Source of the DNA: an uncultured Candidatus Nitrosopumilus sp.
Lineage (GTDB): Archaea > Thermoproteota > Nitrososphaeria > Nitrososphaerales > Nitrosopumilaceae
Direction of reading: 5' to 3'
Assembly (NCBI GenBank): GCA_905479565.1
Contig: CAJQMY010000012.1
Location: 1 to 46,245, forward strand
Length of the DNA: 46,245 nt
The number at the start of each line of letters is the position of its first letter. The stretch's first letter is position 1. The translations under genes and the position numbers were made by a program. The notes under the pieces were generated by a model that saw only the letters and a program-made list of their open reading frames with translations, was not told the origin of the DNA and did not search any database. This document shows positions 1 through 46,245 of the stretch, in pieces.

Positions 1-50
1 CATGCAGTTGGGCATTTGAACAAAATCCTGAACAGTTTTTAAAGTCATGA
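1..50 (+). CDS. C-terminal end of an upstream gene (partial)
   Basis: The frame beginning at base 3 is open from the window edge and reads CSWAFEQNPEQFLKS before a TGA at 48-50. That stop overlaps the ATG of the next gene as ATGA, the usual sign of translational coupling. Only 15 residues are visible, so the family cannot be named. The overlap suggests that it shares an operon with the thioredoxin-fold protein that follows. Confidence 0.5.
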   Translation, partial: CSWAFEQNPEQFLKS

Positions 51-271
51 ACGTTAAAGTTCTAACTGCTCCTGATTGCTCGAACTGTGTTGTATTGGAA
101 AAAATGTTGGATACGTTGGGAATATCTTATGATCTGGTTGATGTGACCAAGAATCCATCGTATCTGGAAAAATACCCCATTTTCACTGCTCCCGGACTGG
201 TTATAGACAAAAAATTAGAATTTACTGGAATTCCAAAAATTGATGATCTTAAAAAAATATTTTTTGAATGA
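47..271 (+). CDS. Small glutaredoxin/thioredoxin-fold protein
   Basis: A 74-residue protein with the pattern of a minimal glutaredoxin-like fold. It has an N-terminal strand (VKVLTAPDC), a CSNC dithiol motif at about residues 11-14, a helix, a second strand (YDLVDVTKN), and a TAPGLVIDKK segment that matches the cis-Pro region. The family reduces disulfides or passes electrons to partner enzymes in the cytoplasm. Its ATG overlaps the stop of the preceding gene, so its partner is probably encoded upstream of the window. The physiological reductant and substrate cannot be read from the sequence. Confidence 0.75.
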   Translation: MNVKVLTAPDCSNCVVLEKMLDTLGISYDLVDVTKNPSYLEKYPIFTAPGLVIDKKLEFTGIPKIDDLKKIFFE

Positions 272-308
272 CAGGTATGTTTTTTACTTCAAAAATTAGT
301 TGGTTTGC

Positions 309-560
309 ATGTCTGAATTTTCATCTGATGAAAAAACACTCCTTGTTCAACACGGGATAAAAAAATATGAAAATGAAAAAGTTGTCACTGAAAAGCTGTT
401 AAGGGTGTTATCTGAAAAAGATATTCAAAGAAACATTGATACGCTTCTTGGAACTCAACGAGTTAGAAGAATAGGCCCTGAAAATCTTCAAAATAATGAA
501 AGTCATACTGAATTGCCAGAACTTCCTGAAAATCTCAAATCAATAATTGATAACCTTTAA
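309..560 (+). CDS. Conserved-looking small hypothetical protein
   Basis: About 83 residues, soluble, charged and probably helical, with no motif that I recognise. The frame stays open to a TTG at 300. I prefer the ATG at 309 because a T-rich TATA-like element (280-287) lies about 25 nt upstream, which would give a leaderless transcript. The C-terminus is rich in Leu, Pro and Glu. The function is unknown. Confidence 0.55.
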   Translation: MSEFSSDEKTLLVQHGIKKYENEKVVTEKLLRVLSEKDIQRNIDTLLGTQRVRRIGPENLQNNESHTELPELPENLKSIIDNL

Positions 561-600
561 TTTGAAAAATTCTTAAACTACTTTAATACGAGATTTTGAT

Positions 601-1053
601 ATGAACAAAATAATTCTGTTCTCAAGTATTTTGTTTTTAACTTTACTACTGCCTTTCTCAATTGATTCTGCCTTTGCGCATCCTCATTCTGGCCAAGTTC
701 TAATTAATAGCCATATACACGAGTCTCAAACTAAAATCATTCCATTAACTGGAATGATAGGTATCGAAAAGTCGACAATATTTTTCCATTCTTCTGAAGA
801 TAATACTTTACCGTGGGCATACGTTGAAGGAAAGATTGCTAACCATGTTGAAGGTTATCCCGTAATAATTCAAATTTTTAAAGAAAATGACGCTGTTCAT
901 TTTGCTCAAACTGATGTGAGTCCTGATGGTAATTACGAGTACAAGTTTAGAGTTCTAAATTATGAAAATGGTATGTCAAACAAAATCTTTGATGGTGATT
1001 ATTTTGTAAAAATCTTCAAAGTAGTATACACGTATCAAGAAAATCTAATTTAG
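601..1053 (+). CDS. Secreted beta-sandwich-like protein with His-rich N-terminus
   Basis: 150 residues. A signal peptide covers about residues 1-26 (hydrophobic core ILFSSILFLTLLLPF, AFA cleavage-like site). The mature N-terminus carries four histidines (HPHSGQVLINSHIH). The remainder alternates strands with the pattern EGYPVIIQIFKEND and GNYEYKFRV, which resembles Ig-like beta-sandwich domains common in thaumarchaeal exported proteins. It is probably extracellular or surface associated. The histidines could bind metal, but this is inference. It converges on, and overlaps by 4 nt, the radical SAM gene on the other strand. Confidence 0.7.
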   Translation: MNKIILFSSILFLTLLLPFSIDSAFAHPHSGQVLINSHIHESQTKIIPLTGMIGIEKSTIFFHSSEDNTLPWAYVEGKIANHVEGYPVIIQIFKENDAVHFAQTDVSPDGNYEYKFRVLNYENGMSNKIFDGDYFVKIFKVVYTYQENLI

Positions 1054-1946
1054 AATCCACGTAATCCTTCTGGTCGTACCATCTCTGGATGCTGTTTCAT
1101 CCATGCTACTTTATCTAACATTGCTTGTTTGTCTTGAGGAAAAGTGCCTTTGACTGTATATGCATTAGAACCATGATTTACTCTGAAAATAATCTCTTCC
1201 TTGGTATCGATCTGATGTATTAAATCATATAGTTCTTCTAAAGATTCATCATCATTGATTCTAGTAAATTCGCCTTCATACTTGTCGATAAATTCTTGTT
1301 TAATTCCATTTTCCAAGTATAGAGTTAACGCACCGACATAGTCTGGTGAACAGGCACTGATCACCTCAGCAGTACCTTTGATATGATCTTTAGAGTATTT
1401 TTTTCCACCTAATCCTAAAATTACCATGCATGACATTACATATCCAGCTTCTTTTGCCTTGTTTACTGATTTGACAATTGTTTTACCTATTGCTCCTTTG
1501 GTTACTTTTTTTAATACAATATCCGAACCACTTTCAATTCCTAGATAGAACATGTCAAGACCTGCCTCATTCATTTTCTTTAACTCCTCAGATGTTTTCT
1601 TTAAAATGTTCATAGGCATTGCATAACATGAAATTCTTTCAATGTTTTGAAATTTCTCTCTAATGTATTTTACAATTTTAATCATGTATTCTGAATCAAG
1701 ATTTAATGCATCACCATCTGCAAGGAATACTCTTCTAGTTTCAGGTAGATAACCTGCCATCATGTCTATTTCTGCCTTCACATCTTCCCATGATCTTTCA
1801 GAATATTCTTTTGATCTATACATATCACAAAATGAACATTCATTAAATGAACAACCTAACGTTACTTGGAAAATTAAAGATCTAGCTTCTGATGGTGGTC
1901 TGTACAGAGGTGCATCATAGTTTAACATCATTTTTTGTTCATTCAA
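1050..1946 (-). CDS. Radical SAM protein
   Basis: 298 residues. The [4Fe-4S] cysteines are C32, C37 and C40 in GCSFNECSFCDMY. The spacing is Cx4Cx2C, not the classical Cx3Cx2C. This GCxxNxCxFCxMY form is, to my knowledge, typical of one COG1032-related branch. Later motifs (VFLADGDALNLD, GLDMFYLGIESGSD, GYVMSCMVILGLGGK) fit a radical SAM partial TIM barrel that binds S-adenosylmethionine. No B12-binding domain is visible. The substrate is unknown. It is transcribed divergently from the winged-helix gene at 2028, with an 81-bp shared promoter region. Confidence 0.85.
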   Translation of the reverse strand: MNEQKMMLNYDAPLYRPPSEARSLIFQVTLGCSFNECSFCDMYRSKEYSERSWEDVKAEIDMMAGYLPETRRVFLADGDALNLDSEYMIKIVKYIREKFQNIERISCYAMPMNILKKTSEELKKMNEAGLDMFYLGIESGSDIVLKKVTKGAIGKTIVKSVNKAKEAGYVMSCMVILGLGGKKYSKDHIKGTAEVISACSPDYVGALTLYLENGIKQEFIDKYEGEFTRINDDESLEELYDLIHQIDTKEEIIFRVNHGSNAYTVKGTFPQDKQAMLDKVAWMKQHPEMVRPEGLRGF

Positions 1947-2027
1947 ATTTCAATTATTATGTTTTTTATACTTTCTATTTCTTCTAGAATACCTTTTAGT
2001 AGTAAATGAGAAGAAATTTCGTAACTT

Positions 2028-2330
2028 ATGGCTAATGATCCTGATGCAAAAAGACTCCTATGGTTTGTATTTGCAGGTTCTAGAGGGGGATTAAACCGAT
2101 TAAAAATAATCTCTAAACTAAAGGAAAATCCATTTAACACAAATCAATTAGCAAAGGAAATGGGTCTTGATTACAAGGCCATTCAGCATCATATTCAAGT
2201 ATTAGAAAAAAACAACATGATAACCAAAGTTGGAGAAAAATACAATGTGACTTATTTTATCTCAACCTATCTTGAAGTCAATATGGAGGCATTTGAAGAA
2301 ATTGAAGGAAAATTGGATAAAAGTAAATAA
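2028..2330 (+). CDS. Winged-helix DNA-binding protein (ArsR-like fold), module copy 1
   Basis: 100 residues. Residues about 8-80 form a winged helix: LLWFVFAGSRGGLNRLKII, then the helix-turn-helix TNQLAKEMGLDYKAIQHHI, then a wing (ITKVGEKYNVTYFIS). It is clearly paralogous to the protein at 26753. Both share AGxRGGxNRxKI, LDxKxxxHH and a C-terminal helix. It probably acts as a transcription regulator. It is followed 25 nt later by a three-helix membrane protein, and the other copy has the same arrangement. No metal- or ligand-binding motif is visible, so the signal is unknown. Confidence 0.85.
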   Translation: MANDPDAKRLLWFVFAGSRGGLNRLKIISKLKENPFNTNQLAKEMGLDYKAIQHHIQVLEKNNMITKVGEKYNVTYFISTYLEVNMEAFEEIEGKLDKSK

Positions 2331-2355
2331 AAGCTCCAGAGGTGTTTTACACTAA

Positions 2356-2640
2356 ATGGAATCTACTTCTCTAGTACTATCTATTGTTTCAATTGCCAAC
2401 ATGGGCATACTTGGAGTTCTAATCGTTATATTTGGAAAAATGTATGGAAATACTAGAGCCCAACTACCATTAGGAATGATAGTTGTTGCAGGAATGTTGT
2501 TTTTGCATAATGTAATTGGTGCACTAGCTTATTTTTCCATGGAGGAGATTTTTTCACATGAAATTTTCCCATACATGTTAGGAGTAGGGATTACAGAACT
2601 TGCAGGATTGATAATATTTTTAAAAATTACTTTAGACTAA
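2356..2640 (+). CDS. Small three-helix membrane protein, module copy 1
   Basis: 94 residues with three predicted transmembrane segments, at about 6-27, 37-58 and 70-90. There is very little soluble sequence. A Shine-Dalgarno-like AGAGGTG lies about 12 nt before the ATG. It resembles the product of 27173 in length, topology and the pattern SxxNxGxLxVVIV, and both directly follow a winged-helix gene. I infer that it is the membrane partner of that regulator, perhaps a sensor or anchor. No known family is recognised. Confidence 0.75.
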   Translation: MESTSLVLSIVSIANMGILGVLIVIFGKMYGNTRAQLPLGMIVVAGMLFLHNVIGALAYFSMEEIFSHEIFPYMLGVGITELAGLIIFLKITLD

Positions 2641-2675
2641 TCTTAGTTTATTTGTAACGATCAAGAATCAATTAC

Positions 2676-3119
2676 ATGTTACAAGAATATTTAAAATTAA
2701 ACAAAAATGTTCTCATAGCATTTATCGCATCAATAATTATTTCCGCTATTATTGCTCAAATTTTATCTGATCAAGCTGATGTTCTTAATACCACATATAC
2801 TACAATTGCAGATTACGTAGTTTATTTTTCAGTTTTTAGTAGCTTGTTTTATTTTGATAATAGAAAAAAATATCGATTAGAATCTGGCAAGACAGATATT
2901 GCAAAACTCAAACAAGATTTAAAAAAATTAATCACTTCATTAGGAATTGCTGAAGTCGTATATACTATAAGTAGATGGGTACTGCAGTATTATTTTTTAA
3001 CAATAAACTATGATCCTTATTTAGCATCAATTGTATCGCAAGGAATATCTACAATTATTTACATGATAGTGCTAAATTTTACTGTAAAGATAACAAGGTT
3101 GTATAAAGATGGGAATTAG
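2676..3119 (+). CDS. Four-helix integral membrane protein
   Basis: 147 residues with about four transmembrane segments (roughly 13-30, 43-61, 88-106 and 117-139) and a basic loop near residues 63-83 (NRKKYRLESGKTDIAKLK). The topology resembles the GtrA family of small membrane proteins, but I see no diagnostic motif and do not assign it. Its last 11 nt overlap the start of the RNase H-like gene, which implies co-transcription. Confidence 0.7.
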   Translation: MLQEYLKLNKNVLIAFIASIIISAIIAQILSDQADVLNTTYTTIADYVVYFSVFSSLFYFDNRKKYRLESGKTDIAKLKQDLKKLITSLGIAEVVYTISRWVLQYYFLTINYDPYLASIVSQGISTIIYMIVLNFTVKITRLYKDGN

Positions 3120-3465
3120 CATATACGTTGATGGTTCTGGTGGAACAAATAGTGGGTATGGGTATTTTGTTAAAGAAACTGGAAAATCTTTTTATAAAAA
3201 AAAGTCCGGTCTAACAAACAATCAGGCTGAATATCTGGCAATAATTTCTGCACTAAAGAAATATGTTGATTTAAGTGATAAAATTACAATTTATAGTGAT
3301 TCAAAGAATACAGTAAACCAACTAAATCATGAATTTGCAATAAATAATGAAACATTAAGAAATTTGGCTAGAGAAGCGTGGGAGATTATTGGGAAATTTT
3401 CTAATTTATCCATTGTTTGGGTTTCAAGAAAAGAGAATTTGGCTGGAAAAATGCTAGGAAGCTAA
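3109..3465 (+). CDS. RNase HI-like protein with altered fourth catalytic position
   Basis: 118 residues with the RNase H fold. The first strand is IYVDGSGGTNSGYGYFV (catalytic Asp at about residue 8). NNQAEYLAIISAL supplies the Glu, and ITIYSDSKNTV supplies the second Asp. Family members usually end with a motif like NxxADxLA in which the Asp is the fourth metal ligand. Here the segment is ENLAGKMLGS, with Gly at residue 113. The family cleaves RNA in RNA:DNA hybrids, and the substitution may weaken activity. It overlaps the upstream membrane gene by 11 nt. Confidence 0.85.
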   Translation: MGISIYVDGSGGTNSGYGYFVKETGKSFYKKKSGLTNNQAEYLAIISALKKYVDLSDKITIYSDSKNTVNQLNHEFAINNETLRNLAREAWEIIGKFSNLSIVWVSRKENLAGKMLGS

Positions 3466-3500
3466 AAACTAGAGATCAGAAATTTCCAAGAATAACTTTA

Positions 3501-3510
3501 TTATATAAAA
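3501..3510 (+). promoter_or_regulatory. TATA-like box for the 4-hydroxybutyryl-CoA synthetase gene
   Basis: TTATATAAAA lies about 25 nt before the ATG at 3529, which places transcription initiation at or near the start codon. The assignment rests on sequence and spacing only. Confidence 0.55.
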
Positions 3511-3528
3511 TCTTAGATTGAACTTATT

Positions 3529-5625
3529 ATGGCAGAATCTGTTATGTTATCTCCAAAATCTATCGCAGTAATTGGCGCATCTGATAAAAGAGGAAGTGTT
3601 GGTGCTACGATTACATCAAACATTATGAATGGTTTCAAAGGAACTGTATACCCAATTAGTCCATCTAGAGATACCGTATTTTACAAAAAAGCATACAAAA
3701 CTGTTTTAGATGTTCCAAAATCAATTGATCTTGCAGTTATTGTAATTAAAAATACTTTGGTTGCACATGTGTTAGAAGAATGTGGAAAGAAGAAAGTTAA
3801 AGGTGTTATAATTATCACGGCAGGTTTCAAAGAAGTTGATGAAGAAGGAGCTAAACGTGAACAAGAAATTAAAGACATAGCAAAAAAATACAAAATCCAA
3901 ATCATTGGACCTAACTGTCTTGGTGTCATGAATCTTGATCCAAAAACCATGATGAATGCCACTTTTCTTAAAATTACGCCAAAGTCTGGAAAAATTGCAC
4001 TTGTATCACAAAGTGGAGCAATTTGTGCAGCGCTAGTAGAAGATGCTAGTGCTCAAGGAATTGGATTCTCTGCAGTGGTTAGTCTTGGTAACAAAGCTGT
4101 AATGAGCGAAGTTGATATTTTAAAAATTCTTGCAAATCACAAACAAACCAAAGTTATCGTGATGTATCTTGAAGACATGGGAGATGGTCAAGAATTCCTT
4201 AAAGTTTGTAAAAATATAACTAAAAAACTCAAAAAACCAGTACTTGTACTAAAATCAGGACGTAGTCCAGAGGGTGCAAAAGCTGCAATGTCTCATACTG
4301 GAGCATTGATGGGTTCAGATGAAATCTATGATGCTTTACTAAAACAATCAGGCGCTATTCGAGTTGACACAATGGAAGAACTCTTTGATTATGCAACCGC
4401 ATTTTCAAAACAACCACTTCCAACAGCAGCTGGTTTAGTTATTGTATCAAATGCAGGAGGACCTGCAATTATTTCCACTGATGCCTGCTCTAAATCAAAA
4501 ATTAGGATGGCCAAAATTGATAGTATTCGTCCAAAGATTGATGAAGTGATTCCTCCTTGGGGAAGCTCTGCAAATCCAGTTGATATTGTAGGTGATGCTG
4601 ATTTTAACAGATTTCATAATGTTTTGGAACGTGTACTCAAACACTCCAAAGTTGGTTCAGTTATTACAATGTGTACTCCATCTGGGACTTTAGATTATGA
4701 CAAGCTAGCAGAAGTAATTGTTTCAATGTCAAAGAAATACAAAAAGACAATGCTTGCAAGTCTAATGGGATTAGATGAAGGCGTTACAAATAGAGAAATT
4801 TTATCTAAAGGAGATGTTCCTTATTACACATATGCTGAAGGAGCAATTAGAACTTTAGCTGCAATGAAAACATTTGCAATTTGGGTAAATAGTAAAGAAG
4901 GAAAGATCACAAAATTCAAGGTAAACAAAACAAAAGCAAAGAAAATTTTTGACAAGGTTAAAAAAGAGAAAAGACCAAATCTTTTAGAAGAAGAAGGACA
5001 AGAAGTTCTCAAAGCATATGGTTTACCATTACCTCAAAGTGCACTTGCTAAAAATGAAACAGAAGCAATAAAAATTGCAAAGAAGATTGGTTATCCTGTT
5101 GTAATGAAGATTGCATCTCCACAAATTATTCACAAATCTGATGCTGGTGGTGTTAAAGTAAACTTAACTAATGATGCAGAAATTAAATCTGCATTTAAAA
5201 CTATAATTAAAAATGCTAAAAGTTACAACAAGAAAGCTGAGATCAAAGGCGTTTTAATCGTAGAGATGGTAAAAGGTGGAAAAGAACTCATTATAGGCTC
5301 AAAACTAGAACCTGGATTTGGTCCTGTAATTATGCTTGGAATGGGAGGAATCTATGTTGAAGTTCTCAAAGATGTGACATTCAAACTAGCACCGGTAACT
5401 AATCTAGAAGCTGATGACATGATTGCATCAATTAAGACTCAAAAATTACTACAAGGTGTTAGAGGTGAAAAATCATCTGATATTACAAAACTTTCTGAAT
5501 GTATTCAGAGACTGTCTCAATTAGTTTCAGACTTTAAAGAGATCAAAGAATTAGACATGAATCCTGTTCTTGTAATGGAAAAAGGCAAAGGTTGCAAAAT
5601 TCTTGATGTACGAATAGGACTCTGA
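3529..5625 (+). CDS. 4-hydroxybutyryl-CoA synthetase (ADP-forming), acyl-CoA synthetase family
   Basis: 698 residues, an NDP-forming acyl-CoA synthetase with alpha and beta parts fused. The CoA-binding Rossmann domain is at the N-terminus (SIAVIGASDKRGSVG). It is followed by the succinyl-CoA-synthetase-like segment IALVSQSGAICAAL and by SHTGALMGSDEIYDALL, whose His256 matches the phosphorylated histidine. A C-terminal ATP-grasp domain starts near residue 485 (GYPVVMKIASPQIIHKSDAGG). In Nitrosopumilus maritimus a homologue next to 4-hydroxybutyryl-CoA dehydratase activates 4-hydroxybutyrate to its CoA ester with release of ADP. The same neighbour is found here. A 3-hydroxypropionate ligase paralogue is the main alternative. 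Confidence 0.88.
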   Translation: MAESVMLSPKSIAVIGASDKRGSVGATITSNIMNGFKGTVYPISPSRDTVFYKKAYKTVLDVPKSIDLAVIVIKNTLVAHVLEECGKKKVKGVIIITAGFKEVDEEGAKREQEIKDIAKKYKIQIIGPNCLGVMNLDPKTMMNATFLKITPKSGKIALVSQSGAICAALVEDASAQGIGFSAVVSLGNKAVMSEVDILKILANHKQTKVIVMYLEDMGDGQEFLKVCKNITKKLKKPVLVLKSGRSPEGAKAAMSHTGALMGSDEIYDALLKQSGAIRVDTMEELFDYATAFSKQPLPTAAGLVIVSNAGGPAIISTDACSKSKIRMAKIDSIRPKIDEVIPPWGSSANPVDIVGDADFNRFHNVLERVLKHSKVGSVITMCTPSGTLDYDKLAEVIVSMSKKYKKTMLASLMGLDEGVTNREILSKGDVPYYTYAEGAIRTLAAMKTFAIWVNSKEGKITKFKVNKTKAKKIFDKVKKEKRPNLLEEEGQEVLKAYGLPLPQSALAKNETEAIKIAKKIGYPVVMKIASPQIIHKSDAGGVKVNLTNDAEIKSAFKTIIKNAKSYNKKAEIKGVLIVEMVKGGKELIIGSKLEPGFGPVIMLGMGGIYVEVLKDVTFKLAPVTNLEADDMIASIKTQKLLQGVRGEKSSDITKLSECIQRLSQLVSDFKEIKELDMNPVLVMEKGKGCKILDVRIGL

Positions 5626-5666
5626 TTGTAATTCGTTCCTAAAGTTTAGGTTGAACTAATTTAGAA

Positions 5667-5679
5667 TATTTATACAACC
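5667..5679 (+). promoter_or_regulatory. TATA-like box for 4-hydroxybutyryl-CoA dehydratase
   Basis: ATATTTATACAAC is centred about 26 nt before the ATG at 5699. The gene therefore appears to have its own promoter in addition to any read-through from the synthetase. An AGGTGA sequence at about 5683-5688 may also act as a ribosome-binding site. Confidence 0.5.
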
Positions 5680-5698
5680 TCAAGGTGAATAGTATTGT

Positions 5699-7225
5699 AT
5701 GGCTAGTGTCTTAAAGACAATTAGAACTGGAAATGATTATATCGAAAGCCTTAGGGGTCGCGATCTTAAAATTTACCTCTTTGGAAAATTAGTAAAAGAA
5801 CCAGTTGATCATCCAATGATTAGACCATCAATTAATGCAGTTGCCGAAACATATGATCTTGCTGTACGTGAGGAAGAATTAGCATCTGCCGATTCATCAC
5901 TTAGTGGATTAAAAGTTAATAGATTTTTACACATTGCTGAAAGTGCACAAGATTTAGTTATGCAAAATAAAATGCAAAGAACGCTAGGACAAAACACTGG
6001 AACATGTTTCCAGAGATGTGTTGGAATGGATGCATTAAATTCTTTACATTCTACTACATTTGAAATAGATGAAAAACATGGGACAGATTACCATAAAAGA
6101 TTTTTAGAATTCGTAAAGGAGATGCAAAAAGAAAATCTTGTAATTGGTGGTGCTATGACTGATCCTAAAGGTGATAGAAGCAAAGGACCTGCAGAACAAG
6201 AAGATCCTGATTTATTTACAAGAGTTGTAGATAGAGATGACAAAGGAATCTATGTGTCTGGTGCAAAGGCACACCAAACTGGTTGTATTAATTCACATTG
6301 GATAATTTTGATGCCTACAATTAGACTAACCGAAAACGACAAAGACTGGGCAATCGTTGGTGCAATTCCTGCAGATGCAAAAGGAGTCACTTACATTTAC
6401 GGTAGACAATCTTGCGATACAAGAAGTATGGAGGAAGGTGATATTGATGATGGTAATGCAAAATATGGTGGACAAGAGGCTTTGATAATTTTAGATAGGG
6501 TGTTTATTCCTTGGGATAAAGTCTTCATGCATGGAGAATATGAATTTGCATCTATGCTAGTTGAACGTTTTACTTGTTATCATAGACGTAGTTATGTATG
6601 CAAAACAGGACTTGGTGATGTGTTAATTGGAGCAGCAGCTACAATCGCTGATTACAATGGTGTTCCTAAAGTATCTCACATCAAAGACAAACTCATAGAG
6701 ATGACTCATCTTAATGAAACAATTTTTGCTGCAGGAATTGCATCTTCACATCAAGGACATAAGATGAAATCTGGTGTCTACCTAAATGAAGACATGCTTG
6801 CTCAAGTTTGTAAACATAATGTTACTCGATTACCATATGAAATTGCCAGACTTGCACAAGACATTGCAGGTGGTTTAGTTGTTACTTTACCTTCTGAGAA
6901 AGACTTTAGACATCCAGAAGCTGGACCATTACTTAAAAAATATCTTGCTGGAAGGAAAGGTGTTGATATAGAAAACAGAATGAGAATTTTAAGATTAATT
7001 GAAAATATGACTTTGGGAAGAAATGCCGTTGGATATTTGACAGAATCTATGCATGGAGCAGGCTCACCGCAAGCCCAAAGAATCCAAATCCAAAGACAGA
7101 TGCAAGTTGGTTACAAAAAGAATCTGGCAAAGAATCTAGCCGGAATCACAAACGATATTGAAAAACCAAACGAACTGTCTGATTATTTTAATCGCGTATT
7201 CAAAACAAAAGATTCTGTTCTTTAG
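5699..7225 (+). CDS. 4-hydroxybutyryl-CoA dehydratase (vinylacetyl-CoA isomerase)
   Basis: 508 residues, the full length of the family. The enzyme uses FAD and a [4Fe-4S] cluster to convert 4-hydroxybutyryl-CoA to crotonyl-CoA, a key step of the hydroxypropionate/hydroxybutyrate cycle. Cluster ligand candidates are C103 and C107 (GTCFQRC), H295 and C301 (CYHRRSYVCKTG). The acyl-CoA-dehydrogenase-like core is visible in GAMTDPKGDRSKGP and SGAKAHQTGCINSHWI. It lies 73 nt after the synthetase that makes its substrate, which supports both assignments. It acts in the cytoplasm. Confidence 0.95.
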   Translation: MASVLKTIRTGNDYIESLRGRDLKIYLFGKLVKEPVDHPMIRPSINAVAETYDLAVREEELASADSSLSGLKVNRFLHIAESAQDLVMQNKMQRTLGQNTGTCFQRCVGMDALNSLHSTTFEIDEKHGTDYHKRFLEFVKEMQKENLVIGGAMTDPKGDRSKGPAEQEDPDLFTRVVDRDDKGIYVSGAKAHQTGCINSHWIILMPTIRLTENDKDWAIVGAIPADAKGVTYIYGRQSCDTRSMEEGDIDDGNAKYGGQEALIILDRVFIPWDKVFMHGEYEFASMLVERFTCYHRRSYVCKTGLGDVLIGAAATIADYNGVPKVSHIKDKLIEMTHLNETIFAAGIASSHQGHKMKSGVYLNEDMLAQVCKHNVTRLPYEIARLAQDIAGGLVVTLPSEKDFRHPEAGPLLKKYLAGRKGVDIENRMRILRLIENMTLGRNAVGYLTESMHGAGSPQAQRIQIQRQMQVGYKKNLAKNLAGITNDIEKPNELSDYFNRVFKTKDSVL

Positions 7226-7442
7226 AAATTATTTCAAATTTTACAACTGGTTCTATTACATGTGTGGGTTCTTGTTTTTTCCTTTGCCTTTTTCAATTAA
7301 TTAATTAATAATTCTATTCCTGAAACTAATGATTTGTCAGGATCCTTTTTTAGTAAATTTGACATAATTATATTATCAAGTAAGCAGGACGATCTATTGC
7401 CATTTGCGTATGTGAACTTGCTTGCCTGAGTTATTTCAAAAA
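7226..7442. other. Intergenic stretch between convergent genes
   Basis: AT-rich, with a T-rich run soon after the dehydratase stop (about 7269-7291) that may end transcription. On the minus strand one frame is open from within the signal peptidase 3' end through about 7310. It includes the coding-like segment SNLLKKDPDKSLVSG, but it has no ATG, GTG or TTG except an internal ATG that would give 22 residues. I do not call a gene here. Confidence 0.4.
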
Positions 7443-8213
7443 TTAGTATTCTTTCTTCTTTGGATTATCTTTTTCTTTTGATTCTACTTTATCATCGATA
7501 GAATTTTCTATGTGTTCAAATGTTTCATCAATCCCTTCTGTTTTTGTCTGATTTTCTGGTCCACCAGTGTCATCTAATTCTGCGACATCTTCAGTCTTTT
7601 CCACATGTTTTGAATACTCTGAATCTTTTTTGATTTTATCAATATTTGATAATTTCTCTATAGTGTCTGGATTAGCTGAATCTGCTGGATCAGTAAATGG
7701 CAATTCCTTTTCATTCTTCTTTTTTACAAATTGCTTTACAATCATAATCCCAATCACAACTGCAATTATGACATAGTTGATTGGAGGTTTAAGTAATTGT
7801 GTGATGTATCCTACTTGAGGAAGTGTATATGCTACTTTACCAATATACTCTTTATTTGTAATTGGAAAGTCAGTTCCTGGAATTGATGCTGGATTTGCAT
7901 CTCCTTTAGTTCGAATTGTTTTAGGATCATCTTCCATGATTGATGCTACTCTGTGAACTATCACTCTATTATGATCTGAAGGCCTATTAAACACAATGAT
8001 ATCTCCTATCTCAATCTCTTCAAAAGGTTCATGACCTGAAACTACCAAAACATCATATACTTCTAAAACTGGAATCATACTTCCACTTGCAACAACATAA
8101 AATGGATTTTGTGTTCCAAACGCTACTTGCAGACCAATCCAAATTACTAAAACCCCTACTGCGACAATTATGATGTCTTTTATTATGCCTTTTGGGATTG
8201 ATCTTTTTACCAA
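7443..8213 (-). CDS. Signal peptidase I, archaeal S26B type
   Basis: 256 residues. An N-terminal membrane segment (about 10-30) precedes the catalytic Ser45 in VASGSMIPVL. His87 in VIVHRV takes the place of the bacterial lysine, and Asp105 lies in TKGDANP, giving the Ser/His/Asp set of archaeal and eukaryotic Sec11-type enzymes. A second membrane helix lies at about 147-164. It is followed by an acidic, charged tail of about 90 residues that is probably cytoplasmic and is longer than in minimal family members. The enzyme removes signal peptides of exported proteins, several of which are encoded nearby. The start is TTG. Confidence 0.92.
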   Translation of the reverse strand: MVKRSIPKGIIKDIIIVAVGVLVIWIGLQVAFGTQNPFYVVASGSMIPVLEVYDVLVVSGHEPFEEIEIGDIIVFNRPSDHNRVIVHRVASIMEDDPKTIRTKGDANPASIPGTDFPITNKEYIGKVAYTLPQVGYITQLLKPPINYVIIAVVIGIMIVKQFVKKKNEKELPFTDPADSANPDTIEKLSNIDKIKKDSEYSKHVEKTEDVAELDDTGGPENQTKTEGIDETFEHIENSIDDKVESKEKDNPKKKEY

Positions 8214-8256
8214 TTATATTCTCGCCTATAGTATCACTGATTAAATTTATTAGTTA

Positions 8257-8940
8257 TCAGATTTTGTTACCGCAGTCTTCACAGAATTTAGAACCTTCTT
8301 TGTTTGTAAATCCACAGTTAGAACATTTTCCTGATTGAATTGCAACTTCAGGATTTCCTAAAAGAACCACTTCACCAATCTTTTTGATACTGCTCCAAGG
8401 AATGCTTCCTTCTGTTCCATCCTCTTTAGCAATCACTAAAACCATAGCTTGAGTAGAATCAATTCCAACTTGTTTTGCAGTTCCCAACTTGTTTGCATTT
8501 TCATCAAATACATATTTCCCTTCAATTGATGTAACTGAAGTTGCTGAACCTGGTTGTGTTGCAGTTGGTTCTGGAGATACTGCGGGTTCTGCTACCTGTT
8601 GTGAAGTTTCTGGTTGTGTACTTTGAACTTGAGGTTCTAAAGGTTTTGCGACTCCAACTTCACCTGCTTCATCTTGTTTCTTAAAATCCCGATATTCTGC
8701 AATTGAAGCATTACATGAATTACAAATGTACTGACCTCGTTCTGCAAGAATTAAATTTTCTGCAACTTCTTCATTTGGATTCTCAAATTCGATTTTTGGA
8801 GGACCTTCAAATTCTTTCTCACAAGTATTGCAAAAATGTTTAGTAATTTTATCTGCATCCAATCTTCCTATTGGTGCCAAAAATAGATCAGGACCTCCTA
8901 GATTTCCTTTTACTTGTTGCTCGTCAGTAACACTGGCCAT
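8257..8940 (-). CDS. Zinc-ribbon protein with PRC-barrel-like domain
   Basis: 227 residues from the ATG at 8940, chosen because GGAGG lies 7 nt upstream. The frame extends to an ATG at 8991. An N-terminal zinc-binding part has CNTC and CNSC pairs. A Pro/Gln/Glu/Ser/Thr-rich linker follows. Next is a PRC-barrel-like module (GKYVFDENANKLGTAKQVG through GSIPWSSIKKIGEVVLLG). The C-terminal zinc ribbon is CSNCGFTNKEGSKFCEDCG. PRC barrels often mediate protein or RNA contacts. The role is unknown. It is divergent from the thioredoxin gene. Confidence 0.8.
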   Translation of the reverse strand: MASVTDEQQVKGNLGGPDLFLAPIGRLDADKITKHFCNTCEKEFEGPPKIEFENPNEEVAENLILAERGQYICNSCNASIAEYRDFKKQDEAGEVGVAKPLEPQVQSTQPETSQQVAEPAVSPEPTATQPGSATSVTSIEGKYVFDENANKLGTAKQVGIDSTQAMVLVIAKEDGTEGSIPWSSIKKIGEVVLLGNPEVAIQSGKCSNCGFTNKEGSKFCEDCGNKI

Positions 8941-9106
8941 GATATAGCCTCCAGATCCTCTTAATTTTTTAAGTCTAAGTTCAGAACTCATATCTAGGAT
9001 TCACCAAAACGTCATTTAAGTATATATCATAATTTATTTTCCAACAAAAAATATGGTGTTAGTTCTGGTGAACGTTTTTAGGTACGTGCAATGAAATAAT
9101 CTTAGA

Positions 9107-9433
9107 ATGGCTGTAACACAAATTTCAGATGCAAAATCATGGGAAGTAGATGTGATAAATTCTGACATTCCTGTATTTGTAGACTTTTGGGCCGAATGGT
9201 GTGGTCCATGTAGAATGGTAGGTCCAGTAGTTGAAGAATTGGCAGCTGACTATGATGGCAAAGTAAAATTTGTCAAGGTTAACGTTGATGAGGCCAATGA
9301 ACTGGCATCAAAATACAATGTCTTTAGTATTCCAACTTTAATCCTCCTTAACAAGGGTGAAATAGTTAGTCAACAGGTAGGTGCAGCATCTAAAGAATCG
9401 TACCAAGGTATGATTGATAGAGCGCTCGCATAA
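9107..9433 (+). CDS. trxA: Thioredoxin
   Basis: 108 residues, standard thioredoxin length. The active site is W31-C-G-P-C35 within FVDFWAEWCGPCRMVGP. The cis-proline lies in FSIPTLILL. It is a general cytoplasmic disulfide reductase. Together with 31480 and 36498 it is one of three full-length thioredoxins in the window, and it is the closest relative of the WCGPY protein at 36498. T-rich runs at about 9444-9458 may terminate its transcript. Confidence 0.93.
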   Translation: MAVTQISDAKSWEVDVINSDIPVFVDFWAEWCGPCRMVGPVVEELAADYDGKVKFVKVNVDEANELASKYNVFSIPTLILLNKGEIVSQQVGAASKESYQGMIDRALA

Positions 9434-9577
9434 ATTCAAACACGTTTTCCTCTTTTTTGATCCTTAAAGTGGCGCATTTTTTTTAGATGCAATATTTTTG
9501 ACCGTACGAGATTCGAAAACTACAAGATATCTTAATGGTATCACAAAATTCTTTTTTTATAATATGAGATAAAGACA

Positions 9578-10945
9578 TCATATGTTTATTCTAGATTTTA
9601 GTGTTAATAGCATAATGCCTGTAATAGATACCAAAAGCATCACCATTGCAAGTGATCCAAATTCAGGAACGGTAAAAGTCTTTGTTGAAGAGTAACTCCC
9701 AATCTCAGCTATTGCAGAATATTTCCCCTCTACTCCAAATTTGTCATCTATAATGTACTCCATATGAAACGAACTGTTAGCTTCAGGTATGATGGCACTT
9801 GTTTTAACTATGTTATTTTCAGAATCGATTATCTGAAGATTCAGATCTTGGAAATTAGTTGCATCTGATGCACACCCTGTTATTATGATGGAATCACCTG
9901 TGTCATAATGTTCTTTGTCTGTTGTTATGTAAACAAGATTGTCTCCTAGTTTTTCTTTACATGTATAGTTCATACCCACAATTGAAGATTTGTTTTCTAG
10001 AGTTGCTTGTTCCATACAGGGAATAGAGATGACAGGTTCACTGCCGATTATTCGTGTCGGTTCGATGTTTTTTATCACACTATTACAGTATGTGGTAATT
10101 TTGCTTGTATTGTTGATAATGCCGTATGTGTTGTCAATAATACCTGCATTGATGTTATCTATAGAACCAAGAAAATTATTATTTATGGTGCCTTGGTTGA
10201 CTATGTCTGAGACATCATTTAAAATCCTTCCAGAAAGACTATTTATTGTTCCAACATTCATAATCTGGCTATTCTCAGTATTCTCGATCCTGCCAAAATT
10301 ATTGAGATTTATTGTTCCGTAGTTTTGAATGATGCTTTCTCTGCTGGTTAGTTTTGCTCCATGAATTACTGATAGCGAGTCCCCTTCGTCAATAAAAATT
10401 CCAGATAGATTGATAAAATTAACATCAAGAATTACGTTTGATTCTTTGCTCCAGTCACTGTTGTCTATACGTATTTCATCACCCTTTTCTGGAACTCCAG
10501 TTGGTGGCCAGTTATCTGGTACGTTCCACTTCCCATTATCTCCCTTACCTACCCATATTTTACATCCGTCATGATAATGTTGTCCTGAAATTGATTCTCT
10601 TGTAATACTTCCTCTGCAAAGATTATTGATCAAACCATTATTCTCAATAATCTGGTTATTGATGATATGTCCGCCATTACTCATCGTGCCAAAATTGTTT
10701 ATGACACCATTATTCATGATGACTCCATAATTTTGTATAAATCCAAAATTTGATACTGCTCCGTTTACAGTAAGAGTCATACCATAGTCCACTACTAGGA
10801 ATGTATCTTCGTCTAGAACTTTATCGTCATCAAAGACTGTATCTTCACTAATCATGATGGTATTGGCATAGGATTCTTGATGTGGAAATGCAGATACAAA
10901 AAACAATGTCACAATTAAGAAAATGAAAATAAATATTGAATTCAA
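9578..10945 (-). CDS. Surface protein with Asn/Gly repeat region and PEFG C-terminal sorting signal
   Basis: 455 residues from a TTG start. A signal peptide (about 1-27, core FIFIFLIVTLFFVSAF) leads into short Asn/Gly/Ile repeats such as GVINNFGTMSNGG, at about residues 60-110 and 205-290. These resemble beta-helix or beta-roll turns. The C-terminus has PEFG followed by a hydrophobic helix and a basic end (LKSRINI). That matches the PEFG-CTERM signal described for thaumarchaea and thought to be cut by an archaeosortase. It is probably exported and anchored or processed at the cell surface. The ligand is unknown. Confidence 0.85.
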   Translation of the reverse strand: MNSIFIFIFLIVTLFFVSAFPHQESYANTIMISEDTVFDDDKVLDEDTFLVVDYGMTLTVNGAVSNFGFIQNYGVIMNNGVINNFGTMSNGGHIINNQIIENNGLINNLCRGSITRESISGQHYHDGCKIWVGKGDNGKWNVPDNWPPTGVPEKGDEIRIDNSDWSKESNVILDVNFINLSGIFIDEGDSLSVIHGAKLTSRESIIQNYGTINLNNFGRIENTENSQIMNVGTINSLSGRILNDVSDIVNQGTINNNFLGSIDNINAGIIDNTYGIINNTSKITTYCNSVIKNIEPTRIIGSEPVISIPCMEQATLENKSSIVGMNYTCKEKLGDNLVYITTDKEHYDTGDSIIITGCASDATNFQDLNLQIIDSENNIVKTSAIIPEANSSFHMEYIIDDKFGVEGKYSAIAEIGSYSSTKTFTVPEFGSLAMVMLLVSITGIMLLTLKSRINI

Positions 10946-11164
10946 CTACAGTCATAAATCATGGGAAAGTATTAAGTTAATCCGATTTTTGGAATTAAAG
11001 TAATTTCTATTAATTATTTATTTAATGAATGGAAAGTGATACTCAAGTAGTTTTTTAGAAAAGTGAACTCGACAGGATTCAGGTTTGTGAGGTTCTAGTC
11101 GGATTCCAAAATAAAATAAAATCCTCACCATGTTATCAGAAAAAGAGATTAATTCCTACAAGAT
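10946..11164. other. Intergenic stretch upstream of the PEFG gene
   Basis: AT-rich and without a convincing gene. It presumably holds the promoter of the minus-strand PEFG gene. GTGAGG near 11087 and CCTCAC near 11125 form a short inverted repeat of unknown significance. Confidence 0.35.
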
Positions 11165-11314
11165 ATGATCAATGGAAATTCTGGTAATGATAAACTAGTA
11201 GGAGGTTTTGGTACAGATACATTAGATGGAGGTTCAAGTAAAGATGATTGTGATGATGATGTTAATGATGTTCAAACTTTTCTTTGTGAATTAATTTTAG
11301 ATGAAGAATATTAA
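11165..11314 (+). pseudogene. RTX-like calcium-binding repeat fragment
   Basis: A 49-residue open frame containing GNDKLVGGFGTDTLDGG, which matches the RTX nonapeptide pattern GGxGxDxLxGG. It then becomes Asp-rich (SSKDDCDDDVNDV). RTX repeats bind calcium in beta-rolls of large secreted proteins. About one and a half repeats remain, and there is a stop just upstream at 11150. I infer a remnant of a larger surface or adhesion gene. An independent small gene is possible but less likely. Confidence 0.5.
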
Positions 11315-11349
11315 TAAGATTATTTCCTAATCTCAATTAGGATTATAAA

Positions 11350-11606
11350 ATGAGAAAACACATTAGAACTTAAGATCAGAAACGTTAGATTCTGATGACA
11401 GATCCAATGCATATCTTATTTTACAAATTTAGTATTTAGATCTCACTGATGATTCATACGTTTACCTTATAGATCAATAATCAATTCATATGCTGTTGAA
11501 TCAGATATCTTGGAAATGTTACAGATGTGATCTAAATTTCAAGGAACAAAATATTGCATATCTGCATAAATCCATATCTAAATATTATGTACGACAAATT
11601 AAGTAA
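11350..11606 (+). pseudogene. Decayed small zinc-finger gene, copy A
   Basis: Starting from an ATG at 11350, one frameshift leads into a frame with coding character (SETLDSDDRSNAYLILQ, then YLDLTDDSYVYLID). It is broken by TAG and TAA stops. It continues as an intact 38-residue tail (11490-11606) with WKCYRCDLNF and AYLHKSIS, resembling a CxxC...H zinc finger. Nucleotide similarity to 31884-32078 starts at the ATG and is collinear. I read it as a broken gene. The 38-residue tail alone could still be expressed. Confidence 0.45.
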
Positions 11607-11660
11607 ATTTTTACTAGAAATTAATCAAATTACTAAACATTAAAACGTTTAGAATATCTA

Positions 11661-12458
11661 GTGAGGCAGTTGAAAAAATCAAAACAAATGATATTTTTAG
11701 TTCCTGTTTTAACCATGGTTTTAGGAATTGGGTTTTTTTCATTTGCCTCTGCACAAGATGAATCTCAAATTCCTGCATGGGTAAAGACTGCTATTGGTTT
11801 TTGGATAAATGGAGAAATTACAGATGACGAATTTATACATGCCATTGAATATTTTGTTCAAAATGAAATAATTCAAATTCTTTCTCAAACAGATGATGAC
11901 CAGTTATTGATTGAAAATCTACAAGCATTACAAGTAGAAATTAATATGAAAATAGAGCAATCCCGTGATATAATCAATCTTCCCCAAATTCAAAGTGCTC
12001 TCATAGAATCTAACGCTCAATTTGCCAATACAGGTTATCCTGAAGAACTTATCCGGCAAGCTGATGAGATATGGCAGTCAAGTGATCCTGATGTGCCTGA
12101 TTCAGTTGCATTTCATATGATCCACAATTCGTCTGCGGATATATTGCGCTCAATAATGAGTGCTGATCAAAAATCAGAAAGCCAATTCAAATATGCTGAA
12201 ATTTTTATTACAAATCAATATGGGGGCAATGTAGCACAATCCCACAAAACATCTGATTTTAGACAGGACGATGAAATATGGTGGCAAAAAGCAGAACAAA
12301 ATGGAATATTTTTGTCTGAAGGTGGATATGATGAAAGTGCTGGTGTTTATGCAAGTGACATTGCCCTTAAAATTCTAGATGAGAATGGAAATTTTATTGG
12401 AATTCTAAAGGCTGTGATAAATATTGAATCCCTAACAGAATCTTCTCAAGTAACTTAG
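11661..12458 (+). CDS. Secreted protein with Cache-like sensor domain
   Basis: 265 residues from a GTG start. A signal peptide (about 1-31) precedes a short thaumarchaeal-style segment (IPAWVKTAIGFWINGEITDDEF) that is common in exported proteins of this group. The remainder resembles an extracellular PAS-like Cache (PDC) domain, with WWQKAEQNGIF, GYDESAGVYASDIALKI and a final strand GNFIGILKAVINI. Cache domains usually sense small ligands and are joined to a membrane kinase or chemoreceptor. Here no second membrane helix or cytoplasmic domain follows. The ligand and partner are unknown. Confidence 0.7.
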   Translation: MRQLKKSKQMIFLVPVLTMVLGIGFFSFASAQDESQIPAWVKTAIGFWINGEITDDEFIHAIEYFVQNEIIQILSQTDDDQLLIENLQALQVEINMKIEQSRDIINLPQIQSALIESNAQFANTGYPEELIRQADEIWQSSDPDVPDSVAFHMIHNSSADILRSIMSADQKSESQFKYAEIFITNQYGGNVAQSHKTSDFRQDDEIWWQKAEQNGIFLSEGGYDESAGVYASDIALKILDENGNFIGILKAVINIESLTESSQVT

Positions 12459-12913
12459 TCTTAGGATTCTATACATTCATTTTTGTCACTAATTCATTTA
12501 GGTGCTCATGTTGTAATCAGGTACTTCTGCAAAGCAAACGACATCACAAATGTATTGTTTCTTAATATCATCTTTTTTCTTTTATTTGGTTGGTTTTGGT
12601 AAGACATCTAACATCAAAAATGTATTTGGAAGATGTCGATGATATGTTAAAGAAACAGAAGAAAGAAAATCAGTTTTTCAGACCTTTTGCTACTTGCTGT
12701 CTCATTATGGAATCAAGAAAGGATATCATGCAGTAATATGGTTTGGAAGTCTCTCTTATGGCAAATTGAAGGTTGAAAAGGAGTCTAGAATCACAAAATG
12801 CCGTTGAATACTCTTTTTTCTCCTAATTCTAATGCAAGAAGAAAGGTAAACAGCAAATGTTTGTCAATAATTTGATCCTAAAGTAATTAATATTCCAAAA
12901 ATTGACTGAGATT
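12459..12913. other. Intergenic stretch, possible 38-residue ORF
   Basis: No confident gene. An ATG at 12620 opens a 38-residue frame ending at 12736 (starts MYLEDVDDMLKKQKKENQ) with no homologue that I recognise. The sequences around 12551 and 12611 repeat the pattern ACATCAnAAATGTATT. A TATA-like TAATTAATATT at 12884-12894 suits the gene starting at 12914. Confidence 0.3.
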
Positions 12914-13447
12914 ATGTCATTTGGTGAAGTAGATACCCTTGGTATGCTCTTTGATAAACTACAGGCTTTGTTTGATGAATCACAAGGATACTATGAATCA
13001 TTTCTAGATACAAACAACATGTACAAGAAAGGTCAGCTTAGTGATAAAGAATTCTTTCAAAAATTAGGTGATTATACAGTTGCATACTCTGCATTAGAAT
13101 TTCTAGCTATCAAAGTAATCTTTGAACTAAAAAAATCAGTAGGTTCCGGTTCTGGAAGTACACAATCTCCCGGATTAATGCCTGGAATGGGACAACCTGG
13201 AATGATGGCAGGTGGAATGGGCCAACCACCAAGATCCGGAACTGCTGAAAATCCAGTAGGCGGCAGTCCGCCAGGAATTGTATCTGCACAAGAAGCATTT
13301 GGTGATGTTGGAACTTTACCATCACCGGATCCAGCTTTAATGCCAAGACAAACCATTTCACCACAAGGTGGAAATGGATGTTCATCATGTGGTGCAGCAC
13401 TTAGAGCAAATGCAAAGTTTTGCACAAAGTGTGGCGCTAAAGCATAA
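12914..13447 (+). CDS. Zinc-ribbon protein with Gly/Met/Pro-rich linker
   Basis: About 177 residues. The frame extends to a TTG at 12902, but a TATA-like element 26-30 nt upstream favours the ATG at 12914 as a leaderless start. A helical N-terminal domain (about 1-75) is followed by a flexible linker with MPGMGQPGMM-type repeats. The C-terminal zinc ribbon is CSSCGAALRANAKFCTKCG. It is probably cytoplasmic. The function is unknown. It converges on another zinc-ribbon gene 24 nt away. Confidence 0.7.
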   Translation: MSFGEVDTLGMLFDKLQALFDESQGYYESFLDTNNMYKKGQLSDKEFFQKLGDYTVAYSALEFLAIKVIFELKKSVGSGSGSTQSPGLMPGMGQPGMMAGGMGQPPRSGTAENPVGGSPPGIVSAQEAFGDVGTLPSPDPALMPRQTISPQGGNGCSSCGAALRANAKFCTKCGAKA

Positions 13448-13471
13448 AATCAGTATTCAAAAACTATTTCC

Positions 13472-13831
13472 TTATTCTTGTGTTGTCCCACATTCAGGAC
13501 AGAATTTTGCAGTAGTTGAAAGACTTGTACCGCATTCAGAACAAAAACTACCATTAGGAATTTGTTCATTGTATGCATTTCCGACATTTGTTGAACTTTT
13601 TACTGCGCCTGATGGAACATATGTTTCATCATCAATTAACACTGGTTCAAAGTCTTGTTCTGTCAAATATGTCATCATTCTTGGAATTCCTTTTCCCTCA
13701 TTTTTTGGATCTGGGACTGAATCTCCCATCCAGAATGCAAATCTCATTAGCGTTAATTCTGGAGTAGAGAATGCTAGAGTATGCTTTGACATGTAATCTT
13801 GTGCTGCTTTTTTACCATCAAAAACTTCCAT
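13472..13831 (-). CDS. Small zinc-ribbon protein
   Basis: 119 residues. An N-terminal domain (about 1-70: AAQDYMSKHTLAFSTPELTL, then FAFWMGDSVPDP) is followed by a C-terminal zinc ribbon, CSECGTSLSTTAKFCPECG. The ribbon resembles that of the convergent neighbour, but the N-terminal domains differ. The function is unknown. Confidence 0.7.
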   Translation of the reverse strand: MEVFDGKKAAQDYMSKHTLAFSTPELTLMRFAFWMGDSVPDPKNEGKGIPRMMTYLTEQDFEPVLIDDETYVPSGAVKSSTNVGNAYNEQIPNGSFCSECGTSLSTTAKFCPECGTTQE

Positions 13832-13875
13832 GACAAATGCTATTTTTTATTTATGTATAATAGTTTCTGGAAAAG

Positions 13876-13947
13876 TGGACCGGGAGGGAATCGCACCCTC
13901 GACCTCCTCGTTGCGAACGAGGCATTATACTCCTAAACCACCGGCCC
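13876..13947 (-). tRNA. tRNA-Ala(CGC): tRNA-Ala(CGC)
   Basis: A 72-nt cloverleaf on the minus strand. The acceptor arms GGGCCGG and CCGGTCC include the G3:U70 wobble that identifies tRNA-Ala. The anticodon stem CCTCG/CGAGG encloses TTCGCAA with anticodon CGC. The T stem GAGGG/CCCTC encloses TGCGATT. The discriminator is A, and CCA is not encoded. No intron is seen. Confidence 0.92.
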
Positions 13948-14022
13948 TCAGAATACCCTTTTATGTTGTTCTTTTATTCATTTTCTCAACGCATAATAGC
14001 CTGCGTTTCATAAAATTTTTGG

Positions 14023-15426
14023 ATGACATATGACACTATAATCACTGATTCACATGTTATACTCTCAAATGGAATGGTTGAGAAAAATATTCTCATAGAT
14101 GAGGGAAAAATTATTGGGTTTACGACTGATACACCTTCATGTGATCATAAAATAAATGGTGCAGGGCTAGTTTCGGTTCCAGGGCCTATTGACACTCATG
14201 TTCACTATGGGGTATATTCTTCAATTGATAAGGCAGCAAGAACTGAATCTCATGCCGCGGCAATTGGTGGAATTACTACTATGATGCGAATGCTTCGATT
14301 AGGTGATCCATTTACAAATTCTTTACAATCTCAACTCGATGTGGCATCTCAAAATCATTATATTGATTATGCAATCCATGCTTCAATTTTTACACCGCAA
14401 CAGGTTGGCGAGATGAATTATTGTATTGAAAAAGGAATTACATCTTTTAAAATTTACATGAATCTTGGTGGTGAGATTGGCAATGTATACATGGACATGC
14501 CACCAAATTCTTCTGGTCTAGTTGAAGCTCAAGTGAATGTAACTGATGAATTAGTTGAACAAACTGTAAAGGCAGCAGCTGAACTTGGTTGCCCTGTTCT
14601 AGTTCATGCAGAAGACTATGAGTCGTGTGGATGTGGAATTAAAACTGCAAAAGAAAAAAATCAAGATGGATTATCAGCATGGTCTTCTAGTCGTTCTCCG
14701 GAATTTGAAGCAAAAGCCATTAAGACAATATCAAAATTTGGTAGAGACTATGATTGCATGATATATTTTGTTCATATTGGTTCTGAACGTGCACTAAAAC
14801 AAATTGAAGAAGAGAAAAAATTAGGAACTAAAATCTTTGTTGAAACTTGTCCTCATTACTTGACTTTATCCTATGAGAAACAATCTGGTTATCTTGCTAA
14901 AGTAATGCCTCCAATTAGAACCGAAGATGACCGTAAAGCAGTATGGAATGCATTATCAAATAATCAAATTGATACTATAGGTACGGATCATGTTGCAAAT
15001 CAACTCAAACTCAAACTAGATGGCAATAACGTGTGGAGCGCACTAGCAGGGTTTCCCGGAATAGGTACGGCAATTCCTATTTTACTGAATGATGGCGTTA
15101 ATCAAAAGAAAATATCTCTAGAACAATTTGTTCGATTTACTAGTCAAAATGCCGCTCAAATTTTTGGAATGTATCCACAAAAAGGAACTATTGAGAAGAA
15201 TTCTGATGCTGATATAACAATGATTGATTTGAAAAAAGAAAAAACTGTAACTTCTGATTTGTTTGGTGGGTTTTCTGATTATATTGTGTATGAGGGAAGA
15301 TCTTTGATTGGATGGCCTGTGAAAACAATTGTTAGAGGTGAACTGGTTGCTGAAAACTTTGAAGTGATTGGAAATCTTGGTCATGGTAAATTAGTAGATA
15401 GAAAAACCAATTCATTTTCAAAATAG
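14023..15426 (+). CDS. Cyclic amidohydrolase (dihydropyrimidinase/dihydroorotase family)
   Basis: 467 residues. The metal motif D57-T-H-V-H61 follows an N-terminal beta-sandwich strand set. K143 in SFKIYM fits the carboxylated lysine that bridges two metals. Later motifs are VLVHAED, IYFVHIGS, ETCPHYLTL and IGTDHVA, which supplies the catalytic Asp. Length and motifs suit hydantoinase/dihydropyrimidinase better than short dihydroorotases. A role as the pyrimidine-pathway dihydroorotase cannot be excluded, because annotation within this superfamily is unreliable. It hydrolyses a cyclic amide in the cytoplasm. Confidence 0.82.
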   Translation: MTYDTIITDSHVILSNGMVEKNILIDEGKIIGFTTDTPSCDHKINGAGLVSVPGPIDTHVHYGVYSSIDKAARTESHAAAIGGITTMMRMLRLGDPFTNSLQSQLDVASQNHYIDYAIHASIFTPQQVGEMNYCIEKGITSFKIYMNLGGEIGNVYMDMPPNSSGLVEAQVNVTDELVEQTVKAAAELGCPVLVHAEDYESCGCGIKTAKEKNQDGLSAWSSSRSPEFEAKAIKTISKFGRDYDCMIYFVHIGSERALKQIEEEKKLGTKIFVETCPHYLTLSYEKQSGYLAKVMPPIRTEDDRKAVWNALSNNQIDTIGTDHVANQLKLKLDGNNVWSALAGFPGIGTAIPILLNDGVNQKKISLEQFVRFTSQNAAQIFGMYPQKGTIEKNSDADITMIDLKKEKTVTSDLFGGFSDYIVYEGRSLIGWPVKTIVRGELVAENFEVIGNLGHGKLVDRKTNSFSK

Positions 15427-15486
15427 TTGATTTACAAGTTTAGTTTTTACGATTGCTTTTTAAGAGTAAAAAATTGATTCTTACCA

Positions 15487-16380
15487 TTGAATTCCAGGTT
15501 TGTATTTCTATTTACTATGATCCTAACTATTGCCATTAGTCCTTCGTTTTTTGAGAATTCTTTTGCACAACAAATGTCTCCTCATCAACAATGGAAAAAA
15601 TTTGCAGATGTTGATATGTTAACTTGCAAGTCTGGATATTTGTTGATTCAAAAAAGTAATGGTAATCCTGCGTGTGTAATGCCATCCACATATCTAAAAT
15701 TAGTTGATAGAGGATATGGTTTTTACAATCAATCAATAATGGATAAAAATCCTGAAATGATGAATAATTTTCTGAACAGCATGGTCTCAAATGAAAATTT
15801 AATGTTTCATTGGCATGAAATGATGCAAAACGATCCCATTATAATGATGGAAACTATAGATGATTGGGTATTACAAATAAAAAATAATCCTGAATTATTG
15901 AAAAATATGTTATCTCCGATGACCAGTGATCCTGAATTACGTAAAAAAATGATTCATACAATGAAGAGTCATCCTCAGATGGAAATCCATCTAAAATCAC
16001 ATTTGGCATGGATGGATTCAATACATCAGCCCATGATGGGTTTTGGAATAGGACAAGGAATGCATCAATCAGAATGTACCTGGTGTTCTCATAATGAACA
16101 TAATTCTATGAATTCCCATGGAATTATGACGTCTGGTTCTAACAAAATAATGGATATGATTCACCATGTGTGGATAAATTCTGAAATGAATAAAGACCTA
16201 CATTCTATGATGCTTGAAGATCCATCGCATATGGTCATAATGTCTAATCAAATAATGGAGCCTATACTTTATGCTGTAATGGACGATGAAGATTTACGAG
16301 GACAAATGATAGAATTAATGTTACAACATGAAGATTTTATGAATTCAATAAGACATGAAAATCCTGCACGGGAGCATTAA
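15487..16380 (+). CDS. Secreted Met/His-rich protein, putative metal binder
   Basis: 297 residues from a TTG start. A TATA-like TTTTTAAGAG near 15456 suggests a leaderless transcript. A signal peptide (about 1-27) ends at SFAQQ. The mature protein is unusually rich in Met and His, with MSPHQQW, FHWHEMMQ, MMGFGIGQGMHQ, CTWCSHNEHNSMNSH and several MxxM-type patterns spread through predicted helices. Met/His-rich exported proteins often bind copper, and ammonia oxidisers have high copper demand. The metal assignment is inference. No enzyme domain is recognised. Confidence 0.65.
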   Translation: MNSRFVFLFTMILTIAISPSFFENSFAQQMSPHQQWKKFADVDMLTCKSGYLLIQKSNGNPACVMPSTYLKLVDRGYGFYNQSIMDKNPEMMNNFLNSMVSNENLMFHWHEMMQNDPIIMMETIDDWVLQIKNNPELLKNMLSPMTSDPELRKKMIHTMKSHPQMEIHLKSHLAWMDSIHQPMMGFGIGQGMHQSECTWCSHNEHNSMNSHGIMTSGSNKIMDMIHHVWINSEMNKDLHSMMLEDPSHMVIMSNQIMEPILYAVMDDEDLRGQMIELMLQHEDFMNSIRHENPAREH

Positions 16381-16383
16381 TTT

Positions 16384-17058
16384 CTATAAAATATCAAATT
16401 TACCGTTATCTTTGGCTTTGTAAATAACATCTGGTTTTCTAAGAAATATTCCTGATTCGAAAACCCCTGTAGTCTGTTTAATTTTCTGAGTTAATATTTT
16501 GGGATTTTTTATAGTTCCAAAATTACAATCTAAAATTATGTTTCCATTTTCTGTAAAGAATGGATATCCTCTGTCAATTAAACGAATTCGTGCTTTCCCT
16601 CCTAGTTTTTTTATTGATTTTGTAACCGAGTTTCTTGCTAGTGGATAAATTTCAACTGGAACTGTTCTTGTGAAATTCTTTACAAACTTTGTCTTGTCTG
16701 CCATCACTACGATTTTTTTTGCAAGACTAAACAGAATATTTTCTCGTAGCAGTGCGCCACCTCCACCTTTGATTACATATTTTTGTGAATCGATTTGATC
16801 CGCACCATCAAACATAACATCAATATGTTCTACTTGATCTGCCTCTACTAGTGTAATGCCTCCTTTTTCTGCAATTAATTTGATCTGTAATGATGTTGGA
16901 ACTCCTACAATATTGTAATTTTTCAGTTTGATTAATTTTGAAAGTGATTTTACAAGTGAAGTAGCTGCTCGTCCACTACCTAATCCAATAACATAATCAT
17001 CTTTAACAAATTTTAATGCATCACTTGATAATGCCTTTATGGCATCATCGTACGTCAA
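16384..17058 (-). CDS. rpiA: Ribose-5-phosphate isomerase A
   Basis: 224 residues, normal for RpiA. Motifs are GLGSGRAATSLV (phosphate-binding loop), VGVPTS, MFDGADQID (catalytic Asp residues) and KGGGGALLREN (catalytic Lys). It interconverts ribose 5-phosphate and ribulose 5-phosphate in pentose metabolism. Its TTG start directly abuts the TAA of the upstream coiled-coil gene, so the two are co-transcribed. Confidence 0.95.
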   Translation of the reverse strand: MTYDDAIKALSSDALKFVKDDYVIGLGSGRAATSLVKSLSKLIKLKNYNIVGVPTSLQIKLIAEKGGITLVEADQVEHIDVMFDGADQIDSQKYVIKGGGGALLRENILFSLAKKIVVMADKTKFVKNFTRTVPVEIYPLARNSVTKSIKKLGGKARIRLIDRGYPFFTENGNIILDCNFGTIKNPKILTQKIKQTTGVFESGIFLRKPDVIYKAKDNGKFDIL

Positions 17059-18015
17059 TTATTCCACCTCTGCTTGATCCAGTTTTGATAATACCCTCAT
17101 GATATCCCCTTTGATTTTGTCTAAATCATCTGCATCATCATCAAAGTCATCATCTAACGTAACTGGTTTTGATTTAATTAGCTCTGGAAGTGCTTTATGC
17201 TCTGTAATCTTTGCAACTTCTTTGTTCAAGTCTGGTTTAATTTCAAGGTTGATCTCAGGTTTTGGTGCTACTGATTGGATGATCTCAATTTTATCTTCGA
17301 CTTTTGGTTTTGGTTGGATGGTTTCTTGAACAATTTTGTCTTTTGATTTGATTGCTTCAGTTGGAACAATTCTTGGCTGAGGCATTGGTTTTACAACTTG
17401 CTTAGGTTCGTTTCCAAATTGAGGGGATTTTGACTCATCTCTTGAAATGTTTGTTAGAGTTGTTAATTCAAACGACTGCCTTGACTTTGTTGGAGGAATT
17501 ACAATAGGATCTGTTTTACTTTCTTTTGGTTTATCAAAATTTAATACATTGAAAACTTTTTGTTTTGTCTCTTGTTTTACTTCAGGATCTTTTGTTTTTG
17601 GCGTTCCATCCTTAACACTTGATATCTTTGATGACAACTCATACAATCTGTCATCCAGTTTAGATAATTTTTGATTCATCAATGTGATCAAACCATCCCC
17701 TATTGGACCCAAGTCTGGATGATGACTTGCTTGTTCAAGTTTTTCTAGTTTAGCTAGAACAATTCCTAATTGATGCTGATACTTTTGTAACAACTTATCT
17801 TTTTGAATTTTAGAAAATTCTGATTCTGCTTGATATAATCTTGAAATGGTTTTAGTTAGAATATCTTTTTCTATTTTTAATGAACTGATTTGGCTTTTGA
17901 TGTGAGAATTTGCATCAAGATTGAGCAATTGTTTCTTGTTTCTTGGTATTTTACGTACAGCAGCAGCTGTAGCAACACCTGCTAATGAACTAAGAATTAG
18001 AACAATTTCTTGCAT
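17059..18015 (-). CDS. Membrane-anchored coiled-coil protein
   Basis: 318 residues. A short N-terminal hydrophobic segment (LILSSLAGVATAAAV) may anchor or export it. A coiled coil follows (about 35-135, Lys/Leu/Glu heptads), then a long low-complexity Pro/Lys/Glu linker, and finally a C-terminal helix with an acidic stretch (DDDFDDDADDLDK). No enzyme motif is visible. It lies between rpl37e and rpiA on the same strand. The function is unknown; a structural or scaffolding role is possible. Confidence 0.65.
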   Translation of the reverse strand: MQEIVLILSSLAGVATAAAVRKIPRNKKQLLNLDANSHIKSQISSLKIEKDILTKTISRLYQAESEFSKIQKDKLLQKYQHQLGIVLAKLEKLEQASHHPDLGPIGDGLITLMNQKLSKLDDRLYELSSKISSVKDGTPKTKDPEVKQETKQKVFNVLNFDKPKESKTDPIVIPPTKSRQSFELTTLTNISRDESKSPQFGNEPKQVVKPMPQPRIVPTEAIKSKDKIVQETIQPKPKVEDKIEIIQSVAPKPEINLEIKPDLNKEVAKITEHKALPELIKSKPVTLDDDFDDDADDLDKIKGDIMRVLSKLDQAEVE

Positions 18016-18183
18016 CTAAGTATACCATTTAATCCAGGAATATTTTCTGCGTTTAGCCTCTGGGAATCCACAACTTGCACATTGGTGATGACGTTTGTGA
18101 AGTGAGTTCTTACCACATCTTCTACATCTAATGTGAACCTTCTTCTTTGTAAAACCACCCATAGAAGTTGTGCCTTTAGTCAT
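18016..18183 (-). CDS. rpl37e: 50S ribosomal protein L37e
   Basis: 55 residues, found by reading the minus strand between Lsm and the coiled-coil gene. It starts [10 protein letters not shown] and has the L37e zinc motif CRRCG...CASCG, with a very basic composition and the ending YSWIKW. AGGTGA lies 6 nt before the ATG. It follows the Lsm gene by 10 nt, an arrangement found in many archaea. It is a component of the large ribosomal subunit. Confidence 0.95.
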
Positions 18184-18193
18184 TGTAAATCAC

Positions 18194-18430
18194 CTAATGT
18201 TGTGCTGGCGGAGGAGAAATCATTACTACATTATCTCCTCTTACAACAATGCTTCCAAGGCTTATAGAATCGCCTTCAGTAGGAATTTCCTCTGAAGAAT
18301 CGAGTAGCAGGTTCATGTGTTGGTCAAAACCTAAAAGAGTGCCTCTAATGGTCTTGTTTCCTTTGAGTTTTATCAATACTACTTGATTGATACTCTCATC
18401 CAATACTTTTACTGCCATATCAACGGACAT
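18194..18430 (-). CDS. Lsm/Sm-like RNA-binding protein
   Basis: 78 residues from the ATG at 18430 (an in-frame TTG at 18433 is also possible). The Sm1 motif is [27 protein letters not shown] and the Sm2 motif is [14 protein letters not shown]. Archaeal Lsm proteins form seven-membered rings that bind U-rich RNA. A TATA-like TTTAATATAA lies about 35 nt upstream. It forms an operon with rpl37e. Confidence 0.94.
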
Positions 18431-18488
18431 CAATAATCACTTATTGACGTAGATATCGAGGCGTTATATTAAATTTCCATTGGTTAAA

Positions 18489-19211
18489 CTATGATCTATG
18501 TTCAGTAAGGCAAGTTTGACACTTTTTTCCGAGGTTCTTGATGATTTCGTCAAAAATTACTTGGCCATCCTTCTTTGTAGCTTTTCTAGGATCTCCCCAA
18601 ATTCCATTTTTGGTAGCTTTAGGAAATGATTGGTTTGCTAGTTTTCCAAGTTTGATGATTTCTTGTTTTGTCATTCCATTAGTATCTAGACCTTTCTTTG
18701 CCAAGTTCATTTTGATGTTTTTTGAAATTGCCAACATTAGTGATGTCTCTACAAATCCTGCGTGGTCAAACTCTCTTTCCATAAAATGCCAATAAGAGAG
18801 TGGGAATACTTTTAGTTTATTTTTTGAAGTTTTCTTTAGTTTAACATCTAAATTCTTTATTGGTTTTAGATTTCCATGATGACCATTAATTATGAAAACT
18901 GTTTTGATGTTATTTGATAATAATGATGTACACAAGTCAGTCAGAACAGTTCGCAGAGTTGATTCTCTTATACTCAAATTAAAAAATGGTGCATGTTCAA
19001 ATGATACTCCGTAGTTTAGTGTAGGTAGCAATAGGTATCTGTATTTTTTTGAGATTTTTTTCGCGATTTCAGTTACAATATCAGAATCAGTTGATACAGG
19101 CAAATGTGCACCGTGTTGCTCGATTGATCCTATTGGAATAACTGCTATTTGTTTTTTATTTGATATTAATTTTCTTAAATTAGGATCGAATTGTGTTTTG
19201 ATGTCTGCCAT
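18489..19211 (-). CDS. Creatininase-family amidohydrolase (ArfB-like candidate)
   Basis: 240 residues. Family metal ligands are visible in SIEQHGAHLPVSTDSD, in NGHHGN, and in FDHAGFVETS with its Glu. In archaea this family includes ArfB, which deformylates an early intermediate of riboflavin and F420 synthesis; other members act on creatinine or peptide substrates. The ATG directly abuts the stop of purU, so the two form an operon. ArfB is a reasonable candidate, because both neighbours would release formate, but the substrate is not proven by sequence. Confidence 0.75.
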   Translation of the reverse strand: MADIKTQFDPNLRKLISNKKQIAVIPIGSIEQHGAHLPVSTDSDIVTEIAKKISKKYRYLLLPTLNYGVSFEHAPFFNLSIRESTLRTVLTDLCTSLLSNNIKTVFIINGHHGNLKPIKNLDVKLKKTSKNKLKVFPLSYWHFMEREFDHAGFVETSLMLAISKNIKMNLAKKGLDTNGMTKQEIIKLGKLANQSFPKATKNGIWGDPRKATKKDGQVIFDEIIKNLGKKCQTCLTEHRS

Positions 19212-20057
19212 TTAATTCACTGATTTGATGTGAACCTTTCTCCAGCGAACTTCAAGCTTATTTTCTAAATGCATTTTCATTGCTTTTACTAAAGTATCTG
19301 CCTCTAGTTTTTGTCCTTTAGTTTTCATTTTTTCTAATGTATCATTCGGATCAACTTTGAAAGAGTCTTGGAATATTATTGGCCCTTGGTCCAAGTTTTC
19401 TGTTACATAGTGAGATGTGACGCCGACAATCTTTGTGCCTCTTTCAAAAGCCTGTGCATATGCTGAAGCTCCTGGAAATGCTGGTAGTAATGATGGATGA
19501 ATGTTAATTATTCTATTTGGATACCTCCAAACAAAGTTAGGACTAAGAATTCTCATGTATCTTGCAAGTGAGATTAAATCAATATTGTATTTTTTACATA
19601 TTTGAATAATTTTATCTTCAGCCTTGTCTTGTATTTTATCTTCCACCAAAACAAACGGAATTTTTGCTTTTTTTGCTAGAGGCTCTAATGTTTTTTCAGT
19701 TCCAATAACTACTGAAATTTTCCCTTTGAGCGATTTCGCATTTGCAAGAATCGTTTGAAGACAAAGTGGTTCTTTAGTCACTAGCACTGCAATATTTTTC
19801 TGTGAATTTGTTTCATGATGCGTATTTACATCCATCTTTTCTTTTTTAGCAAGATCTTGAATCCCTGAATCAAATTTTTTTACATCAATTGCTTTTGAAA
19901 ACGATACTTCTAGATACATGCCAAAAAGACCTTTGATTACATTTTGATTTACTTTCTCAATGTTTCCACCTTTAGAAAACACAAAATTTGTGAATGCAGC
20001 TACAATTCCCTCTCTGTCTTTACCAACTACTGTGATTCCAACTACTATTTTTTTCAT
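19212..20057 (-). CDS. purU: Formyltetrahydrofolate deformylase (PurU-like)
   Basis: About 281 residues. I choose the ATG at 20057 because TTAATAATG lies about 28 nt upstream. The frame continues to 20093. An N-terminal ACT regulatory domain (GITVVGKDREGIVAAFTNFV) precedes a formyl-transferase-like domain with RYMRILSPNFVWRYPNR, INIHPSLLPAFPG and the catalytic Asp in NLDQGPIIFQ. PurU hydrolyses 10-formyltetrahydrofolate to formate and tetrahydrofolate. It is the first gene of a two-gene operon with a creatininase-family enzyme. Confidence 0.88.
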   Translation of the reverse strand: MKKIVVGITVVGKDREGIVAAFTNFVFSKGGNIEKVNQNVIKGLFGMYLEVSFSKAIDVKKFDSGIQDLAKKEKMDVNTHHETNSQKNIAVLVTKEPLCLQTILANAKSLKGKISVVIGTEKTLEPLAKKAKIPFVLVEDKIQDKAEDKIIQICKKYNIDLISLARYMRILSPNFVWRYPNRIINIHPSLLPAFPGASAYAQAFERGTKIVGVTSHYVTENLDQGPIIFQDSFKVDPNDTLEKMKTKGQKLEADTLVKAMKMHLENKLEVRWRKVHIKSVN

Positions 20058-20111
20058 GACCTGTTTGCTGAAGATTTTCTCATTATTAATCATTCACAGA
20101 AATCTAGATGG

Positions 20112-20196
20112 TGCGGGAGGTGGGATTTGAACCCACGAAATCCTAAGATATAGGGTCCTAAGCCCTACGCCTTTGACCAGGCTGGGCGACTCCCGC
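20112..20196 (-). tRNA. tRNA-Leu(TAG): tRNA-Leu(UAG)
   Basis: An 85-nt class II tRNA on the minus strand. The acceptor stem is GCGGGAG/CTCCCGC. The anticodon stem TAGGG/CCCTA encloses CTTAGGA with anticodon TAG. A long variable arm includes the small stem ATC/GAT. The T arm is GTGGG-TTCAAAT-CCCAC. The discriminator is A, and the next three bases read CCA, so the 3' end may be encoded (to 20109). No intron is seen. Confidence 0.93.
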
Positions 20197-20217
20197 AACG
20201 GATTTACCATTAAGCAT

Positions 20218-20227
20218 AAATTTATCT
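20218..20227 (+). promoter_or_regulatory. TATA-like box of the phosphohexomutase gene
   Basis: AAATTTATCT lies about 26 nt before the ATG at 20244. It supports that codon as a leaderless start rather than the in-frame TTG at 20232. Confidence 0.5.
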
Positions 20228-20243
20228 ATTATTGCAGAGTATC

Positions 20244-21593
20244 ATGGCTAAATTTTTTGGAACAAATGGAATTCGCGGAGTCTTTTCTGAAGATTTCACA
20301 TTAGAATTTGTTCATGATATGACACATGCAATTGGAACATTCTTTGGTAAAGGTCCTGTATTGATAGGATATGATGGACGAGAATCTAGTCCTGCTATCT
20401 GTAAAGTAGTAAGTTCTGCTCTCAATTCAATCGGAATCGATTGTAATGTTACAGGAATTGTTCCAACACCCTGTCTGGAATTTGCAGTAAAGAGTTTGGG
20501 GTATTCTGGAGGATTTATGATTACTGCATCACATAACCCTCCTCAGTATAATGGAATCAAACCATGTGCAAAAGATGGGGTTGAGGTTTCACGTGAAGAT
20601 GAATTAATTATAGAAGATATATACTTGCAAAAAAAATGGCTGCCAAAACCCACTAAATGGGGAGTTACAGGAACAGAAAATAGAGCAATTGAAACATATC
20701 TTAAAGGAATCATTTCACATGTTGATTCTGAATTAATAAAATCAAAACGTCTCAAAGTTGTTTTAGATTTAGGTAACGGTGCACAAGCAGTATCTGCTCC
20801 CAATTTTTGCGAACTACTTGATTGTGAAACATTTCTTGTTAATGAAAAAATTGATGGTGCATTTCCAGGACGTGGATCAGAACCCACTCCACAAAATCTT
20901 TCTGAACTTTCAAAAGCAGTACGAGAAAATGATGCAGATCTGGGAATAGCGTTTGATGGTGATGGTGATAGAAGTATTTTTTGTGATAACAATGGAGATG
21001 TCCTTACAGGTGACAAGTCTGCACTGATTCTCACACAACATATTTTAAAGAAAAATCCAAACTCTCTGGTTGTAACTTGTTTGAATTCTGGTTCTAATAT
21101 TGAAGTATTGGCTGAGAAGTTTAGTTCTAAGGTAATTCGAACCAAAGTAGGCAGTGTAGAGGTTTCAAGAAAAATGGTTCCAACTGATGCATTGATAGGA
21201 TTTGAAGAGAATGGCGGTTTCATGTATGGTAAACATAATCAAGTAAGAGACGGATGCATGACATTGGCTTTGATGCTTGATTTGTTGGCAACTTCTGGAA
21301 AACTTCTATCTGAAGAAATTGCAAGTTTGCCTCCGTCTTTTACTACCAAAGATAAAATATCATGTACTGCTGAAAAAGTTCCAAAACTAATTTCTACGCT
21401 TAATGAGGAGTTTCCTAATTCTGATATTTCTGATGGCATCAAAATTATCCTTGATCCAAAAAATTGGATAATGATCAGACCCAGTGGGACAGAACCTATT
21501 GTTAGAATTTATGTAGAATCTGAAAGTCAAGAGAAATTAGATACTTTGATGTCTGAATATCTTGAAAAAGTGAGTTCAATAATTTCCCGATAA
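20244..21593 (+). CDS. glmM: Phosphoglucosamine mutase / phosphomannomutase family
   Basis: 449 residues. The start MAKFFGTNGIRGVF is typical of archaeal GlmM-like enzymes. The phosphoserine loop TASHNPP has Ser96. The metal loop is FDGDGDRS, the sugar-binding loop is FEENGGFMYG, and the C-terminal phosphate-binding loop is RPSGTEPIVRIY. The enzyme moves phosphate between C6 and C1 of glucosamine or mannose, feeding UDP-GlcNAc or glycan synthesis. Archaeal members can act on several sugars. Confidence 0.9.
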   Translation: MAKFFGTNGIRGVFSEDFTLEFVHDMTHAIGTFFGKGPVLIGYDGRESSPAICKVVSSALNSIGIDCNVTGIVPTPCLEFAVKSLGYSGGFMITASHNPPQYNGIKPCAKDGVEVSREDELIIEDIYLQKKWLPKPTKWGVTGTENRAIETYLKGIISHVDSELIKSKRLKVVLDLGNGAQAVSAPNFCELLDCETFLVNEKIDGAFPGRGSEPTPQNLSELSKAVRENDADLGIAFDGDGDRSIFCDNNGDVLTGDKSALILTQHILKKNPNSLVVTCLNSGSNIEVLAEKFSSKVIRTKVGSVEVSRKMVPTDALIGFEENGGFMYGKHNQVRDGCMTLALMLDLLATSGKLLSEEIASLPPSFTTKDKISCTAEKVPKLISTLNEEFPNSDISDGIKIILDPKNWIMIRPSGTEPIVRIYVESESQEKLDTLMSEYLEKVSSIISR

Positions 21594-21648
21594 CACTTTT
21601 AAAACCAAACTCATCGATGGATAGAATGGAGAATGAACCCTTAGGGTG
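21594..21648 (+). promoter_or_regulatory. Promoter and leader of the L7Ae operon
   Basis: CACTTTTAAAACC at 21594-21606 resembles a TATA box. Initiation 25 nt later would leave a leader of about 30 nt ending in a GGGTGA ribosome-binding site 8 nt before the ATG at 21656. A leader with a Shine-Dalgarno contrasts with the leaderless pattern of many neighbouring genes. Confidence 0.5.
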
Positions 21649-21655
21649 ACGAAGT

Positions 21656-22042
21656 ATGGGAAAATCATATTATGTTAAGTTTGAGACGCCAGAAGAACTT
21701 GTTAATCCAATCTTGGAAGCTGTAAGAGTAGCATCCACTAGCGGCAAAGTCAAGAAAGGAACCAATGAAGCAACCAAGGCAATTGAACGTGGTACTAGTA
21801 AATTAATTGTAATCGCTGAAGATGTTGAACCTCCCGAGGTAGTAGCCCATCTTCCAATTCTATGTGAGGAACAAGGTGCAGCATATGCATTTGTACCAAG
21901 CAAAGATGAATTAGGTAAGTCGTTAGGTATTGATATTACTTCTGCCGCTGCTGCAATTTTGGATGCAGGTGATGCACAACACATTGTAGACCAAGTTGTA
22001 TCATCCATAGCTAAAATTAAAGGCGGTAAGACTGAAGAATGA
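21656..22042 (+). CDS. rpl7ae: 50S ribosomal protein L7Ae
   Basis: 128 residues. The L7Ae/L30e fold is clear from [37 protein letters not shown] and [12 protein letters not shown]. It binds kink-turn RNA in the ribosome, in box C/D and H/ACA sRNPs, and in RNase P. It heads an operon with S28e, L24e, Ndk and IF-2, and its stop overlaps the start of S28e. Confidence 0.97.
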
Positions 22043-22251
22043 GTCAAAACGCTGAAGAAGTAGTTCAATCTGAAATTATTCAAATTGTTGGCAGAACTGG
22101 CATTGCCGGTGAAGTAATTCAAGTTAGAGTTAAAGTTCTTACTGGTAAGGATAAAGGTAGAATTCTTACAAGAAACGTCAAAGGTTCTGTTAGAATGGGT
22201 GAAATTCTAATGTTAAGAGAAACCGAGAGAGAAGCCAAGAAAATTCATTAG
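22039..22251 (+). CDS. rps28e: 30S ribosomal protein S28e
   Basis: 70 residues with the S28e core [43 protein letters not shown] and the conserved ending [10 protein letters not shown]. It starts within the L7Ae stop region (4-nt overlap). It belongs to the small ribosomal subunit. Confidence 0.97.
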
Positions 22252-22259
22252 GTGTTAAG

Positions 22260-22460
22260 ATGAGTCTTTTAGTTAAATCATGTACTTTCTGTGATAGATC
22301 AGTTGCAAAAGGATCTGGTACTATGCTTGCTAAAAATGATGGAACTGTTCAATGGTTTTGTTCTGCAAAATGCAAAAAGAATGCGTTAGTACTAAAACGT
22401 GACCCAAGAAAACTGAAATGGACCAAAAAATATGTCAAAGGCGGAATTAGAAAGAAGTAG
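22260..22460 (+). CDS. rpl24e: 50S ribosomal protein L24e
   Basis: 66 residues. The zinc motif is CTFCDRSVAKGSGTML through FCSAKCKKN, followed by the basic tail RDPRKLKWTKKY. It lies 8 nt after S28e in the same operon. Confidence 0.97.
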   Translation: MSLLVKSCTFCDRSVAKGSGTMLAKNDGTVQWFCSAKCKKNALVLKRDPRKLKWTKKYVKGGIRKK

Positions 22461-22462
22461 AA

Positions 22463-22864
22463 TTGACTGAACAATCTTTATTCATTGTAAAACCAGATGC
22501 AGTATCTAGAAATCTAGTTGGTGAGGTTGTGACAAGATTTGAAAGAAAAGGATTCAAGCTTTTGAAATTAAAGATGTTTACATTTACTCAAGCACAAGCT
22601 GAAAATTTCTATGATGTTCACAAAGACAAACCTTTCTTTGATGAATTAACATCATTTATCACATCTGGACCTGTCGTAGCTGCTATCATTGAAGGAAACA
22701 ATGCAATTGCAACTACGAGAATTATGATTGGTGCAACAAAGTCATTTGAAGCAGATCCTGGTTCTATCAGAGGAGACTTTGGATTGGGATTTAGTGAGAA
22801 TATTATTCACGCGTCGGATTCACAAGAAAGTTTTGATCACGAATCGAGGGTAGCATTTGAGTGA
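22463..22864 (+). CDS. ndk: Nucleoside diphosphate kinase
   Basis: 133 residues from a TTG start 2 nt after the L24e stop. KPDAVSRNLVGEV is the nucleotide-binding start, and His116 in NIIHASDS is the phosphorylated catalytic residue. It balances NTP pools by transferring the gamma phosphate between nucleotides. Its position between L24e and IF-2 is usual in archaea. Confidence 0.96.
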   Translation: MTEQSLFIVKPDAVSRNLVGEVVTRFERKGFKLLKLKMFTFTQAQAENFYDVHKDKPFFDELTSFITSGPVVAAIIEGNNAIATTRIMIGATKSFEADPGSIRGDFGLGFSENIIHASDSQESFDHESRVAFE

Positions 22865-22870
22865 TCTGAT

Positions 22871-24652
22871 TTGCAAATTCGTCAGCCCATAGTGGCAGTT
22901 CTTGGTCACGTAGACTCTGGAAAAACATCTCTTTTAGATAGAATTCGCGGAACTGGTGTTCAAGGCAGAGAAGCAGGTGGAATTACTCAGCATATTGGTG
23001 CAAGTTTTCTTCCAATTGAGACGATTAAAGAAATGTGTGGTCCTCTATACAGTAAACTAGAACAAGCAGAGCATAAAGTTCCTGGTCTATTAGTAATTGA
23101 TACACCTGGACACGAAGTGTTTACGAATCTTCGTTCAAGGGGTGGGTCTGCTGCTGATATTGCAATACTAGTAGTTGATGTTAATCGTGGATTTCAACCA
23201 CAAACAAATGAAAGTTTAAAGATTTTACAAAGTAGAAAAGTCCCTTTTGTCGTTGCACTAAACAAGTGTGATCAAATCTCTGGATGGCGAAAATCTGAAA
23301 CCAAATTTATCTCACAATCAATCAAAGAGCAAGACGCATCAATTCAGGCTGATTTGAATCAAAAAGTGTACGATGTTGTTGGAACCTTGTCCATTTTAGG
23401 ATACAAATCTGAAGCGTTTTACCGTGTAGATGACTTTAAATCAGAAATTGCTATAGTTCCCATCTCTGCTCGTTCTGGAGTTGGCATACCTGAATTACTC
23501 AGTGTTTTAGTTGGCTTGACACAACAGTATCTGCAAAACAGATTAAATCAGGATGAAAAAGAACCCCGTGGAATTGTACTTGAAGTAAAAGATGAGGTTG
23601 GACTGGGACAGACTGCAAATGTAATTCTAATTGATGATGTTATAAAAAAAGAAAACAGCATTGTGGTTGCAAAACGGGATGGTGTAATTGTTACAAAACC
23701 TAAGGCGTTACTTTTACCAAAACCCCTTGATGAAATGCGTGATCCGAGAGATAAATTCAAACTTGTTTCTAAAGTAGAAGCTGCAGCTGGATTCAAAATC
23801 GCATCGCCTGATCTTGAAGGGGTTCTTCCAGGAAGTACTCTTTATGTTGCATCAAATGACGAGGAGATTGCAAAATATACGCAACTAATCGAGTCTGAGA
23901 TGAAATCTGTATTTGTTGATACTGAAACTAATGGAGTTATTCTAAAATGCGATACTATAGGATCACTTGAGGCTATAATGGAGATGTTAAAGCGGTCTCA
24001 AGTTCCTGTTGCAAAAGCTGACATCGGCCCTGTAACCCGACGAGATATAATTGAAGCCAAAGCTATCAAAGAAAAAGACAGGCATCTGGGCGTTGTTTTG
24101 GCATTTAACGTTAAATTATTAGAAGATGCACAAGATGAATCAGAAACAAGTCACATCAAATTGTTTGAAGATAAAGTGATTTACAGTTTAATTGACAACT
24201 ATAATGCTTGGGTAGAAGAAGACTCTGCAAATGAAGAAGATGCAATGTTTGCAGAGTTGACACCCATATCCAAATTTTCATTTATGAAAGGAATGGTGTT
24301 TAGAAATAACAATCCTGCAGTCTTTGGTGTTCGTGTAGATATTGGAAATTTAAAACACAAAATTCCTTTTATGAATATGGCGGGAAGAAAAGTTGGATAC
24401 ATACATCAATTACAACTAGATAAAAAAACAGTATCCACTGCAAAAACGGGAGATGAGGTTGCATGCTCTGTAAAAGATGTGACAATTGGTAGACAAATCT
24501 TTGAAGAGGAGGTATACTATACGTTTCCGCCATCACATGAGGCAAAACAAATTCTTCAAAAATTTATGCATAAACTAAGTACTGAAGAACAAGAAGTGTT
24601 TAATGATATTATAAGAATTCAAAGAAAAATTGAACCGGTTTATGCATACTAG
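22871..24652 (+). CDS. infB: Translation initiation factor IF-2 (aIF5B type)
   Basis: 593 residues, the archaeal/eukaryal eIF5B length, from a TTG start. GTPase motifs are GHVDSGKTSLLD (residues 12-23), DTPGHEVF and NKCDQISGW. Domains II-IV follow, with a C-terminal helical region. The factor promotes joining of the ribosomal subunits. It is the last gene of the L7Ae operon. No intein is present, although this gene is a frequent intein site in archaea. Confidence 0.97.
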   Translation: MQIRQPIVAVLGHVDSGKTSLLDRIRGTGVQGREAGGITQHIGASFLPIETIKEMCGPLYSKLEQAEHKVPGLLVIDTPGHEVFTNLRSRGGSAADIAILVVDVNRGFQPQTNESLKILQSRKVPFVVALNKCDQISGWRKSETKFISQSIKEQDASIQADLNQKVYDVVGTLSILGYKSEAFYRVDDFKSEIAIVPISARSGVGIPELLSVLVGLTQQYLQNRLNQDEKEPRGIVLEVKDEVGLGQTANVILIDDVIKKENSIVVAKRDGVIVTKPKALLLPKPLDEMRDPRDKFKLVSKVEAAAGFKIASPDLEGVLPGSTLYVASNDEEIAKYTQLIESEMKSVFVDTETNGVILKCDTIGSLEAIMEMLKRSQVPVAKADIGPVTRRDIIEAKAIKEKDRHLGVVLAFNVKLLEDAQDESETSHIKLFEDKVIYSLIDNYNAWVEEDSANEEDAMFAELTPISKFSFMKGMVFRNNNPAVFGVRVDIGNLKHKIPFMNMAGRKVGYIHQLQLDKKTVSTAKTGDEVACSVKDVTIGRQIFEEEVYYTFPPSHEAKQILQKFMHKLSTEEQEVFNDIIRIQRKIEPVYAY

Positions 24653-24693
24653 ATAGCCTTAATTGTAAAAACAAGATCAATGTATCAAACACA

Positions 24694-25485
24694 ATGAATA
24701 TCAAAATTGGTTGTACGGGATGGAATTATCGGGGATGGTCAGGCACATTTTATCCTAGAAATCTAAAAAGTTCAGAGTGGCTCAAATATTATTCTCAACT
24801 TTTTGAGATTACAGAAATAAATTCAACATTTTACAGAATTCCTGCACAAGAAATTGTCCGACGATGGAATGCTGATACCCCCAGACATTTTAGATTTACA
24901 GCGAAATTTCCATCAATTATTACGCATGAAAAGAGACTAGATCGAGTAAATTCAGAAGTTTTTTCATTTTTGTCATCACTTTCTCCAATTCATGAAAAAA
25001 TTTCAGCACTGGTTTTGCAGCTCCCGCCATCATTAACATTTGAAGAAGCAAAACCAAAACTAGAAGAATTATTTGAACTGCTTCCAGATGATTTCCTATA
25101 CCCCATAGAAGGCAGACATGAATCATGGTTTTCTAATGATGCAATAATATATCTTAAACAGCAGAAACACTGTCTTGTATGGAATGAAGTTGCAGGAGTG
25201 AATAACCCAATGCCAATAACATCAGACTATCTTTATGTCAGATTAATTGGAGACAGAACTATTCCAGATTCTGAATTTGGAAAAGTTATAAAAAATAAAG
25301 ACAAACTTATTACAAGTTGGGCAAAAAAACTTCAAAATATCAAAGATATTCCAAATGCAATGGTGATGGCAAATAATCACTTTGAAGGATTTGGTCCTCA
25401 TACTGCAAATTCTTTAAGAATGCAATTAGGAATACGTGAATTAATTTGGGAAGAGAAGAAACAAAAAACTTTAGGAAATTTTTAG
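24694..25485 (+). CDS. DUF72 family protein
   Basis: 263 residues with the DUF72 signature: GCTGWNYRGWSGTFYP at the N-terminus, then FEITEINSTFYRIP, FRFTAKFP, LVLQLPPSL, EGRHESWF and NNHFEGFGPHTANSLRM. The family adopts a TIM-barrel-like fold. Its biochemical activity is not established. It begins 41 nt after infB. Confidence 0.92.
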   Translation: MNIKIGCTGWNYRGWSGTFYPRNLKSSEWLKYYSQLFEITEINSTFYRIPAQEIVRRWNADTPRHFRFTAKFPSIITHEKRLDRVNSEVFSFLSSLSPIHEKISALVLQLPPSLTFEEAKPKLEELFELLPDDFLYPIEGRHESWFSNDAIIYLKQQKHCLVWNEVAGVNNPMPITSDYLYVRLIGDRTIPDSEFGKVIKNKDKLITSWAKKLQNIKDIPNAMVMANNHFEGFGPHTANSLRMQLGIRELIWEEKKQKTLGNF

Positions 25486-25498
25486 ATGCAAACTTTTT

Positions 25499-26041
25499 CT
25501 AAGGAATGACAGTATTTGATGTAATACCAATTGCCTCACCAAAATAATATCCAGACAAAATGGTTCCAGCAGACCAAACACAAGAACCTGCAAATGTATA
25601 TATCACAAATTTTGGAATTTTCATTTTGAGTAATCCAGCAGGAACTGAAATCATTTCCCTCATTACTGGAACCATTCTTCCCAAAAATACTGCCTTGTCA
25701 CCATATTTTTCAAACCAAGTTTCTACGCGTTCTAATTTTTTCTCATTTACCTTAACATATTTCAAGTATCGAAGTAAGACAACTCGCCCAAGTTTTAATG
25801 CAATAAGATAGATTGCAGATGTTCCAATTGTTGCACCAATTGCACCTAGAATGATCATTGGAATTAAACCAAACAGGGTAATTCCTTGTTGAGACGCTAA
25901 AAATCCTGCAGTTGGAAATATTGCCAATGTAGGAATAGGTGGAATTATAGTTTCAAGTAAAGCTGCTAAGAAAATTCCTTCATAGAGATGATCTCCTAAA
26001 AAATCTGCAATCCATACAAGAAAAGAATCAAAAGGTTCCAT
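25499..26041 (-). CDS. DedA family membrane protein
   Basis: 180 residues. The DedA (SNARE-associated/VTT) features are an N-terminal helix, EGIFLAALLETIIPPIPT, re-entrant-loop-like stretches, and the signature FGRMVPVMRE-type segment (FLGRMVPVMREMISVPAG). Several hydrophobic segments follow. The superfamily includes lipid scramblases and transporters of undecaprenyl phosphate or selenite; the substrate here is unknown. Confidence 0.9.
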   Translation of the reverse strand: MEPFDSFLVWIADFLGDHLYEGIFLAALLETIIPPIPTLAIFPTAGFLASQQGITLFGLIPMIILGAIGATIGTSAIYLIALKLGRVVLLRYLKYVKVNEKKLERVETWFEKYGDKAVFLGRMVPVMREMISVPAGLLKMKIPKFVIYTFAGSCVWSAGTILSGYYFGEAIGITSNTVIP

Positions 26042-26109
26042 TTGCTTCTGGCACTGAGATCTTATTAAATTACCTTACGAGTTAGTGATTACGAACATGT
26101 TTTGTGCCT

Positions 26110-26126
26110 AAAGATTGGGGTCTAAA
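26110..26126 (+). promoter_or_regulatory. 17-bp upstream motif, copy 1
   Basis: AAAGATTGGGGTCTAAA is identical to 27482-27498. It begins 57 nt before the ATG of the DM13 gene and precedes a TATA-like CTATATACC (about 26139-26147). The other copy begins 59 nt before the spondin-domain gene. The similarity continues for about 10 bp downstream (TGGA, then AAAC-like bases). The position upstream of the TATA box suits an activator or BRE-proximal operator. Confidence 0.65.
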
Positions 26127-26166
26127 CTGGAAAACACGCTATATACCAAAACTTCATTGTTCTAGC

Positions 26167-26697
26167 ATGAACAAACTGTTAGGAATTGCAATTGTAATAA
26201 CGGTTGTAGGTGTAGCAGCATTATTTGCATTATCACCATATTTTACAGAATCAACTATTGATGAAGCAATTCCAACGGATGCAATAATTCGATCAGAAGT
26301 AGAGAACAAAAACAATGTAGCGTCAGATCAAGATGATACTATGATGGAAGAAGAAATGATGAAATCTATTCCAATGTCATATGCAGGTTCATTTGTAGGA
26401 GTTGGTGATGGAGTTCATGATGCGCAAGGAAACGCATACACTATAGCATTAGAAGATACCAGTAATGTACTAAGATTAGAGAATTTTAAATCAACTAATG
26501 GTCCAGATTTGTATGTATATTTGTCAACTGATGAAAATGCATCAGACTTTGTCAATTTAGGAGCGCTAAAAGCAAGTAGTGGAAATCAGAATTATGAAAT
26601 TCCAGATAACACTGATTTGAACAAATACAACAAAGTTCTGATTTGGTGTAAAGCATTTGGTGTTTTATTTGGTAGTGCAGAAATATCCATTCAATAA
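26167..26697 (+). CDS. DM13-domain exported protein
   Basis: 176 residues from the ATG at 26167. The frame continues to a GTG at 26104, but the TATA-like box sits inside that extension. The N-terminal hydrophobic segment LGIAIVITVVGVAALFAL acts as signal or anchor. An acidic linker follows. The DM13 domain runs from SYAGSFVGVGDGVHDAQG through GPDLYVYLST to the conserved Cys in VLIWCKAFGVLFGSAEI. DM13 is proposed to take part in extracytoplasmic redox reactions. It is one of two genes here that share the 17-bp upstream motif. Confidence 0.85.
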   Translation: MNKLLGIAIVITVVGVAALFALSPYFTESTIDEAIPTDAIIRSEVENKNNVASDQDDTMMEEEMMKSIPMSYAGSFVGVGDGVHDAQGNAYTIALEDTSNVLRLENFKSTNGPDLYVYLSTDENASDFVNLGALKASSGNQNYEIPDNTDLNKYNKVLIWCKAFGVLFGSAEISIQ

Positions 26698-26752
26698 GAC
26701 TAAAAATATTCAAAAGCGATTTTTTATAACCAATACTAATTCTGAAAAATCA

Positions 26753-27145
26753 GTGTTAACTACAACAATTACCCTGTCGGTATTTTCATTTTCAAGTTTA
26801 ATTCCAAGAGGATTATTTTCCTTTTCAGGTACAGATGATTATCAATCAAACCTCAATCCCAGATTCAAAATGATACTTTGGTCAATCATTGCAGGCACAA
26901 GAGGAGGCATAAACAGAGCGAAAATCCTCAACCTAGTAAAGGATACTCCAATGAATGCAAACAAGATTTCCACAGTATTAAATTTAGATCACAAAACAGT
27001 AATTCATCATGTAGAAATTCTTGCAAAAAATGAGCTTGTAATAAAAGCTGAAAAAAATTATGGTGCAGAATATCAATTAACCCAAATTATGAAAGAAAAT
27101 CAAAATGTTTTAGAGGAGATTATGCTAAAAATTGGAACAAAGTAA
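26753..27145 (+). CDS. Winged-helix DNA-binding protein, module copy 2
   Basis: 131 residues from the GTG at 26753. The frame continues upstream into the DM13 gene, but TTTTTTATAACC near 26718-26729 gives a leaderless fit at 26753. After an N-terminal segment of about 38 residues of weak hydrophobic character comes the winged helix (MILWSIIAGTRGGINRAKIL, then NANKISTVLNLDHKTVIHHVEIL, then a wing). Paralogy to 2028 is plain. The extra N-terminus is absent from that copy. It is followed 27 nt later by a small membrane protein. Confidence 0.85.
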   Translation: MLTTTITLSVFSFSSLIPRGLFSFSGTDDYQSNLNPRFKMILWSIIAGTRGGINRAKILNLVKDTPMNANKISTVLNLDHKTVIHHVEILAKNELVIKAEKNYGAEYQLTQIMKENQNVLEEIMLKIGTK

Positions 27146-27172
27146 ATTAGTAAATCAGAGGAGCATATTACA

Positions 27173-27475
27173 TTGGTAGACTTTATGCTAGCAGCAGTTA
27201 TGTCTGCATTTCTTAACATTGGATTGTTACTAGTTGTAATTGTAACTTATGTTCAAAACATGAGAGTAATTAGATCATACTATACATCAGGTTTAGTACT
27301 AGTTACAGTATTACTAATGATTCAAAATATAGTTATTGTACTATTTTGGTCAACACTATACATGGATGATAAAACATTGATGATGTCAGCTGATATGATA
27401 TCACATTATTTGTTTGCAATTAATGTAATTCAAACAATTGGATTATCCGTTCTTGTTTGGATTACCAGAAGATAA
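27173..27475 (+). CDS. Small three-helix membrane protein, module copy 2
   Basis: 100 residues from a TTG start with GAGGAG about 10 nt upstream. Three transmembrane segments lie at about 6-27, 38-59 and 76-97. The pattern AFLNIGLLLVVIV matches ANMGILGVLIVIF of the copy at 2356. The conserved order regulator-then-membrane protein suggests a functional pair. No known family is recognised. Confidence 0.75.
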   Translation: MVDFMLAAVMSAFLNIGLLLVVIVTYVQNMRVIRSYYTSGLVLVTVLLMIQNIVIVLFWSTLYMDDKTLMMSADMISHYLFAINVIQTIGLSVLVWITRR

Positions 27476-27481
27476 TTTCAA

Positions 27482-27498
27482 AAAGATTGGGGTCTAAA
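27482..27498 (+). promoter_or_regulatory. 17-bp upstream motif, copy 2
   Basis: AAAGATTGGGGTCTAAA, identical to 26110-26126. It begins 59 nt before the ATG at 27541, upstream of a T-rich TATA-like element near 27519-27529. It starts 7 nt after the stop of the membrane-protein gene. Confidence 0.65.
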
Positions 27499-27540
27499 AT
27501 GGATAAACCCTTAAGGTGATTTTTTAAAATTACTAGTTTA

Positions 27541-28278
27541 ATGAAAACAAAAAAGACAAGTGTTTTTGCCATAACTACAATAGTTGCAATGTTAGCTGTT
27601 GTAAGTATAGCAGGAATACCTGAATCTAATGCGACAAAGTCACAGATGTATGAGGTTACTATAACAAACCTTACTCCTGGACAACCCCTCACACCACCAC
27701 TCTTGGTAACACATGCAGAAAATGCAGGATTTTTTACCCCGGGTGAAATGGCATCTGATGAGATTCAACAATTAGCCGAAAATGGCAATGCTGAATCCCT
27801 AATTGAAATGTTACAAGGAAAACCAGGTGTTTTGGATATTGTTCAAGGAACTACTCCATTAGTTCCAGCAAATGATCCGGGAGAAACAGGGTTAAATTAC
27901 TCAGAAACTTTTACAGTTTCTGCTGAAAGTAACATGAGATACTTGTCCTTTGCAAGTATGTTAGTTTGTACAAATGATGGTTTTGCAGGAATAGATTCGG
28001 TAAAACTTCCATTCTATAAACAAAAAACAGTTTACGCAATGGCGTATGACGCAAGAACTGAAATGAATACAGAAGACTTTGCAGATATTGTTCCTCCTTG
28101 CCAAGGTGCAATCGGTGTCTCTTCAGATGATGAAGGAACTGGTGCAAGTAATGATATAATTTCAGAAGACGGAATAGTCATCTTACATCCAGGAATTATG
28201 GGAGGAAATGATTTACTTGAAAGTGTTCATACATGGGGTAACCCAGTTGTCAAAATTGACATTGTACGAATAAAATAA
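27541..28278 (+). CDS. Exported spondin-domain protein
   Basis: 245 residues. A signal peptide (about 1-32, ending ESNA) leads into a spondin_N-like domain: YEVTITNLTPGQPLTPPLLVTHAENAGFFTPG, later SNMRYLSFASMLVCTNDGFAGIDSV and AYDARTEMNTED. Such domains occur in extracellular matrix proteins of animals and in many microbial exported proteins of unknown role. The gene carries the 17-bp upstream motif also found before the DM13 gene. Confidence 0.88.
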   Translation: MKTKKTSVFAITTIVAMLAVVSIAGIPESNATKSQMYEVTITNLTPGQPLTPPLLVTHAENAGFFTPGEMASDEIQQLAENGNAESLIEMLQGKPGVLDIVQGTTPLVPANDPGETGLNYSETFTVSAESNMRYLSFASMLVCTNDGFAGIDSVKLPFYKQKTVYAMAYDARTEMNTEDFADIVPPCQGAIGVSSDDEGTGASNDIISEDGIVILHPGIMGGNDLLESVHTWGNPVVKIDIVRIK

Positions 28279-28280
28279 TC

Positions 28281-28311
28281 TCCAACGAAAGTTGGAATTT
28301 TTTATTTTTTT
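28281..28311 (+). terminator. Hairpin and T-run terminator
   Basis: TCCAAC-GAAA-GTTGGA (28281-28296) forms a 6-bp stem with a GAAA tetraloop, followed by a T-rich run to 28311. It lies just after the spondin-gene stop, between convergent genes. Hairpins are not required for archaeal termination, but the T-run fits. Confidence 0.65.
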
Positions 28312-29260
28312 ATGGTTTTAAAAATACTTTCAATGTATCGGGTTTTTTTGCATATTCAATAGCTTCTGAGAATTTCTCCAAAAGATAAGTAGAGTCAATC
28401 ATAGAATCAACTGAAATAGTTCTTGAAGATAATGCATCAATTGCAGGTTTGAATAATCCACAACGAGAGCCAACTAAAGTAATCTCATTGACTACAGTGG
28501 GAGTCAAGTCAAGATTCTCTTTTGACGCAATAGTTGATTTTAAGACTACAGTTCCACGAGGTTTTATCAATTTCATAGTGTCTGTAAATCCAGAATTACT
28601 TCCAGTAGCTTCTACTACTAAATCAAAAGATTGTTCATCTGAAGACTCTATGCCGATTTTTATTTTGACTCCAATGTTTATCAAACTCTCAAGTTTACTT
28701 TTGTGTCTTCCAAAACATGTAATGTTTGGGCACGTTAGTTTCAAAACTTGAATAATTAATTGAGCTAATCGTCCATCACCAACCACAGCTACACTCCATT
28801 GTGGTTGTAATGCTACCTGCTCTTTAATCTCAAATGCAGCAGCTAATGGTTCAACAAATACTGCCTGCTCATCTGTCATACTATCAGGAATCACATGTAG
28901 ATTTTTTTCAGGTAGTGAAAGATATTCTGCAAATGCACCATCTCGTTTTAAAATTCCAAGAACTGTTCTATTAGGACAATGTCTATCCAATCCCTTGTCA
29001 CAAAAATCACATGTGCCACATCCAGCATTAATCTCACCTACAACTCGTTTACCAATCAATTCAGAATTTTCAGATTTTTCTACAGTTCCTACAAACTCAT
29101 GGCCTAAAATTCCATTATACGCCATGTATCCATCTAAAATTTCCAAATCTGTTCCACAAATTCCAGCTAAACTGACTCTAACTAGTACCTCACCAGATTT
29201 TGGATCAGGATAGGACTCATCATAGTTCATGTTTTTTCCATCAAAACATATAGCCTTCAT
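28310..29260 (-). CDS. Zinc-dependent medium-chain dehydrogenase
   Basis: 316 residues from the ATG at 29260 (MKAICFDGKN). The frame extends 96 codons upstream but overlaps the VOC gene. Catalytic zinc ligands are Cys in GICGTDLE, then GHE. The structural zinc site is CGTCDFCDKGLDRHC. The nucleotide-binding loop is VAVVGDGRLAQLI. It belongs to the threonine/glucose-dehydrogenase-like MDR group and oxidises an alcohol or sugar with NAD(P). The substrate is unknown. Confidence 0.87.
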   Translation of the reverse strand: MKAICFDGKNMNYDESYPDPKSGEVLVRVSLAGICGTDLEILDGYMAYNGILGHEFVGTVEKSENSELIGKRVVGEINAGCGTCDFCDKGLDRHCPNRTVLGILKRDGAFAEYLSLPEKNLHVIPDSMTDEQAVFVEPLAAAFEIKEQVALQPQWSVAVVGDGRLAQLIIQVLKLTCPNITCFGRHKSKLESLINIGVKIKIGIESSDEQSFDLVVEATGSNSGFTDTMKLIKPRGTVVLKSTIASKENLDLTPTVVNEITLVGSRCGLFKPAIDALSSRTISVDSMIDSTYLLEKFSEAIEYAKKPDTLKVFLKP

Positions 29261-29352
29261 GAGAATTGTAATACAGTATTCTAATTTTAAAATATTGAAA
29301 TGTTCAAAAGTAAAAAGATCCTTTTTAAATAATTTAGTTTTATGAAAAATAT

Positions 29353-29718
29353 ATGCCAAGAATTTCATGGTTTGATGTTCCAGTAGATAATCCAGAAAGA
29401 GCACAAAAATTCTATAGTGATGTATTTGATTGGAAGTTTGAAAAATGGGATGGACCAATGGATTATTGGATGGCAAAAACTGGAACTGAGGAACCGGGAA
29501 TTGATGGAGGAATGTCAAAAAGAATGCCAGGACAAATGGGAATGACAAATACCATTACTGTTCCATCAGTGGATGAATTTGCAAAGAAAATTACCGAAAA
29601 TGGAGGACATTTACTTCTTCCAAAAATGGCAATTCTAAAAGTAGGATGGTTTGCTCAATGCACAGATACTGAAGGAAATATGTTTGGCATCATAGAAATG
29701 GATGAGAAAGCAGAGTAA
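29353..29718 (+). CDS. VOC (glyoxalase/dioxygenase-fold) protein
   Basis: 121 residues. FDVPVDNPERAQKFYSDVFDWKFEKW is the classic first half of a VOC module. The second half ends FAQCTDTEGNMFGIIEMDE. Family members include glyoxalases and antibiotic-resistance proteins; no specific role can be assigned. CTTTTTAAATAAT about 25-30 nt upstream fits a leaderless start. Confidence 0.87.
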   Translation: MPRISWFDVPVDNPERAQKFYSDVFDWKFEKWDGPMDYWMAKTGTEEPGIDGGMSKRMPGQMGMTNTITVPSVDEFAKKITENGGHLLLPKMAILKVGWFAQCTDTEGNMFGIIEMDEKAE

Positions 29719-29759
29719 TACCACCTAAATTAATAATCAGAAAAATTACAAATTTTCAA

Positions 29760-30176
29760 TTGAGTTACAAGTTTTTAGATCATGCAACTGATGCCATTAT
29801 AGAGGTTACAGCTAAAGATCTAAAAGAAGCATTTGCAGTAGCAGCAAATGCAGAAATTAATCTAACATTAGATCAAGATAAAGTAGAAGAAAAAGAAGAA
29901 AAAGAATTCTCTGCCAATGGAAAAGATTTACGTTATCTTTTGTTTAATTGGCTAGAAGAAATACCATTTGTACTAATTACCGAAGGATTTGCAATAAAGA
30001 GATTAGAGTTTGAGATTGAAGAAAATGATGGTTATAGGATTAATGCAAAAGCATTTGGTGAGACATTAGATATCAAAAAACATAATTTCAAAGTAGAGAT
30101 CAAAGCTCCTACATTTTATGATATGGAAATAAGACAAGATAACGGCATTTACATGAGATTTTTGCTTGATTTGTAA
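29760..30176 (+). CDS. Archease
   Basis: 138 residues from a TTG start. The archease signature is YKFLDHATDAIIEVTAKDLKEAF, with LRYLLFNWLEEI, KAFGE and a C-terminus ending in MRFLLDL. Archease activates the RNA ligase RtcB in tRNA splicing and repair. Confidence 0.95.
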   Translation: MSYKFLDHATDAIIEVTAKDLKEAFAVAANAEINLTLDQDKVEEKEEKEFSANGKDLRYLLFNWLEEIPFVLITEGFAIKRLEFEIEENDGYRINAKAFGETLDIKKHNFKVEIKAPTFYDMEIRQDNGIYMRFLLDL

Positions 30177-30254
30177 AGTTTGTGAATATTTCTTTGCAAT
30201 TTCCTAGAAGAAATTATACGTATTTTTTAAAAGGGTGTTACTTGATGATTCAAC

Positions 30255-31241
30255 ATGTTAACTAGACTAGCAATATTGATAGTTTTTGGAATTTCACTTG
30301 TTATTATTACTCCTGCCTATGCAGATGTTGAATCTATATCTCTTGGAAAAGCATTTTACATAGATGATGAAAAGATTGAATTTGTCGGAACTGAAGAAGA
30401 TGGAAATCAACAAGTTTCAGTAGTTATCAAAAGAGGTAGCAGCACAATAACAATGTTGGGAGATCCTTCATCAGATAAAGATGGAGCCTTTTCTACAATT
30501 CCCAGACCAGTAGATGATATTTTTAGATCTACTGGAGAATATGAAGCAATTGCATTTACATCAACTCAAAAAGTTACAGATGGAATGGTATTAAAATTAG
30601 AATATGACGGAGTACGAGTTTCAGAAATTACAGATTTTGTTTTATCTTTAAAATCAATTCAAGATTATACAACTGAAATAGAAAAAACCATTACATTTAC
30701 AGCAAGTATTACTGACAATTCCGTTAAAGATGTAGTTTTTAGTTTAGATAATGAACCATCTGGAGCTACAATTGATTCAGAATCTGGAAAATTTGTTTGG
30801 ACACCATCAAAATCACAGGGAAATATACAAGATGTATATTACAATTTTGACGTTATTGCAACTAAAGGATCTCAAAAAGATAAAGAAGAAATCACAATTA
30901 TTGTAAAACAAGCATATGTTGAGCCAACCAAAATATCAGAACCAATCAAAGAACCAGAACCAACTACAACAGGATCAAAAGATTTAGGAGTGGCATCCTT
31001 TGTAGATGAGACAAAAGATCCGCAAAGCTATGTTGACAGATATACCAATGAAGCTAGCTACAAGAAATGGTTTGATGATAACTTTGCTGAATATGATTCG
31101 ATTTACCAAGCAGTGGGACTAGAAGAGCCAAAGATAGAAGAGAAAAAATTTGGCATCTGTGGTCCTGGAACAAAACTAATTGATGGAATATGTACAATTG
31201 TAGATAGACCATCAGTAAAGCCTTGGTGGCAATTCTGGTAA
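30255..31241 (+). CDS. Secreted protein with Ig-like domain
   Basis: 328 residues. A signal peptide (about 1-24, ending AYAD) is followed by a beta-rich region. An Ig-like putative domain follows at about 130-215 (ITFTASITDNSV, then GATIDSESGKFVWTPSK). A Pro/Glu/Thr linker leads to a thaumarchaeal-type segment, TKDPQSYVDRYTNEASYKKW. The C-terminus carries two cysteines (FGICGPGTKLIDGICTI) and the aromatic ending PWWQFW. It is probably extracellular. A TATA-like TTTTTTAAAAGG lies about 30 nt upstream. Confidence 0.75.
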   Translation: MLTRLAILIVFGISLVIITPAYADVESISLGKAFYIDDEKIEFVGTEEDGNQQVSVVIKRGSSTITMLGDPSSDKDGAFSTIPRPVDDIFRSTGEYEAIAFTSTQKVTDGMVLKLEYDGVRVSEITDFVLSLKSIQDYTTEIEKTITFTASITDNSVKDVVFSLDNEPSGATIDSESGKFVWTPSKSQGNIQDVYYNFDVIATKGSQKDKEEITIIVKQAYVEPTKISEPIKEPEPTTTGSKDLGVASFVDETKDPQSYVDRYTNEASYKKWFDDNFAEYDSIYQAVGLEEPKIEEKKFGICGPGTKLIDGICTIVDRPSVKPWWQFW

Positions 31242-31288
31242 AAAATAAAAGCTAAGTTTTAATCACAATACTTTTTTCATAAAGATTA

Positions 31289-31435
31289 ATGGGCAAGCTA
31301 GGAAGAAATCTTAGAATTTGCGGAGAATGTGGAATTGCATATACTTCTGTTAGTTTTACTAAATATATTGATCAATGTCCAATTTGTAAATCTAGAAGAT
31401 ATAAAGCAATACCAGTCAAATTAGATGAAGATTAA
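31289..31435 (+). CDS. 48-residue zinc-ribbon protein
   Basis: A small frame from an ATG at 31289 encodes MGKLGRNLRICGECGIAY and then QCPICKSRRY. The two CxxC knuckles are 15 residues apart, and the composition is basic. The size and pattern suit a rubredoxin-like or RNA/protein-binding zinc ribbon. It lies 47 nt after the secreted protein and 44 nt before a thioredoxin on the same strand. Confidence 0.75.
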   Translation: MGKLGRNLRICGECGIAYTSVSFTKYIDQCPICKSRRYKAIPVKLDED

Positions 31436-31479
31436 CTTTTCAACATAGATATTTTAGTAGTACAGATTTTTGATACACA

Positions 31480-31881
31480 TTGTCTGAAGACCCAGAGATT
31501 GCAAAAATAATGCAAAAAAAAATGAAAGAGATGCTCAAACCAAAACCAGAGCCCAAGATTGAGCCTGGAATCATAGATTTGAATAACTCTAATTTTGATC
31601 AAATAATATCAGCGGAGAATCCAACTCTAGTAGATTTTTGGGCAGAATGGTGCGGCCCTTGCAAATCAATGCATCCAATATTTGAGAGTCTTTCAAAGAA
31701 ATATCCAAATGTAAAATTTGCGAGAGTTAACGTCGATCAAAATCAAAATATCTCAATGAAATATGAAGTACAGTCAATTCCCACATTTATCATGTTCAAG
31801 TCAGGACAAATTATAGATAAAATGATGGGAGCAGTAGGAGCACCAGGAATTCACATGATTTGTAAAAAACACTCTAACTGA
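31480..31881 (+). CDS. Thioredoxin with N-terminal extension
   Basis: 133 residues from a TTG start. A charged Lys/Pro-rich extension of about 35 residues precedes the thioredoxin fold. The active site is W57-C-G-P-C61 in LVDFWAEWCGPCKSM, and the cis-Pro lies in QSIPTFIMF. The C-terminus, GAPGIHMICKKHSN, is unusual. In the preceding A-run, one extra base would give the more usual ending ICKKTL. It is likely a cytoplasmic disulfide reductase. Confidence 0.9.
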   Translation: MSEDPEIAKIMQKKMKEMLKPKPEPKIEPGIIDLNNSNFDQIISAENPTLVDFWAEWCGPCKSMHPIFESLSKKYPNVKFARVNVDQNQNISMKYEVQSIPTFIMFKSGQIIDKMMGAVGAPGIHMICKKHSN

Positions 31882-31883
31882 AT

Positions 31884-32078
31884 ATGAAAATAATTGGAAC
31901 TTAAGACCAACAACGATTAGTTGTTTGGTGAAAGATCCAACTGAATATGATAATGTAAATTTTGTATTTAGATTATGCTGATGAATTCTACGTGTTGGTT
32001 ATATGCAAAAGACAGTTTGATCCGAATTATGAGAAAATTAGTCATATTGGTGTTCATATAATGAATAATTTTTTTTGA
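31884..32078 (+). pseudogene. Decayed small gene, copy B
   Basis: From an ATG at 31884 the sequence aligns collinearly with 11350 onwards. Shared blocks are GAACTTAAGA, AGATCCAA, GTATTTAGAT and CTGATGA, with nearly equal spacings. Coding-like pieces occur in different frames (VKDPTEYDNVNFV, then YLDYADEFYVLVI), so several frameshifts have accumulated. The zinc-finger tail seen in copy A was not found here. Confidence 0.4.
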
Positions 32079-32548
32079 TGAAATAATAAGTAATTCATAA
32101 CATGATGTTGGTAGATTTTATTTCTTGAAGAAAAGAATTGTTGTTTTGGAGAATGAATAGATTATCAAGACATGATAATTTAAGAATAGATAAATGTAAT
32201 TGCTAATATAGTGAATTTATTGAAAAATGTAATCTTTAATGAAATGTAATTTGTATATTCATTTGTTTAGAATTGAAAATGAAATGGGAAACGAGGTGTA
32301 GTGGAAAACTAGACGAATTTTGAATACTATCTTTTTCGTGTTTTCCTATTTCTATCTGTCCACTTCCTCAAAGTTTTTTCTCTGAATTTCAGCAGGTATG
32401 ATAGTCCTAGTCAAGTAAAGTCAGCTAAAATAAAATTTAAAGAGTACTGGACTAATTTTTAAAATTTATTTAAAAATACGATATAATATATACAAATTTT
32501 CATGATCTAACTGATCTGATTTATTATTAATTATTGCCTAGTTATATT
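32079..32548. other. Gene-poor AT-rich stretch
   Basis: I see no gene with coding character. A strong TATA-like CGATATAATATATAC at about 32479-32493 points right. It could drive a transcript beginning near 32515 that covers the inverted repeat at 32549-32655. Confidence 0.35.
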
Positions 32549-32655
32549 GAAGACAGAATATTGGGATATTTGAGCACAATGTCCTATGTCGTGTTACATG
32601 TCAATGCATACTGCTTGGCATTGTAAAGGATAACCAGTAGAAAACTTCTGTCTTC
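32549..32655. repeat. 10-bp inverted repeat, possible structured RNA or terminator
   Basis: GAAGACAGAA at 32549-32558 is perfectly complementary to TTCTGTCTTC at 32646-32655. Inside is a second stem, CAATGC with GCATTG around a 10-nt loop (about 32602-32623). A T-rich stretch follows on the + strand (after 32655). The right arm ends at the stop codon of the minus-strand uracil-DNA glycosylase gene. It could be a small RNA on the + strand or a 3' structure of the glycosylase mRNA. Confidence 0.4.
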
Positions 32656-33338
32656 TATTTTGTTAATTTTTTTGCTTTGGCAAATACGGAAGACCATTGA
32701 CTCCAGATTAGTCTGCCTGTCTGTGTGTTTTGTTTTGATGGATGATAAGATGTTAGAATTTTGAATCCATCATATGTGAACAATTTGTTATGCCCAAACT
32801 TTTCTGGTTTTACATTGTATAATTTACAAGTAGCATCATATGCTATTTTTCCAAGACAGAGAATAGTTGTAATGTGTGTTAGAATTTCTTTTTCTTGTTT
32901 TAAATAATTAAAACATGTATTCATTTCTTCACGTGTTGGTTTGTTTTGTGGTGGTGCACATCTGACTGCAGCTGTAATGTATGCATTATGTAAAATTAAT
33001 CCATCATCTACAGTTTGACTGGTAGGAATTGATGCAAATCCATATTTGTGCATTACTTTGAATAACCAATCACCTGATGAATCTCCAGTAAACATTCTTC
33101 CTGTCCTATTTCCACCATGAGCTGCTGGTGCTAATCCGACAATTAGCAATTTTGCATTAATATCCCCAAATCCTGATAGTGGTTTGCCATAATATTTCTC
33201 TTTTTTGAATCTTCTTACCTTATTTTTTGCAATATCCCTAATGTATTGAGATAATCTTGGACACTTTTTGCAGCTAGTAATTTTTTTGTTTAGAGATTCA
33301 ATTGATTTTAAACTAGAATTATTTGTCATAAAACCCAT
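32655..33338 (-). CDS. Uracil-DNA glycosylase, family 5 (UDGb type)
   Basis: 227 residues from the ATG at 33338. [4Fe-4S] ligands are C23 and C26 (SCKKCPRL) and later cysteines in AVRCAPP and TCFNYL. The catalytic-site motif GLAPAAHGGNRTGRMFTGD lacks the usual polar base-activating Asp/Asn, which is characteristic of family 5. The second motif is SYHPSKQNTQTGRL. It removes uracil and other deaminated bases from DNA. Its start overlaps the stop of the upstream gene (TGATG). Confidence 0.93.
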   Translation of the reverse strand: MGFMTNNSSLKSIESLNKKITSCKKCPRLSQYIRDIAKNKVRRFKKEKYYGKPLSGFGDINAKLLIVGLAPAAHGGNRTGRMFTGDSSGDWLFKVMHKYGFASIPTSQTVDDGLILHNAYITAAVRCAPPQNKPTREEMNTCFNYLKQEKEILTHITTILCLGKIAYDATCKLYNVKPEKFGHNKLFTYDGFKILTSYHPSKQNTQTGRLIWSQWSSVFAKAKKLTK

Positions 33339-33664
33339 CAAACAAGTTTTTTTAAAATACTAAATGCAGCACTATGTCTTTCAGGAGTGATCCATAATCT
33401 TTTGTATATTTTGTAATCCGTTTCTAAAACAATTGCTTTGTTTTTTGTTGGTCTTGTAGCATCAAAATGAAACCAATCTCTAAAATTATTTGTGCCTGAT
33501 ATTCGTAATTGTCCTGAAAATAATCCTATTTTTTTCTCTGAAATTTTTTTGATGTGGGAAATTGCTACATCTTTTTTACCCCACGGTAATACCCATGATT
33601 TGAATCGTATTTTATCCTCAAAAATTAAAAAATGTTTGTCGCTATACAGAGGAATTTTAGTCAT
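33338..33664 (-). CDS. Small hypothetical protein, PH-like strand pattern
   Basis: 108 residues, soluble, with alternating strands (KHFLIFEDKIRFKSWVLPWGKK, then GQLRISGTNNFRDWFHFDA) and a C-terminal helix (SAAFSILKKL). The pattern recalls bacterial PH-like domains, but this is not secure. Translational overlap with the uracil-DNA glycosylase suggests co-expression. Confidence 0.65.
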   Translation of the reverse strand: MTKIPLYSDKHFLIFEDKIRFKSWVLPWGKKDVAISHIKKISEKKIGLFSGQLRISGTNNFRDWFHFDATRPTKNKAIVLETDYKIYKRLWITPERHSAAFSILKKLV

Positions 33665-33690
33665 GTTTCAATAATCTTCCATTCAATATG

Positions 33691-34305
33691 TTATGAGAAT
33701 TTGTCTGTGAAGACAACTTTGTCCAAAGGTAGTTGCCCTCCACGTGGCATTGCAGGCTGTGTTTGCTTTCCAATTGCAATTAGCATGGAGATTATATGAT
33801 TCTCTGGTAGTTTGATGATTTCTGCTACCTTGTCAGGATCAAAACCTATCATTGGATTTGAATCATAACCCATTGATTTTGCAGCAAGCATTATTGTTTG
33901 AGCTGCAATTCCACAGGATCTCATTGCCTCATCTCTTTGCAGCTGGTCTTTTCCTTCATAAAATGGTCCCATTGCAGGTATCAGAAAGTCTTGAGCTTCT
34001 TTTGGTGCATTTATCCAATATTGAGCAGGGTTATTTTTCCATGATTTTAAATCTGCACAAACTACTAACAATAATGATGAATCCGTTACTTGAGCTTGAT
34101 CCCATGCTGCTGTGCGTATTTGTTTTCTAGTTTTAGTATTTTTCACTGTAACAAATCTCCAGTTTTGCATGTTAAATGAAGTTGGAGATAAAACTGCTAA
34201 TGACATTAGTTGATTGATTTCATTGTCAGTAATTTTGTGGTTAATATCATAATGTTTTACAGAACGACGTTCTTTGATTGCATCAAACGTATTCATGTTA
34301 ATCAT
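33691..34305 (-). CDS. Nitroreductase-family flavoprotein
   Basis: 204 residues (an ATG at 34296 is an alternative start). The FMN-binding start is FDAIKERRSVKHYD, with SPTSFNMQNWRFVTV, the middle helix CGIAAQTIMLAAKSMGYDSNPMIGFD, and the end PRGGQLPLDKVVF. The family reduces nitro groups, quinones or flavins with NAD(P)H. The neighbourhood of redox and Cys-rich proteins fits a stress-related role, which is inference. Confidence 0.9.
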   Translation of the reverse strand: MINMNTFDAIKERRSVKHYDINHKITDNEINQLMSLAVLSPTSFNMQNWRFVTVKNTKTRKQIRTAAWDQAQVTDSSLLLVVCADLKSWKNNPAQYWINAPKEAQDFLIPAMGPFYEGKDQLQRDEAMRSCGIAAQTIMLAAKSMGYDSNPMIGFDPDKVAEIIKLPENHIISMLIAIGKQTQPAMPRGGQLPLDKVVFTDKFS

Positions 34306-34364
34306 GAATTAATCTCTGTATTTATTCATTTGAAAAAAAAATAAAAAACTAGATTAAAAAAATT

Positions 34365-34712
34365 CTAGTTAGTTTCTTCGTTTAATATTGAAGACAACTT
34401 GTTTCGTAATTCTTGTTCTGATTTTGAACTCTGAACAGCAGATTTAATTTTCTTATCGATTGCTTCAACTACTGCATCAGCACCCTTGTCGAGTGTTGGT
34501 CCAAATGACTTTTCTAGTCTTGATTTAATTCGCTCTTTTTTGACTTCAAACATTGCAGCCATAGCAGCTTTATGCCACATGATTTCTACAAATTTTAGCA
34601 TATCTTGGCCTGAGCAGGAGGGGCATTCGGAGCCTTCATCACAGCAAGAGTCAGATTCACAATTACTTGAATTCGTGCCTGAAGTTGAGCATTGTGGTCC
34701 ATTACATTCCAT
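34365..34712 (-). CDS. Cys-rich N-terminus plus helical protein
   Basis: 115 residues from the ATG at 34712, chosen because AGGAGGTG lies 6 nt upstream. A GTG at 34721 is also in frame. The first 45 residues hold eight cysteines (CNGPQC, CESDSCC, ECPSC), suggesting metal or redox binding. The remainder is a charged amphipathic helix region (FEVKKERIKSRLEKSFGP, then DAVVEAIDKKIKSAV). No family is recognised. It probably belongs to the transcript that starts near 34852. Confidence 0.7.
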   Translation of the reverse strand: MECNGPQCSTSGTNSSNCESDSCCDEGSECPSCSGQDMLKFVEIMWHKAAMAAMFEVKKERIKSRLEKSFGPTLDKGADAVVEAIDKKIKSAVQSSKSEQELRNKLSSILNEETN

Positions 34713-34842
34713 ACATTTCACCTCCTGATATCTGGAGTAAGGTTAGAGTGAGGATGGCATTGCTTGGGTGGTCTAGCATAGAGTTTTCCAGAACATGCTT
34801 GAAAGTTTCTACTCTGGTGTCATTGTTTGTTGTCGTTCTCAT
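34702..34842 (-). CDS. 46-residue ORF leading into the Cys-rich gene
   Basis: The ATG at 34842 opens a frame starting MRTTTNNDTRVETFKHVLEN and ending ISGGEMYGM at 34702, overlapping the Cys-rich gene by 11 nt. Its 3' end encodes the ribosome-binding site of that gene, a typical translational-coupling layout. It lies just downstream of a TATA box and a palindrome. It may be a leader peptide or a small protein. No homologue is recognised. Confidence 0.5.
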   Translation of the reverse strand: MRTTTNNDTRVETFKHVLENSMLDHPSNAILTLTLLQISGGEMYGM

Positions 34843-34845
34843 TTA

Positions 34846-34862
34846 ACTTACCTAAAGTAAGT
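34846..34862. promoter_or_regulatory. Palindromic operator candidate
   Basis: ACTTAC-CTAAA-GTAAGT is a perfect 6-bp inverted repeat. It lies between a minus-strand TATA box (CTATAAATATAC, about 34872-34883) and the ATG at 34842, right at the predicted start of transcription. That position suits repression. The half-site recurs near 35601-35610 (minus orientation) and at 35646-35655. Confidence 0.6.
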
Positions 34863-34962
34863 AGATACCAATAGTATATTTATAGTAGAAAGTGAAATGA
34901 AAGGTATCAACTTTCCTTTTGGTTACTATACAACTTAACTTGTACGTTGTTTTACTAGTATC

Positions 34963-35136
34963 ATGGGACAAGTTTGTAAAGGAATCTGCGTGCGATACAC
35001 TGGAGAAAAAATAGCCAATGGATTGAAATATTCGTCCGGTTACAAACGATGTACTAATTGCTCATTATTTGTAAAAACTATGGAGATAAGATGCCCGTGC
35101 TGCCATACAAGGCTTCGAACTAGATCTAGAACTTAA
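34963..35136 (+). CDS. 57-residue zinc-ribbon protein
   Basis: The ATG at 34963 opens MGQVCKGICVRYTGEKIA, then YKRCTNCSLFV and CPCCHTRLRTRSRT. Seven cysteines form two zinc-knuckle-like pairs plus extra ones, and the C-terminus is basic. Small proteins of this type are common in this archaeal group, with unknown function. Its stop overlaps the stop of the convergent HxlR gene by 4 nt (TTAA). Confidence 0.75.
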   Translation: MGQVCKGICVRYTGEKIANGLKYSSGYKRCTNCSLFVKTMEIRCPCCHTRLRTRSRT

Positions 35137-35573
35137 CTCAAAGCAATCATTGGTTTTTTGAATACTTGTTTTAATTTACGTGGTTTCCCATCTTTGAATA
35201 CTTCTTTTGCATAGTGTTTCATTGAAAAAGCTGCCATTTGACCTATTATCCCTGTCAAATCTTCCCCCTTCTTTGTTAATTTGTATTCGACTTTGATTGG
35301 AACTTCATCATATACTGTACGCGTTATGAGATTTGCTTTTTCCATTTCTTTTAATCTTGCAGACAGTGTTTTTGGGTTTGAATCTTCGATACTGTCTAGT
35401 AGTTGATTGAATCTTGATTGCCCCATTATTGCCATGTTACGAATAATGTGAATGGTGAATTTTTTCCCTATGATTTTAAACGTGTTATCAATTGGGCAGC
35501 ATTTCATCATTTCTGCCTGGCAGCATTTCATCATTTCTGCCTGGGAGCAATTTGTTGACTCTTTTGTTGGCAT
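35133..35573 (-). CDS. HxlR-family transcription regulator with duplicated Cys motif
   Basis: 146 residues. The HxlR winged helix runs from FKIIGKKFTIHIIRNMAIMGQSRFNQLL through PKTLSARLKEMEKANLI to a wing (VEYKLTKKGEDL). The N-terminus carries C9, C17-C18 and C25-C26. Most family members have one conserved Cys at the position of C26. The extra pair comes from an exact 24-bp tandem duplication (QAEMMKCC twice). HxlR proteins often respond to electrophiles or oxidation through cysteine. It sits among thioredoxin, pirin, nitroreductase and Cys-rich genes. Confidence 0.88.
   Translation of the reverse strand: MPTKESTNCSQAEMMKCCQAEMMKCCPIDNTFKIIGKKFTIHIIRNMAIMGQSRFNQLLDSIEDSNPKTLSARLKEMEKANLITRTVYDEVPIKVEYKLTKKGEDLTGIIGQMAAFSMKHYAKEVFKDGKPRKLKQVFKKPMIALS
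35495..35542. repeat. Exact 24-bp tandem duplication inside the HxlR gene
   Basis: Two identical adjacent 24-bp units (35495-35518 and 35519-35542) encode QAEMMKCC twice in frame. Their identity implies recent duplication or slippage. Confidence 0.9.
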
Positions 35574-35809
35574 GTTTGGTTTTTGGACCGATCGTATTTA
35601 TTACTTACTTTATTATATCTGATGGATAATTGTAACTATCATTTTGGTAAGTAGATGTCAAATGATTCACTACCCTGTTAATATAGTGTTCAGTATACTA
35701 ACTATATAATGTATAGTTACAAAACACAAAGTCAAAGGAAATCTAGTCTCAAAAATGGCAAATTATTACGCCTTGCTCTAGTATCGCCAGTTCTTGGGAG
35801 GCTACCATA
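35574..35809. promoter_or_regulatory. Divergent regulatory region between HxlR and pirin genes
   Basis: It holds TTACTTACTT at about 35601-35610, overlapping the likely HxlR TATA region. GGTAAGTAGAT is at about 35645-35655. A 7-bp palindrome, AACTATA-TAATG-TATAGTT, is at 35700-35718. TTGTAACTAT (about 35630) is repeated inverted as ATAGTTACAA (about 35713). A short open frame, MANYYALL, at 35755-35781 precedes the pirin gene. The pirin ATG has GGGAGG about 10 nt upstream. Confidence 0.5.
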
Positions 35810-36487
35810 ATGACATTGCAAGTATTGCACAGGGATAATCTCAAACCTGGCAGTTTTGCAGGAATACGCGAACACCGTCTAGTAATTGATCCCAAGTTCT
35901 TTGGAAATGATAGTTCTGATGCGTGGTCTGGTATTGGCAATTTTGTTTATCTTGCTGATGCAAAATTTATTCCAAATGGTGAAACACATCTGCATCCTCA
36001 CAAGGAAATTGATGTAATCTCAGTTATTGTTGATGGACGAGTTTCACATAAAGGAACATTGCAAGAAGGCAATACCCTTAAAAAAAACCATGTGCAGGTT
36101 CAGCGTGCAGGCGGAGAAGGATTTGCACATAATGAGGTGAATCCAGACAATAAGGAAAACAGAATAATTCAGATATGGGTAACGCCTGAAAAATCAGGAG
36201 AATCCGCAGGATACAAGCTATATTATTTACAACAAGGAAAAATTACTCGTGTTTATGGTGGAGATGAAAACCAAGACGAAACATTTGCTAGTAAAACAAC
36301 ACTTGATGTAAGTCTAGTCGATGCAAAACAAATCATATCCATTAATGGTGAGTTTGTTGCATATGTTACTCTAGGTAATGGGGTGTTAAATGGAATCAAA
36401 GTTGCTAATGGTGATTTAGTTCGTGGACATGATTTTAAATTCCAAGCTGAAACTGATTCTCAAATAATTATTGCGAGAAAAATTTAG
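35810..36487 (+). CDS. Pirin-family cupin
   Basis: 225 residues. The pirin/YhaK features are a start with FAGIREHRLVIDP, the metal-binding cupin motif THLHPHKEIDVISVIVDGRVSHKG, then QVQRAGGEGFAHNEVNP and IIQIWVTPEKSG. Some family members act as quercetinases or redox sensors, and the role here is unknown. It is followed 10 nt later by a thioredoxin-like gene, which suggests a redox operon. Confidence 0.92.
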   Translation: MTLQVLHRDNLKPGSFAGIREHRLVIDPKFFGNDSSDAWSGIGNFVYLADAKFIPNGETHLHPHKEIDVISVIVDGRVSHKGTLQEGNTLKKNHVQVQRAGGEGFAHNEVNPDNKENRIIQIWVTPEKSGESAGYKLYYLQQGKITRVYGGDENQDETFASKTTLDVSLVDAKQIISINGEFVAYVTLGNGVLNGIKVANGDLVRGHDFKFQAETDSQIIIARKI

Positions 36488-36497
36488 AGGATGAATT

Positions 36498-36821
36498 ATG
36501 GTGAACGAAATAAAAAATTCGCAGCAGTTTGAACAGGAGGTTCTAAACTCTGCCAATCCAGTCTTTGTTGACTTTTGGGCGGAGTGGTGCGGCCCATACA
36601 GGGCCGTATCGCCTGTTGTCGAGGAGCTCTCAAACGAATATGATGGCAAAGTAGATTTTGTCAAGGTCAACGTCGATGAAAACGGCGAACTTGCGCAAAA
36701 ATACAACGTCTTTAGTATTCCAACTCTTGCCATTTTCAAAAACGGCGAGGTAATTTCACAAAAGGTGGGATCTTCTACAAAAGAATCATTTCAAACCATG
36801 ATAGACAGTTCATTGAGCTAG
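36498..36821 (+). CDS. Thioredoxin-like protein with WCGPY active site
   Basis: 107 residues, closely similar to the thioredoxin at 9107 (shared PVFVDFWAEWCGP, PVVEEL, YDGKV, FVKVNVDE and KYNVFSIPTL). The resolving Cys is replaced by Tyr34 (codon TAC, 36597-36599), leaving only Cys31. A one-Cys thioredoxin cannot complete the normal dithiol cycle but can form or trap mixed disulfides. A single G-to-A change from TGC to TAC would explain it. Codon usage is more GC-rich than that of the neighbours. It is co-directional with pirin, 10 nt apart. Confidence 0.9.
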   Translation: MVNEIKNSQQFEQEVLNSANPVFVDFWAEWCGPYRAVSPVVEELSNEYDGKVDFVKVNVDENGELAQKYNVFSIPTLAIFKNGEVISQKVGSSTKESFQTMIDSSLS

Positions 36822-36856
36822 TCTTTGGTTTTTCTTTTTTTTAATTTACAATGGTG

Positions 36857-37486
36857 CTAGGACAGCAATTGTAGAGGAATGCTTGTGCCAAAACTGTACA
36901 ATACAGATACTAGTTGAGTTCCAATCAATGCAAATATCAGGAGAATCACTGCCTGCAGAGTGGAGAAATTGTCTGTAATTCTGATGGCCTTGATGTATAG
37001 TGCCATTGACCAGATAAAAAATGGCAATATGATGACCTGCATTAGTATTAGTGGCGATACAATGAAATCATATGCGTATAATGGTCTTAGACCATCCTCG
37101 GACTCGGGATAGGAGACTAGTAGATTCCCTGTGGAAACTAATGCTATTCCAATCATGGTTGGAATTAGGCAAAATGACAGGACTGAGAATATCTGCTTTA
37201 TGTTGAAATTGCCCTTAGCTCTCTTTCCACCATGAAAGATGATTGCAATCATTATAGTGTGACTCAGAATGATTCCTCCAAACGTTACAATCTGATGCGC
37301 AATGTTTAGGGCATCAAAACCATGTGAGGAATAAATTAATGTAGATACTTGATGGAAAATTGAAATCAAAATAGATGATGAAAATATTATAGCTGCTAAT
37401 CTGAAATATTGTGGGTTTTGAGAAATTTTCTCAAATGCAATGTTTGGTTTTTGTATTAATTCAGAAATAATATGCAGTGACATCAT
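36857..37486 (-). CDS. Yip1-like multi-pass membrane protein
   Basis: 209 residues with about five transmembrane segments (roughly 28-45, 66-85, 100-122, 145-165 and 178-200). The arrangement, with an initial PNIAFEKISQNP motif and evenly spaced helices, resembles the archaeal/bacterial Yip1-domain family. The function is unknown. T-rich runs at about 36831-36843 separate it from the convergent thioredoxin. Confidence 0.7.
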   Translation of the reverse strand: MMSLHIISELIQKPNIAFEKISQNPQYFRLAAIIFSSSILISIFHQVSTLIYSSHGFDALNIAHQIVTFGGIILSHTIMIAIIFHGGKRAKGNFNIKQIFSVLSFCLIPTMIGIALVSTGNLLVSYPESEDGLRPLYAYDFIVSPLILMQVIILPFFIWSMALYIKAIRITDNFSTLQAVILLIFALIGTQLVSVLYSFGTSIPLQLLS

Positions 37487-37531
37487 TGGGCTTCAATGCA
37501 TGTGATACATTAATTTGGTGATTTTTTTACG

Positions 37532-37627
37532 CTAATATCCTTGCACTGGATCTCTATCAAGATTAATTCCAATTGATTCTGCCCATTCTGATAATTTCTC
37601 AGCAAACTCATCATCTTGTGTCAGCAT
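37532..37627 (-). CDS. 31-residue acidic microprotein
   Basis: The ATG at 37627 opens MLTQDDEFAEKLSEWAES and ends RDPVQGY. TTTTATAG about 22 nt upstream on the minus strand fits a leaderless promoter. The amphipathic, acidic composition looks like real coding sequence. No function can be given. Confidence 0.45.
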   Translation of the reverse strand: MLTQDDEFAEKLSEWAESIGINLDRDPVQGY

Positions 37628-37776
37628 GAGAGTATTATACAAAATTCTATAAAACAAATTACCCTGCTTCTATCTTTTGTTCGGAAAAAATTGGGTTGGA
37701 ATACTTGGAATAAAAAAATTAACGTAAAGCCAAGTACTCTTGATTTAGTTTCCACTAGGGGAAAACTATCGAGCGC

Positions 37777-38061
37777 TCAGAGAATTTGTGATTTGATGAT
37801 TTCATCAAAGGCTTTTAGATATGCAATGTCTGTTAGGATTTTTTCAGTTTGCATTGTGTCTGCTGTGTTAGAAGCTGGGGTTGTATCATTTGGGATTGAT
37901 AGGATCTCAGCTTCTACACCTTCTAAAAGTTCTCCAAATTCGTGAACTAGTATGTCTGCAGAATTACCATCATACAAATCGGTGAATCCCATTGCCATGC
38001 CAATAATCAAGGCCATGAGCACTGTCAGGCCAACAGACTTTTTGTCTTGTATTCTAGTCAC
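37777..38061 (-). CDS. Small exported or membrane-anchored hypothetical protein
   Basis: About 94 residues from the GTG at 38061, supported by TTTTAAATAC about 26-30 nt upstream. The frame is open further upstream. An N-terminal hydrophobic segment (VGLTVLMALIIGMAMGF) is followed by an acidic domain (ADILVHEFGELLEGVEAEIL) and a helical C-terminus. The function is unknown. A + strand frame across the same place (37616-37945) lacks these features. Confidence 0.55.
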   Translation of the reverse strand: MTRIQDKKSVGLTVLMALIIGMAMGFTDLYDGNSADILVHEFGELLEGVEAEILSIPNDTTPASNTADTMQTEKILTDIAYLKAFDEIIKSQIL

Positions 38062-38312
38062 ATGAAAAATTTCAAAATTATTGTATTTAAAATAAAAGAA
38101 GAAATGATCCACTGATATAGGCGTGAGATGCTTGAAAATGTCTTATTTGTAATAAAAGATCCTTTGCTATACTATGATACCGTTTATATTCAAAAAATCT
38201 GAAAAATCACAATCAAAAGTACACAACTTCTAAGCGTTGTTTTTTCACTAATTCTGTTTATGTGCGTTGCTGCCTTTTTTTCCAAAGAGAAATTAGATAA
38301 AATTTGTATCTA
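38062..38312. other. Intergenic stretch with a start-less signal-peptide-like frame
   Basis: On the + strand, from about 38211, one frame reads STQLLSVVFSLILFMCVAAFF, like a signal peptide, after a TATA-like TTTATATTC near 38188. No ATG, GTG or TTG precedes the hydrophobic core after the upstream stop. The frame then runs antisense through the next gene. It may be the 5' remnant of a secreted-protein gene. Confidence 0.35.
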
Positions 38313-38555
38313 TCAGGCCTGTTCTAGTTTTTTAGCAATCTCTTCATACTCTTTGAAATTATCTAGTTCTTCTATTTTCATAATTTGTAAGAGATTTGTT
38401 GTCTCATCTACTAGTTTTGCAAGTCGTCGTAGTGATTGCTTATATTCTTTGCCTTCCTTGTTTTCCCATTTTTCTAATTTATCTTTAAAGAACTCAATAC
38501 GACCAAGCTTGTAGTCAATTTCATCTATCAAAATTTTAATTGATTTTAATTTCAT
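38313..38555 (-). CDS. Small coiled-coil protein
   Basis: 80 residues, highly charged and helical (LIDEIDYKLGRIEFFKDKLE, then RRLAKLVDETTNLLQIM). It has no cysteine or membrane segment. Unknown function; a dimeric coiled coil is likely. Confidence 0.6.
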   Translation of the reverse strand: MKLKSIKILIDEIDYKLGRIEFFKDKLEKWENKEGKEYKQSLRRLAKLVDETTNLLQIMKIEELDNFKEYEEIAKKLEQA

Positions 38556-38697
38556 TACTTGTTTTTTGAAATAATTACAAACTTAATCTTATTGCCTATT
38601 CTCTAAAATTTAGAATCTATCATTATTCATAACTAATGCTGTAATGGATATGAGTTTTATAAGGATTTTCTCAAATATATGAACTTAAGATTTTCTA

Positions 38698-38958
38698 TTA
38701 TTGCTGGGAGTTGATAGGCGGATTCAATCTTTGCTCCTCATCAATGCGGTCATAGCAATCATCTAATTGGCCTGGTTGACCTATGTATTGTTCTCTGCAT
38801 TCCTGCTCAAGATATGTTTTTTGCAGTAATTGCCATGCTACTTCATCACTTTGTTCCTCAGAAATGTTTTCAAGATTTTGCTGTGGCATTGATTGTACTA
38901 AAAAAACCGTGGCAATGATAATCGGGATTACTATTGCAATGATGAGAATAGGTTTCAT
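38698..38958 (-). CDS. Small membrane-anchored or exported protein
   Basis: 86 residues. An N-terminal hydrophobic segment (ILIIAIVIPIIIATVFLV) is followed by a short acidic, Gln-rich domain with two cysteines (EQECREQY and DDCYDRID), which could form a disulfide outside the cell. Its ATG overlaps the stop of the upstream gene (ATGA). Confidence 0.6.
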   Translation of the reverse strand: MKPILIIAIVIPIIIATVFLVQSMPQQNLENISEEQSDEVAWQLLQKTYLEQECREQYIGQPGQLDDCYDRIDEEQRLNPPINSQQ

Positions 38959-39155
38959 CTGTTTTCCTTGTTGTCTTTTTTGTTAAAAATAAGATCAGAA
39001 TCTCCTTCTTTCTTTTTGTATTCCTCAAATTCTTTCTTTTGTTTAATCATGATTTTTCTATATTCCTCTTCCATGAATTGTTTCTGGGGATTCTCAACAT
39101 AAGCGTATTGGAATGAAATTTGTTTAATCTGTTTTTTCGTTAATGCCATGTTCAT
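38955..39155 (-). CDS. Small charged helical protein
   Basis: 66 residues from the ATG at 39155, which has GGAG about 6 nt upstream. The frame extends to 39191. It is rich in Lys and Glu (EEEYRKIMIKQKKEFEEYKK) and helical. It is coupled to the membrane protein downstream by a 4-nt overlap. Unknown function. Confidence 0.55.
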   Translation of the reverse strand: MNMALTKKQIKQISFQYAYVENPQKQFMEEEYRKIMIKQKKEFEEYKKKEGDSDLIFNKKDNKENR

Positions 39156-39240
39156 GAATTCTCCTTGCTTCTTGCCATGAAAGCCATACAAAATTCCAGA
39201 TTAAATCGTCAATACCCTGTCTGTGAGTATGGATATTGTA

Positions 39241-39357
39241 TCATAGTCCAGTTTTTTCTTGTCCAGTTTTTTTGATTAAATCCTCGGATGCTTGCTTTCT
39301 TTGTTTATTTAGTTTTTTTTCTAATTCTTTTAGGGATTTTGATTTATTTTCATTCAT
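39241..39357 (-). CDS. 38-residue basic microprotein
   Basis: The ATG at 39357 opens MNENKSKSLKELEKKLNK and ends QEKTGL. It is lysine-rich and helical. It overlaps the stop of the upstream zinc-ribbon ORF by 8 nt, so the two are probably translated together. Confidence 0.45.
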   Translation of the reverse strand: MNENKSKSLKELEKKLNKQRKQASEDLIKKTGQEKTGL

Positions 39358-39487
39358 GATATTCTGTATGGTCACATTTTGGGCAATAATATTCAGTTGT
39401 AATATTCTTTGTCTCATTTCCTCTCCTTCTGGCTTTGAGTGATGTCATGTCTATGTCAACATTACATTTTTTACAAATCCTAGTCAT
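39350..39487 (-). CDS. 45-residue zinc-ribbon protein
   Basis: The ATG at 39487 opens MTRICKKCNVDIDMTSLKAR and continues to YYCPKCDHTEYHE. Two CxxC knuckles 27 residues apart suggest a single zinc site. It overlaps the next microprotein by 8 nt. Function unknown. Confidence 0.6.
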   Translation of the reverse strand: MTRICKKCNVDIDMTSLKARRRGNETKNITTEYYCPKCDHTEYHE

Positions 39488-39663
39488 GAATCCATTACAT
39501 GAATAATGAACTTAAGCTTTTGTCAATTTTCAAAATAAATCTACAATCTCCATGACATACTCATGGTGCCATAAAACATAATGATTACAATTACAATCAT
39601 TTTTTTGTTGCATCTTTCACAATCAAAAATTGCAAACCGTAAACTTTAGCCTGCTGTAAATCA

Positions 39664-39852
39664 TTAACTGAAATGCTTGCCTAGAAAACATTCCTTGCAT
39701 ATTTTGCTTCCGACTCTGGTTCTTAAAAACGCAATCTGTTCATCATTTAATCGTCCATGTTGGATCAAGTTCAATAATTCTTCGCCCTCTACAGTTTCAA
39801 AATTTACTTTACAATTACACTCTGCACATTGGCAATCAATTTTCAAACCCAA
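39664..39852 (-). CDS. Small zinc-binding protein
   Basis: 62 residues with CQCAECNC near the N-terminus and ICKEC near the C-terminus, separated by a helix-forming stretch (GEELLNLIQHGRLNDEQIAFL). The two cysteine groups probably hold one zinc. Unknown function. Confidence 0.65.
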   Translation of the reverse strand: MGLKIDCQCAECNCKVNFETVEGEELLNLIQHGRLNDEQIAFLRTRVGSKICKECFLGKHFS

Positions 39853-39901
39853 TATGATTGGGATGCAAAACCAACAATAAAAATAATTTATTCAATCCTG
39901 C

Positions 39902-40096
39902 CTAATGTGAACTAGACGCCGAATGATTCGGATTTTTTTTGCATTTTGGGCAATTCATTCCTCTTGTCTCAAGTCCGCACTTTTTACAAAACTTATCAAC
40001 CCCTGCGACTTCGCGTGGGCCTGTCTTTGAAATCTTCACAATCAGAATCAATACTATCAAAACCCCTATTGCGATTCCAATGTATGCCAGTACCAT
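39902..40096 (-). CDS. Membrane-anchored zinc-ribbon protein
   Basis: 64 residues. One transmembrane helix (AYIGIAIGVLIVLILIV) is followed by a zinc ribbon (FCKKCGLETRGMNCPKCKKN) and a His/Ser tail. The ribbon probably faces the cytoplasm. Unknown function. Confidence 0.65.
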   Translation of the reverse strand: MVLAYIGIAIGVLIVLILIVKISKTGPREVAGVDKFCKKCGLETRGMNCPKCKKNPNHSASSSH

Positions 40097-40131
40097 GCAT
40101 ACCGTATCATTTCATATCTTAAAAATCAACT

Positions 40132-40350
40132 CTACACTGTCAAAACATACTGGTTTGCCAAAATTCTCTTAATATCCTCAATGCATTGTCGCCTTGTGCT
40201 GCTGACAAATCTCCAGCGTGCTTGCATTTCGTCTTTTAGTATTTCATAAACGATGTCAATCTCTTCACCTGCATCAATTTCACGTTTGGCAACAACCATT
40301 AGTTCCTGCAGTCGCAGTTTCTTTCTCCAAGTATGTGCACAATCAATCAT
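40132..40350 (-). CDS. Small hypothetical protein
   Basis: 72 residues, soluble, helical, with mixed charge (LQELMVVAKREIDAGEEIDIVYE, then RRQCIEDIKRILANQ). No motif is recognised. It continues the run of minus-strand microproteins. Confidence 0.55.
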   Translation of the reverse strand: MIDCAHTWRKKLRLQELMVVAKREIDAGEEIDIVYEILKDEMQARWRFVSSTRRQCIEDIKRILANQYVLTV

Positions 40351-40413
40351 TTTCTTTTTTGACTCGTTAATACTCTAAAAGGATCACTATGCATTGAATC
40401 ATGTTTTGCAGAT

Positions 40414-41127
40414 TCAAACAGAAATATCTTTTCCAGGAACTATCTTGTTGATTTTTGGAACGTCATGAATTTCCAGTCCTTCCAAGTATTTTAGATGCTC
40501 TGAAATAAATTCTGAATTCCCAAACGAAATTAGAATTCTGTCATTGTGTCTTATTTCATAGAGATTGATGTTTGGAATGGGCTTTCCATTAACTAAAAAC
40601 ATCATGGAATTATCTTTGTTAATGCAGTGTTGACTTGCATTTACTTTATAGCCTAACTCTATGCAATCCTCTGTTATCCTTAGTCCGAATGATGCAAACA
40701 ACATATCCAATGGAACATCAGTTGCATGTCTGTGAATCAGGTATGGGTTATCGTTTTCAAAATGAATGTACTTGCTTTGAATCTGAAATCGGGGATGCGA
40801 AAAATCTAGCTGATCACCGTTTACAAAAACTGCTAATGCTGCATGTGCATGCTCACTGCCAAATTGCCCAACTCCGTAGTGCTTTGCCATCTTCTCCTCC
40901 AGTGTATTAAAGGCAGTATTATCAAGAATCTGCGAATCAATCTCGCTCTGATTTAGAAAATAATATGCAAATGCTCCTGCGGTCACTAAAACAAAGGCTA
41001 TGCCAAATATTGCAAGTGATTTGCCTTTTGATTTTATTTCAGGCTCAAAATATGCGGCATTACTCTCATCTGTTCTTCCTGGAAGACTAAGATCAGAATA
41101 CTCTTTTGGTAAAACCCGTTCATTCAA
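40414..41127 (-). CDS. Membrane-anchored protein with His-containing extracytoplasmic domain
   Basis: 237 residues. A cytoplasmic N-terminus of about 36 residues and one transmembrane helix (LAIFGIAFVLVTAGAFAYYFL) precede an external domain. That domain holds HYGVGQFGSEHAHAALAVFVNG, LDFSHPRFQIQSKYIHFEND, LIHRHATDVPLDMLF, two cysteines and MMFLVNGKPI. The His-rich pattern recurs, to my knowledge, in archaeal and bacterial exported proteins, sometimes near thiol-oxidation genes. Metal binding is plausible but not shown. Confidence 0.7.
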   Translation of the reverse strand: MNERVLPKEYSDLSLPGRTDESNAAYFEPEIKSKGKSLAIFGIAFVLVTAGAFAYYFLNQSEIDSQILDNTAFNTLEEKMAKHYGVGQFGSEHAHAALAVFVNGDQLDFSHPRFQIQSKYIHFENDNPYLIHRHATDVPLDMLFASFGLRITEDCIELGYKVNASQHCINKDNSMMFLVNGKPIPNINLYEIRHNDRILISFGNSEFISEHLKYLEGLEIHDVPKINKIVPGKDISV

Positions 41128-41172
41128 GTGATTCCTGTGATCATTTTATCGTATAAATTTCCATATCTGAAA

Positions 41173-42153
41173 CTATCTGTATTCTCCACCACAATCTCCG
41201 ATGACATCGAAGAGATCATTTGATTTTACAGTGATTGAATCGATCAATGAAATGTCTTGAGGATCCAATTTTATATCAAAGACTCTGGCATTGTCTTCTC
41301 TGTGTTCGGCAATGCCTAATCTTGCACCAATAATGACTCCCGCAACTTGTGGTTTGTCTAATACAAATCGCGTCGCAATATTTGCAATGCTGCAATTATA
41401 TTTCTTTGCAATGATATTCAGTGCAAATAATAATTCTTGGAATAGTTGCCATCCGCCCCATACATCGATCATGTTTTTGTATTTTTGAAGACTAGATGTT
41501 GTTAAATCGTCCCTATGGGGTTCATCGACTCCTAGGTATTTTTCTGAGAAAAACCCCCCAAGCAATGTCCCATAAGATAGAATCTTAATTTTATGTTTTG
41601 CAAAAAACGGGGTCATCACCTTTAGAGGTCTCTGATCTAAAATAGAATACTGAACCTGGTTTGATACGATGTTATGCCCATGCTCTTTCATGATTTTGAC
41701 TCGTTCAGTATCGAAATTTGTCAGGCCAACGTGTTTAATTTTACCCTCATTTTGTAACTTTGATAAATTATTCATTGCATCAAGATAACTCAAATCATTG
41801 TAGTCCCACCAGTGAAATTGGAGCAAATCAATACAGTCTGTTTTCATTTTTTCTAATGATTGATCAATATAGTATGAAACAATACTGTTACTCATTGGAC
41901 CTGGATTTGGAACAAACTTTGTTACTGCTTGAAAATTATCTCCACCTTTGGCTCTGAATTTTCCAATCAAGGATTCGGCAGGACCATAAATGTCTGCCAA
42001 ATCCCACGTTGCAAATCCTGAGTCTTGGTATTTTTTCATATCAGTTACTGCTGATTCTGAATCAATCTGACCATGGCCTCCTGCAACCTGCCACATTCCA
42101 TTAAGAATTCTGCAAATCTCCAAATCCCCTAGGAGTGTTTTCTCAATTGACAT
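41173..42153 (-). CDS. Aldo/keto reductase
   Basis: 326 residues from the ATG at 42153, which has AGGA just upstream. The frame extends to a TTG at 42165. The AKR catalytic residues are visible: Asp and Tyr in DLADIYGPAE, Lys in AVTKF, and His in DLLQFHWWDY. Later segments include HVGLTNFDTERV and SNQVQYSILDQRPL, with cofactor-binding VIIGARLGIAEHREDN. It reduces a carbonyl compound with NAD(P)H. Substrate unknown. Confidence 0.9.
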   Translation of the reverse strand: MSIEKTLLGDLEICRILNGMWQVAGGHGQIDSESAVTDMKKYQDSGFATWDLADIYGPAESLIGKFRAKGGDNFQAVTKFVPNPGPMSNSIVSYYIDQSLEKMKTDCIDLLQFHWWDYNDLSYLDAMNNLSKLQNEGKIKHVGLTNFDTERVKIMKEHGHNIVSNQVQYSILDQRPLKVMTPFFAKHKIKILSYGTLLGGFFSEKYLGVDEPHRDDLTTSSLQKYKNMIDVWGGWQLFQELLFALNIIAKKYNCSIANIATRFVLDKPQVAGVIIGARLGIAEHREDNARVFDIKLDPQDISLIDSITVKSNDLFDVIGDCGGEYR

Positions 42154-42229
42154 GGTATCCTGCAATCTTTCTTTGGAATATAGTTTACTTGGCTAATATT
42201 GAACAAAACATAAAGAAATTCAGAATATT

Positions 42230-42790
42230 TTGGATCTAGTAAAAAATGCAGAATTATTTGCAAAAAGCAGACATGCAGGAGCATTCAGAGAAGACGGTGT
42301 CACACCTTATTCAAAACACCTTGATGATGTTGTAAGCAGACTCAAAAGTCTGGGTGCAATTGATGAGCAAATATTTTGTGCGGGATGGTTGCATGATACA
42401 ATAGATAAAACGGAAACAACTTTTGATGATCTGTATGAACAGTTTGAAAGTGAAATTGCAGTGCTGGTATCCTCAATATCCAAAGACATGGAATTGACTA
42501 GAAAAAAGAGAGAGAAAGCATATGCAATCCAACTCAAAGAGTCATCATTTAGTGCAAAATTGATCAAGCTCTGTGATGTTTCTGCAAACCTTGGAGAATT
42601 GAAAAACTCTACGATATCAAAATCAAAAAAACTACGACTGGTAAAACAGCAAAGACATTATCTCAGTATGATCAAAAACGATATTCTGGGAAACCCGAAC
42701 TATCCCTATGTTCAATCGCTCATAGAGAGTGCAAACGTAATTTTTATGAAATTTGGTCAGAGGCCAATTTCTGTCCAGTTAAAGCCGTGA
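42230..42790 (+). CDS. HD-domain protein (SpoT/MESH1-like hydrolase)
   Basis: 186 residues from a TTG start. The HD pattern is His in SRHAGAFREDG, YSKHLDDVV, then GWLHDTIDKTETTFDDL and a late Asp in LIKLCDVSANL. This matches the hydrolase half of RelA/SpoT and the stand-alone MESH1 type. No synthetase, TGS or ACT domain is present. It may hydrolyse a pyrophosphorylated nucleotide, but the substrate in archaea is uncertain. Confidence 0.8.
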   Translation: MDLVKNAELFAKSRHAGAFREDGVTPYSKHLDDVVSRLKSLGAIDEQIFCAGWLHDTIDKTETTFDDLYEQFESEIAVLVSSISKDMELTRKKREKAYAIQLKESSFSAKLIKLCDVSANLGELKNSTISKSKKLRLVKQQRHYLSMIKNDILGNPNYPYVQSLIESANVIFMKFGQRPISVQLKP

Positions 42791-42844
42791 ATCAGCCTCA
42801 AACTGTCGCAATAATCTTAAATTCGTAAATTTCTTAGTTAACAC

Positions 42845-43243
42845 ATGAGTGAAAATAAAGATTTTGAAATTCTAGATAAGCTAAACAACAAGTATTTTAC
42901 AGAACTGGAATCTTCAGTTCCACATATACAACAAACATTATTTGATTTACAAAATGAGTGCTACAAGACATGGAGAAATGCGATCACTGCAAACACATCA
43001 CTATGCAAAGAATTCATGTCTTGTTCTGGATTGAATTTTACAAAAAGTGCACAAGACATTGTAGAGAGTATGAGCGAGGAGGCACTAAAATTTAGAACTG
43101 TCTATAACAAACTTGCCATATCAAATATTGAATCAATAAAAAATACTGCAAAGACGTGGAATGACAATGCAGAAGGATTTGCAGATTTGAATAGAAAAAT
43201 CATGCACTATTGGCTGTTTGCATTTTTATCAAAAAGAAATTAG
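42845..43243 (+). CDS. Helical hypothetical protein
   Basis: 132 residues, almost entirely amphipathic helix (SVPHIQQTLFDLQNECYKTW, then SAQDIVESMSEEALKFRTVY), somewhat like phasin-type proteins in pattern. It has no membrane span or metal motif. Its stop overlaps a minus-strand microprotein stop by 4 nt. Confidence 0.65.
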   Translation: MSENKDFEILDKLNNKYFTELESSVPHIQQTLFDLQNECYKTWRNAITANTSLCKEFMSCSGLNFTKSAQDIVESMSEEALKFRTVYNKLAISNIESIKNTAKTWNDNAEGFADLNRKIMHYWLFAFLSKRN

Positions 43244-43344
43244 TCAAATATTATAACTGCAGTTATTGCTAAAAGACTTCCAACTATGGTAGTTACTGCA
43301 TACTTACTTGTGTTACTCCATCCTTCTTTTACGGTAACCTTCAT
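43240..43344 (-). CDS. 34-residue single-pass membrane microprotein
   Basis: The ATG at 43344 opens MKVTVKEGWSNTSKYAVTTI and continues as the hydrophobic GSLLAITAVIIFD. One transmembrane helix with a charged N-terminus and a short acidic end is a typical small membrane protein. It is convergent with the helical protein gene. Confidence 0.55.
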   Translation of the reverse strand: MKVTVKEGWSNTSKYAVTTIVGSLLAITAVIIFD

Positions 43345-43432
43345 GATATACGCATGAAATTTTTTGAATTCACTTAAGTCTATTAGTTATCACAGAAATA
43401 TCTAAATCACTACTGTCTGACATCTAATTGTC

Positions 43433-44716
43433 TTGGAATTACCACGTGGAATGAAAGATTTTGAGGGCGAAGAAAATGCAAACATTGAACACATTAGGAG
43501 TCATTTTAAGAAATTATCAAACCTGTACGGATTTTCGTTTATGGATCCATCTCCAATTGAACTATTATCCACTCTAGAAACCAAATCCGGTCCGGGAATT
43601 AGAGACGAAATTTATTTTTTCAAAGATAAGGGGGATAGAGAGGTTGCGTTACGTTTTGATTTTACAATGGGACTCACAAGATATGCTGCAGCCCAAAAAT
43701 CAATGAAGCTCCCGGCAAAAATATCTGCATTTGGAGGCGTGTTCAGATATGATGAACCGCAAAAGGGCAGGTACCGATACTTTCACCAATGGGATATTGA
43801 GGTTTATGGAAAACTTGGTCTTGAATCAGAAGCTGAAATCATAGAAATTACCTCCAGATTGTTTGATTCGCTATTACTCAAAGATATCACAATTGACATC
43901 AACCATAGAAATCTTGTAGAATCATACATCAACAAAGTTTTTGATTCGAAAGATCCGGCACTGGTTGCTGATATTTTACGTGCAGTAGACAAAATTGCCA
44001 AAAAATCAAAAAATCAAATTCTAAAAGAATTTCAAGAAAAGGGGTATGCAACTGAAAAACTAGAGCGAATCCTGGAGTTCTCTCAAATCAAAGGTTCGAT
44101 TCTAAAAGTGGAAGAGGCATTTGATGTTTCACAACTAGAATCATGGGATGAACTCAAAGCGTTAGTTGATTCGCTAGAGAATAGGGGGGTTTCAAATGTT
44201 AGAATTAATTTTGGAATTGTTCGAGGACTGGATTACTATTCGGGGATTGTCTTTGAAGTATTTGACAAAAATTCAACTTTAGGTGCTTTAGCTGGAGGAG
44301 GAAGATATGACACTCTAACTAAGGCATTCAACAGAGAAGACATTGGCGCAACAGGAGTTGCAGGAGGAGTTGAAAGAATTATTTTAACAATGCAAGAGCA
44401 AAAAATAATTTCAGAAACTAAACAAAAAAGAATTGCAGTATTGTACATCAATGAAGAGATGCAAAAAGTTGCTCACTCCATTACGTCGTTACTTAGACTT
44501 AACAACATTCCAGTCGACATTGATTTAGCAGGACGTAACATAAAAAAACAAATGGATATTGCAACAAATGCACAATTTGCAATTATAGTCGGACCGCAGG
44601 AATTAGAAAATGGAAATGTAGTCCTTAAAGACATGGTAAGCGGGACTGAAGGAACTATATCTCTAGAAAAAATAACTGAAGACCCGAAATCTGTTTTTAA
44701 TTTAGAAAAGCTTTAG
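43433..44716 (+). CDS. hisS: Histidyl-tRNA synthetase
   Basis: 427 residues from a TTG start (MELPRGMKDF). Class II motif 2 is YDEPQKGRYRYFHQWDIEVYG. The histidine-specific region is VRGLDYYSGIVFEVF, and motif 3 is LAGGGRYDTLTKAF with TGVAGGVERIIL. A C-terminal anticodon-binding domain ends the protein. It charges tRNA-His. It converges on aIF6 with a 20-nt overlap. Confidence 0.96.
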   Translation: MELPRGMKDFEGEENANIEHIRSHFKKLSNLYGFSFMDPSPIELLSTLETKSGPGIRDEIYFFKDKGDREVALRFDFTMGLTRYAAAQKSMKLPAKISAFGGVFRYDEPQKGRYRYFHQWDIEVYGKLGLESEAEIIEITSRLFDSLLLKDITIDINHRNLVESYINKVFDSKDPALVADILRAVDKIAKKSKNQILKEFQEKGYATEKLERILEFSQIKGSILKVEEAFDVSQLESWDELKALVDSLENRGVSNVRINFGIVRGLDYYSGIVFEVFDKNSTLGALAGGGRYDTLTKAFNREDIGATGVAGGVERIILTMQEQKIISETKQKRIAVLYINEEMQKVAHSITSLLRLNNIPVDIDLAGRNIKKQMDIATNAQFAIIVGPQELENGNVVLKDMVSGTEGTISLEKITEDPKSVFNLEKL

Positions 44717-45362
44717 TCAACATCATGATCTCCGACCCACTGGTTAATGACCCTACAACTACACAGTGGTTATTTACCAGGATCCCTGACGACACATATG
44801 AAACTCCGTTGTTAATCGAACTCTGCTCGATATTTGTGCCTAATACATCGGCTATGGTCTTCATATCTTTCTCATCTGTTTCTGGATGGATTACGGCACC
44901 AGTTGCATTTGCAACAAGAACTACTCCTGTTTGATTAAATCCTGCAATCTTTTTCTGAATTACCTCTACTCCTAGAACATTTGAAATTGTTTGACAATCT
45001 TGTTTTGATAACCAAGGTGATACAACTGCCCCTTTGTCATTTGCACAGATTACATTTCCTAGCGCATTAAATTTGGTATCAAGTACACCAACTTCCAAGT
45101 CTGTTTCAGCTTTTAGATAATCATATTCATTTTGATAAGCGGTGTTTGGAAGCAAGATTCCTTTATTGTTCATAACTGATAATGCCCCAATTAGTCTAGT
45201 GTTTGCAATTGCAGTATGATGAATTTCAATGTCTAAATATTTTGCAAGCTTATTTGATTTGGTTTGAGCAAACCCCATTGGAACTAGGCCGATACTATCG
45301 TTGACGGTAATGTACACTCCAAGGTTTGGTCCCTTATACACATCATACTTGATAATATCCAT
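44697..45362 (-). CDS. eif6: Translation initiation factor aIF6
   Basis: 221 residues of pseudo-fivefold repeats typical of eIF6. It starts with YKGPNLGVYITVNDSIGLVP and has IGALSVMNNKGILLPNTA, VICANDKGAVVSPWL and VVLVANATGAVIHPETDE. The factor binds the large subunit and prevents premature joining. Its 3' end overlaps hisS by 20 nt. Confidence 0.96.
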   Translation of the reverse strand: MDIIKYDVYKGPNLGVYITVNDSIGLVPMGFAQTKSNKLAKYLDIEIHHTAIANTRLIGALSVMNNKGILLPNTAYQNEYDYLKAETDLEVGVLDTKFNALGNVICANDKGAVVSPWLSKQDCQTISNVLGVEVIQKKIAGFNQTGVVLVANATGAVIHPETDEKDMKTIADVLGTNIEQSSINNGVSYVSSGILVNNHCVVVGSLTSGSEIMMLTKAFLN

Positions 45363-45461
45363 ATCCAGAGAATTAACATCTGATCGTTATGAACGTAAGG
45401 AAATTTTTTGTTCCTAGTTGATCGATTCTTTATTTGTCTGCTCAAAATACGGCTGTCTAGC

Positions 45462-46001
<540 letters not shown>

Positions 46002-46070
46002 TTTTTAGAATCTAAATCTGGGAATTTCTGATTTTTATATTGTTTTTAATTTAGTCCCAACTAATTTTCT

Positions 46071-46104
46071 CTAGATTTAAATAATATTCTGAAAGTATGT
46101 TATC
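46071..46104 (+). promoter_or_regulatory. Promoter of the second ferredoxin gene
   Basis: TCTAGATTTAAATAATATTC begins about 37 nt before the ATG at 46105 and matches the block upstream of the first ferredoxin. Confidence 0.6.
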
Positions 46105-46245
46105 ATGGTAGATCTACAAATTCCTGAAGACTTTTGTCATAATGACGTAAAGCCAAAAGGAAAAACAAGTCATGCCGATGGTGAAAATCTACATTTTATC
46201 TGGGGTGACGGAAGATCCGATGGTGCAGCATTCTCAAACGACGAT
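46105..46245 (+). CDS. Second ferredoxin, cut by the window edge
   Basis: The first 47 residues are visible (MVDLQIPEDFCHNDVKPKGK, then HFIWGDGRSDGAAF). They align with the N-terminus of the preceding ferredoxin ([10 protein letters not shown], then HIMWGPGK), so this is a tandem paralogue. The cluster motifs lie outside the window. Confidence 0.8.
   Translation, partial: MVDLQIPEDFCHNDVKPKGKTSHADGENLHFIWGDGRSDGAAFSNDD

Follow-up and report, generated by a model that had tools for sequence, protein, structure and literature searches.

Two gene pairs of one layout in the window

The window is a stretch of 46,245 nucleotides from an uncultured Candidatus Nitrosopumilus sp. (contig CAJQMY010000012.1). 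It holds two gene pairs, A and B, in each of which a gene for a winged-helix regulator is followed directly by a gene for a small membrane protein predicted to form three helices (Table 1). An earlier note on this DNA had given the gene order, the coordinates, intergenic gaps of 27 nt (pair B) and 25 nt (pair A) and AGAGG-type ribosome-binding sites, and all of these held when the sequence was re-read; CAGAGG lies 5' of both membrane genes. The regulator motifs that the note had pointed out were also found, one as AGTRGGINRAKI and AGSRGGLNRLKI, the other as LDHKTVIHH and LDYKAIQHH.

Table 1 Features of pairs A and B and of the genes flanking pair B.
Feature	Position in window	Strand	Evidence
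Pair A promoter element AATACCTTTTAGTAGTA, conserved	1988..2004	+	20-genome alignment
Pair A regulator, winged-helix, 100 aa, form conserved across Nitrosopumilaceae	2028..2330	+	
AGAGG ribosome-binding site, pair A membrane gene	2338..2342 (approximate)	+	sequence
Three-helix membrane protein of pair A (94 aa), with strong conservation in Nitrosopumilaceae	2356..2640	+	
Secreted/membrane protein with a DM13 domain, immediately 5' of pair B	26104..26697	+	PF10517 E 2e-20
Pair B promoter, BRE/TATA-like AAGCGATTTTTTATAA, then inverted repeat CTGA-N4-TCAG	26715..26753	+	6-genome alignment
Pair B regulator, winged-helix (ArsR-fold), 130 aa, GTG start	26753..27145	+	HTH_5 E 7.7e-6, AlphaFold2, Foldseek
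AGAGG ribosome-binding site, pair B membrane gene	27157..27161	+	sequence
Three-helix membrane protein of pair B (100 aa), starting with TTG	27173..27475	+	AlphaFold2
Secreted protein with a Spondin_N domain, 3' of pair B	27541..28278	+	PF06468 E 6e-8

The two pairs are paralogous, as had been claimed. The regulators share 35% identity over 93 residues in pairwise alignment (E 3e-25), and both membrane proteins, the pairwise similarity of which is weak (22% identity, E 9e-5), match one profile from other archaea. This profile was made from non-Nitrososphaeria partners only and gives the two proteins 35.2 and 46.2 bits, while 1000 shuffles reached at most 8.6 bits. The GTG start of the pair B regulator is supported because the start-codon column is conserved (GTG/GTG/GTG/TTG/TTG/ATG in six genomes) and has a conserved BRE/TATA element about 26 nt upstream of it. 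At the position of the TTG start of the pair B membrane gene, relatives have an aligned ATG.

The genome containing both pairs (G000; 1.42 Mb, Nitrosopumilaceae-type) encodes five wHTH paralogues, and a membrane partner adjoins only those of pairs A and B. Of the other three, one (G000:C26:17001-17360, L002) directly precedes the glutamate dehydrogenase gene, another adjoins a cupredoxin-like protein, and the third is close to the end of a contig.

Pair B is embedded in a cassette (25499-28278) in the order VTT, DM13, regulator, membrane protein and Spondin_N. The DM13 gene stands upstream of pair B in all seven genomes examined, and the Spondin_N gene is kept downstream in four of the seven. 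Across 109 neighbours of the pairs no common Pfam family was found, and the neighbours differ widely between archaea.

The regulator is an ArsR-fold protein

Both window regulators score over the HTH_5 cut-off, which assigns them an ArsR/HTH_5 winged-helix domain. AlphaFold2 models the pair B regulator as a winged helix (core pLDDT above 90) preceded by a disordered N-terminal extension, and Foldseek returned CzrA, SmtB and HlyU as the nearest solved structures. The first helix is hydrophobic and conserved, with the consensus MKxxLWWLIAGTRGGxNR (also written LLWWLIxGxRGGxNR). As no conserved cysteine, and with it no classical ArsR metal- or thiol-sensing motif, occurs among 59 aligned regulators, the proteins are by their sequences an ArsR-fold branch without this motif. 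The N-terminal extension of 25-40 residues is specific to the B type and adds a hydrophobic stretch in 7/7 genomes, which is not strong enough to be called a membrane helix with confidence.

The membrane partner belongs to an unnamed family

The pair B membrane protein was modeled with AlphaFold2 on an archaeal alignment, giving helices at residues 4-32, 36-64 and 67-99 (pLDDT 87). Loop 1, between helices 1 and 2, is short and basic (approximately YxxxxSxFTLGL) and is a site of strong conservation; it carries on average 2.8 K+R vs 0.5 D+E, and loop 2 carries 0.8 vs 0.9. On the basis of this charge distribution loop 1 is predicted to be cytoplasmic and loop 2 outside, which would give an N-out/C-in topology in which the cytoplasm is reached by nothing more than loop 1 and a few residues at the C-terminus. 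In many relatives the protein is longer by one helix at the N-terminus and by a linker, the latter predicted to lie outside. The profile matches indicate that the membrane partners are homologous across archaea. The family is unnamed and annotated at present as "hypothetical protein": 60 diverse members had no relatives in Pfam, NCBIfam or the PDB, and a fold search with the model gave nothing meaningful.

ArsR-family repressors often sit before a transporter under their control. The wHTH protein might thus be an ordinary one-component repressor, with the membrane protein as its regulated effector (a small transporter, a channel subunit or a stress protein) and no contact between the two, and the secreted proteins flanking pair B could be further targets. 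We consider this unlikely, as the membrane protein has only about 95 residues and no transporter relatives in the searches above, conservation is strong in its predicted cytoplasmic loop, the pair stays constant while its neighbours vary between archaea, and the regulator is devoid of the cysteine motif by which sensing ArsR proteins bind metal.

The pair is a conserved operon across archaea

The earlier note had regarded the two genes as a module, an idea that would fail if homologues were rarely adjacent in archaeal genomes. Adjacency proved to be the rule both within Nitrosopumilaceae and far outside. Among 101 Nitrosopumilaceae genomes, 76 have the regulator and about as many the membrane protein, and 79/91 membrane genes immediately follow a wHTH gene of the family (76 by script, where the spacing is usually exactly equal, and 3 on inspection). 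In several of the remaining cases both genes are present, 3-18 kb apart. Genome G010 and the reduced genus g18 lack the two together, and G059 has degenerate forms of both. Searches starting from the membrane-protein profile, which are free of bias from the regulator, found adjacency in 18/18 cases from other families of the phylum and in 21/25 from nine other archaeal genomes.

A scan starting from the wHTH protein recovered 586 relatives from 84,980 genomes. The best 80 of these 586 come from Halobacteria, Thermoplasmatota, Nanohaloarchaea, Thorarchaeota, Methanosarcinales/ANME, Hydrothermarchaeota, Methanobacteriaceae, Bathyarchaeota and Nitrososphaeria, and 76 of their 79 usable loci have a small membrane protein directly downstream, compared with 7/96 when neighbouring ORFs were used as a control. 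The halobacterial relatives of the regulator show about 41% identity (E 6e-22), and all eight examined adjoin a small hydrophobic protein. In some genomes of genus g8 (L171, L172) two regulator genes in tandem form a triplet with a single membrane-protein gene behind them. No natural fusion of regulator and membrane protein was found; the long open frames considered as fusions proved to be upstream extensions.

A small HTH gene followed by one for a small hydrophobic protein could also be read as a toxin-antitoxin-like or mobile cassette, in which the hydrophobic protein is accompanied by its repressor, and some halobacterial copies do reside on plasmids. Such a cassette is highly improbable here: most Nitrosopumilaceae have retained the pair, the 94-residue membrane protein is strongly conserved, and no mobile-element genes adjoin the pairs in the window.

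Partners remain matched through diversification

Distances between regulators correlate with those between membrane proteins (r 0.69; 48 pairs, nearly all from multi-copy genomes). Swapping partners within genomes, which preserves the species history, lowered the correlation to 0.40 +/- 0.05, and none of 5000 swaps reached the observed value. Outside Nitrosopumilaceae the correlation was 0.73 vs 0.23 on swapping. The regulator and its membrane partner therefore stay matched as the pairs diversify. Adjacency and matching trees can be produced by co-inheritance of linked genes alone, as they could by physical contact. The top signals of paired covariation lie in the first helix of the regulator and in those ends of the membrane protein that would face the cytoplasm. 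They vanish under finer clade-preserving shuffles, and thus show only that those parts differ between subfamilies.

Promoters abut the regulator genes

Conserved promoters directly at the regulator starts of both pairs imply leaderless transcripts, and such a transcript is expected for pair B. Its inverted repeat extends over the expected start site and is imperfectly conserved, being exact in 3/6 genomes. We considered this repeat as an operator and the pair A element as a regulon marker. The former is not enriched in the window, and a genome-wide search for the latter returned one exact copy without enrichment, so that neither search yielded an enriched operator. Inspection by eye of the alignments of 20 and 6 genomes revealed no evident direct repeats 5' of the operon promoter. 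Pair A is separated from a radical SAM-like gene (1050-1946, minus strand) by a divergent promoter (1960-2027), which is conserved in about 20 Nitrosopumilaceae and has two separate TATA-like elements.

Comparison with known regulatory systems

The earlier note knew of no described system with this composition, which was overstated, since SdpR/SdpI and the LytTR Regulatory Systems (LRS) share its logic. In Bacillus subtilis, SdpI retains the autorepressor SdpR at the membrane (PMC1626106). The likeness lies in a two-gene operon of an ArsR-type autorepressor and then a polytopic membrane protein, and among NCBIfam models below threshold the SdpR subfamily fits the pair B regulator best (E 1.6e-8). 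However, the window regulators score 29.2 and 34.3 bits (the latter for pair B) against the SdpR cut-off of 100, none of the 60 diverse membrane proteins matches the SdpI family in Pfam or NCBIfam, no SdpABC-like genes occur nearby, and the promoters are archaeal.

HdrRM and BrsRM are LRS, a proposed signalling class of two-gene operons in which a regulator that autoactivates precedes a transmembrane inhibitor (PMC6193735). The archaeal membrane gene likewise lies directly downstream of its regulator, and the proteins differ: the regulator is an ArsR-fold winged helix without a LytTR DNA-binding domain, and profile searches relate the membrane family to no catalogued family. By analogy the pair likely acts like SdpRI or LRS in its logic, and its sequences do not place it in either.

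The gene order and logic of HdrRM/BrsRM (PMC6193735) would suit a regulator that activates its own operon and others and is kept inactive by the membrane protein until a signal arrives. We hold this direction of control to be less likely than repression, because the regulator is of the ArsR and not the LytTR type, no upstream direct repeats are evident by eye in the promoter alignments, and the inverted repeat of pair B, which is conserved in part and overlies the expected start site, suits a repressor better.

Membrane-coupled HTH regulators are also known from archaea, namely ArnR/ArnR1 of Sulfolobus (PMC13286277), but there the HTH and the membrane helices are in one protein, which is phosphorylated by kinases. 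The searchable literature, outside which most subscription journals and preprints lie, contained no prior description of the pair. This kind of device is already known in bacteria; its archaeal version seems so far to be undescribed.

A proposed membrane-to-gene switch

We propose that the two genes form an archaeal membrane-to-gene switch, with the regulator docked on its membrane partner and acting most likely as an autorepressor, and put the probability of this reading at about 0.6. The regulator, probably as a dimer, would dock via its first helix on loop 1 of the membrane protein. A change in the membrane or outside, in the sensing of which the external linker of the four-helix version may take part, would alter this hold and with it the access of the regulator to DNA. 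The regulator would control its own promoter, most likely as an autorepressor that is drawn off the DNA to the membrane on a signal, as in SdpRI. Repression is favoured by the ArsR fold and by promoter elements abutting the start. Within the window the likely targets are its own operon and the flanking secreted proteins, with the DM13 gene as a candidate for co-regulation and the Spondin_N protein as a candidate target.

Adjacency, joint presence and absence, the match of the trees, the homology of the partners and the predicted topology of loop 1 argue for the switch, as do the CzrA/SmtB/HlyU-like fold, the promoters at the regulator starts and the precedents of SdpRI and LRS. Against it count the three wHTH paralogues of five without an adjoining membrane gene, the separated genes of several Nitrosopumilaceae, the lack of an enriched operator in the searches above, the loss of covariation under clade-preserving shuffles and a membrane protein that offers almost no cytoplasmic mass for docking.

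How signals pass the membrane in archaea with few two-component systems is poorly known. The pair is a compact, widespread and testable candidate for this role, occurring in about three quarters of the searched Nitrosopumilaceae genomes and in tractable genera such as Haloferax. If the tethering is true, archaea would have in it a simple route, apparently undescribed until now, for switching genes from the membrane.

A possible haloarchaeal counterpart

Three-helix proteins of the family DUF7521 (PF24365) lie behind a CsmR-like HTH gene in 23/28 halobacterial cases (L185-L188, L214-L237), often at a spacing of 0-60 nt. With a basic loop (YRGYRR) and a position close behind a small HTH gene they resemble the membrane proteins described here, but their HTH partners belong to another family than the window regulators. 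The CsmR-like HTH and DUF7521 make up a second, apparently undescribed module of HTH and membrane protein. Homology between the two membrane families was considered and rejected: the alignment is collinear and not significant (hhalign probability 16%, E 0.0016), and none of the 60 membrane proteins passed the PF24365 cut-off.

CsmR binds promoters according to ChIP-seq (PMC13286277). Its occurrence in Nitrosopumilaceae was the lead for considering it a member of the same regulator family, which was dismissed as Haloferax CsmR, located by synteny with archaellins, scores only 7.5 bits to the regulator profile. CsmR stands beside the archaellins with no adjoining DUF7521 partner and may be a member of the module that has lost its partner.

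Tentatively, and with somewhat less than even confidence, we suggest a pan-archaeal signalling class reaching from Nitrosopumilaceae to Halobacteria, methanogens and Thorarchaeota, in which a winged-helix regulator would be tethered in a reversible way by an uncatalogued membrane protein of three or four helices dedicated to it, the CsmR-like HTH and DUF7521 being an independent haloarchaeal counterpart. If true, membrane tethering would be a main archaeal alternative to two-component systems. At G000:C59:851-1900 (L069), a gene for a DUF7521-like membrane protein of 213 residues, perhaps composed of two repeats of three helices, precedes an HTH_45 winged-helix gene, the opposite gene order.
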